From Candidatus Nitrosopumilus sediminis (GTDB lineage: Archaea; Thermoproteota; Nitrososphaeria; Nitrososphaerales; Nitrosopumilaceae): a stretch of DNA of 64,000 bases. Below, piece after piece: positions 1 to 64,000 of this stretch. Both the position numbers and the translations under genes were made by a program. The DNA is taken from the NCBI RefSeq assembly GCF_000299395.1, contig NC_018656.1, positions 1,550,001 through 1,614,000 on the forward strand, in the 5' to 3' direction. Numbering within the stretch: position 1 is the stretch's first letter; every line of letters starts with the position of its first letter. The notes below the pieces were generated by a model. The model saw nothing but the letters and a program-made list of their open reading frames with translations, searched no databases and was not told the origin of the DNA.

Positions 1-125
1 AATTAGTTCAGAATGTGCAGAAGAACAATCTTACATTAATTTTAGAATGTAGGCGTGAAATTTTTTAAAAATTAGTGTAAACTAAGGAAGAGTTTTTGAG
101 GAAGTAGATCTCATTTTCAACAAGG
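1..125. other. Left edge; possible 3' tail of an upstream gene, then sepF leader
   Basis: Two plus-strand frames are open from the window edge, one to a TAG at about 52 and one to a TAA at about 68. Either could be the last residues of a gene lying mostly outside the window; the sequence does not decide between them. The rest is an AT-rich leader before the sepF ATG. Confidence 0.25.
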
Positions 126-404
126 ATGCAAAAACAAGAAAATCCAACATATCTAAAGGCTATAACAATTCGAGACATTAGCGATGTTCATTCTATCAAA
201 GAGGATATCAAAAAAGATATGATTTTAATTCTAAGAGTTACACCATTGGCACAAAAAGATGTGGAGCAACTTCGTAAAGTTGTAGAAGAGTTGTATTCTA
301 TTGCAAAAGCTGCAGATGCAGAAATTGCAAGATTAGGTGAAGAGAGGATTATTGTTGCTCCATCAAGTATAAAGATCTGGAAACCAGAATACGATCTAAA
401 ATAA
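126..404 (+). CDS. sepF: Archaeal SepF-like cell division protein
   Basis: This is a 92-residue SepF (DUF552) protein. SepF anchors FtsZ to the membrane in many archaea and Gram-positive bacteria. The domain fills residues 9-86: an opening YLKAITIRDISD, a hydrophobic strand near 32-40, a helix near 44-60 and the ending ARLGEERIIVAP at 68-79. The N-terminal amphipathic membrane-targeting helix usual for SepF is missing, with only eight polar residues before the domain. Thaumarchaea divide mainly with Cdv proteins, so its partner here is unclear. It converges on aCPSF1 with a 9-base overlap. The family call is secure; a role as membrane anchor is not. Confidence 0.85.
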   Translation: MQKQENPTYLKAITIRDISDVHSIKEDIKKDMILILRVTPLAQKDVEQLRKVVEELYSIAKAADAEIARLGEERIIVAPSSIKIWKPEYDLK

Positions 405-2375
405 TTTTATTGCTTCTTGAACTTGTGGGTAATGTGCAGGTACTTTATACATTCGTCTAATATTCATTGCAAGGTTTTCGGATTTCTTACGTTCACCATG
501 ATTGACTAACACACGACGAAGTTTTGGTCTAAGTCTTTGTACAAATGACATTAATTGATTATAATCACTATGACCACTGAATCCATCTAATTTTTCGACA
601 CCACAATTTATTGAAACAACTTCAACTTTACCTTCTTTACCTAACATTGTTGCTTGTTTTGAACCATCTAGAACTCTTCTTCCCAAAGTTCCGTTTACTT
701 GATATGAAACGAATAGAACTTTGTTCTTTTTATCAGGTGCGATATTTTTGAAATATTCTAAAACAGGTCCTCCTTCTAACATTCCAGATGTTGCCAAGAT
801 TATACATGGAGAGTTATCTCTCATGGGTTCTTCTCTAGCATCTGCATGTTCAATGTTAGTAAAATACTCTGAATCAAATGGATTATCATCAGTTTCCAAA
901 ATCTTTTGTTTTAATTCTCTTGCAAGATATTCAGGATATGATTCATGTATTGCTGATGCTTCTGAGATCATTCCTTCAGTAAATACAGGTGCTTCAACCA
1001 TTTCTCCTGATTTCATATAATGATCAATTACCATCATAATTTCTTGTGCACGTCCAACTGCAGGTATTGGAATCAACACTTTGCCCCCATCTGCCAAAGT
1101 GTTGTTTACCGCATTAATGAAAGCAGATTCAACTTCTTGTCTAGTTGGTTGAATATCTTCTTTGAGGCCATACGTACTTTCAATCAATAATGTTTCTACT
1201 CTTGGAAAATTCCAACTAGCAGCTTCAAATAGAATACTTTTTCCAAATTTAATATCACCAGAATAAACAAAATTATGATCACCATTTCCAATATGAAAAT
1301 GACATAATGCAGAACCTAAAATATGACCTGCATTTGCAAGTACAAGTTTGATATCAGGAGAAATATCAGTTACAGTTCCATATGGCAAAGTAATTGTTTG
1401 TCTCATTATCTGTTTTACATCTCGTTCTGAATAAATTGGAGTTCTTCCTTGAGCAGAAGCTACCTTGATTGCATCTAATTGAATCAAATTCATCATCGGT
1501 AATGTTGGTTCAGTACAATAGATTGGGCCTTTATATCCATATTTACAAAGTGTTGGCAAAAATCCAGTATGATCCAAGTGTGCATGTCCAATAACTATTG
1601 CATCAAGTTCATCTAATGTTATGTTTAGAGAGTCTAATCTTGGAAATGCATCCATAGGAGAACGGGCACCAGGATTAATTCCACAATCAATTAGGATTTT
1701 GCTTTCAGGAGTAGATAGTAGTAGTGATGATCTTCCCACTTGACCAAATCCACCAAGAGTATAAAGAGACACTTCTGTCCTTTGAGATAATCTAGGTCTG
1801 AAAATTTCATCACCTACTTGTTTAAGCTGTTTGCTTCGTTCAATTGAGGCTTGTTTTAGAGTTGCATTAATTGTTTGAATTGTGCGTGAAGGAATAGTAG
1901 TGGCTTTTCTAATACGTAATCTCCAACCTATCTTCTCAGTAATTTCAGCATGATTGAATTCTTTAGCATTTCTTTGTAATAACCAGGGTCTTTTTGCTTC
2001 AACTGATACTTCACCAGTTGCCGTATCAAAAATAGTTCCTTGTAGATTTGCTTCTTTTGGAACACAGTCTGCTAAAATTTTTCTAGCTTCATCTTCAGGT
2101 TTTCTAATTGATTCATCAGTTCTAACAACTATTCTTTTTTTAATTATGTTTACAAGATTAGAAATTGTATCATTATTTTCCATTAGATATCTAGGAGAGT
2201 TTGTATACAGAGCAATTCTTGGTCCTTCATATTCTATTTTTGTAACACTTGCCTCTTTGGGTATACTTTGCAGTATGGTGGCCATTATATTCTGGCTAGT
2301 AGGAGGTAATTCTTTTGATTGTTGTTTTCTTTGCATTAAATCACTAAAGTTCGATGACGGCTTTTTTTTGCTCAT
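396..2375 (-). CDS. aCPSF1, KH / metallo-beta-lactamase / beta-CASP ribonuclease
   Basis: This is a 659-residue archaeal cleavage and polyadenylation specificity factor homologue, an endo- and 5'-3' exoribonuclease linked to 3'-end formation and transcription termination in archaea. About 190 N-terminal residues form the KH region. The metallo-beta-lactamase core follows, with the zinc motif HAHLDH at 264-269, then the beta-CASP domain with ATSGMLEGG and the late GHSD histidine motif. The ATG at 2375 lies 32 bases inside the proteasome beta gene upstream. Met14 at 2336 would remove that overlap and is a credible alternative start. Co-transcription with psmB is likely. Confidence 0.93.
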   Translation of the reverse strand: MSKKKPSSNFSDLMQRKQQSKELPPTSQNIMATILQSIPKEASVTKIEYEGPRIALYTNSPRYLMENNDTISNLVNIIKKRIVVRTDESIRKPEDEARKILADCVPKEANLQGTIFDTATGEVSVEAKRPWLLQRNAKEFNHAEITEKIGWRLRIRKATTIPSRTIQTINATLKQASIERSKQLKQVGDEIFRPRLSQRTEVSLYTLGGFGQVGRSSLLLSTPESKILIDCGINPGARSPMDAFPRLDSLNITLDELDAIVIGHAHLDHTGFLPTLCKYGYKGPIYCTEPTLPMMNLIQLDAIKVASAQGRTPIYSERDVKQIMRQTITLPYGTVTDISPDIKLVLANAGHILGSALCHFHIGNGDHNFVYSGDIKFGKSILFEAASWNFPRVETLLIESTYGLKEDIQPTRQEVESAFINAVNNTLADGGKVLIPIPAVGRAQEIMMVIDHYMKSGEMVEAPVFTEGMISEASAIHESYPEYLARELKQKILETDDNPFDSEYFTNIEHADAREEPMRDNSPCIILATSGMLEGGPVLEYFKNIAPDKKNKVLFVSYQVNGTLGRRVLDGSKQATMLGKEGKVEVVSINCGVEKLDGFSGHSDYNQLMSFVQRLRPKLRRVLVNHGERKKSENLAMNIRRMYKVPAHYPQVQEAIKLF

Positions 2376-2976
2376 CGGTTAATAGACGGAAACCATCTTT
2401 GTCCATAATTGCGATGTTGATTCCATCGCCTGTACCAATGTTTCTAACAATTGCGGCTTTAACAGCTCGTAGAGCTACTTGTTTTGCTTCTTCGATAGTA
2501 AGATCTTCTTTATATTCTTCTTCGAGTAAACCATATGCTACTGGAGAACCGCTACCAGTTGTAACATATGATTTCTCTTCAACTGAACCAAACATATCGA
2601 CATTAAATAATGAGGGACCATTTGCATCATACCCACCAAGTAAGATATCTGCCATGAATGGATATCCCCTATTTTGATGGAAAATTAACGAACAGAGTCT
2701 TGCAAGTGAATGGATTGAGATTGAATTCTGTTTTTCGACTCTGTGAAGATTAGAATGATAACGTAAAATATCGACAATGTTTTGTGCATCAGCTACACCG
2801 CCTGCTAATGTGAGTCCTGCATGCTGATCAATTTGTTGAATTTTCATAGTATTATTATTTGCAATGAAATAGCCTGCGCTGGCTCTCATATCAGCACATA
2901 AAACTACACCATCTTTAGCCTTGATACCTACAGTGGTAGTCCCATGCAAAATTTTTTCTTCAACGTTATTTGACAA
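2344..2976 (-). CDS. psmB: Proteasome beta subunit
   Basis: This is the 210-residue catalytic beta subunit of the 20S proteasome. A 12-residue propeptide ends in Gly, so autocleavage should expose Thr13 (HG|TTTVGI) as the N-terminal nucleophile. The Asp and Lys of the active site appear in CADMRAS and the following strand (Asp29, Lys45 region). The GSGSPVAYG stretch near 140 is typical of the family. It overlaps the aCPSF1 start by 32 bases on the same strand. It is divergent from egsA with about 75 bases between them. Confidence 0.95.
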   Translation of the reverse strand: MSNNVEEKILHGTTTVGIKAKDGVVLCADMRASAGYFIANNNTMKIQQIDQHAGLTLAGGVADAQNIVDILRYHSNLHRVEKQNSISIHSLARLCSLIFHQNRGYPFMADILLGGYDANGPSLFNVDMFGSVEEKSYVTTGSGSPVAYGLLEEEYKEDLTIEEAKQVALRAVKAAIVRNIGTGDGINIAIMDKDGFRLLTDEQKKAVIEL

Positions 2977-3051
2977 AATACACCTACTAAGATAATGTGA
3001 AGTGAATCTATCCCTTTTAAATAACTTTTTGATCCCTTGAAATCATAAATA

Positions 3052-4116
3052 ATGAGAAAAAATCAAGATCGCATGGATTCACACACGATGGAATTACCTA
3101 GACAAATTGTTGTAGGTGAAAAGAATATCAATGAATTTGCAGATTTTCTTCAAAGTTTGACTAAACCTAAGAAAGTGTCATTAATTTCAGGAATTCATGT
3201 AAAAAAAATTCTTAAACAAAAAATTGAGAAATCATTAAAGAGTAAAAAAATCAAATTTGTTTGGCATACAGCAAAAGATAATCAGTTTAACAGTCTAAAA
3301 AAAATCCAGATTGATGTAAAAAAAGACCACAGTGATATAATTGCAGGAATAGGAGGTGGTCGTTCTGTAGATACAGCAAAAATGGTTGCTTTTAATTTAG
3401 ATATTCCATTTGTTAGTGTACCTACGGCAGCTTCACATGATGGAATAGCTAGTCCATTCGTTTCAATAAAAAGTGATAAACCTCATTCGATTATTGCTAC
3501 TGCGCCTCTAGGTGTTTTTGTAGATATTGACATCATCAAAAAAGCACCATCAAGATTACTTGCAAGCGGATGTGGAGATTTGGTAGCAAATATCAGTGCT
3601 GTTAAAGATTGGAAATTAGGACGAGATAAAACAGGGGAATATTACGGAAGATATTCAGCCAATTTAGCAATAATGAGTGCAGAAATAGTTATGGAAAAAT
3701 CTAGTCAATATGCTAAGAAAGGTCTAGATGCTAGAGTAATAGTTGAAGCTCTGATTAGTGCAGGAGTTGCATCATGTATTGCTGGAAGTAGTAGACCATG
3801 TTCTGGTGCTGAACATCTTTTTTCACATGCATTAGACAAAATTGCACCAGGTAAAGGGTTACATGGTGAAAAATGTGGATTAGGTGCAATTATGATTACA
3901 AAACTTCAAGGACAAGATTGGAAAAAGATCGTAAAGACATTAAAAGACGTAGGAGCTCCAACTACTGCAAAACAAATTGGTTTGAGTGAAGATCAAATAG
4001 TCGATGCACTAATGATTGCACAAGATTTACGACCAGAAAGATATACAATTCTAAAAGAAATAGAGATGACAGAAAGAAGAGCTAAAAATCTTGCAAAGAG
4101 CACTAAAGTAATTTAA
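3052..4116 (+). CDS. egsA: sn-glycerol-1-phosphate dehydrogenase
   Basis: This 354-residue enzyme reduces dihydroxyacetone phosphate to sn-glycerol-1-phosphate, the backbone of archaeal membrane lipids. The nucleotide-binding GGGRSVDTAK lies at 101-110, PTAASHDGIASP follows at 124-135, and the expected zinc ligands are Asp176, His255 and His271. The start is uncertain: ATG at 3052 gives the full frame, while Met8 (3073) or Met13 (3088) are also possible because the conserved part starts at MELPRQIVVG. It converges with the FKBP gene, overlapping 4 bases. Confidence 0.93.
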   Translation: MRKNQDRMDSHTMELPRQIVVGEKNINEFADFLQSLTKPKKVSLISGIHVKKILKQKIEKSLKSKKIKFVWHTAKDNQFNSLKKIQIDVKKDHSDIIAGIGGGRSVDTAKMVAFNLDIPFVSVPTAASHDGIASPFVSIKSDKPHSIIATAPLGVFVDIDIIKKAPSRLLASGCGDLVANISAVKDWKLGRDKTGEYYGRYSANLAIMSAEIVMEKSSQYAKKGLDARVIVEALISAGVASCIAGSSRPCSGAEHLFSHALDKIAPGKGLHGEKCGLGAIMITKLQGQDWKKIVKTLKDVGAPTTAKQIGLSEDQIVDALMIAQDLRPERYTILKEIEMTERRAKNLAKSTKVI

Positions 4117-4859
4117 GCAGTTTTTTGTTCAGGAGCTTTTTCTTTTGTTTCAGGTTTCTTTGTCTGAGCTTGTTTGTTGATATGTGTTTCAACAAAACTC
4201 ACTTTTTCTAAGGTTGGGACAAATTTGAAGATGTCTAATTGAATAAAGTGTTTCATGATTTGTAATCCATCAGCACGTAAAATTTCTTCAGGAATTGTGA
4301 TGCTTACTTCTTTATCCTTCAAGTCAAATGAAATTTTTGTGTCTTCAACTGGTAGTCTATTTTTTAGAATTCCATCTATTTTATCACTTGGAGAATCAAG
4401 TGATTTGATGACATTGACATCAAACAGAATTGTTTTTCCAGCATATCTATGATTGTAATCTATTTGAACTCTACCAGAACCGATAAATCGAATAATTCCT
4501 CTTTTATTATCAACTTCAATTGTATCACCAACTGTTACTTTTTCTGCATCTTCTCCTAATTTTCTAATAGGAATCATTCTAACTTTTCCAGAATCTCTTT
4601 CACCGAAACCTTTGTCTGGTGTTACTTCTACTGTGAGTTTATCACCTACTGATGTTTTTGCAAGAGCTTCATCAAGTCCTTTTAGTACAGGGTATGAAAC
4701 TTCTCCAATAGAAACTAGTTTAGGTTGATACTTGACATTTTGCTCATGAATAGAATGTTTTTTTGCATCTTCTTCAATAGTGGTATCAAAAATCTCTTCA
4801 GTATCTTTTACTCTTGCAGTATAATCAACTAAAATTAATGATCCTTTATCAAATGTCAA
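4113..4859 (-). CDS. FKBP-type peptidyl-prolyl cis-trans isomerase, SlyD-like
   Basis: This 248-residue protein has an FKBP fold interrupted by an IF (insert-in-flap) domain, as in archaeal long-type FKBPs and SlyD. Residues 1-90 carry the split FKBP half with VDYTARVKD, and GLDEALAKTSVGD, PDKGFGERD near 62-87. The IF domain follows, closing with YNHRYAGKTILFDVNV near 137-152. A further 95 residues form a C-terminal region ending in a Lys/Glu/Pro tail. It should act as a cytoplasmic folding chaperone. The extension is typical of archaeal long FKBPs but I cannot assign it a function. Confidence 0.9.
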   Translation of the reverse strand: MTFDKGSLILVDYTARVKDTEEIFDTTIEEDAKKHSIHEQNVKYQPKLVSIGEVSYPVLKGLDEALAKTSVGDKLTVEVTPDKGFGERDSGKVRMIPIRKLGEDAEKVTVGDTIEVDNKRGIIRFIGSGRVQIDYNHRYAGKTILFDVNVIKSLDSPSDKIDGILKNRLPVEDTKISFDLKDKEVSITIPEEILRADGLQIMKHFIQLDIFKFVPTLEKVSFVETHINKQAQTKKPETKEKAPEQKTA

Positions 4860-4900
4860 TGTGATCGGTCTCGAATTTCCTTATATTAAGTTAACAGGGT

Positions 4901-6046
4901 TTAGAGAGCTTTTAGTTTTTCTTGTGCAGTTTTGAGTCCTGCTTGAGCATCAGTATCATATCCCATCATTGATAATGTAGCTGAAATTGCAGAAATAGTT
5001 CTCATTACATGATATGGACTAACTTCTCCCATACATCCAACTCTGAATACTTTACCTTTAAGATTCCCAAAGCCACCAGCAACTAAAACTTTGAATTTGT
5101 CAGCTAATGTACTTCTGAAAGTTTTGTCTTCAAGTCCATCTAAATAATTTAATGCTACGATTGAGATTGAACGATCTTCTTCTTTTGCAAATGGAGATAG
5201 GCCCATTGCACTTAATCCAGAGTATAATGCATCTGAACAAACTTTATGACGTTTAAAGACATTTTGTAATCCTTCTTCTAACATTATAGATAACGCTTCT
5301 CTGTATGCATAAAGCAATGGAAGTGCTGGTGTGAAAGGAGTATGCTTTTCCTCATCATAATATTTGAAGTATCTTGCTAAATTGAAATACATTGTAGATG
5401 GTGGGTTTTCAATCATGTATTTTTTAGCTTTAGCACTTACAGAAATTGGTGAAATTCCGGGAGGGGCAGCTATTGCTTTTTGTGCACCGGTCATACATAC
5501 ATCAATATTCCATTTATCAACTGGAAGTGGAGCGCCACCAAGTAGTGAAACTGAATCTACTACGTAGAAAGCATCATTTCTTGAAGTTAAGTCAGATACT
5601 TTATCAAGATAATTTACCATTGTTCCTGTTGAGGTTTCATTGTGAACAACATAGAATGCTTTAACATCTTTATTGTTATCAAATGCTTCTTTTACTTGAT
5701 CAAAAGTTGCATTTTCTCCAGGAGGTGTTTCAAGTTTTACAACATTGCCACCCTGACCTTCGATTAATTGTGATAATCTATTACTAAATTCGCCATTTAC
5801 AGGCATAATGATTTTATCGCCTTTTTTAACTAAATTTACAACACCTGCTTCTACTGCACCAGTTCCAGATGCAGACAATGCTACAATATCGTTTTGCGTT
5901 TCAAATACTTGCTGTGTTTTTGCAACTACATCAGTGTATAATTCTACAAAATCGTCACTTCTATGATTAATCATAGGTGCAAGCATTGCCCTCATAACTC
6001 TGTTAGGTACATTTGTTGGACCAGGAAGCATTGAAAGATATTCCAT
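4901..6046 (-). CDS. Class V aminotransferase, alanine-glyoxylate / serine-pyruvate type
   Basis: This is a 381-residue PLP enzyme of the small-subunit hydrogenase / alanine-glyoxylate aminotransferase group. It opens with MLPGPTNVP, a family hallmark. The PLP lysine is Lys190 in TGAQKAIAAPPG, and Asp164 in VVDSVSLLGG should bind the pyridine nitrogen. The likely reaction is glyoxylate or pyruvate transamination with Ala or Ser, but the substrate cannot be read from sequence. The gene lies upstream of and codirectional with the FKBP gene (about 40 bases), and downstream of nadM on the same strand. Confidence 0.9.
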   Translation of the reverse strand: MEYLSMLPGPTNVPNRVMRAMLAPMINHRSDDFVELYTDVVAKTQQVFETQNDIVALSASGTGAVEAGVVNLVKKGDKIIMPVNGEFSNRLSQLIEGQGGNVVKLETPPGENATFDQVKEAFDNNKDVKAFYVVHNETSTGTMVNYLDKVSDLTSRNDAFYVVDSVSLLGGAPLPVDKWNIDVCMTGAQKAIAAPPGISPISVSAKAKKYMIENPPSTMYFNLARYFKYYDEEKHTPFTPALPLLYAYREALSIMLEEGLQNVFKRHKVCSDALYSGLSAMGLSPFAKEEDRSISIVALNYLDGLEDKTFRSTLADKFKVLVAGGFGNLKGKVFRVGCMGEVSPYHVMRTISAISATLSMMGYDTDAQAGLKTAQEKLKAL

Positions 6047-6085
6047 ATGTTATCTATCACAGTTCGTTATGGGGTTTATTTATAA

Positions 6086-6580
6086 TTAGAGATTTTTCAA
6101 ATGTTCTTTAGCATCAAAATTTTTTAAAAAATTTCTAGTTCCAGCAGGTACAAGATCGTCCCATTTTTGATCGCTGATAATTAGATCGCGTATATTAGTT
6201 CCAGATAATGATTTTCTATTCAAAAATGGAATAGAAAGAACCTGAATATTTCTTTTTGAATAAAGATGCTTTGTTAATTCGTCGTTTGAAAAAATTATAT
6301 CAAATTTTGGTACAATGGTATCTATTTTTTCAATCCATCTCATATGATTATCCACATCAGGAATAAAGTAAATTGAAATTCTCTTTTTCATTGAATCATC
6401 AATTGAAGATAGAATCATTTCTTTTCGTTGTTCAGCAGTGAATGGATTGTTTTTTTCAATAGGTTTATTGGAACTGCCCAAGCCGATCCATAATTTATCA
6501 ACTTTTGTTAATGCAAATTCTAATGCTTTAAGATGACCTAGATGAAAAGGTTGGAATCTACCTATCAACAAACCATTCAT
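6086..6580 (-). CDS. nadM: Archaeal nicotinamide-nucleotide adenylyltransferase
   Basis: The enzyme joins NMN and ATP to make NAD. It is an HxGH-type nucleotidyltransferase: GRFQPFHLGH begins seven residues after the chosen Met, and SGTNIRDLI near the C-terminus is the second motif (ISGTxIR type). Two Met codons are close together, 6589 (MVSMNG) and 6580 (MNGLL). I chose 6580 because archaeal NadM proteins start just before GRFQP and a weak TATA-like stretch near 6601-6613 lies at leaderless distance. It is divergent from rtcA. Confidence 0.92.
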   Translation of the reverse strand: MNGLLIGRFQPFHLGHLKALEFALTKVDKLWIGLGSSNKPIEKNNPFTAEQRKEMILSSIDDSMKKRISIYFIPDVDNHMRWIEKIDTIVPKFDIIFSNDELTKHLYSKRNIQVLSIPFLNRKSLSGTNIRDLIISDQKWDDLVPAGTRNFLKNFDAKEHLKNL

Positions 6581-6641
6581 ACTAACCATAGAAAATTTCT
6601 TTTTAAAAAACTATCATAAAGAGCAGATATTAGGAAAAAAT

Positions 6642-7664
6642 ATGGATTTTTTAAAAATTAATGGAGCACATGGTGAGGGGGGTGGACAAATTATTCGTTC
6701 AGCAATAGCACTCTCATGTATTACAAAACAAGCAATTCATTTAGAAAATATTAGAAAGAATAGAAAAATTCCTGGATTAAAACCGCAACATCTTACAGCA
6801 ATTACTTTACTTCAAAAAATTGCAAATGCTAAAGTTGTTGGAGCAAATCTTGGATCAACAGAATTAAAATTCATTCCAGGCAATCTTGAAGATTTGGATT
6901 TAGAGGCAGATGTTGGTACCGCTGGAAGCATCCCATTGATTTTACAAGTTCTAATTCCAGTAGTTGCAGTTTCACGAAAAAAACTTAATTTAAAAATTAA
7001 AGGAGGTACAGATGTTCTTTGGAGTCCAACTATTGATTATACTCAACATGTTTTAAGAGAAGCATATTCAAGAATGGGAATAAAATTTTCATTTGAATTA
7101 TGTAAACGTGGTTATTATCCAAAAGGGGGTGGAAAAATCAATTTACAAATAAATCCATCTAACGTAAATTCAATAATATTTTCAAAAAGAAAAACAAATA
7201 ACATAAAATTAATTTGTTCATTTTCAAAATTACTTAGAGAAGAAATTGAGAGTAAAGTAAATGAAATTGTAAAGAAGTTAGACGTTGCAAATTTTATTGT
7301 AGATGTAGAAATTAAATCAGAAGAGGCATTAGATTCAGGTGCATCATTGTTAATCTATAGTGTTGATGATAATTCAATAATAGGATTGGACGGATTGTAT
7401 AATAAAAAAACACATAATTTTGATTTGGATCTTGATAAATTTATTGAAGGTTATTCAATAGATGATAATTTGGCAGATATGATAGTTGTTCCAGCAAGTT
7501 TAGGTAATGGAAAAACGATTTTTCAAGTAAAAGAAATTACAAAACATTTAGAAACAAATTTGTTTGTTACATCAAAAATTACCGGCTGTAAATACGGTAT
7601 TGGAAAAACAAGTTATGGATATGAAGTGATTATTGAGGGAATTTCAAACTCCAGCATCAAGTAA
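6642..7664 (+). CDS. rtcA: RNA 3'-terminal phosphate cyclase
   Basis: This 340-residue RtcA converts RNA 3'-phosphates to 2',3'-cyclic phosphates using ATP through a covalent His-AMP intermediate. Conserved GEGGGQIIRSA is at 11-21, RGYYPKGGG at 156-164, and the likely adenylated histidine is His302 in ITKHLETN. Length is normal. It converges on a CopD-like gene with a 21-base 3' overlap. The window also holds thpR (2',3'-cyclic phosphodiesterase activity) and cca, so RNA end processing is well represented, though these genes are not adjacent. Confidence 0.94.
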   Translation: MDFLKINGAHGEGGGQIIRSAIALSCITKQAIHLENIRKNRKIPGLKPQHLTAITLLQKIANAKVVGANLGSTELKFIPGNLEDLDLEADVGTAGSIPLILQVLIPVVAVSRKKLNLKIKGGTDVLWSPTIDYTQHVLREAYSRMGIKFSFELCKRGYYPKGGGKINLQINPSNVNSIIFSKRKTNNIKLICSFSKLLREEIESKVNEIVKKLDVANFIVDVEIKSEEALDSGASLLIYSVDDNSIIGLDGLYNKKTHNFDLDLDKFIEGYSIDDNLADMIVVPASLGNGKTIFQVKEITKHLETNLFVTSKITGCKYGIGKTSYGYEVIIEGISNSSIK

Positions 7665-8141
7665 TGATGCAAAAAATAGTATCGCAATAGACAAAACTAC
7701 TGTAATCTCTCCGAGTATAATGATTTTTTTTCTTAATTTTTGAATTTCTGACTCGGGCATTTGATTGGACATAATTTTTTCTTCTATGTCTTTACGAATT
7801 ACTCTTACATGAACAGCATATGTAATAATTAATGCAATTACAAGAATAATTTTAATGATTAAAAATGTTCCATAGCTTGTTGAAATAAGAAGTTCAGGTT
7901 TACTAAGTAAAACATGCGAAGTATACAATCCTGTTACCATCAGAATAATTAATGACGGGACAGCAATTTTGTTGAATCGTCTTCCAACACGAATCATTAT
8001 TTGCATTCTTTCTTCAATAGAATTTGTCATAGTTTTCAAAAGAGGGGAAAATACAATTCCAATGAATAAAGATCCACCTACCCATATCGAAGCTGCAACA
8101 AGATGAATCCAAGTGATAATTGCTTGTTCTATTGCAGCCAT
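7644..8141 (-). CDS. CopD-family four-helix membrane protein
   Basis: This 165-residue integral membrane protein has four predicted helices, near residues 8-32, 58-80, 88-112 and 140-163. The N-terminal IHLVAASIWVGGSLF and the later VTGLY are typical of the CopD / copper resistance D group, a cytochrome b561-like bundle. Histidines in helix 1 (His13) and helix 3 (His106) could bind haem or copper. Copper handling suits an organism rich in cupredoxins, but transport has not been shown for this branch. Its 3' end overlaps rtcA. Confidence 0.7.
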   Translation of the reverse strand: MAAIEQAIITWIHLVAASIWVGGSLFIGIVFSPLLKTMTNSIEERMQIMIRVGRRFNKIAVPSLIILMVTGLYTSHVLLSKPELLISTSYGTFLIIKIILVIALIITYAVHVRVIRKDIEEKIMSNQMPESEIQKLRKKIIILGEITVVLSIAILFFASLLDAGV

Positions 8142-8222
8142 AGTTTAGGATCTTTTGAATCAAATATTATGTATTTGCATCTTGACAACCTTTTTTAGTT
8201 GTACAAATCTCAAATCAATGAA

Positions 8223-8717
8223 ATGGCACTTCAAAGTAAAATGACAGTTTATCTAGCAATAGCTGGAGTATTTGCTTTAATGGGGGGAATTGTTTTCTAT
8301 GCTAGTTTAGATAATGTAGGACTTGAACAAGTTGAAATTGAATTAACAAGTGTGAAATTAAAAGAAGTTAATTCAGAAAACAATCAAGCAAAATTTGATG
8401 TTACATTTCTAGTAAAAAACCCAAGTGACAAAACCTTGACAGTTTCACTTATTGATTATCAATTGTATGGAGATGAAAAATTGTTAGGAAAAGGACAGTA
8501 TTCTACAGTAGATATTTCTCTGCCTGGAAGAGCAATATTTTATTCAGGGGCAGAGATTCCTCTGAAAAACATATTCGTATTAAGCAAATCTGAAGTAAAT
8601 TCAGAACTTTATGAAGATGCAATAAATGAAAAAATTGTTAGTTTTTCTGCTGAAGGAAAAATCACCACTCAGACTTCATGGAGTGAAGCTGATATAGATT
8701 TCAAGACAGGTTATTAA
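8223..8717 (+). CDS. One-helix anchored protein with LEA14-like beta domain
   Basis: I chose ATG 8223 (MALQSKMTV) rather than the in-frame TTG at 8199; it gives 164 residues. One helix near residues 8-29 (VYLAIAGVFALMGGIVFYA) anchors the protein, and the rest is a predicted outward-facing beta domain. The pattern VKLKEVNSENNQAKFDVTF, NPSDKTLTVSLIDYQLYG and LLGKGQYS resembles the LEA14/WHy fold. A shorter relative appears at 14313-14780 in this window. No enzyme motif is visible and the function is unknown. Confidence 0.7.
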   Translation: MALQSKMTVYLAIAGVFALMGGIVFYASLDNVGLEQVEIELTSVKLKEVNSENNQAKFDVTFLVKNPSDKTLTVSLIDYQLYGDEKLLGKGQYSTVDISLPGRAIFYSGAEIPLKNIFVLSKSEVNSELYEDAINEKIVSFSAEGKITTQTSWSEADIDFKTGY

Positions 8718-8725
8718 TTAAAAAG

Positions 8726-8799
8726 TGGGCCTAATGAGATTCGAACTCATGATCACCGCCATGTCGAGGCGGTATCCTAACCAGCTAGACTACAGGCCC
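8726..8799 (-). tRNA. tRNA-Val (GAC) with C at position 33
   Basis: A full 74-base cloverleaf reads on the minus strand: acceptor GGGCCTG with TAGGCCC and discriminator A, D arm GTCT/GGAT, anticodon stem CCGCC/GGCGG, and T arm ATGAG/CTCAT with loop TTCGAAT. CCA is not encoded. The 7-base anticodon loop is TCGACAT, giving anticodon GAC (Val). Position 33 (base 8766) is C instead of the almost universal U, which is unusual for an elongator tRNA. Confidence 0.93.
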
Positions 8800-8868
8800 A
8801 TTGAAAAATAAATCAAATAATTGACATTATTAACGTTTAACAAAAGAAAGAAAGAGGGTACAAAATAG

Positions 8869-9579
8869 ATGACAGAAAATTTTACTGATGAAGAAAAAAG
8901 AGGATTCTATAAGGCAATTTACTCAAGAAGAGATGTAAGATCTCACTTTACCTCAAAATCAATAGAAGATGATATTTTATCAAAAATTCTTAATGCTGCA
9001 CATCATGCACCATCAGTGGGATTTTCTCAACCATGGAATTTTATTTTGATAAAAGATCCTGATACAAAAAAGAAAATAAAAGAATCATTTGAGGAAGAAA
9101 AAAATCGTTCATCTCAATTAGTCGAAGAACCAAAGAGATCAAAATATCTTTCATTCAAGTTAGAAGGAATTTTGGAATCTCCAGTCAATCTTTGTGTAAC
9201 ATATGATCCTACAAAATTTGGACCGTTTGTAATTGGTAGATCAAGCATTCCAGAAGCTGGTCTTTATAGTGTATGTTGTGCAATTCAGAATTTGTGGTTA
9301 TCAGCTAGAACAGAAGGAGTAGGTCTTGGATGGGTAAGCATTTTATCAAATGAAACATTAAAAGAAACTTTAGATTTACCAGAGCACGTTATACCTGTAG
9401 CGTATTTGTGTTTAGGATATGTTGATGAATTTGCAGAGAAACCAGATCTTGAGACTAAAGGTTGGTTACCAAGACTAGAATTAAAAGATGTAGTATTTTT
9501 TGAAAAATGGAATGATAAAGAAAATAAAGATTGGAAAAAAATTCAAAACATGATCAAAGATAACCTTGATTACGCTTAA
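8869..9579 (+). CDS. bluB: 5,6-dimethylbenzimidazole synthase
   Basis: This 236-residue BluB cannibalises reduced FMN to form 5,6-dimethylbenzimidazole, the lower ligand of cobalamin. The nitroreductase fold is clear: YSRRDVRSHF near 18-27 for flavin phosphate, APSVGFSQPWNFI near 46-58, then the BluB-type stretches GLYSVCCAIQNLWL and EGVGLGWVSIL, and the ending LCLGYVDEF, GWLPR, FEKWN. The BluB-specific match is much better than to general nitroreductases. Thaumarchaea are known cobalamin producers, and cobJ lies 10 kb away. It stands as a single gene between two tRNA genes. Confidence 0.93.
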   Translation: MTENFTDEEKRGFYKAIYSRRDVRSHFTSKSIEDDILSKILNAAHHAPSVGFSQPWNFILIKDPDTKKKIKESFEEEKNRSSQLVEEPKRSKYLSFKLEGILESPVNLCVTYDPTKFGPFVIGRSSIPEAGLYSVCCAIQNLWLSARTEGVGLGWVSILSNETLKETLDLPEHVIPVAYLCLGYVDEFAEKPDLETKGWLPRLELKDVVFFEKWNDKENKDWKKIQNMIKDNLDYA

Positions 9580-9592
9580 ATAATTAAGAATG

Positions 9593-9600
9593 TTTTTTTT
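9593..9600 (+). terminator. Oligo-T run after bluB
   Basis: Eight consecutive T residues follow the bluB stop codon and precede tRNA-Arg by four bases. Archaeal RNA polymerase terminates at such T-tracts, so this probably ends the bluB transcript. No stem-loop was seen before it. Confidence 0.5.
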
Positions 9601-9604
9601 TGCT

Positions 9605-9697
9605 GGGCTTGTAGCGCAGAGTCAATTTGACGCGCAACATGGATAGCGCAGTAGCCTCCTAAGTTACAGGTCGAGGGATCGAAGCCCTCCAAGCCCG
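9605..9697 (+). tRNA. tRNA-Arg (CCT) with 18-base intron in the D arm
   Basis: The acceptor GGGCTTG pairs with CAAGCCC, discriminator G9697. The anticodon arm is GTAGC / CTCCTAA / GTTAC (anticodon CCT at 9658-9660) and the T stem is GAGGG/CCCTC with loop ATCGAAG, where A replaces T54. The first GCGCA at 9614 is repeated 18 bases later at 9632. Removing 18 bases restores a normal 75-base tRNA with D arm GCGC / AACATGGATA / GCGC. The exact junction is ambiguous within the GCGCA repeat. The intron holds a GTCA-ATT-TGAC hairpin suited to archaeal splicing endonuclease. Confidence 0.88.
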
Positions 9698-9738
9698 CTT
9701 AATTTCAAAAATTCTTAGAAATTTAAATACAAAGACAA

Positions 9739-10281
9739 ATGGTTGATGATATGAAAATAGTTGTTATTTCTGGCAGTCCAAGAAAAAATGCAAATACGCA
9801 AGTTATAATGAAATATGTTTTTGAATACACTAAATCAAAAAATCAAGATACGAAATTCATTAATCTTTCAGAAGGTCTAATAGAATATTACAGAGGACCA
9901 GATGTAGAATATAATGAAGCAACAAAAACTGCTGCAAGTGACATTATGGATGCAGATGTATGGTTAATTGGATCACCAATTTATAATTCATTTTTTAGTT
10001 CAGCGTTAAAAAATCTGTTTGAATATATCGATTATAAAAAAACTCCAGGAAAGGTTGCGGGAATTACAATTTTAGCTGCTGGAAATGTTGGTTTTGTAAA
10101 CGTTCAGACATTGATCACCCAATTGCTATCATATTTTAGAGTAATAGCAAATCCAAAAGCTGTTTTCCTAACTACTGAATCTGTATCTGAAAATTCTGTT
10201 ACAGATAAAGATGTACAAAATAGACTAAAAGAAATGGTAGATGAAACTTTAGAGATTGCTTCTAAATTGCATAAAGATTAG
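9739..10281 (+). CDS. NADPH-dependent FMN reductase, flavodoxin-like
   Basis: This 180-residue protein belongs to the NAD(P)H-dependent FMN reductase / azoreductase group. ISGSPRKNANTQ at 10-21 is the FMN phosphate loop, and GSPIYNSFFSSALKNLFEY near 78-96 is the second flavin contact and dimer helix. The Met5 start at 9751 is an alternative because the strand MKIVVISGSP begins there. It may supply reduced flavin; BluB just upstream needs FMNH2, but tRNA-Arg separates the two, so the pairing is only suggestive. Confidence 0.85.
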   Translation: MVDDMKIVVISGSPRKNANTQVIMKYVFEYTKSKNQDTKFINLSEGLIEYYRGPDVEYNEATKTAASDIMDADVWLIGSPIYNSFFSSALKNLFEYIDYKKTPGKVAGITILAAGNVGFVNVQTLITQLLSYFRVIANPKAVFLTTESVSENSVTDKDVQNRLKEMVDETLEIASKLHKD

Positions 10282-10768
10282 CCTCAAAATGAACTGAATA
10301 TTTTACATAACTTTTAGCATCAAAATTAGCCTTGATTTGACCTTAAATTAAATATTCAAAATTAATACGCAAAAAATTTTGTCATTACCAATTATTCAAA
10401 AGTCAATTGAGTGATAATCTTTTAATCAAATTCATCATTGTAAAAATTTGAATAATACATTTTCATTGAAAGAGTTATTTTGTATTATTTCTTCAATTAA
10501 CATATACAAAAATTCATTATGTTTTTGAATGTCTATTTTGAGAATGAATTTGGAATTATTTGAAAATTATTTTTTGGGATTGTTTATTTTGTGGGTTAAG
10601 TGGTATTAATATTCATTTTTGAAAATTTTTAAATCAAATTAGTTTCCAAATGCTTTTAAAAAATTTCCTTTCATAGATTTAGTTCTAAATTTGGAATTAT
10701 AATTACTATAATTCATGATTGTTTAACGTATAAAAGTCAAATACTAACATCAATTAGAGATTATATAA
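10282..10768. other. Long AT-rich intergenic region
   Basis: This is the longest gene-free stretch in the window (487 bases). It is extremely AT-rich with scattered T-runs after the FMN reductase. I see no tRNA, no long hairpin, no repeat array and no convincing ORF. A TATA-like GTATAAAAG near 10729-10737 probably belongs to the small cysteine-rich gene that follows. An uncharacterised ncRNA cannot be excluded. Confidence 0.6.
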
Positions 10769-10888
10769 TTGAACGAAAAAAAAGATCCAACTGAATTGTG
10801 TTCATGTAAATGCCATTTTGGTGGAGCTGTCAGTTGTCCTGGTTGTAAGAATAATCATGGGGAAGTTTGTTGTCACTGTAAAGATTAG
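10769..10888 (+). CDS. Cysteine-rich 39-residue protein, probable zinc microprotein
   Basis: A TTG-started ORF of 39 residues lies after a TATA-like box. The protein begins NEKKDPTE and then holds eight cysteines in 28 residues: CSCKCHFGG, SCPGCKNN and VCCHCKD. Three CxC/CxxC clusters plus two histidines point to binding of one or two zinc ions. It stops two bases before the end of the convergent membrane gene. The Cys pattern argues for a real gene although the ORF is short. Function is unknown. Confidence 0.55.
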   Translation: MNEKKDPTELCSCKCHFGGAVSCPGCKNNHGEVCCHCKD

Positions 10889-10890
10889 AT

Positions 10891-11364
10891 CTATTTGCTC
10901 TTAGTTTTTTTTCCGGAAGCTAGCATTTTGAGATTAGCTAGTTCAGTCTTTAGTGATTCAATTTGTACAAGAGTTTCAAGATTAGAAATTTCTTGGTTTA
11001 ATCTTTCAATTTCACTATCTTTGAGTTTAACTGATTCTTTTACATTGTTTAGTTCAAGTAATAATTCATTTTGAACTTGTTTGATTTCCAAAAGATTTAC
11101 TTGCGAATTTGTTGTAGTTTGAATAGTTTGGCTATTACTCAAGCTTTTTTTTTCAGAGTGTGATGGAGCGTGTTTATGCATGTAATCGGTACTTTTTTGA
11201 GAGATCCAGCATGTGAAAGTCAAGAACCATGTAATTGGAACCGCCATAATGAAGACAAAATTTAGTATTGGCGCAAAGTCAACAAAGTAAGGCCATAGCG
11301 CTGTCAATATTGCTGCAAAGACTCCAGTTACTATTGTTGCTAAATGGTTACCTAGGTATCCCAT
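10891..11364 (-). CDS. Two-helix membrane protein with C-terminal coiled coil
   Basis: The 157-residue product has two predicted membrane helices near residues 8-29 and 33-54. A Ser/Thr/Gln-rich linker follows, and then a coiled coil from about 90 to 148 with regular Leu/Ile heptads (EIKQVQNELLLELNNVKES and following). It ends in a Lys-rich GKKTKSK tail. It is not a family I recognise. The topology suggests a membrane-tethered scaffold with the coil in the cytoplasm. It is convergent with the cysteine-rich microprotein. Confidence 0.7.
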   Translation of the reverse strand: MGYLGNHLATIVTGVFAAILTALWPYFVDFAPILNFVFIMAVPITWFLTFTCWISQKSTDYMHKHAPSHSEKKSLSNSQTIQTTTNSQVNLLEIKQVQNELLLELNNVKESVKLKDSEIERLNQEISNLETLVQIESLKTELANLKMLASGKKTKSK

Positions 11365-11446
11365 AATTGTTTGAAAATTTCATTATTTATAACAGTAATG
11401 CTAAAAATCATAAAATAATATAATTAAAAAGAAAAAAGAGCCGAAT

Positions 11447-11674
11447 TTATTCGTCTTCTTCAGGGGTAGTTGCTTTTGGCATATCTGATTGTAAGATTTG
11501 GATTTTTTGCAACAGTTCGGTTCTTAGATCTCTTGCAACTCTTCTTACGGTTGGTCTTGGAACACCAAGTTCATCAACTACTTTGGTATAGATATCCTGC
11601 TTGTCGGTTACCCCTTTGTCAAGATAAGAATTAATCGCTTCTTTAATTATCGTGCTTTGGTTTGTACGATTCAA
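11447..11674 (-). CDS. Small helix-turn-helix protein
   Basis: The 75-residue protein has an in-frame stop just upstream of its TTG, and there is no ATG before the last residues, so TTG at 11674 is the start. Residues 5-55 look like a winged-helix or resolvase-type HTH: EAINSYLDKG, DIYTKVVDELG, then VPRPTVRRVARDLRTEL as recognition helix. The end is acidic (TPEEDE). It probably binds DNA as a dimer, possibly as a chromatin or regulatory protein. Targets cannot be read from sequence. Confidence 0.7.
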   Translation of the reverse strand: MNRTNQSTIIKEAINSYLDKGVTDKQDIYTKVVDELGVPRPTVRRVARDLRTELLQKIQILQSDMPKATTPEEDE

Positions 11675-11920
11675 CGAATTCTAGATTTTAATTGTTCTAT
11701 ATAAGACTATAACTTTTGAAATTCCAAAATTGTCACATCTTTTTAATTCAGATTTTTCATGTAATTATTAATTAGAAATTTCTAAAGTCTACAACAATAA
11801 ATTTTCTAACGAAAAACGTACTAATCATTATGGATTTTTCAATATTGTTAAAATATATGAAAGAATTTTCAAAGCCATTTTCGCAAAAGACTATTAAGAT
11901 GTATTTGCAGATTCATCCTA

Positions 11921-12397
11921 ATGGCTACAGTCAATATTGAAACCAATTTGGGAAACATTTCATTTAAGCTTCTTCCTGAATTAGCTCCAGAAACTGTAAG
12001 AAATTTTGAGAAATTAGCTAAAGATGGATTTTATGATGGAACACTTTTCCATAGAGTCATCCCAGGATTTATGATTCAAGGAGGCGATCCTAATACAAAA
12101 ACAGACAACAAAGGTTCATGGGGAATGGGAGGACCAGGATATAATATCAAGGCTGAATTTAATTCAAGATCACATTTGCGAGGCATAGTTTCTATGGCTA
12201 GATCGCAAGATCCAGATAGTGCAGGTTCACAATTTTTTATTGTTACTTCTGATAGTGCATTTTTAGATAGACAGTATACTGTATTTGGCGAAGTGACCCA
12301 AGGAATGGATGTTGCAGACAAAATTGTAAATCTTGATAGAGATGGCAATGATTGTCCATTAGAAAAAGCATCAATGATTCGTGTTACTGTGGAATAG
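11921..12397 (+). CDS. Cyclophilin-type peptidyl-prolyl isomerase
   Basis: This 158-residue single-domain cyclophilin catalyses prolyl cis-trans isomerisation. The active site is visible as FHRVIPGFMIQGGDP at 43-57 (Arg45, Phe50, Gln53) with AGSQFFIVT and the later FLDRQYTVFGEV. Length is typical for the short bacterial/archaeal type and no signal peptide is seen, so it should be cytoplasmic. Its TAG stop directly abuts the ATG of the next gene, with no intervening base. Confidence 0.94.
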   Translation: MATVNIETNLGNISFKLLPELAPETVRNFEKLAKDGFYDGTLFHRVIPGFMIQGGDPNTKTDNKGSWGMGGPGYNIKAEFNSRSHLRGIVSMARSQDPDSAGSQFFIVTSDSAFLDRQYTVFGEVTQGMDVADKIVNLDRDGNDCPLEKASMIRVTVE

Positions 12398-13279
12398 ATG
12401 AATACGAAGATTTTTGGGATTTTAGGGATTTTAATTACAATATCGTTAATTCCCTTAGCTTACGCTCAAATTTCAATAGGTGAAATTGCTGAACAAAAAT
12501 CAATCGAAGTTACGATTAATTCAGATGGAGAAGTTCATGTCAAACATGTAGTAAGTTCATCAAATTTTCCAGTAGATCTTAAGTTGATTGATGGAACTGT
12601 TTCAAATATTTCAGTAACAAATGAACAAGGAATAGATGAGCTATTTTCAATGAATGAAGACAATGTTGTATTACTTCAACCATCTAAGGAAAAATTAATC
12701 ATTGAGTATGATCTTGAAAATGTACTTACGGAAATAGATAAAGTGTGGACTTGGGATTTTAGATATCTTCAAACAACGACTTTTTTTATTCCTCAAGAAA
12801 TTGATTTAATTCATGTTAATGATCGACCGGTTTTCTTAGATGATAAAAAAGGAATTTCTTGTCATGGTTGTCAAATGATTTTGGAATATTCAGTTGGTGA
12901 GCCAAAAAAGATTGAATATGTTAATTGGAAAAATATAGAATTTGTAATCGAGATAAGAACATTTGCAGAGACAGAAAATTTTGATTTTAATAAATCAAAT
13001 AAAGAAATTAGTTTCAAAATAAATGATGCAAATCGATTTGTAACTACTATAATTCCTATAGAATTATCATCTGAAACTTATGATGTATTTTTAAATAATG
13101 AAAAAATTTTCTTTCATGAATATATTAACAATGGAACTCATGTTTGGATTAATATGAAACCAGATACCACTGGTGAAATTTCAATAATAGGCACTACTGT
13201 AATTTCTGAACCAAGTAATACTGTAGAATGTGGATGGTGGGAGTGGTTTCTTGCCTTCTTTGGAATTGGAAAGTGTTAA
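12398..13279 (+). CDS. Secreted or membrane-associated beta-rich protein, unknown
   Basis: This 293-residue protein begins with a signal peptide (KIFGILGILITISLIPLAYAQ, residues 4-24, likely cleavage after AYA). The rest is a beta-rich extracellular region with no enzyme motif I recognise. A CHGC pair lies near residues 152-155, and Cys and Trp residues return at the extreme C-terminus (VECGWWEWFLAFFGIGKC), where WFLAFFGIG may pack against the membrane. The start codon abuts the cyclophilin stop, so the two are probably cotranscribed. Confidence 0.75.
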   Translation: MNTKIFGILGILITISLIPLAYAQISIGEIAEQKSIEVTINSDGEVHVKHVVSSSNFPVDLKLIDGTVSNISVTNEQGIDELFSMNEDNVVLLQPSKEKLIIEYDLENVLTEIDKVWTWDFRYLQTTTFFIPQEIDLIHVNDRPVFLDDKKGISCHGCQMILEYSVGEPKKIEYVNWKNIEFVIEIRTFAETENFDFNKSNKEISFKINDANRFVTTIIPIELSSETYDVFLNNEKIFFHEYINNGTHVWINMKPDTTGEISIIGTTVISEPSNTVECGWWEWFLAFFGIGKC

Positions 13280-13319
13280 ACAATTTTTATTATTGTGACT
13301 GTTGTATAACTAAGAAAAG

Positions 13320-13475
13320 TCAATCTCCGCTAGATCCACAAGAACAAAAACCATATTCATCAATCCTTACATTACAAATAACACATTTTTCACCATAATC
13401 TACTTCCCATGGTTCTTTTCCAAAGAGTTTGAAATGTTCGTCAATTTCTATTGGGATCTCTCTTTTCTTTTCCAA
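13320..13475 (-). CDS. Small cysteine protein, 51 residues
   Basis: A TTG-started minus-strand ORF fills the gap between two plus-strand genes. It reads EKKREIPIEIDEHFKLFG, then PWEVDYGEKCVICN and GFCSCGSSGD, so the cysteines form CxxC and CxC pairs that could hold one zinc. An in-frame stop lies a few codons upstream. The codon pattern and Cys spacing make it a plausible real gene, similar in character to the other small zinc proteins here. Function unknown. Confidence 0.5.
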   Translation of the reverse strand: MEKKREIPIEIDEHFKLFGKEPWEVDYGEKCVICNVRIDEYGFCSCGSSGD

Positions 13476-13523
13476 TGATTTGTATAGTCAATTCAAGTAT
13501 ACATAGATTATCGGAGAATAGTC

Positions 13524-13715
13524 ATGAAAATTGAATGTGGTTGTCATTGTATAAAGTGTAAAAGCACAGATTTGGAATCAAATAGAATTGGAGAGATAGA
13601 GAAAGATGGATATTATGATATGCATCACACATGTAAAAAATGTAATACACATTTCGATCATTTGGATGGAGAAGTTTTTCTCACATGTGAAAAGTGTAGT
13701 TATTCTTCTAGTTAG
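13524..13715 (+). CDS. Small zinc-ribbon-like protein
   Basis: The 63-residue protein has nine cysteines in CGCHCIKC (5-12), CKKC near 37-40 and CEKC near 55-58, plus a HH pair at 34-35. This suggests two zinc sites. The ATG follows AT-rich sequence and is preceded by the divergent 51-residue cysteine protein. Its 3' end overlaps the convergent gene at 13708 by 8 bases. It may be a protein- or nucleic-acid-binding ribbon; I do not recognise a named family. Confidence 0.65.
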   Translation: MKIECGCHCIKCKSTDLESNRIGEIEKDGYYDMHHTCKKCNTHFDHLDGEVFLTCEKCSYSSS

Positions 13716-14196
13716 CTATTAATGATTCTTGGACAAAATAATGAGTTCTATTTTCATTGTGGTTTTTCAAAATTTCTTTGTTAGATGCCATTTTTGCTAA
13801 TGCTTTTGATACATCCAAAGGACTAGTAGCCCAACCATATTCTCTAAGTTGTTGAACAGTTTCAGTTACTGTTCTTGGTGAATCAAAGAATCTACTTGTT
13901 TCTAAAATTCTTAATTTTGATTTAATTTCATGAGAAGCTATGTATTTTGGTTCGTTAAATTCTGGTTCATAAGCTTCAGCATCATCAAGATATTCTAAAC
14001 CAAATGACTCTGTTGATTGTTCAACTTGGGTTGGTTTTTGGATATCTTCTGCTTCATACACAATTTTGGCTTGATTATCAGGTAAATGATTAGAAATATC
14101 ATCAATGATTTCGCCTAATGTTTGATTATCAACATAAAAATCTCTAGAATCAACCTCAATTTCATTTTCCCCTATTTTCAGTTTAATTCTAGCCAA
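13708..14196 (-). CDS. Conserved protein with C-terminal winged-helix-like region
   Basis: The 162-residue product starts with a beta-rich segment (MARIKLKIGENEIEVDSRDFYVD), has an acidic middle (about 75-88, DDAEAYEPEFNEP) and ends with a region of helices like a winged HTH (LRILETSRFF, TVTETVQQLREYGW, SPLDVSKALAKMASNKEI, HYFVQES). The arrangement is common in thaumarchaeal proteins of unknown function. DNA binding is possible but only inferred from the pattern. Confidence 0.65.
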   Translation of the reverse strand: MARIKLKIGENEIEVDSRDFYVDNQTLGEIIDDISNHLPDNQAKIVYEAEDIQKPTQVEQSTESFGLEYLDDAEAYEPEFNEPKYIASHEIKSKLRILETSRFFDSPRTVTETVQQLREYGWATSPLDVSKALAKMASNKEILKNHNENRTHYFVQESLIAN

Positions 14197-14312
14197 CGCT
14201 AAATTGTCATATAATTTTGATTTATTCTGTTAGCTCTAAGGAGGTTTAAGATTAGATCAAAACTTTTACACAATTTATTGGGATTTTTTTCGTTTTTAGT
14301 TAAAATGTAAAC

Positions 14313-14780
14313 ATGTTAAAACTAGTCATGAAATCATCTAAAAAAGCAGGCATAGTTGTTCTGTTTGTATTAGGCATGAGTATTTTTGGTTATTCACAAT
14401 ATGCATCTGCTTCACAGATCAGGGTTAGTATTAATCAAAGTGAATTATTAAATGAAAATGAGAAAGGCTCAAACTATAATATAGAATTACAATTTGAAAA
14501 TCCTTCATTATTAATTTTAAATGCTGGGGAAACTGAATTTTTTATAATTTCTAATGATGAAATTATTGGAAAAGGTAACTTGGAGTCATTTACTTTACAA
14601 CCATTAGATAGTAGTTATGTTAGAGGTACATTTCATACAGATGTAAATTCAGATGATGAGTCGCAATCAGTGAGAATTTCAGGAGTAATAAAATACGATA
14701 TGGTAATTACATCAATTGATGTCCCATTTGTGTACTATCCAACAGAAGAACAAGCAAGAGAATTTATACATCAAAATTAA
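14313..14780 (+). CDS. Membrane-anchored or secreted LEA14-like protein
   Basis: The 155-residue protein has an N-terminal hydrophobic segment (residues 12-34, ending SQYASA) that is either a signal peptide or an anchor. A beta domain follows with VSINQSELLNENEKGSNY, LQFENPSLLILNAGETEF and IIGKGNLESF. Spacing and wording (strand, NPS, loop, GKG) parallel the 8223-8717 protein, so the two appear to be distant paralogues. Met6 at 14328 is an alternative start. Function unknown. It lies 11 bases before the PfkB kinase. Confidence 0.65.
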   Translation: MLKLVMKSSKKAGIVVLFVLGMSIFGYSQYASASQIRVSINQSELLNENEKGSNYNIELQFENPSLLILNAGETEFFIISNDEIIGKGNLESFTLQPLDSSYVRGTFHTDVNSDDESQSVRISGVIKYDMVITSIDVPFVYYPTEEQAREFIHQN

Positions 14781-14791
14781 TTTCTTAACAA

Positions 14792-15685
14792 ATGCTTACT
14801 GTTTTTGGATCTACAGCATTAGATACTATTAGAACTCCAAAAAAAACACTAAAGAATGTTTTAGGTGGTGCTGCTACATTTGCAGCTATTTCAGCTAGTA
14901 ATTTTGTAGACACGGGATTAATTGCAGTAGTTGGTAAAGATTTTCCTAAACCACATCATAAAATTTTATCAAAATATCTTGATTTACAAGGATTAACTAT
15001 CAAAGAAGGCAAAACATTTCGTTATGACGGTAAATATGACAACACACTAAGTACAAGATCAACATTAAAAACTGAATTAAATGTACTGGGAGATTTTAAA
15101 GCAACAGTGCCAGAAGCTTATAAAAAATCTCAATTCATATATCTTGCAAATAACGATCCAGAACAAAATACTGCACTAATTAAAGAATTTGATAAAGTAA
15201 AATTCTCTATGTGTGATACAATTGATTTTTGGATATCTACTAAACGTGATGCAGTAATTAAAATGATCAAGGCCGTAGATGCAGTTGTAATTAATGATGA
15301 AGAAGCTAAACTTCTAACAAAAGAATTCAATCTGATTAAATGTGCTAAAAAAATGATGCAATGGGGAGCAAAATATGTCATAATTAAGAAAGGTGAGCAT
15401 GGTTCCTTGATGTTTTACGATGATGTAATTTTTCCAACTGCAGGATTTTCCTTAGAAGATGTAGTAGATCCAACTGGAGCAGGAGATTCTTTTGCTGGAG
15501 CAATGATAGGTTATCTTGCTAGCAAAAAATCTACCAAGTTATCAGATATCAAAAAAGCTGTAGTTTATGGAAATGTTTTAGGTTCATTCGCAGTTGAAAG
15601 ATATGGTTTAGATGGATTATTAAAAATTAAAAATGGTGATATTGCAAAACGTGTCAAGATTTACGAAAAGATGATTCGATTCTAA
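14792..15685 (+). CDS. PfkB-family sugar or nucleoside kinase
   Basis: This 297-residue ribokinase-fold kinase has GGAATFAAISAS at 25-36 for substrate binding and the PfkB signature DPTGAGDSF at 226-234, with Asp232 as catalytic base and the GAGD anion hole. The N-terminal strand LTVFGSTALDTI is typical. The substrate (ribose, adenosine, fructose phosphate or another) cannot be fixed from sequence. It follows the LEA-like gene by 11 bases and precedes the dUTPase-like gene. Confidence 0.88.
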   Translation: MLTVFGSTALDTIRTPKKTLKNVLGGAATFAAISASNFVDTGLIAVVGKDFPKPHHKILSKYLDLQGLTIKEGKTFRYDGKYDNTLSTRSTLKTELNVLGDFKATVPEAYKKSQFIYLANNDPEQNTALIKEFDKVKFSMCDTIDFWISTKRDAVIKMIKAVDAVVINDEEAKLLTKEFNLIKCAKKMMQWGAKYVIIKKGEHGSLMFYDDVIFPTAGFSLEDVVDPTGAGDSFAGAMIGYLASKKSTKLSDIKKAVVYGNVLGSFAVERYGLDGLLKIKNGDIAKRVKIYEKMIRF

Positions 15686-15718
15686 AAAGACTTAAGTTCA
15701 ATTATTTATCAAATTAAT

Positions 15719-16075
15719 TTGTCATTGTCACAAGAAACATCTGAAAAAGATCGACTGGAAACAATATTCAAGCTCCAAAAAGGTCTTTCAGAAATGATGA
15801 AATTAGATAGATATCCAAAAGATTCTGAAGGAAGAATTTCTGCTTTGTGTACAGCTATTATGCATGAGGCAGTTGAATTACAACGTACAACAAATTGGAA
15901 ATGGTGGAAAACTCCAATTGAATTTAATGAAGATGAAGCAAGAGAAGAATTAATCGATATTTGGCATTTTGTTGTACAAGCATCACTAGAGCTAAAATTA
16001 ACACCTGATGATATTTTGAAAGAATACAAAAAGAAAAATGAAATCAATCGCGAAAGACAACGAAATGGATATTAA
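15719..16075 (+). CDS. All-alpha NTP pyrophosphohydrolase, dUTPase/MazG-like
   Basis: The 118-residue protein has the magnesium-binding pattern of all-alpha NTP pyrophosphatases: HEAVELQ with Glu50 and Glu53, then EELIDIWHF with Glu77 and Asp80. The WKWWK between them at 60-64 is a hallmark of dimeric dUTPases, which convert dUTP to dUMP and keep uracil out of DNA. It starts at TTG 15719 or TTG 15725. The 3' end overlaps the MtrA-like gene by 4 bases, convergently. Confidence 0.8.
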   Translation: MSLSQETSEKDRLETIFKLQKGLSEMMKLDRYPKDSEGRISALCTAIMHEAVELQRTTNWKWWKTPIEFNEDEAREELIDIWHFVVQASLELKLTPDDILKEYKKKNEINRERQRNGY

Positions 16076-16548
16076 AAAACACTAGATTTTTCTAAAATTA
16101 ATTCAAATCTAGTTTCATTAATCAAGTTTACAAGATTTATCTTGTGTTGAAAATATCTTATTTCTGGTTTTGATACTGTAAGATATGGATCAGGACTAGT
16201 AGAATTAATTATTCGATTTTTTTGATCAATTCCATTTTTGTGTAATTCTAATAAAGAATGGCCAGGTTTGTGTCCCCAAACTTCTTTTCCACAAACAATG
16301 ATGGTGTCTACTTGAGGATTTTTGTTTACATATTTTATTATAGAATCAATTCCTTTATTTTCAGAAAGTAGTCGTCCTACGATGGATATTTTATTTAAAA
16401 TCTCAGAATTTGCAAAATTTTTGAGTAAATTCATGCTTGAAAGTGTACAAACTGCTATTGAAGAATTTGGATTTCCTAGATAGTATTCCTCATTAATTGG
16501 TAAAATTATCTTGCAAAGTTCTCCAATTGCTTCACCTATAACATTCAC
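16072..16548 (-). CDS. MtrA-like corrinoid-binding domain protein
   Basis: The 158-residue protein matches the soluble domain of subunit A of tetrahydromethanopterin S-methyltransferase, which in methanogens carries a corrinoid. It has GNPNSSIAVCTLSS at 25-38, and VCGKEVWGHKPGHSLLELHKNGID at 85-108 contains the candidate cobalt ligand His93 (or His97). The C-terminal membrane helix of methanogen MtrA is missing and no other mtr gene is present. Its start overlaps the end of the DegT aminotransferase by 4 bases, so the two are translated from one message. A corrinoid methyl-transfer or storage role is inference. Confidence 0.75.
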   Translation of the reverse strand: MNVIGEAIGELCKIILPINEEYYLGNPNSSIAVCTLSSMNLLKNFANSEILNKISIVGRLLSENKGIDSIIKYVNKNPQVDTIIVCGKEVWGHKPGHSLLELHKNGIDQKNRIINSTSPDPYLTVSKPEIRYFQHKINLVNLINETRFELILEKSSVF

Positions 16549-17630
16549 AAAGCATCACGAATGGTTTTAGCAATAAATTCGATATTTTTTCGAGTAACTT
16601 TTGGATGAATGGGTAATGAGAGGACATGTGAAGATGCCCAATCAGTAACGGGAAGTTTTGTATTTTGTTTGTAAAATGGTGTTTTATGAATTGGTGTAGG
16701 ATAGTATGATGCAGCACCTATTCCTTTTTTATTTAATTTTTTCAAAATATTATCACGTTTTTCAACAGCAATAGTATAAAGATACCAGTTTAGATTTTCA
16801 TCTTTTCTTTGAGTAGGTAATTTAATTTTAAGATCAGAGAGTAATTTTGTTAGTAGTTCAGCATTTTGCTTTCTAATTTTTAAAAAATTTGGGAGTTTTT
16901 TCATTTGTACAGTTGCAATTGCAGCATTGATTTCTGGTAATCGTAAGTTTAATCCAAACATCTTAGTATCATATCCATGGACCATTCCATGATTTCTAAT
17001 CATTAGTAATTTGTCTCTGAGTTTTTTGCTATTAGTTACAATAAAACCACCTTCACCGGATGTCATAACCTTTGCAGGATACATGCTATAACATCCCATA
17101 TCAAAAAAAGTGCCAGAGTATTTTCCTTTATACATACTTCCTAAAGACTGAGCAGAATCTTCAATTATTGGAAGATTATATTTTCTAGAAATTTCAGATA
17201 ATCTATCTACATTTACTATATTACCGTAAAGATGAACCGGAATAATTGCACGGGTTTTTTTTGTAATCTTTTTTTCAAGAGCATCAGGATCTATAGTATA
17301 ATTTTCTTTTAAAATATCAACAAAAACAGGTTTTGCCCCAGTTGAAACAACTGCATTTGCTGTTGCTACAAACGTAAATGAAGGAACTAGAACCTCATCC
17401 CCATTTTTTATATCCAATGCATAAAGTGCAGCCTGTAAAGCAGCAGTTCCGGAATTAACAGCAATAGCATATTTTGACTTTACAAAGGAAGTTACAGATT
17501 TTTCAAAATTTTGGACATGTTTTCCACCTTGATTTGCAGCTGAGGTCAATGCGCCATTTTTTAGAATAGATGTGACTGCTGTAATCTCTTCTTTACCTAC
17601 AATAGGAATGTTAATTGGAATTTTCAACAT
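16545..17630 (-). CDS. DegT/DnrJ/EryC1/StrS sugar aminotransferase
   Basis: This 361-residue PLP enzyme aminates keto-sugars bound to nucleotides, usually for surface glycans or modified sugars. The N-terminal SILKNGALTS and NSGTAALQAALYAL at 59-72 bind PLP phosphate, EDSAQSLGS (Asp158, Gln161) stacks on the ring, and Lys187 in YPAKVMTSGEGG forms the Schiff base. No sugar-nucleotide genes neighbour it. Instead it runs straight into the MtrA-like gene through a 4-base overlap, an odd partnership worth attention. Confidence 0.9.
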   Translation of the reverse strand: MLKIPINIPIVGKEEITAVTSILKNGALTSAANQGGKHVQNFEKSVTSFVKSKYAIAVNSGTAALQAALYALDIKNGDEVLVPSFTFVATANAVVSTGAKPVFVDILKENYTIDPDALEKKITKKTRAIIPVHLYGNIVNVDRLSEISRKYNLPIIEDSAQSLGSMYKGKYSGTFFDMGCYSMYPAKVMTSGEGGFIVTNSKKLRDKLLMIRNHGMVHGYDTKMFGLNLRLPEINAAIATVQMKKLPNFLKIRKQNAELLTKLLSDLKIKLPTQRKDENLNWYLYTIAVEKRDNILKKLNKKGIGAASYYPTPIHKTPFYKQNTKLPVTDWASSHVLSLPIHPKVTRKNIEFIAKTIRDAL

Positions 17631-17709
17631 TATTCCTGCTTATAACTAGTCTATAAATCTCAATATGGAAACATGAATTTTTATATTTCAAAATTTGGCA
17701 AACGGCATT

Positions 17710-18273
17710 ATGAAACCACGTCATCTTGAAAAATCAGATTCAGGTTACAAAGTTTATCTGTATATTTTCTACATTTGTGGATTCATAATGGCATCAACAT
17801 TGGTTTTTGGAGTATATGTCACAATGATAGAATGGATTGAAAATGGAACTTATGTTATGGGGGAAGCAATTCACAATACAACAATCCCATTTGAAAATTT
17901 TGCAAGAGTATCAACATGGATATTTTTCTCTACAATAATTGGATGGTATTGTGTTACAAGAATTGGATGGAGAAGAACTGCTGGAGATAAAATTGTCGGT
18001 ACAAAAATGGCATTATTACAACTAATGTTGTTAAGTTTTTCAATAATAACTTTCTATGAAGTATTATACAATTTTACAGTGTTAAATGCACAAATGACAG
18101 CAGGTATCATTGATGGGATTGTTCCAGATATTGATAAATTGTCAGTGGCTTATCCAGATCCTGATAGACCATGGAATTTAGTTTTTGCAACCAAAGTATT
18201 CCTTGCAGCATTTATCATTAGCACTCATGCATTTTATCTTAGCATAAAACCTAGAAAAAGCCTTGATGAATGA
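17710..18273 (+). CDS. Conserved four-helix membrane protein
   Basis: I chose ATG 17710 (MKPRHLEKSD) over the in-frame TTG 17695 because the TATA-like TTTTATATTTC near 17678-17688 sits about 26 bases upstream, at leaderless distance. The 187-residue product has helices near 17-43 (IFYICGFIMASTLVFGVYV), 68-86, 98-120 and 155-177, with a loop PDPDRPWNLVFATK before the last one. It is not a family I can name. The size and helix pattern would fit a small subunit of a respiratory or other membrane complex, but nothing visible proves that. Confidence 0.7.
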   Translation: MKPRHLEKSDSGYKVYLYIFYICGFIMASTLVFGVYVTMIEWIENGTYVMGEAIHNTTIPFENFARVSTWIFFSTIIGWYCVTRIGWRRTAGDKIVGTKMALLQLMLLSFSIITFYEVLYNFTVLNAQMTAGIIDGIVPDIDKLSVAYPDPDRPWNLVFATKVFLAAFIISTHAFYLSIKPRKSLDE

Positions 18274-18349
18274 GAATTTTGAATTTATTGTATATTTTTA
18301 GACAAATTTTATAAAAAAACTATTTCTACTATGTCTGAATGTTTTCTTT

Positions 18350-18538
18350 ATGGGATTATTTGGTTCTAATAAAAATGAATTAAAATGTAAAAAATGTGGT
18401 ACAGTTCTTCCAGATTCTGAAAGATTAAAAAAACATCAAGAAAAAGCTCATAACAAAAAAAAGGAAAAATGCAGAGTGTGTGGTACTGAATTTGATTATT
18501 CGGAAGATCTGAGAAAGCACAAAAAGAATTGTAAGTAA
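18350..18538 (+). CDS. Two-finger C2H2 zinc protein
   Basis: The 62-residue protein carries two C2H2 fingers: CKKCGTVLPDSERLKKHQEKAH at about 13-34 and CRVCGTEFDYSEDLRKHKKNC near 41-61, the second ending in Cys instead of the last His. The linker is Lys-rich. Such small archaeal zinc fingers probably bind nucleic acid. ATG is at 18350. It converges with the 69-residue helical gene after 3 bases. Confidence 0.78.
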   Translation: MGLFGSNKNELKCKKCGTVLPDSERLKKHQEKAHNKKKEKCRVCGTEFDYSEDLRKHKKNCK

Positions 18539-18541
18539 AAG

Positions 18542-18751
18542 TTATTCAGATAAACCAGATTCATATTTTGGCTGTCGTTTTAAAGCTTTTTCAATTGCCT
18601 CTAAATTTTTGATTTCATTTTTTGAATTTAGTGACAAAGTTTGGATCATTTCTGAGCCTAATTGAACCGATTGTTCTGGTAATGTTTCAAGAAACTTTTC
18701 AAGACCTTTTTTATAATTTTCAATTAATTCTAATCCTTCTTCAAGAGTCAT
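18542..18751 (-). CDS. Small helical protein, unknown
   Basis: The 69-residue protein is predicted to be all helical and charged (TLEEGLELIENYKKGLEKFL, then LGSEMIQTLSL and IKNLEAIEKALKRQ). No signal, membrane segment or metal motif is seen. It resembles small conserved thaumarchaeal proteins of unknown function. It is divergent from tyrS with about 90 bases between. Confidence 0.6.
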   Translation of the reverse strand: MTLEEGLELIENYKKGLEKFLETLPEQSVQLGSEMIQTLSLNSKNEIKNLEAIEKALKRQPKYESGLSE

Positions 18752-18844
18752 AAAAAATATAGAAATATCCTCTATTCAAAGCTTCCAAGTGTAAATCAAG
18801 TTTTTGAATAACTTTATACGTTTATTCTCAAAAGTTGTTTTGAT

Positions 18845-19891
18845 TTGGATATTATAGAAAAAGTAAATTTGATTCAAAGACCACCAACAGAAGAAATTGT
18901 AACACAAGAGGAATTAATTGAATTATTCAAAACAAATTCATCTCCAAATCACTATATTGGTTTAGAAATTTCTGGTTTTTTACATCTTGGTAGTCTAATT
19001 AGCACAGGATTCAAAATTAATGATTTCGTAAAAGCTGGCGTAAAATGTAAAATTTTTCTTGCTGATTGGCACACTCTGATAAATGACAAATTAGGAGGAG
19101 ATTGGGAAACAATTGCAAAAGTTTCAAAATATTATCAAGATGCATTCAAGTTAGTTTGTCCTGAAGCTGAAATTGTTTTGGGTTCAAAATTATATGAAGA
19201 AAAAACAGAATATTGGTCTGATCTTGTTAAATTTACAAAACATATGTCAATTGCAAGAACAATGAGAACATTAACAATAATGGGTAGATCAGAAGATGAT
19301 AAAAAAATCGATGTTGCTAAATTACTCTATCCTGCGATGCAGGCAGTAGATATTCATTCTTTAGATGTAGATATTGCACATGCTGGAATGGATCAAAGAA
19401 AAATACACATGTTAGTAAGAGAAATTTTTCCAAAAATGAAATGGAAGGTTCCTGTTGCTGTTCACCATAAATTATTACCAGGCCTCACAAAGCCTGCAGA
19501 CTCAAGTGACGATAAAATATTAGGAAAGATGAGTAAATCAGATCCAAATTCAGGTATTTTTGTTCATAATACTGATGATGAAATAAGGAAGAAAATCAGC
19601 AAGGCATGGTGCGAAGAGGCAAATGTTGAAAATAATCCACTGCTTGAAATTTCAAGAACGGTAATCTTTCATGAATTTAGTGAAATGAAGGTCGAAAGGC
19701 CGGAAAAATTTGGTGGAAATGTATCATACACAAATTATAATCAACTTGAAAAAGATTTTGCAGAAAAGAAATTACATCCAGGAGATTTAAAACAAACTGT
19801 TGGGAATTATTTAGTTAAAGTCATTTCCCCTATTAGAGAAAATCTAAATCTGAATGAAGAGTTATGTGAAGCAATAAAGAAGAGCTTTTAG
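18845..19891 (+). CDS. tyrS: Tyrosyl-tRNA synthetase
   Basis: This 348-residue class I synthetase of the archaeal TyrRS type charges tRNA-Tyr. The HIGH-like HLGS is at 47-50, the tyrosine-pocket helix IAHAGMDQRKIHML lies at 177-190, and KMSKS at 228-232 is canonical. Translation starts at TTG 18845; a TATA-like TTTATACG at about 18813-18820 is at leaderless distance. It overlaps the end of the convergent cobJ gene by 4 bases. Confidence 0.94.
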   Translation: MDIIEKVNLIQRPPTEEIVTQEELIELFKTNSSPNHYIGLEISGFLHLGSLISTGFKINDFVKAGVKCKIFLADWHTLINDKLGGDWETIAKVSKYYQDAFKLVCPEAEIVLGSKLYEEKTEYWSDLVKFTKHMSIARTMRTLTIMGRSEDDKKIDVAKLLYPAMQAVDIHSLDVDIAHAGMDQRKIHMLVREIFPKMKWKVPVAVHHKLLPGLTKPADSSDDKILGKMSKSDPNSGIFVHNTDDEIRKKISKAWCEEANVENNPLLEISRTVIFHEFSEMKVERPEKFGGNVSYTNYNQLEKDFAEKKLHPGDLKQTVGNYLVKVISPIRENLNLNEELCEAIKKSF

Positions 19892-20682
19892 ACTTTAAGA
19901 TCTGGATTGGTTTGTTCTTCTAAATTATATTTTGATTTGTAACCTCGTGGATTAATCATCAAATCTTTGTAAGTATACGTTGATGAATTTCCAATAATTA
20001 CAGTACTAATCATGCCTAATTGATCTGAATGATCTGGTAGATTTTCTAAATCAGTCATAACAATTGTTTCAGATTCTCTAAATGCACCTTTAATTATTGC
20101 AACTGGTGTAGTAGGTTTTCTATATTTTAAAAGAACTTTTCTTGTATCTTGTAATTGATGAATTCTTTTTTTGCTTGCAGGGTTGTAAATTACAATTACA
20201 AAATCACCTTGTGCAGCTGCCTCAACTCTTTTTGAGATTATTTCCCATGGAACTAATAGATCACTCATACTAACAACTGCAAAATCAGTCATTAAGGGGG
20301 AACCAATAATTGACGCACATGAATTTAATGCAGATACACCTGGAACAATTTCTACTTGCAGATCATCTTTTGGATTCCATCCAGATTCAGCAAGTGTCTC
20401 ATAGATTAATCCAGCCATTCCATAAATTCCAGGATCTCCACTAGAAACAAGTGAAACTATTTTTCCAGATTTAGCGAGATCAATACATTGATGAGCTCTT
20501 TCAACTTCTTGTGTCATAGCATAGCGATGAACAGTTTTTCCTTCAATTAGATCTTGAACCAAATTTACATATGTTTCATATCCTACAATTGTATCACTCT
20601 CACCGATCACTTGTTTTGCTCGAAACGTCATATGATCATGATGTCCAGGTCCAACACCGACAATGTAGAGTTTACCAGTCAA
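19888..20682 (-). CDS. cobJ: Precorrin-3B / cobalt-precorrin C17-methyltransferase
   Basis: This 264-residue SAM-dependent tetrapyrrole methylase acts in corrin ring contraction in cobalamin synthesis (CobJ/CbiH). Visible features are LYIVGVGPGHHDHMTFRA at 5-22, VSLVSSGDPGIYGMAG near 76-91, VEIVPGVSALNSCASIIGSP near 109-128 and FVIVIYNPASKKR. The start is TTG at 20682. It stands alone here. With bluB at 8869 it shows that the organism makes cobalamin, though the other cob/cbi genes lie outside. Confidence 0.92.
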   Translation of the reverse strand: MTGKLYIVGVGPGHHDHMTFRAKQVIGESDTIVGYETYVNLVQDLIEGKTVHRYAMTQEVERAHQCIDLAKSGKIVSLVSSGDPGIYGMAGLIYETLAESGWNPKDDLQVEIVPGVSALNSCASIIGSPLMTDFAVVSMSDLLVPWEIISKRVEAAAQGDFVIVIYNPASKKRIHQLQDTRKVLLKYRKPTTPVAIIKGAFRESETIVMTDLENLPDHSDQLGMISTVIIGNSSTYTYKDLMINPRGYKSKYNLEEQTNPDLKV

Positions 20683-20730
20683 TTTTAAAAGAAATTTTTT
20701 GTTAAGTAATTTATCCGTTTAGTGAATTGT

Positions 20731-22194
20731 TTATTGAAATGGATCAATGAATGGACAATTAACTATATGATCACTATTAGTTGGTCTTGCAATAGTTACT
20801 GATAACAAATTATCTGCACGAAATGAGTCAATATCTGACTTGGTTTCTAAGATTTTTGCAGATTCTATATCATTCCATTCAACAAGATAAATTCTCCACA
20901 TTGGACTATAATTTGCATCACCAAGCGAGGCTCCAGCAATTCCTGCCTGAAATCCTAATGGACCAGAACCAGTGATTCCATTTTTGAATTGAAAAAGATC
21001 AACTGCTCCTGAGTGTGCTATAAGATTTGCAGAACTTGGAGATGAGACAACACCCATTGATTTAGCAGGTCCTGAGGGGGTAGCATCAGTTACAATATAG
21101 TAAATTGTTCTACCATCTGGTCCCCAACCTCTATGAGCAACAAAAGTAACAGTCATTTCTTCTTCATTAATTTCAGTGATCTGACCACCACTGTAAGACA
21201 TTTCATCAGATATTTCCTTGTCTGAACGGATCATCATTTGTCCATCTGGCCAAGTGATTTGAGGTGTATTTAGAACAACACCTGTTTCATTAAATTTAAC
21301 TCTCCCACCTTTTTCAGCTGCAATAACATCTGCTGCAGATTTAAACTCGATTTCTTTTTGACCAACTTTCCACGTAACTTCAACAATAGAACTCAAAGCA
21401 CTGTATTTTGATTCTTGTGATGGGGTACTTGAAAATACATCATTTTGAAAACCATAGAGTCCATCACCTTCTACTCCATTTTTAAAAACAAATAATTTTT
21501 GAAGAGTATTTTTTGGAACGTTTGCAATTACAGGGGCAAGTTCTACATTCCATTTTTGTTTTTCTGTAATTGTTTTTGCATAATCTTCATCACTTCCATC
21601 AGTTATAATGTAAAGAACTTGATTTCCTTCATAGATTCCTTTGTGCATTGGAATTGTAGCTGGAACATTTGTTCTTGAAAGTAATTGTGATGGTTCTTCT
21701 TTTTGTAATTCTATTTTTTGCATTATTACTTCTGTTGGTTGTCCTCTAATCCATCCATCAACACTAACAGTTGTGGTAAATTCTTTTGAATTTGGAGAAT
21801 GCAATGCAAGAGCAGCTCCTGTAAATTCAAATGAACCTGAATTTTGTTGTAAATTAATTAAGGATAATCCATAAATCGTTTTTCCATCTACAGTCCATAT
21901 AGGTTGACCTTTTGATTCTTGTGAGTTGATTTCATGTAAAACTGCAATTTGTACAGGCTCACTTGAGGTAAATGTCATGGAACCATCATAGATTGTTCCC
22001 ATGTTTGGAGATAGAATTAGTGCTAGTTGGTGATTTTCATGTCCTTGACCTGGATCTTGGGAGGATGTAATGGTTTGAGTAAAGTGAATTTTTTTCCTAG
22101 AACCTGCATCAACAAATTGATCAGACGTTGATGATACAAAAATTATGCCTGTTACAAAAATTCCAATTAATAATAAAGCTGAAAGTTTTTTCAA
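20731..22194 (-). CDS. Large secreted protein with two related halves
   Basis: The 487-residue protein has an N-terminal signal peptide (residues 1-31, LLIGIFVTGIIFVSS). The mature part contains two copies of a related domain. The first copy has LYIITDGSDEDYA, KLFVFKNGVEGDGLYGFQNDVF and an EVTWKV end; the second has IYYIVTDATPSGPA, DLFQFKNGITGSGPLGFQAGI and YLVEWND. It is most likely surface-exposed and beta-rich. I know similar long extracellular proteins in thaumarchaea without known function. No membrane anchor appears at the C-terminus. Confidence 0.75.
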   Translation of the reverse strand: MKKLSALLLIGIFVTGIIFVSSTSDQFVDAGSRKKIHFTQTITSSQDPGQGHENHQLALILSPNMGTIYDGSMTFTSSEPVQIAVLHEINSQESKGQPIWTVDGKTIYGLSLINLQQNSGSFEFTGAALALHSPNSKEFTTTVSVDGWIRGQPTEVIMQKIELQKEEPSQLLSRTNVPATIPMHKGIYEGNQVLYIITDGSDEDYAKTITEKQKWNVELAPVIANVPKNTLQKLFVFKNGVEGDGLYGFQNDVFSSTPSQESKYSALSSIVEVTWKVGQKEIEFKSAADVIAAEKGGRVKFNETGVVLNTPQITWPDGQMMIRSDKEISDEMSYSGGQITEINEEEMTVTFVAHRGWGPDGRTIYYIVTDATPSGPAKSMGVVSSPSSANLIAHSGAVDLFQFKNGITGSGPLGFQAGIAGASLGDANYSPMWRIYLVEWNDIESAKILETKSDIDSFRADNLLSVTIARPTNSDHIVNCPFIDPFQ

Positions 22195-22231
22195 TAAATC
22201 ATCTTAAGATTGTTCCCTTAAATGATTTGTC

Positions 22232-23635
22232 TTAGTTGATTTTATCTAGTTCAAATTCATCATGTAAGGCTCGAACGGCTGCATTAGTATCAGAATTTTT
22301 TACAACAAAAGCCAGATTAAGTTCAGACGAACCTTGTGTAATCATTGATACATTTACTTTATTTTTTTCAATTGCGCCAAATACTTTTGAGGCAACTCCA
22401 ATTGTTCCTCTCATTCCTGAACCAATTAATGCTATGATAGCAACATTTGTAGTTACATCTAATTTTTTGATAATCTTACCCAATAATTCCAATTCTAATG
22501 CACTAACTGCTTTGTCAAGATCAGCATTTTTCACTACGATTGTTATGCTTGATTCAGAAGGATTTTGAGAAATCATCATTACATTGATTCCAGCTTTTGC
22601 TAATGTTGCAAATATTTTTGCTGCTGTACCAGGAGTTCCAACCATACTACCTCCTTGGACATCAATTAATCCATTATTTCGTACATTACTTACGCATTTT
22701 ACAGTATTTTTTACTGCTGATGAAGTTGTTGCTGAAACTAGAGTTCCTTCATTTTTAGTCTTGAAAGAACTCCTAATTTTCATAGGAATTTTCTTTGTAA
22801 GTAGAGGCTCAAATGTTCGTGGATGTATTTGCTTTGCACCAAACAGAGCCATTTCAATTGCTTCTATGTAGGATACTTCTTTGAGTAATTTTGCATTTTT
22901 TACAATCTTAGGATCTGCAGTCATTAATCCATCTACTTCGCTCATCAACCATATCTCATCTGCTTTTATGCAAGAACCTACAATTGTTGCAGAGTAATCA
23001 GAACCACCTCTACCAAAAGTAGTTACATGTCCATGTTGATCTGCACCAACAAATCCTCCTACTACAGGTATTGTTTTCTTTGAGAATAAGGCATCTATAG
23101 TTTTTGATACTCTTAACCTAGTTGTATCAATAAGGGGTTTTGATTCACCAAAGTTAGAATCAGTAACAATTCCTACTTCCTTACCAGTAAGAGGAATTGA
23201 TTTTTTTCCAGCATCGTCTATTGCAGATGAAACTAATTTAATTGATAGTCTTTCTCCAAATGAAAATAGATAATCCATTGTTCTTGGTGTAACTTCACCT
23301 AGTAACACCATACCATCAATTAGTGCAATAAGTTCAGCAAAATCTTGATCAAATTTTGCAAGTAATTTTTTTCTTATATCAGATTTTTTGATTGTCTGTT
23401 TAGCCAATTGTTTATGTCTATTGGTAATTTTTGATGCTAATTGTTCTGCTTTTGATTTATTTTCTTTTTTTATTGATTCTGAAATTTCTATTAAATCATC
23501 AGTGGTTCCACTAGTTGCAGAACATACAACGACAATATGATTTTTCTTTGATAATTCATTAAGGTGTTTAGCTACTGCTTGGATGTCTTTTGCAGTAGAA
23601 ATTGATGTTCCACCATATTTTATTACGAGTCTCAA
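22232..23635 (-). CDS. lysC: Aspartate kinase
   Basis: This 467-residue aspartokinase phosphorylates aspartate, the first step toward Lys, Thr and Met. KYGGTSIS at 5-12 binds substrate and phosphate, and the kinase domain includes FGRGGSDYSATIVG near 208-221 and EVDGLMTADPKIV. Two ACT domains at about 320-467 (VQGGSMVGTPGTAAKI; LIGSGMRGTIGVASKV) provide feedback control. The start is TTG 23635. It follows pcn by about 35 bases and may share its transcript. Confidence 0.93.
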   Translation of the reverse strand: MRLVIKYGGTSISTAKDIQAVAKHLNELSKKNHIVVVCSATSGTTDDLIEISESIKKENKSKAEQLASKITNRHKQLAKQTIKKSDIRKKLLAKFDQDFAELIALIDGMVLLGEVTPRTMDYLFSFGERLSIKLVSSAIDDAGKKSIPLTGKEVGIVTDSNFGESKPLIDTTRLRVSKTIDALFSKKTIPVVGGFVGADQHGHVTTFGRGGSDYSATIVGSCIKADEIWLMSEVDGLMTADPKIVKNAKLLKEVSYIEAIEMALFGAKQIHPRTFEPLLTKKIPMKIRSSFKTKNEGTLVSATTSSAVKNTVKCVSNVRNNGLIDVQGGSMVGTPGTAAKIFATLAKAGINVMMISQNPSESSITIVVKNADLDKAVSALELELLGKIIKKLDVTTNVAIIALIGSGMRGTIGVASKVFGAIEKNKVNVSMITQGSSELNLAFVVKNSDTNAAVRALHDEFELDKIN

Positions 23636-23670
23636 TTCAAAATACCTGAACTTGTTAATCTTTAAATGCT

Positions 23671-24417
23671 TTAACTTTCGACGCGTGGAGCCAAGTAAAA
23701 GTGAATTCTACCAATATTTGCTACTTTGAATTCAATTCGAAGTGGTTTTGCGCTTGAAAATTCACATGTAATTGAGCCTGCATTGGAACCTACGGCTTTT
23801 ACTACCGGATTTAGATATTCAAGGCTGTAAGTACCAACACTGTCTTCTTTAGAAGAAATTTCTTCAATTTCTTTATCATCTTTATCTAAATCTATTACAA
23901 CCTCACCGGAATCACCTTTTCCTGAAAAGTCTCCTTTTGAATCAGATGTATGGATTGTAAGATAATCAGATACTACTTGTACATCACCAAGTATTTTATC
24001 AAATTTTGAAGAAGTTAAAATGATTTTTGAATCATATGGAATTTTTGGTAATGGAGTATCAGTTGCGGAACTTTCAATTAAACGCATTTTGTATTTTTTA
24101 TTTTTTCCAACTGTTACAAGTAACATGTTTTGTTCAGATATGCTAATTTCTATGCTGTCTTTTTTATCAGCTCTTTTGATAAGTTTAGAAAATTCATCAA
24201 TTCTTACTCCAAATTTAATATCACTGTCGCATTCATATTTTTCAAATGCAGAATTAGGCCAAGAAATATCAATCAGAGCGACATGTGAAGGATCCATTCC
24301 CCTGAAAGTAATTCCTTCTGCTGTTGCAACAAAAGTTGCTTCTTCAACAAGTGTAGAAATTGCAGAAATGATAGCCTTTAGATCATCTGATCCACTTGTT
24401 TTTGCTCCAAAAGTCAA
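23671..24417 (-). CDS. pcn: DNA polymerase sliding clamp (PCNA)
   Basis: This 248-residue PCNA is the ring clamp that tethers replicative polymerases and other DNA enzymes. Features include LVEEATFVATAEGITFRGMDPSHVALID near 22-49, the interdomain linker near 120, LKYLNP-like SLEYLNPVVKAVG and the C-terminal FYLAPRVES, with the AP before the end. The start is TTG 24417 because a stop lies upstream and no ATG fits. It sits after rpoL and tfs on one strand, an archaeal arrangement linking replication and transcription genes. Confidence 0.95.
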   Translation of the reverse strand: MTFGAKTSGSDDLKAIISAISTLVEEATFVATAEGITFRGMDPSHVALIDISWPNSAFEKYECDSDIKFGVRIDEFSKLIKRADKKDSIEISISEQNMLLVTVGKNKKYKMRLIESSATDTPLPKIPYDSKIILTSSKFDKILGDVQVVSDYLTIHTSDSKGDFSGKGDSGEVVIDLDKDDKEIEEISSKEDSVGTYSLEYLNPVVKAVGSNAGSITCEFSSAKPLRIEFKVANIGRIHFYLAPRVES

Positions 24418-24451
24418 ATCAATTTTCTTCTCTTTAAGTACAAGTTAAACG

Positions 24452-24769
24452 TTATGTGTAATCACGCCATGTGTATTTACATTTTTGGCAACGATAAAAT
24501 CTAGTTGTAGGTTCATCAGCACTTCTAGTTTGGAACATCCAACCAACTGCTTCATCATGTCCACATTTTTCACAGTCTATTTTGACTGTAGGGTTAGATT
24601 CTTCTCCTTCGTCTCCTTCAAATGCAAGTAGTGAAAAATCTGGTTCTTCTTCAGCAGGGATTTTTTTTGTTGTTTTAATTTCTCCTCCTTCAGTGTATCC
24701 ACATTTTGAACATTGTAGGCCTGAACCACTATTTTTTAATTTGACCTCACATTTGGGGCAAAATTTCAA
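24452..24769 (-). CDS. tfs: Transcription factor S (TFIIS-like RNA cleavage factor)
   Basis: The 105-residue protein has an N-terminal zinc ribbon (Cys4, Cys7, Cys20, Cys23) and a C-terminal ribbon (Cys66, Cys69, Cys94, Cys97). The catalytic acidic pair Asp85-Glu86 sits in RSADEPTTRFY, so it should stimulate cleavage of backtracked transcripts by RNA polymerase. The linker between ribbons is acidic. It starts at TTG 24769, right after the rpoL stop at 24771. Confidence 0.94.
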   Translation of the reverse strand: MKFCPKCEVKLKNSGSGLQCSKCGYTEGGEIKTTKKIPAEEEPDFSLLAFEGDEGEESNPTVKIDCEKCGHDEAVGWMFQTRSADEPTTRFYRCQKCKYTWRDYT

Positions 24770-24770
24770 T

Positions 24771-25049
24771 TTAATTTACCTTGATTTTAGAATTGAATAG
24801 TTGTTTGAACTCTTCAGCCATTTTAATTGCTGAATCTGTTGCTTTTTTGATTTCACCAAGTGGTTTTGAACTAGAATTAATTCTCATCCAACATTCATTG
24901 GTAAGAGGATGTTTTACTATAACACCTGCAAAATCAATATTTGATGCTTTTAGTAGCTCATGCTGAATTATGTACAAAATTCCTATGTCAGTTTCAGTGA
25001 TTGAAAGACTGATTTCTTTGGGTTCGGAACTGATCACTTGCGCGTTCAT
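24771..25049 (-). CDS. rpoL: RNA polymerase subunit L (Rpo11)
   Basis: The 92-residue protein matches archaeal RpoL/Rpb11, which pairs with subunit D in the polymerase assembly platform. The core reads SITETDIGILYIIQHELLKASNIDFAG and then VKHPLTNECWMRI, the latter being the family HPL signature; a helix rich in Lys/Ala follows (KKATDSAIKMAEEF). The usual HTLxN of many homologues is replaced by DIGIL, a mild divergence. It heads the rpoL-tfs-pcn-lysC set. Confidence 0.85.
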   Translation of the reverse strand: MNAQVISSEPKEISLSITETDIGILYIIQHELLKASNIDFAGVIVKHPLTNECWMRINSSSKPLGEIKKATDSAIKMAEEFKQLFNSKIKVN

Positions 25050-25100
25050 GTATTCAGAAAAAGCACTTATTGCGGATATAAATCATTATGAGAGGTAGCA

Positions 25101-25637
25101 ATGGGAGAAAGTAAGATTTCAGTGATCGAATTAGTAAAATCCAAGGATGAATACTCTTCTGATGAGAATATTGAGATAAATGTCCAATTTTCAGTCGAAG
25201 GAGACATCAGAGATGCCTTCAATGAGGCTAATTGGACAAAGGCATACAACAACAATGATGTTTCATTCAAATTGAAATATGGCATAAAATTGACATCTGG
25301 TGGATTCAGAAAGAAGGAATTAGGAAGAACCATTGATACGTATAGAAAGGCATCAATATTTTGGACAAGAAATCCAAAATTAGTCAATCCGATGAAGGAT
25401 AGACGAATTTGGATACAGGTAGCCAAAAATTTTGAGCCATTTATCAGACTAACAGAGGAAGAAGTAAGAGAAGAATTGTTTGATTTTAATGAAAAATTTG
25501 TATTCAAAGCATCAGATTTGGGGCCAGGTAAACATAAGATTGGAGCTGAAGCTTTTGCATCATGGCAAAAACATGATTTTACAGAAACTGGAAGTGTCAA
25601 AAATAGTTCCAATGAAATTGAGATAACAATCAATTAG
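25101..25637 (+). CDS. Soluble beta-sandwich-like protein, unknown
   Basis: The 178-residue protein begins with SVIELVKSKDEYSSDENIEINVQFSV and ends with FKASDLGPGKHKIGAEAFASWQ and IEITIN, a pattern like an immunoglobulin-type beta sandwich. There is no signal peptide or membrane helix, so it is probably cytoplasmic. It is divergent from rpoL with about 50 bases between. The antisense frame is also open but has shadow-like composition. I do not recognise a named family. Confidence 0.65.
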   Translation: MGESKISVIELVKSKDEYSSDENIEINVQFSVEGDIRDAFNEANWTKAYNNNDVSFKLKYGIKLTSGGFRKKELGRTIDTYRKASIFWTRNPKLVNPMKDRRIWIQVAKNFEPFIRLTEEEVREELFDFNEKFVFKASDLGPGKHKIGAEAFASWQKHDFTETGSVKNSSNEIEITIN

Positions 25638-25672
25638 GGCCTGTTTGAATATTTACTAAAAATAACTATTTT

Positions 25673-27226
25673 TTAATTAATTTTCCCGTTTGTTAATTTT
25701 CTTTGAAAAAGTTGTTTAGCAATAGCAATCATTTTGTTAAAATCATCCTCATTTGGTTCAAGTTTTGCAAATTCAACCAAGCTTGAAAGTTGAAAACAAT
25801 ATCTAATATCAGATATAGGATAAACACTATTCTCAAGATGTGATGTGAGATCTTCGTTTGTAATTTCCTTGTTTAATTTTAATTCATAACTCAAGAAAAG
25901 TCTGATTGCTTGGCTGATTTTACCATAAGCATCCTTGTATTGTTTTTTATTGAAACAATCTTTTGCCTCAATTAACAAATTATTTGATTCTAAGACATAA
26001 TCAAATTTTTTAAATTCTTTAGAAATTATAGGCTTTGGAGATATTTTCTTTTTAATTTTTAATTTTTTAGATAGAAAATATGCAATGATACCTGCAGGTG
26101 TAAGTATCAAAAGTGGATACAGATATGAGTAATCTTTCCATGGTTTTTCTAGTTGAACTTTAATTAAATCATTATTTTGAAAATCCGCTATAATTGTCGC
26201 AGTTTGTGATTCATCATTTTTGTAAATCAATGAAATAAAAGTCATGTTTTGATCATAATTAAATTCTAAATTTTGTTCTACAAATGCATCATGGATCAAT
26301 TGATTCTCATATTCTTGAAAAGTAGGATCTGCTCTGAGTTTTGTTAACAATTCCTCTTGTTCTTCTTGAGTTTGTTTTTGGATCTCTGTAATGGTTCCAT
26401 TAATCATACTTCCCTCAATTTTTGCCCATTTTCCTTGCTCATTTTGATAATTTACTTTAAAATCTCCTGTCGAGTCAGAATTGGGATTTAGACTTCCACC
26501 AGTTACATTGTATCCCTGGTCCAAAAGTTGCTGATGAGATTTTTGAAAATCTTCAGTAGATACAAGTTGATTTTCAAATGCTTTTTTGAGGCTATTTTCT
26601 TCTTGTAATTGTTCTTGAATTTCTTTTTTCAAGGCATTACTATCTTGTGCTAATTGATTATTCTGAAGTCTTTGTTGCGGATCTTGGGTAACAGGAGACT
26701 GTTGATTCATTATCTGATCTAATTTTTGTTGAAGAGATTGTTGTGCACTTGATGGGTTATTCTGAACAGGTGCTCCTTGTTGGGATGAGCTTTGCATTTT
26801 ATTTTGTACATTATTTTTTTGAGATTCATCTGTAACAAAATGAATTGTAATAGGATCAAAGGATACATTAATTTGATTTCCATCATTGTAAATGAAATTC
26901 AGATTTACTGAAAGAGTAGCAGGTGATGTACTAGTTCCAAAATCCAACGAAACTGTCTGGGTTCCTTCATTAACAATAAATGTAGATGCTTGTGTGTTAG
27001 AGCTTGAAAATTGTGTGTTTGCTTGTCTAATTTGTTGTATGATAGTATATTGTAACATGCCAGATATTTGTTGACCATAATTATTTTGAATTTCCAGAGG
27101 AATTACAGCATTTTCTCCAATCTTGAAATAATACTCAGATTGGTCAACAGACATGAGAATATCTTCTGCAAATACTAGGGGAAATTGGATCAAAAATAAT
27201 AAAAATAACAAACATAATTTATTCAT
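25673..27226 (-). CDS. BatD-like membrane protein of the MoxR operon
   Basis: The 517-residue product has a signal peptide (1-20), an extracellular beta-rich part, a long Gln/Asn-rich stretch (about 140-250), a single helix near 365-386 (LYPLLILTPAGIIAYFLS) and a cytoplasmic helical C-terminal domain (SQAIRLFLSYELKL). This layout matches the BatD/oxygen-tolerance proteins found with MoxR ATPases. The ATGA overlap with the VWA gene shows translational coupling. Low-complexity Gln content is unusual among its neighbours. Confidence 0.75.
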   Translation of the reverse strand: MNKLCLLFLLFLIQFPLVFAEDILMSVDQSEYYFKIGENAVIPLEIQNNYGQQISGMLQYTIIQQIRQANTQFSSSNTQASTFIVNEGTQTVSLDFGTSTSPATLSVNLNFIYNDGNQINVSFDPITIHFVTDESQKNNVQNKMQSSSQQGAPVQNNPSSAQQSLQQKLDQIMNQQSPVTQDPQQRLQNNQLAQDSNALKKEIQEQLQEENSLKKAFENQLVSTEDFQKSHQQLLDQGYNVTGGSLNPNSDSTGDFKVNYQNEQGKWAKIEGSMINGTITEIQKQTQEEQEELLTKLRADPTFQEYENQLIHDAFVEQNLEFNYDQNMTFISLIYKNDESQTATIIADFQNNDLIKVQLEKPWKDYSYLYPLLILTPAGIIAYFLSKKLKIKKKISPKPIISKEFKKFDYVLESNNLLIEAKDCFNKKQYKDAYGKISQAIRLFLSYELKLNKEITNEDLTSHLENSVYPISDIRYCFQLSSLVEFAKLEPNEDDFNKMIAIAKQLFQRKLTNGKIN

Positions 27227-28173
27227 TGAATAATTCTCCCTTTACCATATCTCATGTAGATTTGTAAAAAGAACAACCCAAGTGATGCTGCAAAGAACCA
27301 GTCTTTTATGCTGGTATCTTCTTGTTCTCGTTTAATGTCTTGACTGATGTTTTTGTAGATGTTTTCAAGAGTCTTGGAATCTATAGACTTGAAATATTTT
27401 CCACCAGTATTCTCAGCTATTGCCTTGAGTGTTACTTCATCAAGTTCTGCATATTGAGCCCTGCCAAAAAAATCATAGCCCAAAACTACCTTATTTTCTG
27501 AGCCTAAACCAATAGTGTAAACTTGAATGTCATTTAATTTTGCAAATGCAACTGCCTCCCTAGGAGTAATCACTCCTGCGTTGTTGACCCCATCACTGAG
27601 TAAAATGACTACTTTTTTCTTATTTGGTACAGATGTAGCCATATCAATTCCAAGACTTAATCCATCTCCTATTGCAGTCTTACCTTCTTTTGGTAGAATA
27701 TCTCTGAGTTTATCTATCACCTTATCCTTGTATGGGCTTAGATATGCTGTTGTGGTTGCACCTGTTTCAAAAGTTACAATACCTGCATTGTCTTTTGGTT
27801 GAAGTGAATCCAATAAAATCTCGGCAGATTTTTTAGCGGATTCTAATCTGTTAGGTGGATAGTCCTCTGCTTGCATACTTCCAGAATTGTCAATTACTAG
27901 AACTACGTTAACACCTTCTTTGGTTTGCTCTAATGGAATGTGAGGATCTGCAAATCCAATTATCATTAATACAATCACTGAAATTGAAATGTAAAACAAA
28001 AAAGAGTCTCGTTTAGTTTTCTTCTTGTCTCCTAATGCAGATTTGATAAATGATAAATTGCTAAATTGTATTGCAGCTTTTTTCTTTTTTGTTAAAACTT
28101 TATTGTATAAATAAAATAACAAAGGTATAACCAAAAGAAAAACTAGAATATACTGATTATCAAATCCTGCCAT
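27223..28173 (-). CDS. VWA-domain membrane protein, BatA-like
   Basis: The 316-residue protein has two N-terminal helices (about 6-24 and 57-76), then a von Willebrand A domain and a C-terminal helix (near 290-308). The MIDAS motif DNSGSM at 95-100 is complete, with TAIGDGL and LLSDGVNNAG further on. It should bind a metal and a partner protein outside the membrane helices. It is in the operon moxR-DUF58-VWA-BatD, 2 bases after DUF58. Confidence 0.88.
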   Translation of the reverse strand: MAGFDNQYILVFLLVIPLLFYLYNKVLTKKKKAAIQFSNLSFIKSALGDKKKTKRDSFLFYISISVIVLMIIGFADPHIPLEQTKEGVNVVLVIDNSGSMQAEDYPPNRLESAKKSAEILLDSLQPKDNAGIVTFETGATTTAYLSPYKDKVIDKLRDILPKEGKTAIGDGLSLGIDMATSVPNKKKVVILLSDGVNNAGVITPREAVAFAKLNDIQVYTIGLGSENKVVLGYDFFGRAQYAELDEVTLKAIAENTGGKYFKSIDSKTLENIYKNISQDIKREQEDTSIKDWFFAASLGLFFLQIYMRYGKGRIIQ

Positions 28174-28175
28174 TT

Positions 28176-29048
28176 TTACCTATTCCTTCTCTTAAAGAAT
28201 TTTTTCAAAGATGTCGAATAATCTTCTTCAGTCAATAAGGGAATGGTATCAACTTTTATCTTCATCATACTAGATAGAAATTTTGAGTCATTTTCATAAA
28301 TCAATCTTAAATATGAATTTCTAAATTCTTCATTTGATGTATCTACAAGAATTTGCTCACCAGTCTCCTCATCTTCTAGTTCTATCATTCCAATATCTGG
28401 AATTTCTCTTTCTCTAGGATCAACTATTCTTAAAGCAATTACATCATGACGCTTTCGTAGTAGTTTAAGTGGTTTGAGATATTCGCTGTTATCAATAAAA
28501 TCAGAAATTAGAAAAACAATACTTTTTCTTTTAATTATTTTTGATATTTCTTCAAGAGATTTTTTTAGGTTAGTTTTTCTAGAATTAGGCGTAAAAGTAG
28601 TTAAAAAATTCAATAATTGCAGGATATGTTTTCTTCCTTTCTTTGCAGGGATGAATTTTTCAACATTTTCTGTAATCAGAAAAATTCCAACACCATCATT
28701 ATTTCTAAGTGCTGCAAACATTAGACTAGCAATTATCTCAAGAGATTTTTCTTTCTTTGAGATATTTGTACCAAAACTGCCAGAACCAGATATGTCAATA
28801 ATAAAATAGACTTGTAGATCTCTTTCTTCGATAAACTCCTTGATGTAAGGATGATTAAATCTGGCAGTTACTTTCCAATCTATTGCTCGTATGTCATCAC
28901 CTGCTCTATAATCTCGTATTTCAGAAAACTCAATTCCCTGTCCTTTGAAAATTGAATTATAATTCCCTGTAATTATGCCATCTACTAGTTGTTTTGTTTT
29001 TATATCTAATTTTTTGATTTTTTTTAAAATTTCTTTTGCTTGGGACAT
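28176..29048 (-). CDS. DUF58 protein
   Basis: The 290-residue protein carries the DUF58 signature FSEIRDYRAGDDIRAIDWKVTAR near 41-63 followed by a VWA-like fold with YFIIDISGSGSFG. The MIDAS-like DxSxS is present. DUF58 proteins always accompany MoxR ATPases and probably act with them in assembling or maturing complexes, often in cell-envelope or stress functions. There is no signal peptide, so it is cytoplasmic. It lies between moxR and the VWA gene. Confidence 0.9.
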   Translation of the reverse strand: MSQAKEILKKIKKLDIKTKQLVDGIITGNYNSIFKGQGIEFSEIRDYRAGDDIRAIDWKVTARFNHPYIKEFIEERDLQVYFIIDISGSGSFGTNISKKEKSLEIIASLMFAALRNNDGVGIFLITENVEKFIPAKKGRKHILQLLNFLTTFTPNSRKTNLKKSLEEISKIIKRKSIVFLISDFIDNSEYLKPLKLLRKRHDVIALRIVDPREREIPDIGMIELEDEETGEQILVDTSNEEFRNSYLRLIYENDSKFLSSMMKIKVDTIPLLTEEDYSTSLKKFFKRRNR

Positions 29049-29073
29049 TTTCTCTCCAGAAAATATTTTGTAG

Positions 29074-30060
29074 TTACGGAATTGTGATTTTATCTATAAT
29101 TTTTTGTATAATGTTATCTGTTGCAATATCTTCAGATTCTGCTTCGTATGTTAAAATTATTCTGTGTCGTAATACATCATAAACTACATCTTGTACGTCT
29201 TTTGGAATTACAAATCCTCTCCCTTGTAAAAGTGCATTTGCTTTTGCAGAAATTGTTAACCATATTGATGCTCTTGGAGAAGCACCATATTCAATGAGAT
29301 GAGACAATTTGAGATCATATTTAGTTGGAAATCTTGTGGCATCTACAATCTGGGTTATATAATTTCGAATTTTTTCATCGGCATAAATTTTGGGTACAAA
29401 ATCTTGCATTTCTAAAAGTTTTTCACCTGATAGAATTCTTGCAGCTTTATATGAAATACCCTCAGTGAATCTTTGAATGATTTCTGACTCTTGTTCTATA
29501 GTGGGATAGGAAATTAGAATTTTAAACATAAAACGATCCACTTGAGCTTCAGGTAACTTGTATGTTCCTTCAGATTCAACTGGATTTTGTGTAGCCATTA
29601 CAAAAAATGGTTTTTCTAATTGGTATGTTTCTCCCTGTATACTTACTTGGTTCTCCTGCATGGCCTCAAGTAATGCAGATTGAACTTTTGGTGGTGCACG
29701 ATTAATTTCATCAGCAAGTATGAAATTTGAAAATATAGGACCTTTGATTGTTTTAAATGAAGTTGAGGCATGATCATAGATTTTAGTTCCCAAAATGTCT
29801 GCAGGAAGAAGATCAGGCGTAAATTGTAACCTCACAAACTTGGAATTAATGCAATCAGATAATGTTTGAACCAATAATGTCTTTGCTAAACCAGGTACTC
29901 CTTCAAGTAAAACATGTCCTTTAGATAACAATGCAACGATTAATTTTTCAATGATTTTGTCTTGGCCTACAATTACCTTTGAGATTTCTTTTTGAAGGCT
30001 TTGTAAGGTGACAGAAAAATCTTCGGCTTGATTTGTTAATGCAGTAATTTCCTGACTCAT
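29074..30060 (-). CDS. MoxR-family AAA+ ATPase
   Basis: The 328-residue ATPase has Walker A GVPGLAKT at 54-61, a Walker B with ILADEINRAPPKVQSALLEAMQE near 113-135, and a sensor with FVMATQNPVESEGTY. It is a MoxR chaperone-like ATPase that works with DUF58 and VWA proteins to insert cofactors or assemble membrane complexes. It is the first gene of the operon. The upstream 200 bases hold no other gene and probably contain the promoter. Confidence 0.93.
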   Translation of the reverse strand: MSQEITALTNQAEDFSVTLQSLQKEISKVIVGQDKIIEKLIVALLSKGHVLLEGVPGLAKTLLVQTLSDCINSKFVRLQFTPDLLPADILGTKIYDHASTSFKTIKGPIFSNFILADEINRAPPKVQSALLEAMQENQVSIQGETYQLEKPFFVMATQNPVESEGTYKLPEAQVDRFMFKILISYPTIEQESEIIQRFTEGISYKAARILSGEKLLEMQDFVPKIYADEKIRNYITQIVDATRFPTKYDLKLSHLIEYGASPRASIWLTISAKANALLQGRGFVIPKDVQDVVYDVLRHRIILTYEAESEDIATDNIIQKIIDKITIP

Positions 30061-30260
30061 TTTGTGTCACTTCAAGTAGGGGTAATACTTCAATTGAGAT
30101 TTATAAAAATTACTTAACATTGTATGATTTACTGATTCAAATCAGCAGAAAATTAATTCTATAATCAAATTTTATGAAAAACATGCCTAGAAATTCGGTT
30201 ATTATAAAAAAATACTCTGGTCAATTAGGGATATAAGGAACTTTTTTTCTGGAAATACTA

Positions 30261-30413
30261 ATGGCAAAATACGATGGTCTGTTAGGACAACCAATACTTG
30301 AAGTTGAAGAACCAGATAAAGAAGGGGGAATTACCTTTATCTTCAAAGACAACAGGTTCATGTTCATTAAAGCAGTTAATGGCAAAATTGAGACTGTATC
30401 AATTCCAGAATAG
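30261..30413 (+). CDS. Small beta-rich protein, tandem paralogue 1
   Basis: A 50-residue ORF begins at ATG 30261. It reads MAKYDGLLGQPILEVEEPDK, then EGGITFIFKDNRFMFIK and GKIETVSIPE. It aligns with the protein encoded directly downstream: EVEEPDKEGGITFIF against KVEDPDSDGGLTLFF, and AVNGKIETVSI against VVDGKLVSEFV. The shared pattern supports both as real genes although each is short. Predicted as four short strands. No family recognised. Confidence 0.65.
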   Translation: MAKYDGLLGQPILEVEEPDKEGGITFIFKDNRFMFIKAVNGKIETVSIPE

Positions 30414-30422
30414 GTGATATGA

Positions 30423-30569
30423 ATGGAAAAATTTGATGCAATCAAAATGCTAGAACTTGTCAAAGTGGAAGATCCTGATTCAGATGGAGGATTAACTTTG
30501 TTTTTTCAAGAAGATAAAACCTTGAAGATTAAAGTTGTAGATGGAAAATTAGTTTCAGAATTTGTTTAA
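30423..30569 (+). CDS. Small beta-rich protein, tandem paralogue 2
   Basis: This 48-residue ORF starts at ATG 30423, nine bases after the stop of its paralogue. It reads MEKFDAIKMLELVKVEDPDS, then DGGLTLFFQEDKTLKIKVVD. The two share the motif (V)E(D/E)PD-x(2-3)-GG-(I/L)-T-x-x-F and the ending (D/N)GK. It stops one base before the convergent phosphatase gene. Function unknown; a small heterodimer with its partner is plausible. Confidence 0.65.
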   Translation: MEKFDAIKMLELVKVEDPDSDGGLTLFFQEDKTLKIKVVDGKLVSEFV

Positions 30570-30570
30570 A

Positions 30571-31065
30571 TTAACTTCTTACATGTTTTTCATAAAATCC
30601 TATAGCTAGCTCCTGTACTTCAGATTGAATTGAACCAGGTCTCTCATCACGAATTTTTTTAATTGCGTTGTCTGCAGAAAATTTTTTGTATTTTATAAAA
30701 TAACATGCAAGTATTGTTCCAGCCCTACCCATTCCAGCTGCACAGTGAACCATTACTGCTTGATTATTAGTGATTTGTTCATGAATGAAATCTACTGCAG
30801 AATCAATTCTGTCCATGTCAGGTGCTGTTAAATCAGGAGTTGGTACATGCAGATAATCAATATTTTGTACCCAATCGTCTGGAAGTGCATTTTCAGTCAT
30901 TGTGACAATTGATTTAACTCCTTGATTTAGAAGCCAATCAAACTCATCATAACTAGTTGGAATACCAGAACCTGCTAATTTTTCTTCAATAAGCCAAGAA
31001 AAATTTGTTGGTTTTTTAGTGATTTTCCCGTGAACCTTTCTCCAAATATTCCCAGGTTTGCTCAT
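30571..31065 (-). CDS. Dual-specificity protein phosphatase
   Basis: The 164-residue protein is a cysteine phosphatase with P-loop HCAAGMGRAGT at 107-117: nucleophile Cys108 and Arg114. The candidate general acid is Asp78 in PTPDLTAP. The compact length suits an archaeal DSP/PTP, so it should dephosphorylate Tyr or Ser/Thr residues. Another kinase-like protein lies at 58896, but no link between them is visible. It is convergent with the tandem microproteins. Confidence 0.9.
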   Translation of the reverse strand: MSKPGNIWRKVHGKITKKPTNFSWLIEEKLAGSGIPTSYDEFDWLLNQGVKSIVTMTENALPDDWVQNIDYLHVPTPDLTAPDMDRIDSAVDFIHEQITNNQAVMVHCAAGMGRAGTILACYFIKYKKFSADNAIKKIRDERPGSIQSEVQELAIGFYEKHVRS

Positions 31066-31120
31066 GATAAATTTAGAATCATTCTACATTTTTAGTATTA
31101 CGAAACCAGATATACGCAGA

Positions 31121-31762
31121 TTATGATGCGACTGCACGAACTGGTGAGCCTGTAGCATCTTTTAGATTTAGTGGAAGGATTGTGAAGTTAAATTCCTTTG
31201 ATCGAATTTTGTTCATGTTTGCCAAATTTTCTACAATCAAAATATTATTTTTTGATAAAATTTTATGAACCCTAAATAATTTATCTTTTCCAAGATCTAT
31301 ACTAGGGGAGTCTATACCTACAAGATTGATTTTTTTTGATGTAAGATATTTTGCTGAAGATGAATCTAATCCAGGATTTTCAGTGAAATAATTTTCATTT
31401 TTTAGATTTTTTTGCCATTCTGTATAGAAAAAGATTGATGAATTATTTGGAATTTTACCGTTGTTTTTTTCAAACAATATAATATCAGATTTTGTAATAG
31501 GGGAATTCCTAGCTTTTTTGAGTTTTATTAGAATACCTTTTCCAATGAGTCTGTCAAGTTGTATTTCGTTGATTTTTTGACCATTTTTGACAAAATGATA
31601 TGGTGCATCAAGATGCGTTCCTGTATGTGAGCTTAGGAATAAGAGTTCTAGATTATATCCGTCATCATAGATATTTGACCAAGTAATGAATTGTGGTTTC
31701 GGTGATCCAGGAAAGGTTGGAATGGACTCAGATATGATAAGTGACAAATCTATTGGTTTCAC
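31121..31762 (-). CDS. Cyclase / kynurenine formamidase-like metal hydrolase
   Basis: The 213-residue protein carries the cyclase-family zinc motif HTGTHLDAPYHF: His46, His50, Asp52 and His56. Later SPSIDLG and VHKILSKNNILIVENL are typical. Family members hydrolyse formylkynurenine or isatin, or have other amidohydrolase roles. No kynurenine pathway genes are near, so substrate is undetermined. It lies 55 bases before the phosphatase start on the same strand. Confidence 0.85.
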   Translation of the reverse strand: MKPIDLSLIISESIPTFPGSPKPQFITWSNIYDDGYNLELLFLSSHTGTHLDAPYHFVKNGQKINEIQLDRLIGKGILIKLKKARNSPITKSDIILFEKNNGKIPNNSSIFFYTEWQKNLKNENYFTENPGLDSSSAKYLTSKKINLVGIDSPSIDLGKDKLFRVHKILSKNNILIVENLANMNKIRSKEFNFTILPLNLKDATGSPVRAVAS

Positions 31763-31823
31763 ACCATGAGAAGATATTGGTAATTAATCAGTTTTTGAAC
31801 AATGAAAAGTTAAATACTGTTTC

Positions 31824-32096
31824 ATGAAAAAACTTCTTGTGCCTACAGCATATGTTCTATTGAATTCGGATTTAGGAACAGACGAATCCATTATCAGTGA
31901 AATAAAGCAAATTCTTGCTGAAGAGCAAATCAAGTTTGAAATTCAGGGGGTATATGGAGTCTACGACATCGTCTTAAAGTTGTCCTCTGATAATGCTGAA
32001 AAATTACGCGCAGTTATCACCAATAAAATTAGAAGAATCAACAAAGTTCAATCAACATTGACAATGATGGTAATTGAAGAACAAGAAAACCTATAG
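31824..32096 (+). CDS. Stand-alone Lrp/AsnC ligand-binding (RAM) domain
   Basis: The 90-residue protein is only the RAM/effector domain of Lrp-family regulators, with no HTH. It starts VPTAYVLLNSDLGTDESII and has the core VYGVYDIVLKLSSDN and later INKVQSTLTMMVIEEQ. Such solo domains bind amino acids and may mix with full-length Lrp rings. Thaumarchaea hold several. It is divergent from the cyclase gene and converges with the aminotransferase, overlapping 6 bases. Confidence 0.9.
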   Translation: MKKLLVPTAYVLLNSDLGTDESIISEIKQILAEEQIKFEIQGVYGVYDIVLKLSSDNAEKLRAVITNKIRRINKVQSTLTMMVIEEQENL

Positions 32097-33242
32097 TTTC
32101 TTTATAGCGTCAATTACCTTAAGAATTTGATTTTCAGTATTGAAAAAATGAGGAGACGCTCGTACAATCTTTTTTTCCATTATTTCTCTAACAGCTAAAA
32201 CAATATTTTGTTTTTCAAGTTTATCTACAATTTCTTGTGAATCAAATCCATTGATATTAAATGAAACAATACTAGTTCTATCACTTTGATTTTCTGGTCC
32301 ATACAAAATGATATTTGGAATTTTTGATAATTCTTCTCTTAAGAGATTGGATAAATTTTGATTTTTTTCTTGAATATTTTTTATTCCAAATTTTAGTAAA
32401 TAATTTGCAGATGATTCTAATCCTACAATTCCAACATAATTTCTAAATCCAGTTTGAAATTTGTCTGGTAATTCTTTGTATGCTATTTTTGAATCATCAT
32501 AAATCATTGCAGATTCGCCACCAATTGTCTTTGGTTCTAATAATTCACTAGATTTTCTATTGCAATAAAATAATCCTGTACCCATAGGACCACAAAGCCA
32601 TTTAGATCCGTTAAAAGACATGAAATCGCATTGAATCTTTGATACATCAATATCTCCAATACATCCTATACTTTGTGCAGCATCAATAAAGAACGGAACT
32701 TTCTCATGAAGAATTTTTCCTATTTCTTCTACTGGCAATATAGAACCTGTATTGTATAGAACATGACTAAGAGCAACTAGTTTTGTATTACTATCAAGAA
32801 ATGATTCTAAATCATCTAATTTGAAAAAACCATTACTATCAATTGGCAGATTTTTTATAGAAATTTTTTCTTCTAGTTTAATCCAAGGATAAAAATTGGC
32901 ATGGTGTTCATGTGACATTCCACGAATTATTATGTTAGAGTCATTATCAAAAGACAATCCATTTGCTACAAAATTAATTCCATCAGTTGTACTTTGAGTA
33001 AGAATTACCTCATCAGGTTGACAAGAAATAATTTTTGAAATGGTTTTTCTTACATTTCGAAGTTTCTCAGTTACAAAAGGTTCAGAATCTTTTGAGTCTG
33101 GACCTATAGAATTGTACGTAAGAAGGAATTCTTTCATAGCCTCAATACTTTGTGTAGGCATGAGTGATACTGATGCATTGTTGAGATAGATTTTTTCAGA
33201 AATTGGAAAATCAGATGAAATATCTTTTGATGCTAAATTCAT
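32091..33242 (-). CDS. Class V aminotransferase, cysteine desulfurase-like
   Basis: The 383-residue PLP enzyme has TQSTTDGINFVANGL at 82-96, Asp187 and Gln190 in FIDAAQSIG and the PLP Lys214 in FNGSKWLCGPMGTG. This resembles the SufS/isopenicillin epimerase branch. A catalytic Cys near the end, needed for desulfurase activity, is not evident in the last 60 residues (NTENQILK region), so another PLP reaction is possible. It is divergent from the RecA-like gene. Confidence 0.85.
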   Translation of the reverse strand: MNLASKDISSDFPISEKIYLNNASVSLMPTQSIEAMKEFLLTYNSIGPDSKDSEPFVTEKLRNVRKTISKIISCQPDEVILTQSTTDGINFVANGLSFDNDSNIIIRGMSHEHHANFYPWIKLEEKISIKNLPIDSNGFFKLDDLESFLDSNTKLVALSHVLYNTGSILPVEEIGKILHEKVPFFIDAAQSIGCIGDIDVSKIQCDFMSFNGSKWLCGPMGTGLFYCNRKSSELLEPKTIGGESAMIYDDSKIAYKELPDKFQTGFRNYVGIVGLESSANYLLKFGIKNIQEKNQNLSNLLREELSKIPNIILYGPENQSDRTSIVSFNINGFDSQEIVDKLEKQNIVLAVREIMEKKIVRASPHFFNTENQILKVIDAIKKL

Positions 33243-33268
33243 TATTATATCTGTAAAATTCTAAAGTA

Positions 33269-33886
33269 ATGTTGGATAAAAATCCTGAGTTATCTATAGA
33301 GGATATGACAAAAATTCAAATTCAATTTGAACAACAAAATCCCAAAATTGTGTTATGTTCAAAGCCTTTCCATAAAATAGAATTTCTTGATAGATTAATC
33401 AATTCAGTTGAAGATCCAATAGTTATTGTAGATATGGATTTACTTTATACTGGATATATACAATCTGGAATGATTCAAAAAAGAGAAAACATAGAAATTT
33501 TTTGTCCAGATAAAATAGATTGGAAAAAAAGATTAACGGAAATTATTTCCAAAGTATCAAAAGAAAGATTTTTAGTAATTATTGATTCGTTTAATGGAGT
33601 TTACAATTTGTTTGATGAATTAGAGTCTACAAGATTCATTAATTCTTGCATAATGTTATTATCAGCTATTGGAAATCAAACTAAATCATCTGTAATTATA
33701 ACGGGCATGGCAAGAAAGAAAGATAATGATGAATTGGTTCTATCCCCAGGAGGAAAACATATCATCAAATCAGAGAAAATAGGAGTCTACTTTCTTAAAA
33801 AAATTCAAAACGACTTGGTAATTGTTACTTTAGAAAATACAGGTACTGATTCAAAAAAAATTATTAGAAAACAGGAAAATATTTGA
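33269..33886 (+). CDS. RecA-superfamily-like protein without Walker A
   Basis: The 205-residue protein looks like a RecA/RadA/KaiC-type core. It has a beta strand KIVLCSKPFHKIEFLDRLI at about 35-53 where the P-loop GxxxxGKT would be, then VIVDMDLLYTGY, the Walker B-like FLVIIDSFNGVYNLF, and VIITGMARKKDN like the sensor strand. No GKT/S exists. An inactivated ATPase homologue with a regulatory or scaffold role is likely. No DNA repair or signalling gene neighbours it. Confidence 0.65.
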   Translation: MLDKNPELSIEDMTKIQIQFEQQNPKIVLCSKPFHKIEFLDRLINSVEDPIVIVDMDLLYTGYIQSGMIQKRENIEIFCPDKIDWKKRLTEIISKVSKERFLVIIDSFNGVYNLFDELESTRFINSCIMLLSAIGNQTKSSVIITGMARKKDNDELVLSPGGKHIIKSEKIGVYFLKKIQNDLVIVTLENTGTDSKKIIRKQENI

Positions 33887-33908
33887 TTTTTATGAACGAT
33901 CAATTTTA

Positions 33909-33941
33909 AAACGTCGTTATAAATTATCAAACGCCGTTATA
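33909..33941. repeat. 13-base direct repeat pair upstream of ferredoxin gene
   Basis: AAACGTCGTTATA (33909-33921) and AAACGCCGTTATA (33929-33941) differ at one base and are spaced 20 bases start to start, about two helical turns. They lie 20-60 bases before the TATA-like TTATATTAA at 33962-33970 and about 55-87 bases before the ferredoxin ATG. The position suits an activator or repressor site. Confidence 0.6.
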
Positions 33942-33995
33942 CGACCATATTTTTAGGCAAATTATATTAATGCCAAATCAAGAATTAATTTTGTT

Positions 33996-34295
33996 ATGCC
34001 AGTAGGAATTATTCCAGACATCAGCGAACAAATGTGTATCGGATGTGCACTATGTGTAGAAATCTGTACCACACTTGGACCAGATGTCCTTAGAGTAAAA
34101 CCAGTTGAAGGCTGGAAGAGAGGTAAAGCATTTGTCTTTTACCCAGAAAGATGTATTTCTGATGGTGCATGCATCGGTGTATGCCCAACAAAAGCAATCT
34201 TCTGGATGAGACCAATGGACTTTACTGTTGGACAACCAGTTCCACTCTACAAGAACTCAGTCTTCGTCAAAGGTTGGACTGAATTAATCGATTAG
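33996..34295 (+). CDS. Dicluster ferredoxin with one Asp ligand position
   Basis: The 99-residue protein holds two ferredoxin motifs. The first is C14-x2-C17-x2-C20-x3-C24. The second is C53-x2-D56-x2-C59-x3-C63-P, with Asp56 in place of the second Cys. This predicts one normal [4Fe-4S] cluster and one Asp-ligated or [3Fe-4S] cluster. Codons look like those of highly expressed genes. A TATA-like box is 26 bases upstream of the transcription start and a hairpin terminator follows. It likely carries electrons for central metabolism. Confidence 0.9.
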   Translation: MPVGIIPDISEQMCIGCALCVEICTTLGPDVLRVKPVEGWKRGKAFVFYPERCISDGACIGVCPTKAIFWMRPMDFTVGQPVPLYKNSVFVKGWTELID

Positions 34296-34330
34296 ATTAA
34301 TTCAATCAATTTTTAATTTCTTTTTATTAT
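34281..34330 (+). terminator. Hairpin plus T-tract terminator after ferredoxin
   Basis: GAATTAATC (34281-34289) and GATTAATTC (34295-34303) form a perfect 9-bp stem around a 5-base loop (34290-34294). The stem overlaps the ferredoxin stop codon. A T-rich run follows at about 34310-34330. This looks like a rho-independent-type terminator, more elaborate than the plain T-tracts common in archaea. Confidence 0.6.
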
Positions 34331-34331
34331 T

Positions 34332-35324
34332 TTAAATTTTAACAGCACCAGGATTTTCGTCTGAGATTTTTGGTTTCTGCTTTAGCCAAAACAGTGCAAT
34401 TAGAAACATTATGCCAGGAATTAGGATTATGAATAGCATTAATTCGTAATAAGTTGTTAGTCTTTGAGCTGGCTTTGTGTGATAAGTCTCATGAGATGTC
34501 TTTTCTGGATTATCATAAACTGCACTAGTAAAATCAACAGAGCGTTGTTCTTTAGTTTGTACATCACCAAAGACAGTAACACTTTCCTCAGCAAAAATTG
34601 AAGGTGATTGAATTCCTTCTATTCTTATTATAATTGATCCAGAATCACTGAAAACAAAATTTCTATAATCTCCACCAATTTGGCTTAGACCTTCATCTCG
34701 GAAAATTTCATTTCCATTTTGATATATGACAAAATCATATTTCATTTCAGCAAGATTGGAATTTGTTTGTGGATCATAAAATTGATAAACAAATTGAATT
34801 TTTTCATGAGTTTTAATCACTGGTGGATCCCAAGATAGATTTACTTCTATTCTTCTATCTGGTGTATATTGTAATAATGGAAATTCTAATTTTTTGCCAG
34901 TTGCGTCATGTGGATAATCAGGAATAAGTTTTTCAACAATTAGAACTCCCTCCATCCATGGATGAATTGTACAATAATAAGAAAACGTTCCAGATTCTTC
35001 AAATTTGTATGACCATGAGTCTCCTGGCATGAATCTACCACTATCAAAAATCCCATTTGCTTTTCCAAAATTATCACTCATCCAACCAAATCTTCCAGAG
35101 CCTTCTCCACTGGTAACTGTGTGTCCTTCTTTATCGTCATTGTACCAAGTTACAGTATCTCCGACAGTCACAAATAATTGAGGAGGATCATACCATACTT
35201 CTGCTGGAGTATTTAGTTCAGGATTGTATGCCCCTAATGGTATATCAATAATGTATTCTTCAGCAAAAGCAAAAGATGATGAAGATAAGAGTATGAAAAA
35301 TGTAAGTAATAGCAAAAATTTCAT
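34332..35324 (-). CDS. Membrane-anchored blue copper (plastocyanin-like) protein
   Basis: The 330-residue protein has a signal peptide (1-21), a cupredoxin domain (about 45-131) and a C-terminal helix (about 293-314). The type 1 copper ligands are His68 in EGHTVTS, Cys118, His121 and Met124 in CTIHPWM. A second beta domain follows with WDPPVIKT and ends in EESVTVFGDVQ. It may carry electrons in the copper-based respiratory chain of ammonia oxidisers. It is convergent with the ferredoxin gene. Confidence 0.9.
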   Translation of the reverse strand: MKFLLLLTFFILLSSSSFAFAEEYIIDIPLGAYNPELNTPAEVWYDPPQLFVTVGDTVTWYNDDKEGHTVTSGEGSGRFGWMSDNFGKANGIFDSGRFMPGDSWSYKFEESGTFSYYCTIHPWMEGVLIVEKLIPDYPHDATGKKLEFPLLQYTPDRRIEVNLSWDPPVIKTHEKIQFVYQFYDPQTNSNLAEMKYDFVIYQNGNEIFRDEGLSQIGGDYRNFVFSDSGSIIIRIEGIQSPSIFAEESVTVFGDVQTKEQRSVDFTSAVYDNPEKTSHETYHTKPAQRLTTYYELMLFIILIPGIMFLIALFWLKQKPKISDENPGAVKI

Positions 35325-35441
35325 ATTCTAATGACGATATTATGTTAATTAAATACTTGATGTTATTCTCACTACAAATAATCATCATTTCAAAGAATCT
35401 AATTTAGATATAGTTTTAGGAGTTTTTGATAATGTTTTGAG

Positions 35442-37190
35442 TTATTTTTTTCTTTTAACTTCAAAAATGCTATAACCATATTTTTGTTTAATTTCAATTG
35501 AACAAAATTGCAAAAATTCGTATTCTTCAAAGTCTTTTAAATTATCATACATATTATTGCCAACTACTATGCTGTTTTTTGGGCAAAATGAATTAATCTT
35601 AAAACATCGATTAACTGTAGGGCCAAAAATATCTGAAATTTTGGAAGTTGTGCTTTCAGCTACCTTGACAGAACCATATGTTATACTAATTTTGTAATCT
35701 AATGCATCTATATTTTCTGCATTAAGCTCTTTTTTTAATTCATCATGAGATTCAATCATAAATAAACAACATTCTAAAACATTTTTCATTGCTACAGAAT
35801 CCTTAGAATCAATATTTGCAAATCTGAACATCAATGCATCTCCAATATTTTTTACAACTTCTCCATTATATTTGAGAACAATTTTAGCCATAAAATTTAA
35901 GAAAATTTCATACATTTTACTAGCATCATTATCTGAGAGCTTAGATGATATTCTAGTAGAATCACTTATGTCAATTACTCCCACGCAATCATTTTCTTCA
36001 CGTTGAGAAAACTTTAGCAGCATGCCTCCCTCAAGTTGTTTGATAACTTCTTCTTTCTCTTTGATTTCAATTAATGATTCTTCTAATTTTTGTGCCATTG
36101 AATCAAATGCATGAGATAGTTCGCCAATTTCATCTCCTGTCTTAATGTTTGTTCTTACATCAAATTTACCATTTGCAATTTTATTTGCAGCATTTTTGAG
36201 TGCTTTTAATGGATGTGACAATGATTCTGCTGCAAAGTATGCAAGCAATCCCATCAACATTGTAATGAGCAGGCTTGTTAGGATAATTCTAGTTTGTAAA
36301 ATTTTTATTGGTTCAACAAGTTCTTTTTCATCCATTTCTGTAAGTAAAACAATTCCAAATTCTGGCATACAATAAGATGATCCATATATTGGAATTTCTC
36401 TATAGTCTGTATAAAACCCAAAATGATTTTCTTTTTCATTGAAACATTTCTGAACACCAATAGTATCTACTCGTTGATTAAAAACTGCATTTTCAAAAAA
36501 TCTAGATTCAGACAACATCAAATAATCATCATTGACAATGTAGACCTCACCAGTTTCACCTAATCCACTTCTGTTTAGTAAAATATTATCAATTGATGCA
36601 GTCCTCATTTTTGAAATTATCACACCGATTGGCTTATCTCCTTTTTTTCTATCATCTGCAAATATTGGAGAAACAACAACTAATTTTTTACCTGAATTTG
36701 TTGGTTCAAAGTCAATAAAGGATTCTTTTAAACCTCTTTGAAACAATTCATTTTGAAGAAAATCTTCATCTGTATTACGGCTAAGAGAAAAGAAAACTTT
36801 TCCGTTATTGCCAATTATCTTTGTATCTTCAAATCCTATTGAAAATCCAATTAATTCTTGAAATGCTTGAACTTGAATTAAAAAGTCTCTACGATTATTG
36901 TCTTGGAATTCTTTTAATTGATTATCTGGAATTTGGTTCATCTCTAAAACTAGTGATCGAATCATAGGATCATTTGTAAGAATATTGTTTTGTTCAATTC
37001 TTGATTCAAAAGATAATCTCAAAGATTCTCCTCTAATAGAAGATTCTCCGATTAACAATTCTCCGCCTCTTTCTTCTAGAGTTTCAGATGCATAATCAAT
37101 GCTCATGTAAGAAGTAATTCCTAATGCAATAATTGTAACTAGCATTACAAGTAAAACGAGTTTTTTTCCAAGATTAAATTTGATTGACAT
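35442..37190 (-). CDS. Transmembrane Cache-HAMP class III adenylate cyclase
   Basis: The 582-residue sensor has TM1 (11-31), an extracellular Cache-like region (35-300), TM2 (302-322), HAMP (323-376), a short coiled linker and a class III cyclase domain (about 400-580). Metal Asp407 and Asp451 are present, Lys447 and Asp520 match adenine-selecting residues, and Asn527 is in place. The transition-state Arg appears as Lys531, so activity may be altered. It follows the roadblock and amt genes on the same strand by about 60 bases, suggesting it senses an extracellular ligand linked to ammonium. Confidence 0.85.
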   Translation of the reverse strand: MSIKFNLGKKLVLLVMLVTIIALGITSYMSIDYASETLEERGGELLIGESSIRGESLRLSFESRIEQNNILTNDPMIRSLVLEMNQIPDNQLKEFQDNNRRDFLIQVQAFQELIGFSIGFEDTKIIGNNGKVFFSLSRNTDEDFLQNELFQRGLKESFIDFEPTNSGKKLVVVSPIFADDRKKGDKPIGVIISKMRTASIDNILLNRSGLGETGEVYIVNDDYLMLSESRFFENAVFNQRVDTIGVQKCFNEKENHFGFYTDYREIPIYGSSYCMPEFGIVLLTEMDEKELVEPIKILQTRIILTSLLITMLMGLLAYFAAESLSHPLKALKNAANKIANGKFDVRTNIKTGDEIGELSHAFDSMAQKLEESLIEIKEKEEVIKQLEGGMLLKFSQREENDCVGVIDISDSTRISSKLSDNDASKMYEIFLNFMAKIVLKYNGEVVKNIGDALMFRFANIDSKDSVAMKNVLECCLFMIESHDELKKELNAENIDALDYKISITYGSVKVAESTTSKISDIFGPTVNRCFKINSFCPKNSIVVGNNMYDNLKDFEEYEFLQFCSIEIKQKYGYSIFEVKRKK

Positions 37191-37251
37191 TTTTATTCTG
37201 TTTTATTTTATATGAATATCAACTCTTCTTATGATAATGTGCCTGTAGTGA

Positions 37252-37617
37252 TTATTTCTGAGAATTAAGAGATGAATGAACAAAATCAATAATTTTCAAA
37301 TAATCTGCTCGTGGTTCTGTACTTATCATAAACAAATCGCTGGAATTTATTGGAATACTAATCATGGTAACTTTTTCGTATTCTGTAATTGATGATAATT
37401 CTGAACCAATTTTGTATGCCAAATTTGTATATAGATCCCTTTTTTGTAATGCATAGTGAATTGACATTTTGACATTCTCACCATCTAAAATTTTTTCAAC
37501 ACTGTCTTTTTGTCCACCAGCGATCAGCTCACCTTTACTATTTGCAACGCCTGCAAATCTGACCTGTGGATCTAAATCTAGAACTTGTTTTGATAATTTA
37601 TCATAATTGATTGTCAT
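37252..37617 (-). CDS. Roadblock/LC7-like small protein
   Basis: The 121-residue protein has the alpha/beta pattern of roadblock/longin-type regulators: an N-terminal helix DKLSKQVLDLDPQV, strands VRFAGVANSKGELIAGG, a middle helix and VTMISIPINSSDLFMISTE, then the final helix DYLKIIDFVHSSL. Proteins of this type often regulate small GTPases or two-component partners. Its ATG overlaps the amt stop in ATGA, so it is translationally coupled to the ammonium transporter and precedes the cyclase. Confidence 0.7.
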   Translation of the reverse strand: MTINYDKLSKQVLDLDPQVRFAGVANSKGELIAGGQKDSVEKILDGENVKMSIHYALQKRDLYTNLAYKIGSELSSITEYEKVTMISIPINSSDLFMISTEPRADYLKIIDFVHSSLNSQK

Positions 37618-38942
37618 TTTTTAGCACTGCTGGATTTCTTTCTAAAGAGTATTTCATCCTTTTCCTGTAGATCTTCTGTGTATTCATCCATGCCCAGCAG
37701 GAATTCTTCTTCGTCAGAATATGCAGATTCAGCATGTTCGCTAATATCCAAACCGACATCTTCTACTTCAGGAGAAACTCTAATTCCAACAAGATGCTTG
37801 ATTATTTGTAAAATTATCCAAGTTCCACCAAAACCCATTGCAGCTGCAACAGCTACACCTACTGCTTGAATCCAGAGCTGATCAGGATTTCCAAATAGCA
37901 AGCCATCAACACCACCAGGATTAATTGCAGTACTTGCAAAAATTCCGATAGCTAGTGCACCAACAATACCTGCAACTCCGTGAACGGAGCTTACATCAAG
38001 TGCATCGTCAATCCTTAGTTTTTCTTTGAATAGTACTACACCGGAGTATGAGATTACACCTATTGCAATACCAATTACAAAAGCATGTTCAGCACTAACA
38101 AATCCAGATGCTGGAGTGATACCTGCCAAACCTGCAATTGCACCGTTAATTGTTGCAACAACAGATGGTTTTCCAGTTCTTATCCAAGAAAGACCAGCCC
38201 AAATTAAAGCAGAAACAGATGAAGCCATGTGAGTTACAATTACAGTATTACCTGCAACACCACCTGATGCAGAAAGCGCACTTCCTGCGTTAAAACCAAA
38301 CCACCCTAACCACAATAATGAAGAACCTAGAACAGCAAGTGGAATACTGTGAGGAATCATGATAGCAGGACCATAGTTTCTTCTTCTACCAAGTACTAGT
38401 GCAGCAGCAAGAGCTGCCATACCGACACTTGTGTGAATTACAATACCACCTGCAAAGTCAACAACACCTAGTTGTGCTAACCAACCTCCACCCCATACCC
38501 AGTGAACAAGAGGGTAATAGATTAGCATAGACCATGCTGCGATGAATATGATAAATGAACTAAATTTCATTCTTTCAGCAATTGTTCCTGTAAGTAAAAG
38601 AGGAGTAATTGCTGCAAACATCAATTGGAATTTAACAAACAATACACCAGGAATTGTTGGAGCATATTGTTCCAATGGGGCATCAGATGGAACTCCTTTA
38701 AGAAATACCCAGTCCAAGTTTCCAACTAAACCTTGTGTTGATGGACCAAATGAAAGACTAAATCCAAAAATAAACCACATAACACTCAACAGTGCTAAAC
38801 CAAAGAAGATCTGCATGAAAATTGATGCTGCATTCTTTTTTCTAAGAAGCCCAGATTCAAAGAGACCTAGTGCAGGGATCATTAACAGTACAAGACTACC
38901 TGCGACAAGCATCCATGCTGTATCTCCAGAATCAAGTACCAT
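37614..38942 (-). CDS. amt: Ammonium transporter Amt
   Basis: The 442-residue protein is an Amt/Rh transporter of about 11 helices. The pore twin histidines are His170 (IVIHTSVG) and His321 (VSSVHGVAG), and Asp162 sits in the conserved VVDFAGG. The cytoplasmic C-terminal tail from about 395 is long and acidic, where PII proteins usually dock. It provides high-affinity ammonium uptake and sensing. Divergent from glnK across a palindromic region; the roadblock gene follows by an ATGA overlap. Confidence 0.96.
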   Translation of the reverse strand: MVLDSGDTAWMLVAGSLVLLMIPALGLFESGLLRKKNAASIFMQIFFGLALLSVMWFIFGFSLSFGPSTQGLVGNLDWVFLKGVPSDAPLEQYAPTIPGVLFVKFQLMFAAITPLLLTGTIAERMKFSSFIIFIAAWSMLIYYPLVHWVWGGGWLAQLGVVDFAGGIVIHTSVGMAALAAALVLGRRRNYGPAIMIPHSIPLAVLGSSLLWLGWFGFNAGSALSASGGVAGNTVIVTHMASSVSALIWAGLSWIRTGKPSVVATINGAIAGLAGITPASGFVSAEHAFVIGIAIGVISYSGVVLFKEKLRIDDALDVSSVHGVAGIVGALAIGIFASTAINPGGVDGLLFGNPDQLWIQAVGVAVAAAMGFGGTWIILQIIKHLVGIRVSPEVEDVGLDISEHAESAYSDEEEFLLGMDEYTEDLQEKDEILFRKKSSSAKK

Positions 38943-38992
38943 TAAAAAAATTGGTTAATTTTGAACTAATAACAATGTCGAAATTTGATATA

Positions 38993-39009
38993 CAAATGAT
39001 AATCATTTG
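38993..39009. promoter_or_regulatory. Perfect palindrome between amt and glnK
   Basis: CAAATGATAATCATTTG is a perfect inverted repeat: arms CAAATGA/TCATTTG with a TAA centre. It lies in the 117-base amt-glnK divergent region, about 15 bases before the glnK TATA-like AAATTATATT (39024-39033) and next to a TATATC on the amt side. This is the expected position for an operator of a nitrogen-responsive regulator. Confidence 0.6.
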
Positions 39010-39059
39010 GTCAACAAAACCAGAAATTATATTTGTGTAATCGAAATTATAATTATCAA

Positions 39060-39389
39060 ATGCTCAAAATCGAAGTAATATTAGGTGAAAATGATGTCAT
39101 GGCTATCAGCGAGGGATTAAAAGCAGTTGGCATTGGTGGTCTTACAGTTTCTAAAGTAAGAGGAAGAGGAAAGAAACCAGGTCCAGAAATACATGCATCA
39201 AAAGGTAGTGAGATTTTTGTTCCACAATTTAACGATAAATATCGTTTAGAAGTTATAATTTCAGATACAAAAGAAGATGAAGTGGTAAGCATTATCAAAG
39301 AAAATGCAAGAGTTGGCAAAATTTTCATATCACAAATTTTGCGTGCAATAGATATTTCAACTGATGCTGAAGGGGAAAAAACAATTTAA
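39060..39389 (+). CDS. glnK: PII nitrogen-regulatory protein (GlnK)
   Basis: I use ATG 39060 rather than the upstream TTG 39033 because the TATA-like box at 39024-39033 lies 27 bases before it, giving a leaderless start. The 109-residue PII protein has the core LKIEVILGENDVMAISEGL, the T-loop segment GRGKKPGPEIHASKGSEIFVP and ending KIFISQILRAIDI. The usual T-loop Tyr51 is absent, and the B-loop (IGDGK) is shortened to VGKIF. It should bind Amt and 2-oxoglutarate or nucleotides, but with a changed ligand set. Confidence 0.92.
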   Translation: MLKIEVILGENDVMAISEGLKAVGIGGLTVSKVRGRGKKPGPEIHASKGSEIFVPQFNDKYRLEVIISDTKEDEVVSIIKENARVGKIFISQILRAIDISTDAEGEKTI

Positions 39390-39397
39390 GAAAAATT

Positions 39398-39526
39398 ATG
39401 AATTTACGTAAAAGTAAGTTGTTTCATAGAGAAAAAATGCAACCACTTAAGGGTAAAGATTATCTCAAAGTAGTTGCAATGATTGGAGTTATAGTAGTTC
39501 CATTGATTGTCGGTTTAGCTCTATGA
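39398..39526 (+). CDS. Small one-helix membrane protein A
   Basis: A 42-residue ORF starts 8 bases after the glnK stop. The first half is basic (RKSKLFHREK), and the second half is a single membrane helix (VVAMIGVIVVPLIVGLAL). The gene ends with ATGA overlapping the next ORF. Its position suggests cotranscription with glnK. Function unknown; such small helices are often subunits or regulators of larger membrane complexes. Confidence 0.55.
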   Translation: MNLRKSKLFHREKMQPLKGKDYLKVVAMIGVIVVPLIVGLAL

Positions 39527-39615
39527 AAATATCCAAAATTTTTCTTGCAAAATTAGTTCTTGCTGCAATAGGTATGACATTAGTGGGATTAGCCTTGTTT
39601 AACGGGTATTATTAA
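39523..39615 (+). CDS. Small one-helix membrane protein B
   Basis: A 30-residue ORF overlaps the previous small gene by 4 bases (ATGA). It has a short basic start (MKISKIFLAK) and one hydrophobic helix (LVLAAIGMTLVGLALF). The tight overlap supports that it is translated. Its end overlaps the 3' end of the convergent PII-like gene by 4 bases. Unknown function. Confidence 0.5.
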   Translation: MKISKIFLAKLVLAAIGMTLVGLALFNGYY

Positions 39616-40205
39616 AAATCATCAAAATTATTTTCATATATTATTGTAGGATTCTTTAATTGTTTTTCTAAAGTTGGAAGAGATTTCATTATACAATAAT
39701 TAACAAAATCACTGAATGATTTTATTCGATAATCATCACGAAGAGTTTCTTTATTTTTTTCATATGTAGCTTGTAGTTTATGTAAAGTAAATTTCTGTAA
39801 AGGAACAAATCTACTTCGTTTCGGTAATGGTTTTGATTCTAATTCTGTGTCAGGTTTTATTTCAGTAATGATTTCAAGATCTTTTCTTCCATCAAGTGTT
39901 TCCATATCTACAACTTCCTCCATTTCTGAAACGAAAATTTTCCCACCATGATTTGATGACAGACCAGAATTTTTTGAAATCATTTCAACTACTTTTCTAG
40001 CATCCTTGTCAGAAACTACCATTTCGAGTTTTGCAAGTGGTACAGATTTTAGTCCGGTAGAGCCAGCACGTGAACCCTGGGATTCATCGTAAATGTTACT
40101 ATCATCTAAATTTCGTTTATCAATAATGTAGGTTCCAATTGTATTCAAAGTTGTTTTAATTGTAGGGAAATGTTTTCTCTTAATTATAGCCTCAATTTTT
40201 TTCAC
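39612..40205 (-). CDS. PII-like protein with C-terminal extension
   Basis: The 197-residue protein starts with a PII-like domain (1-107): MKKIEAIIKRKHFPTIKTTL, a T-loop-like region without conserved Tyr (about 33-52), LAKLEMVVSDKDARKVVEMI, and GGKIFVSEMEEVVDMETLDGR. Residues 121-197 form a new helical, charged region (QKFTLHKLQATYEKN, SFSDFVNYCIMKSL). PII-like proteins with added tails may control partners differently from GlnK. It is convergent with the glnK gene set and next to a J-domain gene. Confidence 0.75.
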   Translation of the reverse strand: MKKIEAIIKRKHFPTIKTTLNTIGTYIIDKRNLDDSNIYDESQGSRAGSTGLKSVPLAKLEMVVSDKDARKVVEMISKNSGLSSNHGGKIFVSEMEEVVDMETLDGRKDLEIITEIKPDTELESKPLPKRSRFVPLQKFTLHKLQATYEKNKETLRDDYRIKSFSDFVNYCIMKSLPTLEKQLKNPTIIYENNFDDF

Positions 40206-40278
40206 ATATAATTTGCAAAATTAGGCCTATTTATGAGAAATGGTCATTGTCAAGCATAAAAAAACAGTTTAAAACCAA

Positions 40279-41430
40279 TTATTTTCTAGAAAATCCAAAT
40301 TTTGATGCCCAACCCTGTTTTTGTTTTTTAGCAGGTTTCATTGAGAGATTATCTAGCATATCATATGTGATGGTAAATCCATGACCTACCATGGTAGCGT
40401 CTTTATTGTAATTCTCCTTGTTAGGTACAAATTCATCTGCCAAATCTTTGATTTTTTTAGTTTTTAGATCAAACAATCTAATTTTTTTACCATTTTCAAG
40501 TTTAATTATTGCATCACCACTTAAACCCTGAATAGAAAAATTCTCGAAAAATCTAATTGTTCCACCTTTTTTTAGTTCTATTACAGAATCATACGTCAAT
40601 TTTCCTCCATAAAATAAAATCTCTCTTGCAGAGATGATAACATCGTCTTCTACATTCAAAACAATAACTGAATCTGCTTCAAGTGATACAGTATTAACAA
40701 GATTTTCTGCAATAATTTTTCCTTTAGGAGCTATAATACGAGTTCTATGTTCTTGAATTTGGAAAACTCCTACACGTACAGGATCTTCAACCCGAAATTT
40801 TCTACCATAAACATTTCCAACTATGGCATCACCATTTTCAACGGTGATTTTTGCGCCATTTTCAATTTTGTATTTATTTTCTAATGGATTAATGAATTTA
40901 AAATCTCCATTAGTTACCCGAATGTTTGTTTGATATTCTTGTGTCCATGATGGACTGGTAATACTTCCTTGCATTATAATTGGACCATCATAAGTAAAGC
41001 TACCAGCCATAAAATTTCCTTTTATTGATAGTGTACCAGTTGCTTTTCTTTCTAATTCAATTTCTCCAAGAGTCTTTGATCCAAATAATCTAGATCCAGT
41101 ATTGTTTGATCTGTTCAAAGACGATGCCCATTCTTCAGCAGTTTTCATTTCTTTGAATAATTCTTGGCCTAAAATCTGATTTTTTCTTCTAATATCGGCC
41201 TCAGAATCTTCAGAATATACCTTGGAATTTTTTAATTTTTCAAAATCAGTTTCTGGGTATTTTTTTCCAATTTTTAGATCTTCATATGCTTGTTTAATTT
41301 TGATAAATTGTTCGTTTTCACCACCACGATCTGAGTGAAATTGAAGAGCTAATCTTCTAAATGCATCTCGAATTTCTTTCTCTGTTGAACCTTCGACAAT
41401 TCCTAGAATATCATAATTGTTTTCAACCAT
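40279..41430 (-). CDS. J-domain protein with HSD motif and beta-rich C-terminal region
   Basis: The 383-residue protein starts with a J domain (1-70): YDILGIVEGSTEKEIRDAFRRLALQFHSDRGG. The universal HPD is HSD (32-34), so it may not activate DnaK. After a linker, residues 115-345 are repeated strand-rich segments (GTLSIKGNFMAGSFTYDG, TVENGDAIVGNVYGR, VILNVEDDVIISAREILFYGG) resembling bactofilin-like beta-helix repeats. It may be a structural polymer-like protein rather than an Hsp40. Divergence of the catalytic loop is a visible fact; function is unknown. Confidence 0.75.
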   Translation of the reverse strand: MVENNYDILGIVEGSTEKEIRDAFRRLALQFHSDRGGENEQFIKIKQAYEDLKIGKKYPETDFEKLKNSKVYSEDSEADIRRKNQILGQELFKEMKTAEEWASSLNRSNNTGSRLFGSKTLGEIELERKATGTLSIKGNFMAGSFTYDGPIIMQGSITSPSWTQEYQTNIRVTNGDFKFINPLENKYKIENGAKITVENGDAIVGNVYGRKFRVEDPVRVGVFQIQEHRTRIIAPKGKIIAENLVNTVSLEADSVIVLNVEDDVIISAREILFYGGKLTYDSVIELKKGGTIRFFENFSIQGLSGDAIIKLENGKKIRLFDLKTKKIKDLADEFVPNKENYNKDATMVGHGFTITYDMLDNLSMKPAKKQKQGWASKFGFSRK

Positions 41431-41524
41431 TATCTACACCAAAATTTTTTCAAATTCCTATACTTGTAGGTTATTACACATAGAATATCAAGTATATGGA
41501 AAAATAAAAAAAGTTCAGATTGAA

Positions 41525-41947
41525 CTATTTCACTACTAAAACTGGAATCTTGGTTTTGTGCATTACATAATTAGATGTACTTCCAAGAAATGCTTCTTTT
41601 GCACCGCCTAATCCTCTTGCACCAATTACAATCATGTCAAATTTTCCATTTTTGGCAAACTTGACAATTTCTGCACCAGTATTCCCTCCACTAGTTTTGT
41701 ATTTGAAAGTGGCACCAGCTTTTTGAGCTTTATTCATAGCAGGACCAATAGCTTTGACAGCTTTTTTTTGTGCTTCTTCTTTCATTTTTGCTGTGTATTT
41801 GATTCCAGCTGCTAATGGTAAATGAAATACGTAAAATCCAGTAATTTCAGCATCACTACCTTTTGCAATTTCAATTGCTCTATCTAAACCACGAGTAGCA
41901 TTTGCAGAACCATCAAGTGGAACGAGAATTTTTTTGAATTTAGCCAT
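41525..41947 (-). CDS. Universal stress protein UspA
   Basis: I start at ATG 41947 (MAKFKKILVPLDGS) rather than 41959 because the TATA-like TTTTATATTAG at about 41968-41978 is at leaderless distance. The 140-residue protein has the USP fold with LVPLDGSANATRG and the ATP-binding GARGLGGAKEAFLGSTS pattern. It should be an ATP-binding stress or signalling protein. The open gene direction is divergent from the CBS protein. Confidence 0.92.
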   Translation of the reverse strand: MAKFKKILVPLDGSANATRGLDRAIEIAKGSDAEITGFYVFHLPLAAGIKYTAKMKEEAQKKAVKAIGPAMNKAQKAGATFKYKTSGGNTGAEIVKFAKNGKFDMIVIGARGLGGAKEAFLGSTSNYVMHKTKIPVLVVK

Positions 41948-41967
41948 ATACAAAACCATAACTATTC

Positions 41968-41978
41968 TAATATAAAAT
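41968..41978 (-). promoter_or_regulatory. TATA box of the UspA gene
   Basis: TTTTATATTAG on the minus strand lies about 26 bases before the second ATG (41947) of the UspA gene. This spacing is the usual TATA-to-start distance for leaderless archaeal mRNAs and decides between two possible start codons. Confidence 0.5.
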
Positions 41979-42070
41979 GACCATTAATTTCCAAAGTTGA
42001 AAACAAAATTGCAATCAAAGTTGGAAATTATATCTTCAATTTTTATATAAAAAATCTGTATGCTTAACAA

Positions 42071-42898
42071 TTGTCTATTAGTAATATTTCAAAAAAACCT
42101 ATTTCCATTATGAAAAAGGCAACAATTTCAGATGCTATTAGAATGCTATTAAACACAAAAATTAGTAGATTAGTTGTTAGAGAAAATGAAAAACATGTTG
42201 GAATAATCACCGAGAAAGATATTGGATTATTTTTATTTTCAGAGACTACAAGACAAGGATTAGATAAAATTCCTATTACAAAAATAATGAAGCCAATTGA
42301 ATTTGTAAATCAAGAGATTACTCCTGAAAATGCAGCAAAAATAATGATTGAGAAAGGCATTAGTTCATTAGCTATTGGGGAAAAGGATCAAGTAAAAACA
42401 ATTTTTACAAAAAGTGATCTTGTCAATTATTATGCTGAAAACATTACTGATGAAAAGAAAGTTATTGATTTTATGACTCACAACTATGAATTCACTCATA
42501 CTGCTGCACCATTATACAAGGTTGTACGAAAGATGTTAGAAAAGAAAATTTCCAGATTAATTGTAAAGAATCAAAATGAGGAACCGGTTGGGATAATTTC
42601 ATTTAGAGATTTATTTAGAATTGCAATAGAGTTAGGAAGTGAAGAAGATATTTCTGAGTATGGAATATCAGATCAAATTAGAAATGGATTTATCTCAAAA
42701 GAAGGATTTGGAAACATTTCATTAGCCAGAGAAGTGATGACTGAGGGATTAATCACTATCAAGTTCAATCAAAGTTTGTCAGATGCGTGTAAACTAATTT
42801 TAGAGAATAATGTTAGTGGCTTGGTGGTATTAGATGGGAATGGATCAATTACAGGAATAATTAGTAAGACAGATATCACAAAGGCAATTGCAAAGTAA
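42071..42898 (+). CDS. Four-CBS-domain protein
   Basis: The 275-residue protein contains four CBS motifs in two pairs: residues 6-60, 70-125, 130-185 and 210-275. Repeated features such as SRLVVRENEKHVGIITEKDI, SRLIVKNQNEEPVGIISF and GLVVLDGNGSITGIISKTDI show nucleotide-binding CBS pockets that sense AMP/ATP-type ligands. It begins at TTG 42071, about 25 bases after a TATA-like TTTTATATA. No catalytic domain is attached. It heads a plus-strand run with VIT, permease and antiporter genes. Confidence 0.88.
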   Translation: MSISNISKKPISIMKKATISDAIRMLLNTKISRLVVRENEKHVGIITEKDIGLFLFSETTRQGLDKIPITKIMKPIEFVNQEITPENAAKIMIEKGISSLAIGEKDQVKTIFTKSDLVNYYAENITDEKKVIDFMTHNYEFTHTAAPLYKVVRKMLEKKISRLIVKNQNEEPVGIISFRDLFRIAIELGSEEDISEYGISDQIRNGFISKEGFGNISLAREVMTEGLITIKFNQSLSDACKLILENNVSGLVVLDGNGSITGIISKTDITKAIAK

Positions 42899-42945
42899 TA
42901 ATTCTGAAAATACATTAAAACAATGAGCAAGAAATAATTGTAATC

Positions 42946-43629
42946 ATGAAATGGCATTTTGATGATTTTATTTATGGTTCTATAGATGGTGCAGTAACTA
43001 CTTTTGCCATAGTTGCAGGAGTTATGGGTGCATCATTACCTTCAACAATAATCTTGATTTTGGGATTTGCAAATTTGTTTGCAGATGGATTTTCAATGGC
43101 TGCTGCAAATTATCAAGCATCAAAGGCCAGAAACGAGTTTATAGAAATGAAGAGAAGGCAAGAGGAATGGGAAATTGATAACTTGGAGGAACAAGAAAGG
43201 GAAGAAATCAGAGAAATTTATCGAGAAAAAGGATTCAAAGACGAACTACTAGAAGATGTTGTGCGAATAATCACATCAAAAAGAAAAGTATGGATTGATA
43301 CCATGATGAAAGAAGAATTAGGGTTAATTGAAGATGAAAAAAATCCCTTAGATAGTTCTGTAAGTACATTTGTTGGTTTCAATCTTGTTGGACTAATTCC
43401 ATTAATTCCGTTTATGGTTTTCATGATAATAGGTATAGAATTGAATTCTGAAGCATTCGGATATTCTATTGTATCTGTAGCTGCAGCATTTTTTCTTGTT
43501 GGAATGATAAAAGGAAAAATTGTAAAAAAATCAATATTACATTCAGGAATTAATACATTAATCATTGGTGGAGTTGCTGCTATTGTTGCATATTTTGTAG
43601 GATATGGATTAAATTTTCTAGTTTCTTAG
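42946..43629 (+). CDS. VIT1/CCC1-family metal transporter
   Basis: The 227-residue protein has five or so helices of the VIT/CCC1 family (vacuolar iron transporter). It begins DDFIYGSIDGAVTTFAIVAGVMGA and has LGFANLFADGFSMAAANYQASKA, then a cytoplasmic Glu/Arg-rich insert (about 70-115), typical of iron- or manganese-binding family members. It probably moves Fe2+ or Mn2+. It is followed after 13 bases by the permease gene and may share its transcript. Confidence 0.9.
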   Translation: MKWHFDDFIYGSIDGAVTTFAIVAGVMGASLPSTIILILGFANLFADGFSMAAANYQASKARNEFIEMKRRQEEWEIDNLEEQEREEIREIYREKGFKDELLEDVVRIITSKRKVWIDTMMKEELGLIEDEKNPLDSSVSTFVGFNLVGLIPLIPFMVFMIIGIELNSEAFGYSIVSVAAAFFLVGMIKGKIVKKSILHSGINTLIIGGVAAIVAYFVGYGLNFLVS

Positions 43630-43642
43630 GATATTGTGATAC

Positions 43643-44932
43643 ATGTCTGAGTTAAAGCGTCAAATGGGCCTTTTCCAGCTTACAATGTATGGAACTGGAT
43701 TAATTCTTGGTGCTGGAATTTATGTATTAATTGGTGAAGCTGCAGGCTTTGCAGGGGATTCCGTATGGATTGCATTTGTATTAGGATCAATCGTTGCATT
43801 ATTTGCAGGATTTAGTTATGCAGAATTATCATCAGTATTTCCTAAAGCAGCTGCAGAATATGTTTTCATAAAAAATGCTTTTAAAAATAATTTTTTCGCT
43901 TTTCTCATAGGTTGGCTTACAGCAATTACATCTATTATTACAGCTGCAACAGTTGCATTAGGGTTTGGAGGATACTTTGCAGAATTTGTAAACATTCCAA
44001 TAATTATTTCAGCTATTGGTTTGTTAGTTATTCTATCAATAGTAAATTTTGTTGGAATTAGAGAATCAGCGTGGACCAATACTGTATTTACAATTATTGA
44101 AGCATCTGGATTAATACTGATTATTATTATCGGTTTTACATTTGCCAGTCCTGAACCTGTAGATTATACTGAAAGTCCAACGGGTTTCACTGGAATTGTA
44201 ATTGCATTTGTATTGATATTTTTTGCATTCATAGGATTTGAAGATATGGCAAATATTGCAGAGGAAGTAAAAAAACCTAAAAAAACACTTCCTAGAGCAA
44301 TAATACTATCAGTTATAATTTCAGGTGTTTTGTATGTTCTAGTTTCTTTGGCTGTAGTTCGAGTTGTAAATTGGGAAGAGCTTGCCAACTCAGCTGCACC
44401 AATGGCATTAGTAGCAGAAAGAGGTTTAGGATCAGAGGCACATATCTTACTTTCATCCATCGCTCTTTTTGCCATTACTAACACAGTTTTGATCACACTT
44501 GTAGCAGGTTCAAGAATTTTTTATGGCATGGCAAAAGAAAAAGTATTTCCTAAAGTTCTAGAAAAAATTCATTTTAAAACAAAAACTCCTTGGGTTGCAG
44601 TAATTGTAATTTTGATAACATCAATTGCTTTTACATTGATTGGGGATATTGTAATTGTTGCAAACATAACAGTTTTTGCAATTGTAATTACATTTGCTGC
44701 TGTGAATCTGGCAGTTATTGTTTTACGTTATACAGAACCTGACATTGAACGAAAATTTAGGGTTCCTGTTAATATTGGAAAATTTCCAATTCTTCCATTA
44801 TTTGGATTAGGAATTTCAGTGTATATGGCATTCCAATTTGAAATCGAGGTTGTGCTTGTGGGTATTACAATTATAGGAATTGGAGCTGTTTTCTATAAAA
44901 TTTCTAAAAAATCTAGGCTCAAATCTCAATGA
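43643..44932 (+). CDS. APC-family amino acid permease
   Basis: The 429-residue protein has about 12 helices of the APC superfamily. It opens with LFQLTMYGTGLILGAGIYVLIGEAAG, the GxG substrate-binding kink, and has FFAFIGFEDMANIAEEVKKPKKTLPRAI, the conserved loop for APC transporters. It likely imports amino acids or polyamines using an ion gradient; the substrate cannot be read. It follows VIT by 13 bases and precedes the CPA2 antiporter. Confidence 0.9.
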   Translation: MSELKRQMGLFQLTMYGTGLILGAGIYVLIGEAAGFAGDSVWIAFVLGSIVALFAGFSYAELSSVFPKAAAEYVFIKNAFKNNFFAFLIGWLTAITSIITAATVALGFGGYFAEFVNIPIIISAIGLLVILSIVNFVGIRESAWTNTVFTIIEASGLILIIIIGFTFASPEPVDYTESPTGFTGIVIAFVLIFFAFIGFEDMANIAEEVKKPKKTLPRAIILSVIISGVLYVLVSLAVVRVVNWEELANSAAPMALVAERGLGSEAHILLSSIALFAITNTVLITLVAGSRIFYGMAKEKVFPKVLEKIHFKTKTPWVAVIVILITSIAFTLIGDIVIVANITVFAIVITFAAVNLAVIVLRYTEPDIERKFRVPVNIGKFPILPLFGLGISVYMAFQFEIEVVLVGITIIGIGAVFYKISKKSRLKSQ

Positions 44933-44991
44933 TATTTTCAAATTTGATTTTAAAAATTAGTTTTAATAAATCGAATTAGGTTTAATTGTAA

Positions 44992-46221
44992 ATGGTTACC
45001 GAAATTGATGCTATTCCAACATTGGTTGGAATTTTAGTTTTGGTGATTCCATCAATGCTATTAGGTAGAATTTGTAAGCATTTTGGAATTTCTGAGATAG
45101 TTGGTTTTGTAATTGGAGGAATAGCTTTAGGTCCGTTTGCATTAGGAGGAATGATACCATTCTTTGATAGATCATTAGTGGAGTTAAGTGATCTAATGTT
45201 GTCATTTTGGCAAATTTCTGGAATCATAATTTTATTTTCAGCAGGATTACATTTCACTTTTTCTAGTTTAAAGCATGTAGGAATTCAGGCTGTAATTATT
45301 GGTACAGCAGGAGTAATTGTTCCACTAGGACTTGGGTATGGAATTTCTATTTTATTTGGAATCGATTGGATGGTTGCAATGATAATTGGTGCAACACTAA
45401 GTGCAACAAGTATTACTGCAGCTGTAACTATTTTGGGAGAATTGGGAAAAGAAAAAACAAAAGAAGGAAATATTTTGGTTAATGCTGCAGTACTCGATGA
45501 TGTAATAGGATTAGCTATTTTATCTTCTATAATTTCTCTAATAATTGCACACTCAATTCCAGTTATTGAAACAGTATTGTTTGAAATATCAAAATCATTA
45601 ATTCTTTGGATAATTCTATTACTAGGTGCTGTATTTTTACTTCCAAAAATTGTTCATGCAGTTGCAGTAACAAGACCAACATCTCTTGAATCTCGTGGAA
45701 CAAAACAAGCAACTGCATTAGGTTCAGCATTTGGCATGGCAGCTATTGCTTCGATTATTGGTCTTAATCCTATAGTGGGAGCATTTGCAGCAGGAATGGG
45801 GCTTGCAGGTTCAAAATTGGCAAGACAGGTAAAAGAATTTGTTGGAGAATTACAGATTATTTTCGCACCATTTTTCTTTGCTATATTAGGTGCAAATGTA
45901 GATATCTTAAATATTTTAGATATAGATTTGGTCTTATTTGTTGTAATTTTGATAATTGCAGTTTTTAGTAAAATTTTAGGTTCGGGAATTCCAGCAATCA
46001 TTTTACTTAAAAATAAAAATAAAGGTCTTAGAATTGGTTGTGGAATGATTGTTAGGGGAGAAATTGCATTCATTACTGCGGGGATTGGATTGTCTTATGG
46101 AATCATATCTGATAATATTTTCTCTACCTTAATTTTTGTGATTTTAGGTACAATATTCATTGGTCCTATACTGCTAAGATATTCATTTAAAAAAAATGGT
46201 GAAATACAAAATTCTAATTAG
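44992..46221 (+). CDS. CPA2-family cation:proton antiporter
   Basis: The 409-residue membrane protein has 12 or so helices of the Kef/NapA-type antiporter group. The central acidic pair is AAVLDDVIGLAI near 165-176, and GIALGPFALGG, GATLSATSITAA and GMIVRGEIAFITAGIG are family landmarks. No RCK/KTN regulatory domain is attached, so it is a short Na+/H+ or K+/H+ antiporter. Likely functions in pH and sodium homeostasis. It is the last gene of a plus-strand run. Confidence 0.92.
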   Translation: MVTEIDAIPTLVGILVLVIPSMLLGRICKHFGISEIVGFVIGGIALGPFALGGMIPFFDRSLVELSDLMLSFWQISGIIILFSAGLHFTFSSLKHVGIQAVIIGTAGVIVPLGLGYGISILFGIDWMVAMIIGATLSATSITAAVTILGELGKEKTKEGNILVNAAVLDDVIGLAILSSIISLIIAHSIPVIETVLFEISKSLILWIILLLGAVFLLPKIVHAVAVTRPTSLESRGTKQATALGSAFGMAAIASIIGLNPIVGAFAAGMGLAGSKLARQVKEFVGELQIIFAPFFFAILGANVDILNILDIDLVLFVVILIIAVFSKILGSGIPAIILLKNKNKGLRIGCGMIVRGEIAFITAGIGLSYGIISDNIFSTLIFVILGTIFIGPILLRYSFKKNGEIQNSN

Positions 46222-46873
46222 TTTTCTTAGATTTTGCAAGTGCTATAATTGCAATTATAATTCCAATTATCCCAGTACCGATACCTACATATCCAAAATT
46301 ATTTGATTGTGTTTCTTCTAAAATTACTACTGAATCTTTTAGTTCACTTACATCTTCAATTAAAGCAGTATGTCCATCAATCATTTGTTGTACTGTAATA
46401 TCAGATGGTTCAGGAAATTCAATGTAGGAACGTTCATCAACTTTTGGAGGATGCATGGACAAACTAATTGGAGTGTCAATGATTGTTCCCAAAATATTTG
46501 CTTGATAAAATCCAGAAACGGTAGGGTTTACAAATGCATAATATTTTCCTGGAATACCATGGTCAGGTGATAAAGGGAGTGTAATACTTTCGTCTTTGTA
46601 TATTAATTTCATTTTTATCGTTTTGTTTAAACCAGGAATTCCATTTTGAAATTCTTGGGATTCTGCACATTTGATTGCTTGAGGAATATCTGGACACGGG
46701 ATTAATGGGCTAACATAGAATTCGATTCCATTAGTTTCTCCTGACACAACAGGCTCATTCATCCAACCAATTTCTACTCTGTATTCACCTACAGAATCAA
46801 TTGTATGCCCATAAGCAATCCCAGCTAAACCAGGCATAGTTAATAAAAACAATATCAATAATTTTAATTTCAT
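46214..46873 (-). CDS. Secreted domain with C-terminal anchor, unknown
   Basis: The 219-residue protein has a signal peptide (1-22, ending AYG), a beta-rich outer domain (about 30-160) and a C-terminal helix (195-214). The domain starts with YRVEIGWMNEPVVSGETNGIEF, with a Cys pair (Cys59, Cys69) that may form a disulphide. The pattern resembles YtkA/CopC-like outer domains, but copper ligands are not clear. It overlaps the antiporter end by 8 bases. Confidence 0.7.
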   Translation of the reverse strand: MKLKLLILFLLTMPGLAGIAYGHTIDSVGEYRVEIGWMNEPVVSGETNGIEFYVSPLIPCPDIPQAIKCAESQEFQNGIPGLNKTIKMKLIYKDESITLPLSPDHGIPGKYYAFVNPTVSGFYQANILGTIIDTPISLSMHPPKVDERSYIEFPEPSDITVQQMIDGHTALIEDVSELKDSVVILEETQSNNFGYVGIGTGIIGIIIAIIALAKSKKTN

Positions 46874-46961
46874 ACTAAAAAAAACAAATCTAATTTTAAA
46901 AATGTTCTACTAATTTTCACCAAAAATACTGATTTTCAAAATATTTTGATATTTGTATCAA

Positions 46962-48407
46962 TTAAGCATCAGCATACATTGAAACTTCCCAAGCTGTAGG
47001 AGTTTGTGCAAATGCGGTATACTCTTTGTATTTTAATTCAGAATATGCATCAAGAAAGTCTTTTGTAAAAATTTCTTTTAAGAAATTTGAATCACTTGCT
47101 AAAGAATCAAGTGAATCTTTTAATGATACTGGTAAAGATCCAATCTTATATTCTCGTTTCTTTTCTGAAGAAAGTTTGTATACATTTTCTTCAACTGGAT
47201 CACCAGGATCAGTTTTATTTTTGATTCCATCTAATCCTGCTAGTAATAATGCAGCTTCTAAAAGATAGATATTCGCAGTTGGATCAGGTACACGATATTC
47301 AATTCTTTTACTTTTTTCTTGATTTCTATTATACATTGGAACCCTAACAGCAGCTGAACGATTTGCTAATCCCCAGCAAACATTTACAGGTGCCTCAAAT
47401 CCAGGAACAAGACGTTTGTAAGAATTTGTTGTAGGGTTTGTAATTGCACATAATGCTGATGCATGATTTAGAATTCCACCAACATAATATCTTCCAGTTT
47501 GACTCATTTGAGCTTGATCATCATCTTTGTCATACATTACGTTAGAATTTTCTTTCCATAAACTTTGATGAGTATGCATTGCAGATGCATTATCACCAAA
47601 AATTGGCTTTGGCATAAATGTTGCAACTTTATTTTTTCTTTTAGCTTTTACTTTTACTAAATTTTTGACTGCAATTACATTGTCTGCCATAGCAATCATT
47701 TCATCATAAACTAAATTGATTTCACATTGACCAGAAGTTGCTACTTCATGATGTTCTGCTTCAATTTTTATTCCAAAATAATTATACAAATCATCACATA
47801 CGTCTTTTCTAAATCCTTCAAGAGTATCCTTAGGTTGCGCTGGATAATACCCTTCTTTGATATCTATTGCGGTACTTACATTTCCCTTTGCCCAAGGGGA
47901 TTCTTTAGATTCAATAGAATATCCAGAGCCTCCACCAGAATGGGTTGCGCCATAAGGTGAGGGATAGACATTGATAGCATCAAAGACAAAAAATTCTATT
48001 TCAGGTCCCCAATTAGTATGAGTTAAACCAAATTCACTGAGTTTTTTTGATGCTTTATGTGCGATTCCTCTTGAATCTCGATTATATCTTGATTCTTTGT
48101 CTGTACTACCATCATAAAGATCACAAAAGATTCTTGCATTCTTTCTATTGCCAGGATCATAATCGTTTGGGAGAATTTTGAACGAAGTTGGATCAGGCAT
48201 TAAAATCATATCAGAATTATTAACAGATTTGAATCCAACAATCGAACTTGCATCTAATTTTTCAAGGCCATTAACAAAACTATTTTTGTCAATTGCATAA
48301 CTTGGCATTCCAACATTATGAAGTTCACCAAAAATATCTACAAACCAAAAATCTATGAAAGATATATTTTCGTTTTGTATAGATTTTAACACTTGATCTG
48401 AATTCAA
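46962..48407 (-). CDS. glnA: Glutamine synthetase type I
   Basis: The 481-residue enzyme combines ammonium with glutamate using ATP. Landmarks are the start FIDFWFVDIFGELHNVG, WGPEIEFFVFD, the CHHHEV-like IEAEHHEVATSGQCEIN, FMPKPIFGDNASAMHTHQSLW and RSAAVRVP. Translation starts at a TTG at 48407. A second glnA homologue begins at 63148, so the window has two GS genes. A GS near Amt/GlnK (8 kb away) fits ammonium assimilation. Confidence 0.94.
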   Translation of the reverse strand: MNSDQVLKSIQNENISFIDFWFVDIFGELHNVGMPSYAIDKNSFVNGLEKLDASSIVGFKSVNNSDMILMPDPTSFKILPNDYDPGNRKNARIFCDLYDGSTDKESRYNRDSRGIAHKASKKLSEFGLTHTNWGPEIEFFVFDAINVYPSPYGATHSGGGSGYSIESKESPWAKGNVSTAIDIKEGYYPAQPKDTLEGFRKDVCDDLYNYFGIKIEAEHHEVATSGQCEINLVYDEMIAMADNVIAVKNLVKVKAKRKNKVATFMPKPIFGDNASAMHTHQSLWKENSNVMYDKDDDQAQMSQTGRYYVGGILNHASALCAITNPTTNSYKRLVPGFEAPVNVCWGLANRSAAVRVPMYNRNQEKSKRIEYRVPDPTANIYLLEAALLLAGLDGIKNKTDPGDPVEENVYKLSSEKKREYKIGSLPVSLKDSLDSLASDSNFLKEIFTKDFLDAYSELKYKEYTAFAQTPTAWEVSMYADA

Positions 48408-48480
48408 TTTGATATTTTTTATGAACTATTTTACAAATGTTAGTTAGTAAGATAGATTTGTCTAATTTGTCAGGTTAATT

Positions 48481-49845
48481 CTAAGATTCAGGATAATCTT
48501 CAACAGGATGTGTTGTTTTGAAATTTTTCATTTCTTCATCAAAGAAGAATTTGTCAGTTAATGCAGGCTTTAGATCATCTAACCAAATTGCATTTTCGTC
48601 ATATTTTGCAAAAAATGGTACCTGAACCCAATCAGGATTTCTACCCTGTAAAAATCTTAAAACAATAACTTTTTGATCATTAAGATTTGCTGTTCCAATT
48701 ACATGTACTTTTCCAGGAGTAGCAGACATGCTTGGTCCACGAACTGTTCTTGCTAACCCACTAACTGAAGAGTATGCTTTTTTGAAAATTTGATAAGCCT
48801 TGACTAGCGGAATTCCAAAATAATGCTGAGCGCCTGTATCTCTTACTACAAACATGTAATATGGTATACATCCTAGCTGAACTTGTTTAGTCCACATTTT
48901 TGCCCACATTTCTGCATCATCATTTATGTGTGCCAATAAAGGAGATTGAGTTCTAATTTGTGCACCTGTATTTCTAACAGCTTTAATTGCATTTTTTACA
49001 GCATCTGTTGATAATTCGTTAAGATGGTTAAAGTGTGCCATAAATGCAAGATGTAATCCGTTATCGATAATTTTTTTGAATACATCTAACATTTCTTGAG
49101 AATCAGAATCAGTTAGAAATTTGTAAGGCCAATATGCCAAAGCCTTTGTTCCAATTCTAATTGTTTTAAGGTTAGGTAATTTTGCATCAATTAATGCATC
49201 AACATATTTTGAGAAAATTTTTGCTTTCATTATCATTGGATCGCCACCAGTAAACAGTACATCAGAAATTTCTGGGTGCTCCCTGACATATTGAACTAAT
49301 TGTTCTCCTTCCTGCATTGCAAATTTCATTTCATCCATTCCTACAAATTGTGGCCATCTAAAACAAAAACTACAATAAGCATGACATGTTTGGCTTTGGC
49401 TTGGGAAAAAGAGACAAGTTTCCTTGTATTTGTGTTGCATCCCATAAAGTTTTGTTCCATCCTTTAATGTTGGAACATTTAGTTCCATTTGGCCTGCAGG
49501 GTGAGGATTTAATTGTAAACGTATTTCGTTTGCAATATTTGTAATTTCTTTTTTATCCAAATTATTTTTTAATGCAGTTGCCATTTTTTCATAATGTTCT
49601 GGTTTTAGCATTCCTTTTTGAGGAAATGTTAACACAAAGATAGGATCATTTGGAATATTATTCCAATCAATTAATTGCTCGACAACATAGTTGTTTGCTT
49701 TAAAGGGTAAAACATTTCCTACAACCTCCATTTCAAATTGAGTTTCTTCAGAAAGTTTCTGAATTTGTGGAAGAGTACGGAAATTAGATAATGTATATGA
49801 TTTTAGTGATGGCGAATCATCCCAAATCGTTTCTTGATAGGTCAC
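48481..49845 (-). CDS. KamA-family radical SAM enzyme
   Basis: The 454-residue protein belongs to the lysine 2,3-aminomutase family. The 4Fe-4S cluster Cys triad is Cys154, Cys158 and Cys161 in CHAYCSFC, and VLFTGGDPMIMKAK is the GGD SAM motif. The tail contains RTVRGPSMSATPGKVHVIG typical of KamA for PLP/lysine contacts. It starts at GTG 49845. The substrate may be lysine or a different amino acid. No beta-lysine use genes are next to it. Confidence 0.88.
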   Translation of the reverse strand: MTYQETIWDDSPSLKSYTLSNFRTLPQIQKLSEETQFEMEVVGNVLPFKANNYVVEQLIDWNNIPNDPIFVLTFPQKGMLKPEHYEKMATALKNNLDKKEITNIANEIRLQLNPHPAGQMELNVPTLKDGTKLYGMQHKYKETCLFFPSQSQTCHAYCSFCFRWPQFVGMDEMKFAMQEGEQLVQYVREHPEISDVLFTGGDPMIMKAKIFSKYVDALIDAKLPNLKTIRIGTKALAYWPYKFLTDSDSQEMLDVFKKIIDNGLHLAFMAHFNHLNELSTDAVKNAIKAVRNTGAQIRTQSPLLAHINDDAEMWAKMWTKQVQLGCIPYYMFVVRDTGAQHYFGIPLVKAYQIFKKAYSSVSGLARTVRGPSMSATPGKVHVIGTANLNDQKVIVLRFLQGRNPDWVQVPFFAKYDENAIWLDDLKPALTDKFFFDEEMKNFKTTHPVEDYPES

Positions 49846-49942
49846 TTAGTTATTAGTACAAATGCCATTGTTAAAGGTTACAGGTTTTTTATGCCTGAAA
49901 AATTTTATATTTTATAATACTTTTATTAAAAATTCTAAAAGA

Positions 49943-49990
49943 ATGAAGTTAGGTCAACCTATGTATGATAGAAAGAAGGAGAATGATTAG
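49943..49990 (+). other. 15-codon upstream ORF abutting the MscS start
   Basis: ATG 49943 opens a 15-residue ORF (MKLGQPMYDRKKEND) whose TAG directly abuts the ATG of the MscS gene. An AGGAG-like purine-rich stretch lies within it, before the MscS start. It could be a leader peptide affecting MscS translation or a chance frame; too short to tell. Confidence 0.3.
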
Positions 49991-51733
49991 ATGGCTGAAG
50001 AAATAATTGATGCAGTATCTGGTCAAGTAGATCAGTTTCAAGGCATATCTCAGCTTTTAGCCTCATCTGAATCTCTTCAGGCAGCATTTATTGTGTTAAT
50101 TGTAGGTATTATTGGAATTGTAGTAATTTATCGTACTTTTTCAAAATGGGTAAAAAAACAAAGAATGAATTATGAACGACCTCATCTTTCAAGATTTGTT
50201 AGGGTAGTAGTTTTACCATTTTTTGCAATTATATTAATTACCTCAGTAAATTTCTACATACAATCATTTGCTCTGTTTGAAAATGATGCTTTAGTTTCTT
50301 TAGAAGGAAAATTAACATCTAGTGAAACATTTGCAAAGATTCTCAATACAATTAACATTCTTGTTATTGGATATTCAATTGCTCATTTAATTCCAATAAT
50401 ACTTCGTAAAAAAGAAAAATCCAATTTAGAAAAAGAAGATTTTGAATCTTGGAAAGAATTACGTGGATTTCCTGATGACGATGGTGATCTTTTTCATAAA
50501 TTCTACAAATGGATTCCCCCAAAGAACACACCCAGTGAATTAACAGACGAAGAATTTGGAGAAAAGTTAAAGACAGAAGAAGGAAGGAAATTCCTAGAAG
50601 AGTTTAGAACAACGAAGGGATTACCAATTGGAAGTTTTGAACAGTTAGTCAAAGATCCATTCGAAGAATGGAAAAAATCTGAAAGAAGGAAATATCAAAA
50701 ATATTATGATGATTGTATTTCTGGAAATAATGAATCCGGTAAAAAACTAAAACCTGGACAAGATGTTGAAGAAATTTTTCCTATAGACACATGGAGAGAA
50801 GAGAAGAGATTTAATGGATTTGATCCAATAATTTCTGGATCAAAACCACCAGGCTATGCAAAAAGAAAAAGAAAAGATCTTCCAAAATCAATTTCTCAGA
50901 TTTTACCACTTGGAATATTTGTTGCAGTAATACTTGGAGTAGTAAGTTGGTGGGGAATTGATTTGATAATACTTGCAACTGCCACAGGAGGATTGGCTAT
51001 TGGTATAGGATTAGCATTGCAAGAAACCATGCAAAATTATTTTGCTTACATATTGATTAGAAAGGATAAGATTTTTGGAGAAGGCGAGCGTGTTCAATTA
51101 GATACAGGATATAATGGATATGTGCACAAAATCACTCCCAGGGTTACTTTCATTCGTGATGCATTAAATGAATCATATGCTGTAATTCCAACTAGACAAC
51201 TTGTTAATTCTCAAATTATCAACTACTCAAAAGAAATCAAAATGGTACCTGCAATTGTTGAAGTGGGGGTTTCGTATCTAAATAATCCAAAACAGGTTGC
51301 TGCAATTCTAGTTAAGATTGGAAAACGTGCTATGAAAGAAGTAATGGATGATAGAGGAAGACATCTAATTAGACAGCAAAGATGTCCTTACTTGGATAAT
51401 AATAAGCCCAGTTGTGGATGTGATAAGGATATTCATGTTGACATAAATCAACCTGTTGTTAGATTTAACAAATTTAATGATTCATCACTTGATTTTTCAT
51501 TATGGGTTTATGTTAGAGATTATGGTGCACAATTTAAGACTAAAACAGACATTAGGGTAATTATGTATGAAGAATTCAAAAAATATGACATTAGAATTCC
51601 ATGGCCAATTAGAACAGTGTATCAAGGAGATGAAAAGAGGGAAGATGAAGAAATTAGAAAGCTTGATGAACAAAGAAATGAGGTTGTCGATAAATTTGGT
51701 GTTGGCGACTTAGGACGCGGTGGAGAAGATTAA
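49991..51733 (+). CDS. MscS-family mechanosensitive channel with large insert
   Basis: The 580-residue protein has TM segments near 31-50, 74-95 and 118-138, then a large charged cytoplasmic insert (about 140-295), and the MscS core: helices near 302-345 with SWWGIDLIILATATGGLAIGIGLALQET. The beta domain (about 360-400) follows and a Cys-rich stretch CPYLDNNKPSCGCD near 460. Osmotic release valve function is expected. The long insert is unusual. It may form a transcript with prs and the RNA genes. Confidence 0.85.
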   Translation: MAEEIIDAVSGQVDQFQGISQLLASSESLQAAFIVLIVGIIGIVVIYRTFSKWVKKQRMNYERPHLSRFVRVVVLPFFAIILITSVNFYIQSFALFENDALVSLEGKLTSSETFAKILNTINILVIGYSIAHLIPIILRKKEKSNLEKEDFESWKELRGFPDDDGDLFHKFYKWIPPKNTPSELTDEEFGEKLKTEEGRKFLEEFRTTKGLPIGSFEQLVKDPFEEWKKSERRKYQKYYDDCISGNNESGKKLKPGQDVEEIFPIDTWREEKRFNGFDPIISGSKPPGYAKRKRKDLPKSISQILPLGIFVAVILGVVSWWGIDLIILATATGGLAIGIGLALQETMQNYFAYILIRKDKIFGEGERVQLDTGYNGYVHKITPRVTFIRDALNESYAVIPTRQLVNSQIINYSKEIKMVPAIVEVGVSYLNNPKQVAAILVKIGKRAMKEVMDDRGRHLIRQQRCPYLDNNKPSCGCDKDIHVDINQPVVRFNKFNDSSLDFSLWVYVRDYGAQFKTKTDIRVIMYEEFKKYDIRIPWPIRTVYQGDEKREDEEIRKLDEQRNEVVDKFGVGDLGRGGED

Positions 51734-51771
51734 TCTTCTCAAAACTTAAGAATCCCATTAAATGACATTTC

Positions 51772-52650
51772 TTGTTGAGTAAATTATCAGTAATTGCAGG
51801 AAAATCTTCTGAAGATGTAGCAAAAAGATTATCTAAGAAGATAAAGGCAAATCTAATAAAAACAGAGATCAGGGTCTTTGCGGATGGAGAGAGTAAGATC
51901 ACTCTAAATGGAGAAATATCAAAGAAAAAATCAATCGTAGTACAATCAATATATCCTCCAGTTGATACAAATCTAATTCAAGCATTATCACTAATTTCAA
52001 AAGCTAAAGAGATATCATCTGAAGTAATTGCTGTGATACCATATATGGGATATGCAAGACAAGATAGAGAATTTTTACCAGGTGAAATTATTACAATGAA
52101 AGTTCTTGGTAAGTTGTTCAAAGGAGCTGGTGCATCAAAAATTATTGCTGTTGATATCCACAGTATGATTGGATTCAAACATTTTACGATAAAAACAAAG
52201 AATGTATCTGCAATTCCTGAACTTGTACAATATTTCAAGAAATTGAGCCTGAAAAATCCTCTTGTTGTATCACCAGATCAAGGAGGAAAGGAAAGAGCAA
52301 AGGAATTTGCAAAGGAATTAGGTTCTGAATATATTGCATTAGAGAAAAAGAGGGATAGGAAAACAGGAAAAGTTCAGATAAAAACAAAAAATCTTGATGA
52401 AGTTGCAAATAGAGATTTGATTTTAGTAGATGATATGATTAGTACTGGAGGAAGTATTGTAAAAGCCACTCAGTTTCTTAAGAAACAAAAATGTAAAAAA
52501 GTGTATGTTGCATGTACACATGCCTTGTTAATGAATAATGCAGAGAAAAGGATTAGAAAAGCAGGAGTAACAAAAATAATTAGTACAAATACTATTCCAG
52601 GCAAAACATCAATTGTAGATATTTCAGATACTATTGCAAAGGCAATTTAA
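51772..52650 (+). CDS. prs: Ribose-phosphate pyrophosphokinase
   Basis: This 292-residue PRPP synthetase makes phosphoribosyl pyrophosphate from ribose 5-phosphate and ATP for nucleotide, His and Trp synthesis. The flexible PYMGYARQDREF near 85-96 and the PRPP motif LILVDDMISTGGSI near 218-231 are clear. It starts at TTG 51772 or the next TTG 51775, with a TATA-like stretch about 26 bases before. It is followed after 2 bases by trmG10. Confidence 0.93.
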   Translation: MLSKLSVIAGKSSEDVAKRLSKKIKANLIKTEIRVFADGESKITLNGEISKKKSIVVQSIYPPVDTNLIQALSLISKAKEISSEVIAVIPYMGYARQDREFLPGEIITMKVLGKLFKGAGASKIIAVDIHSMIGFKHFTIKTKNVSAIPELVQYFKKLSLKNPLVVSPDQGGKERAKEFAKELGSEYIALEKKRDRKTGKVQIKTKNLDEVANRDLILVDDMISTGGSIVKATQFLKKQKCKKVYVACTHALLMNNAEKRIRKAGVTKIISTNTIPGKTSIVDISDTIAKAI

Positions 52651-52652
52651 TA

Positions 52653-53600
52653 ATGCCAGAAAGTTTTTTTGTTTTATCTAAAGATTATTTAGAACTTGCA
52701 ACAGATGAGATTACCGCAATCGCAAAAATGTATGATAGATTTTCAAAAATTAAAGTGATATCTAATTTAGTTATTGTTCAGTCTAAAACAAATTGGAATG
52801 AAATAGCAAAACGAGCTACATTTGTAAAAGTTTCAGGGCAAGTATTAAGAAAAATGTCAGGATTGTTTTTAGATGAAGAAAATGTTGGAGTATTAAAAAA
52901 TGCAAAAACATTCGTTTGTAGAGTAATAAATTTATCATCAAATCAATTTAACATTCCAGAATTAGAAAGTTCTATGGGAGATATGATATCAAAATTTTCT
53001 CATGCAAAAGTAAAATTAGAAAATCCAGATATTACGGTATATCTTATTTTTACAAATAATGAAAACTTTTTTGGGTTTTCAAAACGTGTTAAAAATCAAA
53101 TCAGGCCAAAAAAGATTAAAAAATTTCCTCATGAATTGGATTGGAAACTAACAAGAGTAATGATAAATTTGATAGGATTAAAGAAAGGTGAAACTGTTTG
53201 TGATCCATTCTGTGGAACAGGTACTACACTTCTTGAAGCAGAATCAATGGGAATTCACGGAATTGGTTTAGATTTTGATCCAAAAATGTGTGAAATAGCC
53301 AAAGAAAATCTAAAAGTGAATGGATACCATTCTAAGATTATAAATTCTGAATATCAGGGATTATCAAAAATATCAGAAAAGTTTGATGGAATTGTAACTG
53401 ATTTACCATATGGAACAGCCTCAAAAACATCGGAAAAGCCTCAAGAAATATTAAAGAAATTCTTTTCGAATCTACCTAAACGAAAAAAGGTAGCAATTAT
53501 GTATAAAAAAGAATTAGATTTCAATTCAAAATTAACTGGCTTAAAAAAATATCACATCTATAGGCATAAAAGCTTGACAAGAACAATTCTGATAAAATGA
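52653..53600 (+). CDS. tRNA (guanine10-N2)-methyltransferase, Trm-G10 type
   Basis: The 315-residue protein has an N-terminal THUMP-like region (about 30-145) and a Rossmann methyltransferase domain with [17 protein letters not shown] at 184-200, [15 protein letters not shown] and the catalytic DLPYG starting at Asp250. This is the archaeal Trm-G10/Trm11 family, which methylates G10 of tRNA. The stop overlaps the start of rnz by 4 bases and it follows prs by 2 bases. Confidence 0.9.
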
Positions 53601-54496
53601 AACTAGTATTCTTAGGAACATCAGCAGCACAGCCTACAGAAAATAGAGGATTGTCTTGTATTTGTTTAGAAAGAGAGGGAGAAATTTTGATGTTTGATGC
53701 TGGAGAAGCTGCTCAGATATCTTTTATGAAATCAAGTTTAGGTTGGAATAAAAAAATGAAGTTGTTTGTTACACATTTGCATGGAGATCATTGTGTAGGA
53801 ATTTTAGGATTATTACAAACAATGTCAATGCAAAATAGAACTGAAACATTAGAAATTTTTGGGCCAAATGGTATTGAAGAATTCATTGGAGCTAACATCA
53901 AAATATTGAATTTTGGATTATCATTTCCTGTGATGATTACAACCATCAAGGAAGGGAAAATTTTTGAAGATGAAAAATTTTCCATCTATGTATGTAAAGC
54001 AAATCATTCTATAACTTCGTTTTCATATTTATTTAAAGAGAAGGATAAACCTGGAAAATTTAATTTAGAAAAAGCAAAAGAATTGGGAATTCCTGAAGGA
54101 AAATTATGGAGCGAATTACAAAATGGTCATGAAATTATAGTTAATGAAAGAAAAATTAGACCTGATCAAGTATTAGGAAAAAAACGTCCAGGTAAAAAAA
54201 TTGGAATTTCAGGTGATACTATGCCTACAAAAGATTTAGAGAAATTTTTTGAGAATTGTGATTATCTTGTATTTGATTCAACATTTTTGGATGAAGAAAA
54301 ATTAAGAGCCCAAGAAACATGTCATTCCACTGCTAAGCAAGCTGCCATATTGGGGAAAAACGCTAAAGTAAAAAATTTAATTCTGACACATTTTTCAGCA
54401 AGATATAAAGACGAAGAAGGGCATTTGAAGGAAGCACAAAAAATTCATAATTCAGTAATAACTGCTAAAGATCTTTTAGAAATTGAAATTAAATGA
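53597..54496 (+). CDS. rnz: Ribonuclease Z
   Basis: The 299-residue tRNase Z cleaves the 3' trailers of pre-tRNAs. The zinc motif HLHGDH is at 60-65, followed by [13 protein letters not shown] near 134-146 for His, [12 protein letters not shown] near 198-209 and HFSARYKD for the last His. Length fits the short form. Its start overlaps Trm-G10 by 4 bases, and its stop overlaps the Sir2 start by 4 bases. Confidence 0.95.
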
Positions 54497-55224
54497 AAAT
54501 GTTTTATCCACTTGAGGATCAAATTAAAAAATTTAAAAAAATTGTATTTGTGACAGGAGCTGGTATTTCACAAGAAAGTGGGATTCCTACATTTAGAGGA
54601 AAAGATGGATTTTGGAAAAACAATGACCCCATGAAATTAGCCACGATAGATGCATTTTATGATAATCCAAAACTAGTTTGGGAATGGTATAATGAAAGAA
54701 GGAAGAATATTTTTCAGGCACAACCTAATTTAGGACATAAAGCAATTGCAGAACTTGAAAAATATGTAGAGGTTGTGGTCCTGACTCAGAATATTGATGG
54801 ATTACATCAAAAATCTGGCAGTACGAAAGTATTGGAACTTCATGGTAGTATAGTAAGAATCAAATGTTCTGTATGTGATTATCAAGAGGAAATTTTAACA
54901 AAAATCTCTGGTTTGCCTCCATTTTGTAAATGTGGAAATATACTCAGACCTGATGTTGTATGGTTTGGAGAACCATTACCACAAGATGTATGGCAAAATG
55001 CTATAAAATTTGCCAGTCAATGTGATTTGATGATAATTGTAGGTACATCACTTGTTGTATCTCCAGCAAATACACTTCCAATATATGCAAAACAAAATAA
55101 TGCTACACTAATAGAAATTAACACAGAAAACACGGAAATGTCAGAAGAGATGGATATAATAATTAGAAAAAGTAGTGCAGAAGCATTACCAAAATTAGTT
55201 TCATTATTTAAAAATCAATTATAA
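54493..55224 (+). CDS. Sir2-family NAD-dependent deacetylase
   Basis: The 243-residue sirtuin has [16 protein letters not shown] at 21-36 for NAD binding, TQNIDGLHQ at 98-106, catalytic His117 in [10 protein letters not shown], and zinc cysteines Cys125, Cys128, Cys145, Cys147. It may remove acyl groups from proteins such as chromatin components. It follows rnz with a 4-base overlap. In archaea sirtuins act on Alba and metabolic enzymes; the target here is unknown. Confidence 0.94.
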
Positions 55225-55953
55225 TTGAGAAAATATTCCGTTAATTTTAGTATTTGAAGAATCTCCAGGATTATAAACTGATGATGTAATAGTTCCATAA
55301 TCTTCATGTTCAACAATCATGTCAACGTAATATGGAATTCCAGTTACATCATTTACATTTGTGTTAAACATTGATGTGTAAAATGTTCCAGAAAAAATTT
55401 CTTTATGTTCAGATCTAATAATTACATTTACACTTATTGTTTTATTAGTTGTGTCAATATATTGAAGAAGAATATTGCCATCAGATTGTTGTTTGGTTGA
55501 TAATGAAAGGGTTCCAGGTATTATTGAAACAGGATTTAGGTTTGAATCATTGTTTGATTGTTCTTGATTAGTTGAAAATGAATTTGTTGAATTTAAATTA
55601 CTTGTAAAAATATTTTGGATTGATTCAACAGGATTAAAATTGGAAACTTCATCTTTGATAATTTTTTGAGAATATTCTTTTACTTCAGAAAGTTCATTAG
55701 TTACTTTATTACCTACATTGCTAATTTCATCAGATATTGATTCGGTGGTCTTATCTACAATATTATCAATTGACTCATCAATTCTCTGTTCTACAGAATC
55801 TGAAGCTTTAGAACCGAAAATATTCACATCATTTTTTAGAGAATCGAAGATAGTTGCAGAGGTTGTAGGAAACAAATCATCAATTTCATTTGAAAATATC
55901 ATGCCTCCCAAAATAACAAGGCCAGCAATTATGCCTAGTTTAATGAACATCAA
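55219..55953 (-). CDS. Membrane-anchored Ser/Asn-rich protein, unknown
   Basis: The 244-residue protein has an N-terminal helix (about 4-22) and a long charged, heptad-like middle with SVEQRIDESIDNIVDKTTESI near 58-78. The second half (about 150-244) is beta-rich (NILLQYIDTTNKTISVNVI, GIPYYVDMIVEHEDYG). It may act at the outer face of the membrane. Its end overlaps the Sir2 gene by 6 bases. No family is recognised. Confidence 0.6.
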   Translation of the reverse strand: MMFIKLGIIAGLVILGGMIFSNEIDDLFPTTSATIFDSLKNDVNIFGSKASDSVEQRIDESIDNIVDKTTESISDEISNVGNKVTNELSEVKEYSQKIIKDEVSNFNPVESIQNIFTSNLNSTNSFSTNQEQSNNDSNLNPVSIIPGTLSLSTKQQSDGNILLQYIDTTNKTISVNVIIRSEHKEIFSGTFYTSMFNTNVNDVTGIPYYVDMIVEHEDYGTITSSVYNPGDSSNTKINGIFSQL

Positions 55954-56034
55954 TATCTAGTTTACAAAAATAGATTTTAGATTCAAACTAAAAAAAATAG
56001 TCAAAAAGGAGTGAATTTTCTTAGCTAATTTTTA

Positions 56035-56442
56035 TCAATTTGGAAAAGCTATCCAATCAATAATTTCATCAATATTTGATGAAGTTAAAGTAACTTTAAT
56101 TGGTCCTAGTGGAGATTCTTCTGCTTCGTCACAAATAGCTACTTTTTCAACAAAAGCTGCTTGTTTGTTAAGAAAAAACCAAGTACTATCATCTTCTAGA
56201 TTATTTTCTAAATTGCGTGTGTAACTTTTTTGAGATTGAGTTGAGAAAATTGTTTCATAAATTTTTTCCAAAGATCTTAATTCTTTTGATTGAGCTTTAA
56301 TTGAAAAATTTTCATTTTTTATTTCTGAAAATGGAAAAATATTAGAAATTGCTTGTTTAACTTTTTCTGGATCTTCAGATAGATTTACTGGGCATATCAT
56401 TTCAATTTTACAATGGATATTTGGAATTTTCATTTTATCCAA
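56035..56442 (-). CDS. UPF0201 (DUF54) RNA-binding-like protein
   Basis: The 135-residue protein resembles the UPF0201 archaeal family. It begins CKIEMICPVNLSEDPEKVKQAISNIFP and ends with LGPIKVTLTSSNIDEIIDWIA, the family landmark. The fold is a duplicated ferredoxin-like domain thought to bind RNA. The start ATG (56442) overlaps the end of the UPF0200 kinase-like gene by 13 bases; this pairing is common in archaea. Confidence 0.82.
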   Translation of the reverse strand: MDKMKIPNIHCKIEMICPVNLSEDPEKVKQAISNIFPFSEIKNENFSIKAQSKELRSLEKIYETIFSTQSQKSYTRNLENNLEDDSTWFFLNKQAAFVEKVAICDEAEESPLGPIKVTLTSSNIDEIIDWIAFPN

Positions 56443-56981
56443 CTTTGAATAATTTTAAATGTTTGTTCAATTAATTCTTCTTTTGTCAAACCTATATTTG
56501 AAATTGCATAATCAGACAATGCGATTGAATTACTTATACCAACACCTAATTCACGATTATCTCTTTCTTCAAAATGTTCTTTTGTTTGTGGATCATCGGA
56601 TCTTCCTCTCTTTTGTAAAAAATCAAATCTAGTATCAGTTGACGCATGAATTGCTAATAATTTTACAGTGCCAAATTTTTTTAGCACTTCAATTTCATCA
56701 TTTGATCTTACTCCATCTATTAAAATTACATTAGATGTAGAAGATTCAATTTGTGGTTTAACTAATTCTGCAATTGCACCAGGTCCATTTTTTTCTCTAA
56801 GCTCAAGCATTAATTTTCCAAGATTTTCTCGACCGGGTTCTAAATTTCGCTTTTTTGCCTCTTCTCTTACAGCATTACCCATATTGATAATTTCATATCC
56901 TTTAGTTTTGAGTCCATCAGCAATTGTAGACTTGCCAGCGCCTGGCATTCCTGTTAAGCACACAATTAGTTTATTCAACAT
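56430..56981 (-). CDS. UPF0200 nucleotide kinase-like ATPase
   Basis: I start at Met 56981 (MLNKLIVCLTG) rather than the longer ATG 57032 because the P-loop strand begins there. The 183-residue P-loop protein has Walker A GMPGAGKS near residues 9-16, RENLGKLMLELREKNGPGAIAE and the arginine-rich LQKRGRSDDP lid. It resembles dephospho-CoA kinase and adenylate kinase-like enzymes. It is divergent from thpR, sharing a TATA-like region. Confidence 0.85.
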   Translation of the reverse strand: MLNKLIVCLTGMPGAGKSTIADGLKTKGYEIINMGNAVREEAKKRNLEPGRENLGKLMLELREKNGPGAIAELVKPQIESSTSNVILIDGVRSNDEIEVLKKFGTVKLLAIHASTDTRFDFLQKRGRSDDPQTKEHFEERDNRELGVGISNSIALSDYAISNIGLTKEELIEQTFKIIQSWIK

Positions 56982-57020
56982 ATACCAAAAATAACGCTCG
57001 TCTATGAAGTTACCGGAAAT

Positions 57021-57030
57021 AATTATAAAC
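57021..57030. promoter_or_regulatory. Shared TATA-like element between UPF0200 and thpR
   Basis: AATTATAAAC can be read as a TATA-like element on either strand. It lies about 26 bases before the thpR ATG (57048/57051) and about 45 bases before the UPF0200 Met at 56981. A single element may serve both directions. Confidence 0.4.
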
Positions 57031-57047
57031 ATTATTCAAAAAATGTT

Positions 57048-57593
57048 ATGATGCGTGTTTTTGTTGCAATTGAAATTACAAATAATGAAGTGATTAATTC
57101 GATTGAAAAATTTCAAAACGAAGTAAAGATTGATGCAAAGCCTGTTGGGTCAAGAAATTTTCATTTTACTTTACAATTCATAGGGGAAGTTTCGGAAGAA
57201 ATGAGTCAAAAAATAATTCAATCGCTTCAAAAAATAGAGTTTTCAGGTTTTGATATAATACTCAAAGGAGTAGGAGCTTTTCCTAAGCCTCAATCGCCTA
57301 GAGTTATTTGGATAGGTACAGATGAACATGGCGGAAGTATGCTTGTCCAATTGTCCAAAAAAGTGAAAAAGGCATTAGAACCATTAGGGTTTTTTCCTGA
57401 TAAACCATTCAAACCTCATATCACAGTATTTAGAATTAAAAAGAAGATTGGAGATATAACAAAAGAATTGGAAAATAGAAAAACAGTGAATTTTGGAATA
57501 CAAAAGGTGCTCAATATTAAATTGAAGAAAAGTGAACTTACTTCAAACGGGCCAATTTATTCAGCTTTAGTGGAGGTACCTGCTAAAAAATGA
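57048..57593 (+). CDS. thpR: RNA 2',3'-cyclic phosphodiesterase
   Basis: The 181-residue 2H phosphoesterase has the two His-x-Thr motifs HFTLQFIG (His39) and HITVFRI (about 123). Family enzymes (ThpR/LigT) hydrolyse RNA 2',3'-cyclic phosphates and can ligate tRNA halves. It starts at ATG 57048 or 57051. Its end overlaps cca by 4 bases, so tRNA end handling and splicing-related functions are coupled. Confidence 0.93.
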   Translation: MMRVFVAIEITNNEVINSIEKFQNEVKIDAKPVGSRNFHFTLQFIGEVSEEMSQKIIQSLQKIEFSGFDIILKGVGAFPKPQSPRVIWIGTDEHGGSMLVQLSKKVKKALEPLGFFPDKPFKPHITVFRIKKKIGDITKELENRKTVNFGIQKVLNIKLKKSELTSNGPIYSALVEVPAKK

Positions 57594-58921
57594 AGCAAAT
57601 AATTTCCAAAGTTTCCAAATCTGTAATTCCGCCAAAAACAATAAGGAGATCAAAAGAGCAAATAGCAGAAACAGCTTTTAATCTAGTAAAAAAAGAAATT
57701 ACAAAATATTCTGAAGTAATAGGATTAGAGTTTGGAGGATCATTTGCTAAAGATACATGGTTATCTAAAGAAGCAGATATTGATATTTTCATTAAATTCA
57801 AGAAAAATGTATCTGAAGAGAAATTTGAAAAAATTTCACAGGAAATTGGATTTAATTCATTAAAAAAATATTCTCCGTATGTAAGATATTCTCAACATCC
57901 TTATGTTGAGGCAAAAATTAAGAACACAAAAATAAACATAGTACCATTTTATGATGTAAAAATTGGAGAATGGAAAAGTGCTGCTGATAGATCTTCATTT
58001 CATACAAAATTTATGAAAAAATCATTGACATCAAAAATGAAAAATGAGGTAAGAGTTCTAAAGACATTTCTAAAGTCAAATGGAATTTATGGTGCAGAAA
58101 TTGCAAAACAGGGATTTAGTGGATATATTTCAGAAGTTTTGATTTTAGAATTTGGAAGTTTTGAAAATCTCGTTAAATCAATTTCAAAGATTAAAGAAAA
58201 TCAAATTATTGGAAAAACATCAAAATCATTTGATACATCAATTGTGGTAATTGATCCAATTGACAGTAACAGGAACTTAGCTGCTGCCATTTCAGATGAA
58301 AATATTGGAAAGTTTATTCTCATTTCCAGAGCACTAAAAGAAAAACCAAGTCTAGAATTTTTTAAGAATAAAAAATCAAAAATATCAAATAAATTTTGGA
58401 ATAATTTACTAGTAGTCAAATTTGATTTTAGAGCTAGAAGCCCAGACATTATCTGGGGACAGATTAAAAGAGCAACGTCAACATTGTCTACACAGTTAGA
58501 ATTAGAAGGATTTACAGTATTTAGAAGCAAATCTTACACGGATCAACAAAAAGAAGCCTATCTCTTTTTCTTTTTAGAGTCTACAAAAATAAGTGGGATA
58601 TATCAAAAGACAGGACCAGAATTTTTTAGGGATGATAGTACCCATAGTTTTATTTCTAAAAATCTTAGAAATGCAGACCTAGTGTGGGTTGGAAATGAAA
58701 GAAAAATAATTGCATTAGAAAAAAGAAAACATGTTGATGCAGTAAGTTTTATGAAAGAATTTTTGAAAAAAAATCTTCAGATAGGCATACCAAAAGGTCT
58801 TCAAAATGATTTTAGACGAGGTTTCAAGGTGTTTGTAGGAAATAAAACTTTAAGCAAATCAATTAAAGAGGAAGCATCTGAGTTGATTTCAGTAGATGGC
58901 ACACTCCTTTATTTCAATTAA
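57590..58921 (+). CDS. cca: CCA-adding tRNA nucleotidyltransferase, archaeal class I
   Basis: The 443-residue enzyme adds CCA to tRNA 3' ends. The nucleotidyltransferase signature is GGSFAKDTWLSKEADIDIFI: Gly49-Ser51 and catalytic Asp63, Asp65. The length and later TSTLSTQLELEGF match archaeal class I enzymes. The tRNA genes here do not encode CCA, so the enzyme is essential for them. It overlaps thpR by 4 bases and the kinase gene by 26 bases. Confidence 0.95.
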   Translation: MKQIISKVSKSVIPPKTIRRSKEQIAETAFNLVKKEITKYSEVIGLEFGGSFAKDTWLSKEADIDIFIKFKKNVSEEKFEKISQEIGFNSLKKYSPYVRYSQHPYVEAKIKNTKINIVPFYDVKIGEWKSAADRSSFHTKFMKKSLTSKMKNEVRVLKTFLKSNGIYGAEIAKQGFSGYISEVLILEFGSFENLVKSISKIKENQIIGKTSKSFDTSIVVIDPIDSNRNLAAAISDENIGKFILISRALKEKPSLEFFKNKKSKISNKFWNNLLVVKFDFRARSPDIIWGQIKRATSTLSTQLELEGFTVFRSKSYTDQQKEAYLFFFLESTKISGIYQKTGPEFFRDDSTHSFISKNLRNADLVWVGNERKIIALEKRKHVDAVSFMKEFLKKNLQIGIPKGLQNDFRRGFKVFVGNKTLSKSIKEEASELISVDGTLLYFN

Positions 58922-59657
58922 AAAATTTACAGAGGAACCATACTCAAACATTTTAGGATATCCAAATGCAACTAATCGTCAAATTAAATCAAGAATTAAT
59001 GAATTAGCAAGATTAAAAATAAAATCAATTTCTTTAACAGGTCCTACTACACTTGGTAATCTAGCAATTTTAGGAAAAGGGTATGTTGGTGTTGTGGTAC
59101 TTGCAAAAAAAGGTAACAAAGAGATTGCTCTAAAAATAAGAAGAACTGATTCACAAAGAAAAGATATGAAAAATGAGGCGATATTGTTAAGATTAGTAAA
59201 TTCAGTTAAAGTCGGCCCAAAAGTTATTGATGTAAGTAAAAATTTCTTAGTTATGGAATATCTTGAAGGAGAAAAATTTAGCAGATGGATAGAAATGTTG
59301 AAAGGAACTGGTAGTGCAAAAAAATTAAAATCTATAATAAAAAGTGTTTTAGAAGATTGTTATAGATTAGATCAAATAGGATTAGACCATGGTGAATTAA
59401 GTAATATTTCAAAGCACGTAATTGTAGGTAAAACAAAAGTTTCTCTGATTGATTTTGAAAGTTCTAGCACAAAGAGAAGACCATCAAATGTCACATCAAT
59501 TACTCAAGCCTTTTTTATTGGATCAGGAATTTCTAAAAAGGCTCAAAAAATTTACAAAAACTCATCTAAAGAGAAAATCATTGATGCTTTAAAATCATAC
59601 AAACAAGAAAAGACATTAGAAAACTTTGAAAAACTACTCAAAGTTTTAAAATTATAA
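58896..59657 (+). CDS. RIO-like kinase with N-terminal winged HTH
   Basis: The 253-residue protein has an N-terminal helical HTH-like region (about 20-45, NATNRQIKSRINELARLK), then a kinase fold: LGKGYVGVVVLAKKG glycine loop near 65-79, ALKIRRTD for the Lys, LDHGELSNISKHV as catalytic loop and SLIDFESS in place of DFG. This matches the archaeal HTH-RIO-like kinase group (COG2112). HGELSN replaces HGDLSN, so catalysis may be modest or changed. It ends where tRNA-Pro begins. Confidence 0.8.
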   Translation: MAHSFISIKKFTEEPYSNILGYPNATNRQIKSRINELARLKIKSISLTGPTTLGNLAILGKGYVGVVVLAKKGNKEIALKIRRTDSQRKDMKNEAILLRLVNSVKVGPKVIDVSKNFLVMEYLEGEKFSRWIEMLKGTGSAKKLKSIIKSVLEDCYRLDQIGLDHGELSNISKHVIVGKTKVSLIDFESSSTKRRPSNVTSITQAFFIGSGISKKAQKIYKNSSKEKIIDALKSYKQEKTLENFEKLLKVLKL

Positions 59658-59731
59658 TGGGATCAGCAGGATTTGAACCTGCGACCACTAGTCCCCCAGA
59701 CTAGTATCATACCAAGCTAGACTACGATCCC
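59658..59731 (-). tRNA. tRNA-Pro (GGG)
   Basis: The minus-strand cloverleaf has acceptor GGGATCG/TGATCCC with discriminator A, D arm GTCT/TGAT, anticodon arm CTAGT / CTGGGGG / ACTAG (anticodon GGG), and T arm GCAGG / TTCAAAT / CCTGC. It has no intron, and U33 is normal. CCA is not encoded. It directly follows the end of the kinase gene on the opposite strand. Confidence 0.95.
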
Positions 59732-59787
59732 TCGCTACAGAGGCACTAAATGAAATTATTAAATCGTCGTATTGATAAACAAAAGTA

Positions 59788-59994
59788 ATGAAACTGTGCA
59801 ATATTTGTCATAAAATTTCTGCTACTAATGAAGATCATCTTGATTGTATTCAAAGAAGAAATATAGAATTGGGGGATGAAGATTTTAAGAATAGAATTCC
59901 TGAAAAACTCAATCTTTCAAATACAGAAAATTTGAGTTTAGAAGTTAAAGCAATTCTAGAGCATCTTTCAAAAAATAAAGATTCAGAAGAATAA
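59788..59994 (+). CDS. Small protein with N-terminal CxxC
   Basis: The 68-residue protein starts KLCNICHKIS with Cys4, Cys7 and a later His/Cys pair (HLDC, 17-20), a possible CxxC...HxxC zinc site. The rest is charged and helical (LSLEVKAILEHLSKNKDSEE). Unknown. It converges on the FAD oxidoreductase with one base between. Confidence 0.6.
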   Translation: MKLCNICHKISATNEDHLDCIQRRNIELGDEDFKNRIPEKLNLSNTENLSLEVKAILEHLSKNKDSEE

Positions 59995-59995
59995 T

Positions 59996-61144
59996 TCATA
60001 ACCATTTTGAGAGTCTTTCTTTTTCAAATTCAACTTTTTTAGATAGATTATCTGGTGTAGATTCTGTAAGATTTGTAGTTGGTTTTTCATTAGTAAACAT
60101 ATCAACTTCAATTATAGATGCAGTATCCCTGCCTGATTCAATAAAACATCCACCTTTTCCATCAAATAATGCAGAATCATTTTTGGATTGAATTTTTGAG
60201 ATAATATTTTTTGCAACTGTAATTCCTTCTCCTTCTGCAAAAATTCCAGCTTTTGGAACGGTCATATTTTCTCCAACAGTTAAACTAGTTACATCACCTA
60301 CTGCAAAAATATTTTCAAATGGTGTTTTACAGTCTCTATTTATTGGAATAAATCCGGAATTTTTAGCTAATCCAGAATCATAAATTACTTTTGGAGCAAT
60401 GTGTGGGGGTACAGCTAAAAGTAAATCAAAATCAGCTTCACTGTTTTCAAAAATTAGTTTTTTAGATTCAACAGATTTTATTTTAGATGAATTATGAAAA
60501 ACAATTTTTTCAGAATTTATTAGTTCAAGAATTTGTTTACTAACTTCAGATCCAGCTGCAGGTAATGTAATTGGAGCAGGACTGTAAAAATCAATTTGAA
60601 TAGAATTACGTACACCACGTTTTCTTAGCATAGAATCTATAAGTAAACTAGCCTCAAATGGCGCTGGGGGACATTTGTAAGGCATCCCCATAATAGATAT
60701 TGCAATTTTTCCAGATTTCATCGTTGCAAGTTTATCATGAATTTCAGAAAGCTGTTTATGATCATAAAGATTGAATCCATTTTCTACTAATCCAGGTATT
60801 TTTTGAGGATCTAATACTGCCCCCATTGAAATTATTAGAAAATCAAAAGAGATTTCATGGGATTTAGTTTTTATATTTTTGTTCTCAAGATTTATTGATA
60901 AAATTTCATCTTTAATGAAATTAATTTCCTTTTTTCCTAATTCATTTAATGAACCAATAGAATTTTCAAAAGTACGTGTCCCATTAATGATCCACAATTT
61001 TGCAAATCCTACCATGAACCAGTCTTTTTTATCTACAACAGTAATTTTTACTTGAGAAGATGATAGTGTGTTTCTTAATTCATTTGCAGCTGAAAGTCCA
61101 CCAAAGCCTCCTCCTAAAATTACAACATGTGGAATGTTTGTCAA
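59996..61144 (-). CDS. FAD-dependent pyridine nucleotide or sulfide:quinone oxidoreductase
   Basis: The 382-residue flavoprotein has the FAD-binding VVILGGGFGGLSAANEL at 7-23, a second fold stretch with ISIMGMPYKCPPAPFE near 160-175, and GDVTSL near 294 in the FAD pocket. It fits the NDH-2/SQR group that moves electrons to quinone. Cys173 may be one catalytic Cys of SQR, but a redox pair is not clear. It follows the SDR gene by one base on the same strand. Confidence 0.82.
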   Translation of the reverse strand: MTNIPHVVILGGGFGGLSAANELRNTLSSSQVKITVVDKKDWFMVGFAKLWIINGTRTFENSIGSLNELGKKEINFIKDEILSINLENKNIKTKSHEISFDFLIISMGAVLDPQKIPGLVENGFNLYDHKQLSEIHDKLATMKSGKIAISIMGMPYKCPPAPFEASLLIDSMLRKRGVRNSIQIDFYSPAPITLPAAGSEVSKQILELINSEKIVFHNSSKIKSVESKKLIFENSEADFDLLLAVPPHIAPKVIYDSGLAKNSGFIPINRDCKTPFENIFAVGDVTSLTVGENMTVPKAGIFAEGEGITVAKNIISKIQSKNDSALFDGKGGCFIESGRDTASIIEVDMFTNEKPTTNLTESTPDNLSKKVEFEKERLSKWL

Positions 61145-61145
61145 T

Positions 61146-61886
61146 TTAGCGTTCTTGTGTTGTAGGCCGAATTAGAATTTCATTTACGTTTACATGTGAT
61201 GGTGAATTAACTGCATACAAAATTGCATTTGCAATGTCTTCTGCCTGTAAAGATTCCATCTTTTTTGCATTTTCTATGAATCCTTGTAAGGATTCATCAG
61301 TGATGGTATCATTAAGTTCTGTTGCAACAACTCCTGGTTCAATACTAGTGACTCTAATGTTTGAACGAACACTAAATTCCTGTCTTAATCCCTCACTAAA
61401 TGCGGCAACTGCATGTTTCGTTGCACAATAAACACTACCAGCAGGAAAAACAATTCTTCCAGCTACAGATGAAAGATTAACTATATGACCAGATTTTTTT
61501 TCTTTCATATGAGAAATTACGGCGCCTGTGGAATACAATACGCCTTTGATATTCACATCAATCATTTTATCCCATTCATCAACCTTGAGGCTTTTGAAGA
61601 AACTCAACGGCATCAATCCTGCATTATTCACAAGAATATCAATAGAACCCCATTTATCCAAAACGGCTTTGGCAAAATTTTCACATTCAGATCTTTGTGT
61701 TACATCTAATTTTTGATAAAATACCTCACCGCCATCAGAAGAGATTTTTTTTGCAAGATCTTCTAAACGGTCAACTCTTCTAGCACCAATTGCAACTTTT
61801 GCTCCTGCTTTTGATAGGGCTATGGCAGTGGCAAATCCTATACCACTACTAGCTCCAGTAATTATTGCAATTTTATCTTTAATCAT
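61146..61886 (-). CDS. Short-chain dehydrogenase/reductase
   Basis: I start at Met 61886 (MIKDKIAIITG). The 246-residue SDR has TGASSGIGFATA near 10-21 for NADP binding, NNAGLMPLS near 86, the catalytic Ser in LSSVAGR and YCATKHA for Tyr/Lys. The Arg-Arg in GARRVDR suggests NADPH. It resembles NADP-dependent serine/3-hydroxy acid dehydrogenases (YdfG-like). Substrate not decided. It is followed closely by the FAD enzyme. Confidence 0.9.
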   Translation of the reverse strand: MIKDKIAIITGASSGIGFATAIALSKAGAKVAIGARRVDRLEDLAKKISSDGGEVFYQKLDVTQRSECENFAKAVLDKWGSIDILVNNAGLMPLSFFKSLKVDEWDKMIDVNIKGVLYSTGAVISHMKEKKSGHIVNLSSVAGRIVFPAGSVYCATKHAVAAFSEGLRQEFSVRSNIRVTSIEPGVVATELNDTITDESLQGFIENAKKMESLQAEDIANAILYAVNSPSHVNVNEILIRPTTQER

Positions 61887-61996
61887 TTGATATCTCAAAA
61901 AATGTAAATTTGAACATCGTAAAAATGTTTATCCATTAAGAAATTTTAAGAATAAAAACTGGCACCTTTATTAAAAGAAAAATTATAATTGAAAAT

Positions 61997-62218
61997 ATGC
62001 AATCAGAAAAATGTGCATATTGTGGAGATTTAACAGATTTGCCATTTCAATGCAATTATTGTAAAGATCCTTTTTGTGCAGAACATAGACTTCCTGAGGA
62101 ACATAGATGTGTAAAACTTAGTCAAATTAGAGCAAAAAGATTTGGTGAAAAAAAAGTTATTCGAGATGGTGGACGTAACAAGCCAAACATCTTAAAACGA
62201 ATTTTTGGAAGATTTTAA
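61997..62218 (+). CDS. AN1-type zinc finger protein
   Basis: The 73-residue protein has the AN1 zinc-finger pattern CAYCGDLTDLPFQCNYCKDPFC and EHRLPEEHRC, holding two zinc ions. The tail is basic (RAKRFGEKKVIRDGGRNK). AN1 fingers in eukaryotes act in ubiquitin and stress pathways; archaeal members are common but poorly known. It converges with the small membrane protein at 62221. Confidence 0.88.
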   Translation: MQSEKCAYCGDLTDLPFQCNYCKDPFCAEHRLPEEHRCVKLSQIRAKRFGEKKVIRDGGRNKPNILKRIFGRF

Positions 62219-62220
62219 AA

Positions 62221-62505
62221 TTAGTATGGACTTTTGTCAGGAGAAATTTTTGCACGTCTTCCTTGATAAATTAAGGCAATAGCAAGTGCAAACATTACCA
62301 TAGCAGTTAACGGAAAATTTTGAGGTGCAGGTAGAATAAACCAATAGTAAACTCCAAAACCTATAGAGACAATTGCTTGTGTCCATAATTTTATCCATTT
62401 TGGAGCTTTTATCACTCTGCTAATAGCTTCTACCACAAAAATTCCAATTACAGGATAAATTGTGTAAAAAAGAAAATCAATCACATCAACACCTGTATGA
62501 GACAT
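62221..62505 (-). CDS. Small three-helix membrane protein
   Basis: The 94-residue protein has helices near 8-26 (VIDFLFYTIYPVIGIFVVEAI), 38-55 and 64-81. Short polar loops between them and an ending RRAKISPDKSPY suggest a small membrane subunit. It does not match a family I recognise. It is placed upstream of no coupled gene and is convergent with the AN1 gene. Confidence 0.65.
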   Translation of the reverse strand: MSHTGVDVIDFLFYTIYPVIGIFVVEAISRVIKAPKWIKLWTQAIVSIGFGVYYWFILPAPQNFPLTAMVMFALAIALIYQGRRAKISPDKSPY

Positions 62506-62536
62506 GTATTACGATGATAAAGGGTATAATTTCTAT

Positions 62537-63094
62537 CTAATCTTCTAAATGAACCTTAGTTGCAATATTTTTGGCAATTAAAGCCTGAGCATTTTCATAA
62601 GGAATTGTAGCTATATCTTCAGTTTTAAAAGGTCCATATTTTTCAAGATCAGCACCAACTATTTCATCAACTTCGTTAAGAAATCTAATTACAATTTTTT
62701 TAGTTTTGTGACTTTGAGCTAATGATTCTAAAAATTTTGATTTTCCATTTATTGTAGCTGAAAGAATCATTTCTGTTCTTTCTTTCTGTTCTTCTTGAGA
62801 ATCTAGAATGAATTTTTCTTCATCTAATAGATTACTTATTTCTAAATCAGAAGAATTTGAAATTTTATCTAATCTAATTTCTATTAATAATGATGTCAGC
62901 TCTGTAACCATTTCTACCATAGTATCTTTAATTTTATTTTCTACACCATCAAATTCTTGTTTTTGTAAATTTCCAATAAAATCAGCAAGATTTCTGTAAA
63001 AGTTTGGATCAATTTCTAAAAGTGAATCACTTTCTGTTTCACGTAAAACTGTGTGATGTAATGAGACCATATCAATTTGATTTTCTTCTGACAT
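62537..63094 (-). CDS. GINS replication complex subunit (Gins51-like)
   Basis: The 185-residue protein has an N-terminal helical region with YRNLADFIGNLQKQEFD near 28-44 and a C-terminal GINS B-domain: IVIRFLNEVDEIVGADLEKYGPFKTEDIATIP near 134-165, then ENAQALIAKNIATKV. This matches archaeal Gins51/Gins15 tails. It works with MCM and GAN/Cdc45 in the CMG-like helicase. It is divergent from the second glutamine synthetase gene. Confidence 0.85.
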   Translation of the reverse strand: MSEENQIDMVSLHHTVLRETESDSLLEIDPNFYRNLADFIGNLQKQEFDGVENKIKDTMVEMVTELTSLLIEIRLDKISNSSDLEISNLLDEEKFILDSQEEQKERTEMILSATINGKSKFLESLAQSHKTKKIVIRFLNEVDEIVGADLEKYGPFKTEDIATIPYENAQALIAKNIATKVHLED

Positions 63095-63147
63095 TTCTTA
63101 CCTAATCCTTAAATGGCTGATGTATTTGTGTTTGATTGAAGAATAAA

Positions 63148-64000
63148 TTGCCATATAAAGTCAGTCATGGAAAAGCAATCCAAGTAACATATTCACCTGA
63201 TGAAGTTTTTTCAAGAATTCAACATGAAGGAATTCAATTTATCGATCTACAATTTACTGGCCTGACAGGTCATTTCCACCATACTACAATTTCAGCAAAT
63301 ACATTTACTCCCGAACAGATGCGAGATGGATTACCAAAGTTAGATGGTTCATCAATTATTGGATTTGCTAGTATTGATGATTCAGATTTACTTTTAAAAC
63401 CAGACCCAAACACATTTGCAATAATTCCTTGGTTAACTGAAAATAAAACTGCTAGACTTCTATGTGATGTTTATTGGGGTGAAGACAGAGGACGATTATC
63501 AAGAGATCCTAGAGGAATTTCTCAGAAAGCTGAACAATATATCAAAACTCAAGGATTTGATTTTAGTACATGGGGTCCAGAAGTAGAATTCTTTGTATTT
63601 GATAAAGTACATTGGGATGTTTTAACACCTTACAAGGGCCAATCATATTCAATCGAATCAAAAGAAGCTCCATGGAGTCAATCAGGGGATGGATATCCAA
63701 TGGGACTACAAGAAGGCTATTATCCAAGCACTCCAGCAGATACTCTTACACCTTACAGAAATGAATGTGTAAATATTTTAAACAAAAATTTTGGTATCTT
63801 ATGTGATAATCATCATCATGAAGTTGCAACTGCAGGACAATGTGAAATAGATATCAAATATGATCATATGACAAATGCTGCAGATGCTGCACAATCTTAC
63901 AAGTATGTAATTAGAAATGTTGCACAAAAATATGGAAAGGTTGCAACTATGATGCCAAAACCAATTGCGATGGATTCTGGATCTGGTATGCATGTGAATG
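63148..64000 (+). CDS. glnA: Second glutamine synthetase, partial (runs off window)
   Basis: The frame stays open to the window end, giving 284 N-terminal residues. It has GIQFIDLQFTGLTGHFHHTTI, SSIIGFASIDDSDLLLKPDP, WGPEVEFFVFD, EGYYP and DNHHHEVATAGQCEIDI, all matching type I GS and the other copy at 46962. It starts at TTG 63148 (PYKVSHGKA) or TTG 63136. The C-terminal part is outside the window. Two GS copies may differ in regulation. Confidence 0.93.
   Translation, partial: MPYKVSHGKAIQVTYSPDEVFSRIQHEGIQFIDLQFTGLTGHFHHTTISANTFTPEQMRDGLPKLDGSSIIGFASIDDSDLLLKPDPNTFAIIPWLTENKTARLLCDVYWGEDRGRLSRDPRGISQKAEQYIKTQGFDFSTWGPEVEFFVFDKVHWDVLTPYKGQSYSIESKEAPWSQSGDGYPMGLQEGYYPSTPADTLTPYRNECVNILNKNFGILCDNHHHEVATAGQCEIDIKYDHMTNAADAAQSYKYVIRNVAQKYGKVATMMPKPIAMDSGSGMHVN

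Follow-up and report, generated by a model that had tools for sequence, protein, structure and literature searches.

The tRNA-Arg(CCT) locus

The window, i.e., the whole stretch of 64,000 nucleotides analysed here, is part of a complete genome of 1,690,905 bases, and the nearest named relatives at the tRNA-Arg(CCT) locus are Nitrosopumilus. A gene of the nitroreductase family (8869..9579, + strand; Pfam PF00881) lies directly upstream of the tRNA gene and is syntenic with it in relatives. The stop codon of this gene is overlapped by the TATA-box-like TTAAATAATT (9576..9585, +), which is the probable promoter of the tRNA gene. In 120 of the 132 orthologous loci described below, the word TTAAA starts 28-32 bases 5' of G1; as a mildly informative control, a TATA-like word is present 24-36 bases upstream of 25 of the 43 tRNA genes of the genome. 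Past position 2208 of L125 (JAJCXK010000034.1), a locus in a metagenome-assembled genome (MAG), the nitroreductase gene and the TATA-like TTAAATAATT are kept and the tRNA-Arg(CCT) gene is absent, reflecting either gene loss or an assembly problem. A gene for an RNA 3'-terminal phosphate cyclase (6642-7664, +; PF01137) is located ~2 kb upstream of the tRNA gene.

Positions 9605-9697 (+) read as a tRNA-Arg(CCT) gene of 93 bases, from G1 at 9605 to G73 at 9697, with 18 extra bases after G15. When these bases are taken out, a 75-base cloverleaf results, as the original prediction had it; its anticodon CCT occupies 9658-9660, and A54 is located at 9678. That prediction considered A54 odd, but three further tRNAs of the genome, i.e., tRNA-Arg(TCT), tRNA-Arg(TCG) and a tRNA-Met, share the T-loop ATCGAAG, and A54 is thus ordinary here. 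Exon 1 (9605..9619, +) comprises the 5' acceptor strand GGGCTTG, T8 and A9, the 5' D-stem strand GCGC (9614-9617), and A14 and G15; its 3' end was set by the junction seen in intronless orthologues. Exon 2 (9638..9697, +) starts with the remainder of the D loop, CATGGATA, which is followed by the 3' D-stem strand GCGC (9646-9649), the anticodon arm with CCT, the variable loop, the T arm with the loop ATCGAAG (9678-9684), the 3' acceptor strand CAAGCCC and G73.

The gene was missed by ARAGORN in the window. A whole-genome search with the Rfam tRNA model recovered it whole as one of 43 matches (50.2 bits), and a scan of the window with this model gave the fragment 9627-9692 alone (31.2 bits). 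No second tRNA-Arg(CCT) gene is present among the 43 Rfam matches with their anticodons assigned. One candidate, C1:1262093, was called 'CCT' once by ARAGORN; it was rejected, being tRNA-Ser(GCT) in another ARAGORN reading. The 43 matches form an incomplete tRNA set, because the gene for tRNA-Leu(TAA) (L199; G000:C1 ~1380984-1381002, minus strand) escaped the Rfam scan and was recovered via its T arm. This tRNA-Leu(TAA) gene seemingly contains two introns, i.e., a D-arm hairpin AAGCAC/GTGCTT and ~14 bases 3' of the anticodon.

Architecture of the insert

The insert in tRNA-Arg(CCT) is predicted to be an archaeal intron with a bulge-helix-bulge (BHB) motif of the relaxed HBh' type, located at tRNA position 15/16 in the D loop. 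From 5' to 3', the order of elements is GCGC-AGA-GTCA-ATT-TGAC-GCGC-AAC-ATGG. The exon GCGC (9614-9617) can pair with the intron GCGC (9632-9635), and GTCA can pair with TGAC, leaving two bulges of 3 nt, i.e., AGA (bulge 1; 9618..9620, +) and AAC (bulge 2; 9636..9638, +). The BHB rule puts the cut of every bulge between its second and third bases. Applied to AGA and AAC, this rule predicts cuts at 9619/9620 and 9637/9638, both matching the intronless orthologues, and therefore an 18-nt intron AGTCAATTTGACGCGCAA at 9620..9637 (+) and a joined D loop AGCATGGATA. The intron so defined consists of the last base of bulge 1, the hairpin GTCA-ATT-TGAC (9621-9631), GCGC (9632-9635) and the first two bases of bulge 2. 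The product spliced in this way is a 75-nt cloverleaf, and its D loop equals that of tRNA-Arg(TCT) (L022) and of the intronless orthologues.

The original prediction proposed an 18-base archaeal intron away from the canonical position 37/38. This part stands, but the boundary, which had been drawn at a GCGCA direct repeat (9614-9618 and 9632-9636), does not. Taking out one copy of GCGCA leaves the D loop AACATGGATA with A15 (AACATGG), whereas every intronless orthologue read, as well as tRNA-Arg(TCT), has G15 (AGYATGG). The insert had also been placed inside the D stem, but it follows position 15 and thus lies in the D loop. The BHB cut and the intronless orthologues together resolve the 5-base ambiguity noted for its position. 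What had been read as a five-base direct repeat corresponds to the central helix, which is palindromic.

No outer exon-exon helix h is present: TGTA and ATGG, which are located beside the motif, are unpaired on inspection, and the helix is absent from the computed fold. Since this helix does not form, the motif is assigned to the HBh' subtype and not to the strict hBHBh' form. The insert sits at 15/16 and not at the canonical 37/38. When the precursor was folded computationally, the BHB form was the minimum with -32.1 kcal/mol, vs. -30.4 kcal/mol when the D stem was enforced; this gap of 1.7 kcal/mol is small and only allows the BHB model. The minimum-energy fold of the precursor disturbs the anticodon arm, too.

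Conservation and covariation of the intron

Orthologous loci were counted as the genes fitting the script pattern, 132 at the time of the count with same-genome duplicates under two ids included. The intron is present in 118 of them and absent from 14. The intron-bearing loci represent 45 distinct forms, all of which fit two bulges of 3 nt and have at least three of the four pairs of the central helix, as well as at least 3 bp in the intron helix next to bulge 1. Pairs 1-3 of the intron helix are each standard in 45/45 forms, with two to four pair types, which is beyond all 2000 shuffles, and compensatory changes turn the hairpin GTCA/TGAC into ATCA/TGAT, GCC/GGC or CTTTG/CAAAG. The central helix is weakly tested, as its outermost pair is often non-standard and the others hardly vary. 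Pair 1 is standard in 23 of the 45 forms and is G-A or G-G in 22, and because of the latter the motif is considered a relaxed rather than a strict BHB. Pairs 2-4 are standard in all forms but almost invariant, with a single compensatory change (GCGT/ACGC in L063). An alternative register with a second bulge of 5 nt gives 3/4 central pairs in 43/45 forms but breaks the intron hairpin, as judged by inspection. The loop drifts in length and sequence, whereas both bulges remain at 3 nt. Where the window has its second GCGC, many relatives read GCGA; given this variation and that at pair 1, the GCGCA direct repeat is not the conserved feature.

The gene and its insert are found again in relatives at the syntenic position, and the insert is, therefore, not a matter of chance. 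When 80 named loci were fetched via the upstream nitroreductase gene, the tRNA gene was found in 77, with the intron in 76 and without it in one (L117). The other three are L116, where the contig ends, L152, where the gene is cut with the intron visible, and L125; thus, the gene is missing from the fetched stretch in two of the 80 loci only (L116 and L125). A DNA search gave matches in 44 of 61 genomes, the own genome included, some of them to other tRNAs only. A pattern search gave hits in 145 of 300 genomes from the order and in 127 of 200 from a class sample; both are undercounts, because a hit required GCGCAG together with an exactly matching exon core. Six genomes (G026, G030, G260, G077, G182 and G155) were counted as intron-bearing after reading of the upstream sequence showed that the intron's own GCGCAG copy had matched, and eight f22 matches of the class-sample search were left out of this upstream reading.

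These data bear on the possibility of a pseudogene or a silent gene, with AGG being read by tRNA-Arg(UCU). A UCU anticodon can read AGG through wobble, and L125 provides one MAG locus where the upstream gene is not followed by the tRNA gene. However, the exons are intact and almost invariant in Nitrosopumilus, and the TATA-like box is kept in the large majority of the loci (120/132), which makes this explanation very improbable.

Intronless orthologues and distribution of the intron

Intronless orthologues occupy the same syntenic position as the intron-bearing ones. The 14 intronless loci belong to 13 genomes (L079 and L117 are from one genome). Ten of them have AGCATGGA and four have AGTATGGA; the A15 form is present in none. 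A further locus, L084 (G049), has no intron either and reads AGCATGGA, but it falls outside the script pattern and, hence, outside the 14.

The absence of A15 is difficult to reconcile with removal at the direct repeat, i.e., with deletion of one GCGCA copy. An 18-base deletion between the GCGCA copies likewise yields a 75-base cloverleaf, but it would leave a base at position 15 that is found neither in these 13 genomes nor in tRNA-Arg(TCT), and the repeat itself is lost in the many relatives with GCGA. We consider this explanation extremely unlikely and retain the BHB cut.

Within Nitrosopumilaceae, exact absences of the intron are seen in G025, in four g29 genomes and in two g27 genomes, and 16-22-nt relatives of the intron in others. 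G025 is of the same genus; over ~3 kb, its flanks agree for 95.7% with L120 and for 94.8% with L136, and its tRNA gene lacks exactly the predicted 18 nt. The boundary in G025 coincides with the splice junction to the base, with no microhomology, whereas slippage between the two GCGCA copies would have produced A15.

Members of family f8, presumably Nitrososphaeraceae-like, have unlike introns at 15/16, e.g., CCTCGTTA/TAACGAGG in L085. Longer or unlike BHB introns at this site of tRNA-Arg(CCT) are found in L085, L086, L105-L107 and L111, and they may descend from a common ancestor or have arisen there more than once. In the examples read from families f2, f10, f14, f15 and f17, tRNA-Arg(CCT) has no 15/16 intron. 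In one of these, L096 (G052, f17), an insert follows CCTCCTAAG immediately, just 3' of the anticodon and close to the canonical site. Two different intron-bearing tRNA-Arg(CCT)-like genes, L077 and L078, are present in one bin (G021, 96% complete), and L078 has CCTCCGGAG where others have CCTCCTAAG; this could be a mixed bin.

A nitroreductase tree (48 of 126 sequences obtained; quick method) contains long branches, those of L212, L215 and L222 among them; L207 and L208, from intron-bearing g29 genomes, are outside the tree, having no nitroreductase gene in the fetched stretch. On its 48 rows, the presence and absence of the intron need four changes, one on the outgroup side and three within Nitrosopumilaceae, and the starred branches force at least three changes in all. 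Because of the long branches, the three changes within Nitrosopumilaceae are a minimum on this tree, which does not by itself tell gain from loss. If the intron is ancestral in Nitrosopumilaceae, most relatives retained it, and three exact losses account for the few that lack it. The exact absences in G025, g29 and g27 might then be losses templated by the spliced tRNA, via cDNA or RNA-mediated gene conversion, a scenario that we regard as possible but rather unlikely. If true, archaeal intron loss templated by RNA would have a marker in this small intron.

Splicing machinery and proposed mechanism

The genome contains two genes of the EndA family (PF01974), L031 and L032. The product of L031 is similar along its length to crenarchaeal-type EndA chains (2cv8, E 2.5e-42), and it aligns with their HAP(F/Y)LV segment, here HAPFLV, which we take to be the place of the catalytic histidine. 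This segment is absent from L032. Thus, by their sequences, L031 looks like the catalytic and L032 like the structural-type subunit of the splicing endonuclease. One gene for an RtcB ligase (PF01139) is present in the genome. According to the consulted part of a review, the enzymes of Thaumarchaeota are α2β2, and non-canonical introns abound in archaea of this kind (PMC4090602).

With the sequence, the conserved motif, the covariation of the intron hairpin, the matching intronless orthologues and the enzyme genes as observed facts, the locus is very probably the genome's only tRNA-Arg(CCU) gene, with an 18-nt archaeal pre-tRNA intron at 15/16, which is BHB-spliced by endonuclease and RtcB. In the precursor, D-stem bases 10-13 (GCGC) would pair with the intron GCGC and not with bases 22-25, and this pairing, together with the intron hairpin GTCA/TGAC, would create the HBh'-type BHB. 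The two-subunit endonuclease would then cleave both bulges behind the second of their three bases (AG^A and AA^C), and RtcB would ligate the exons. The GCGC set free would build the normal D stem, with the D loop AGCATGGATA and G15 opposite C48. We infer the cutting, the ligation and this order of refolding.

That the 18 bases instead persist after maturation, extending the D arm of the tRNA, would fit with the unspliced RNA still folding well when the D stem is enforced (-30.4 kcal/mol), but we give this hardly any credence in view of the intronless orthologues at the same syntenic place, an insert that keeps the BHB and not a D-arm helix while its loop drifts and its bulges stay at 3, and the presence of both classes of splicing enzymes in the genome.

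Comparison with known tRNA introns

The original prediction considered an intron inside the D stem with a 5-base ambiguity unusual, but archaeal tRNA introns at odd positions, the D arm included, are an established and well-known class (PMC4090602, PMC8450103, PMC3218864, PMC3293823, PMC12397907). HBh' is among the archaeal splice-site forms in the consulted part of the review (PMC4090602), and the part of PMC8450103 consulted gives 107 non-canonical introns in Thaumarchaeota genomes and a Thaumarchaeota-specific BHB model. A literature search, with supplementary tables and GtRNAdb outside its scope, found nothing naming position 15/16 of tRNA-Arg(CCU), and this intron may well be annotated already. 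The kind of intron is well known, and the observation is right while the phenomenon is known. Its value lies in correcting an exon-intron boundary that a repeat-based reading gets wrong, in a gene that ARAGORN misses in the window. In addition, the syntenic series of loci with and without a short intron at one site in ammonia-oxidising archaea is useful for understanding how tRNA introns are lost.

The intron resembles non-canonical archaeal introns with BHB, HBh' or hBH motifs in its 3-nt bulges, its central helix (4 bp in theirs, 3-4 bp here), its intron hairpin and the α2β2-type endonuclease. Its position, 15/16, differs from those named in the consulted part of PMC4090602 (20/21, 22/23, 25/26 and others given as 'etc.'). 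Furthermore, it is short (18 nt) compared with non-canonical archaeal introns, and the palindrome GCGC of its central helix doubles as a D-stem strand. Caldiarchaeum subterraneum is likewise an archaeon with D-arm introns, tRNA-Arg(CCU) being unmentioned in the consulted part of that report (PMC3293823). Within the same genome, ARAGORN with introns allowed found an intron after the anticodon in tRNA-Tyr(GTA) and tRNA-Met(CAT). Canonical 37/38 introns are presumably processed by the same endonuclease and ligase, but they are located in the anticodon loop, whereas the intron described here is located in the D loop.
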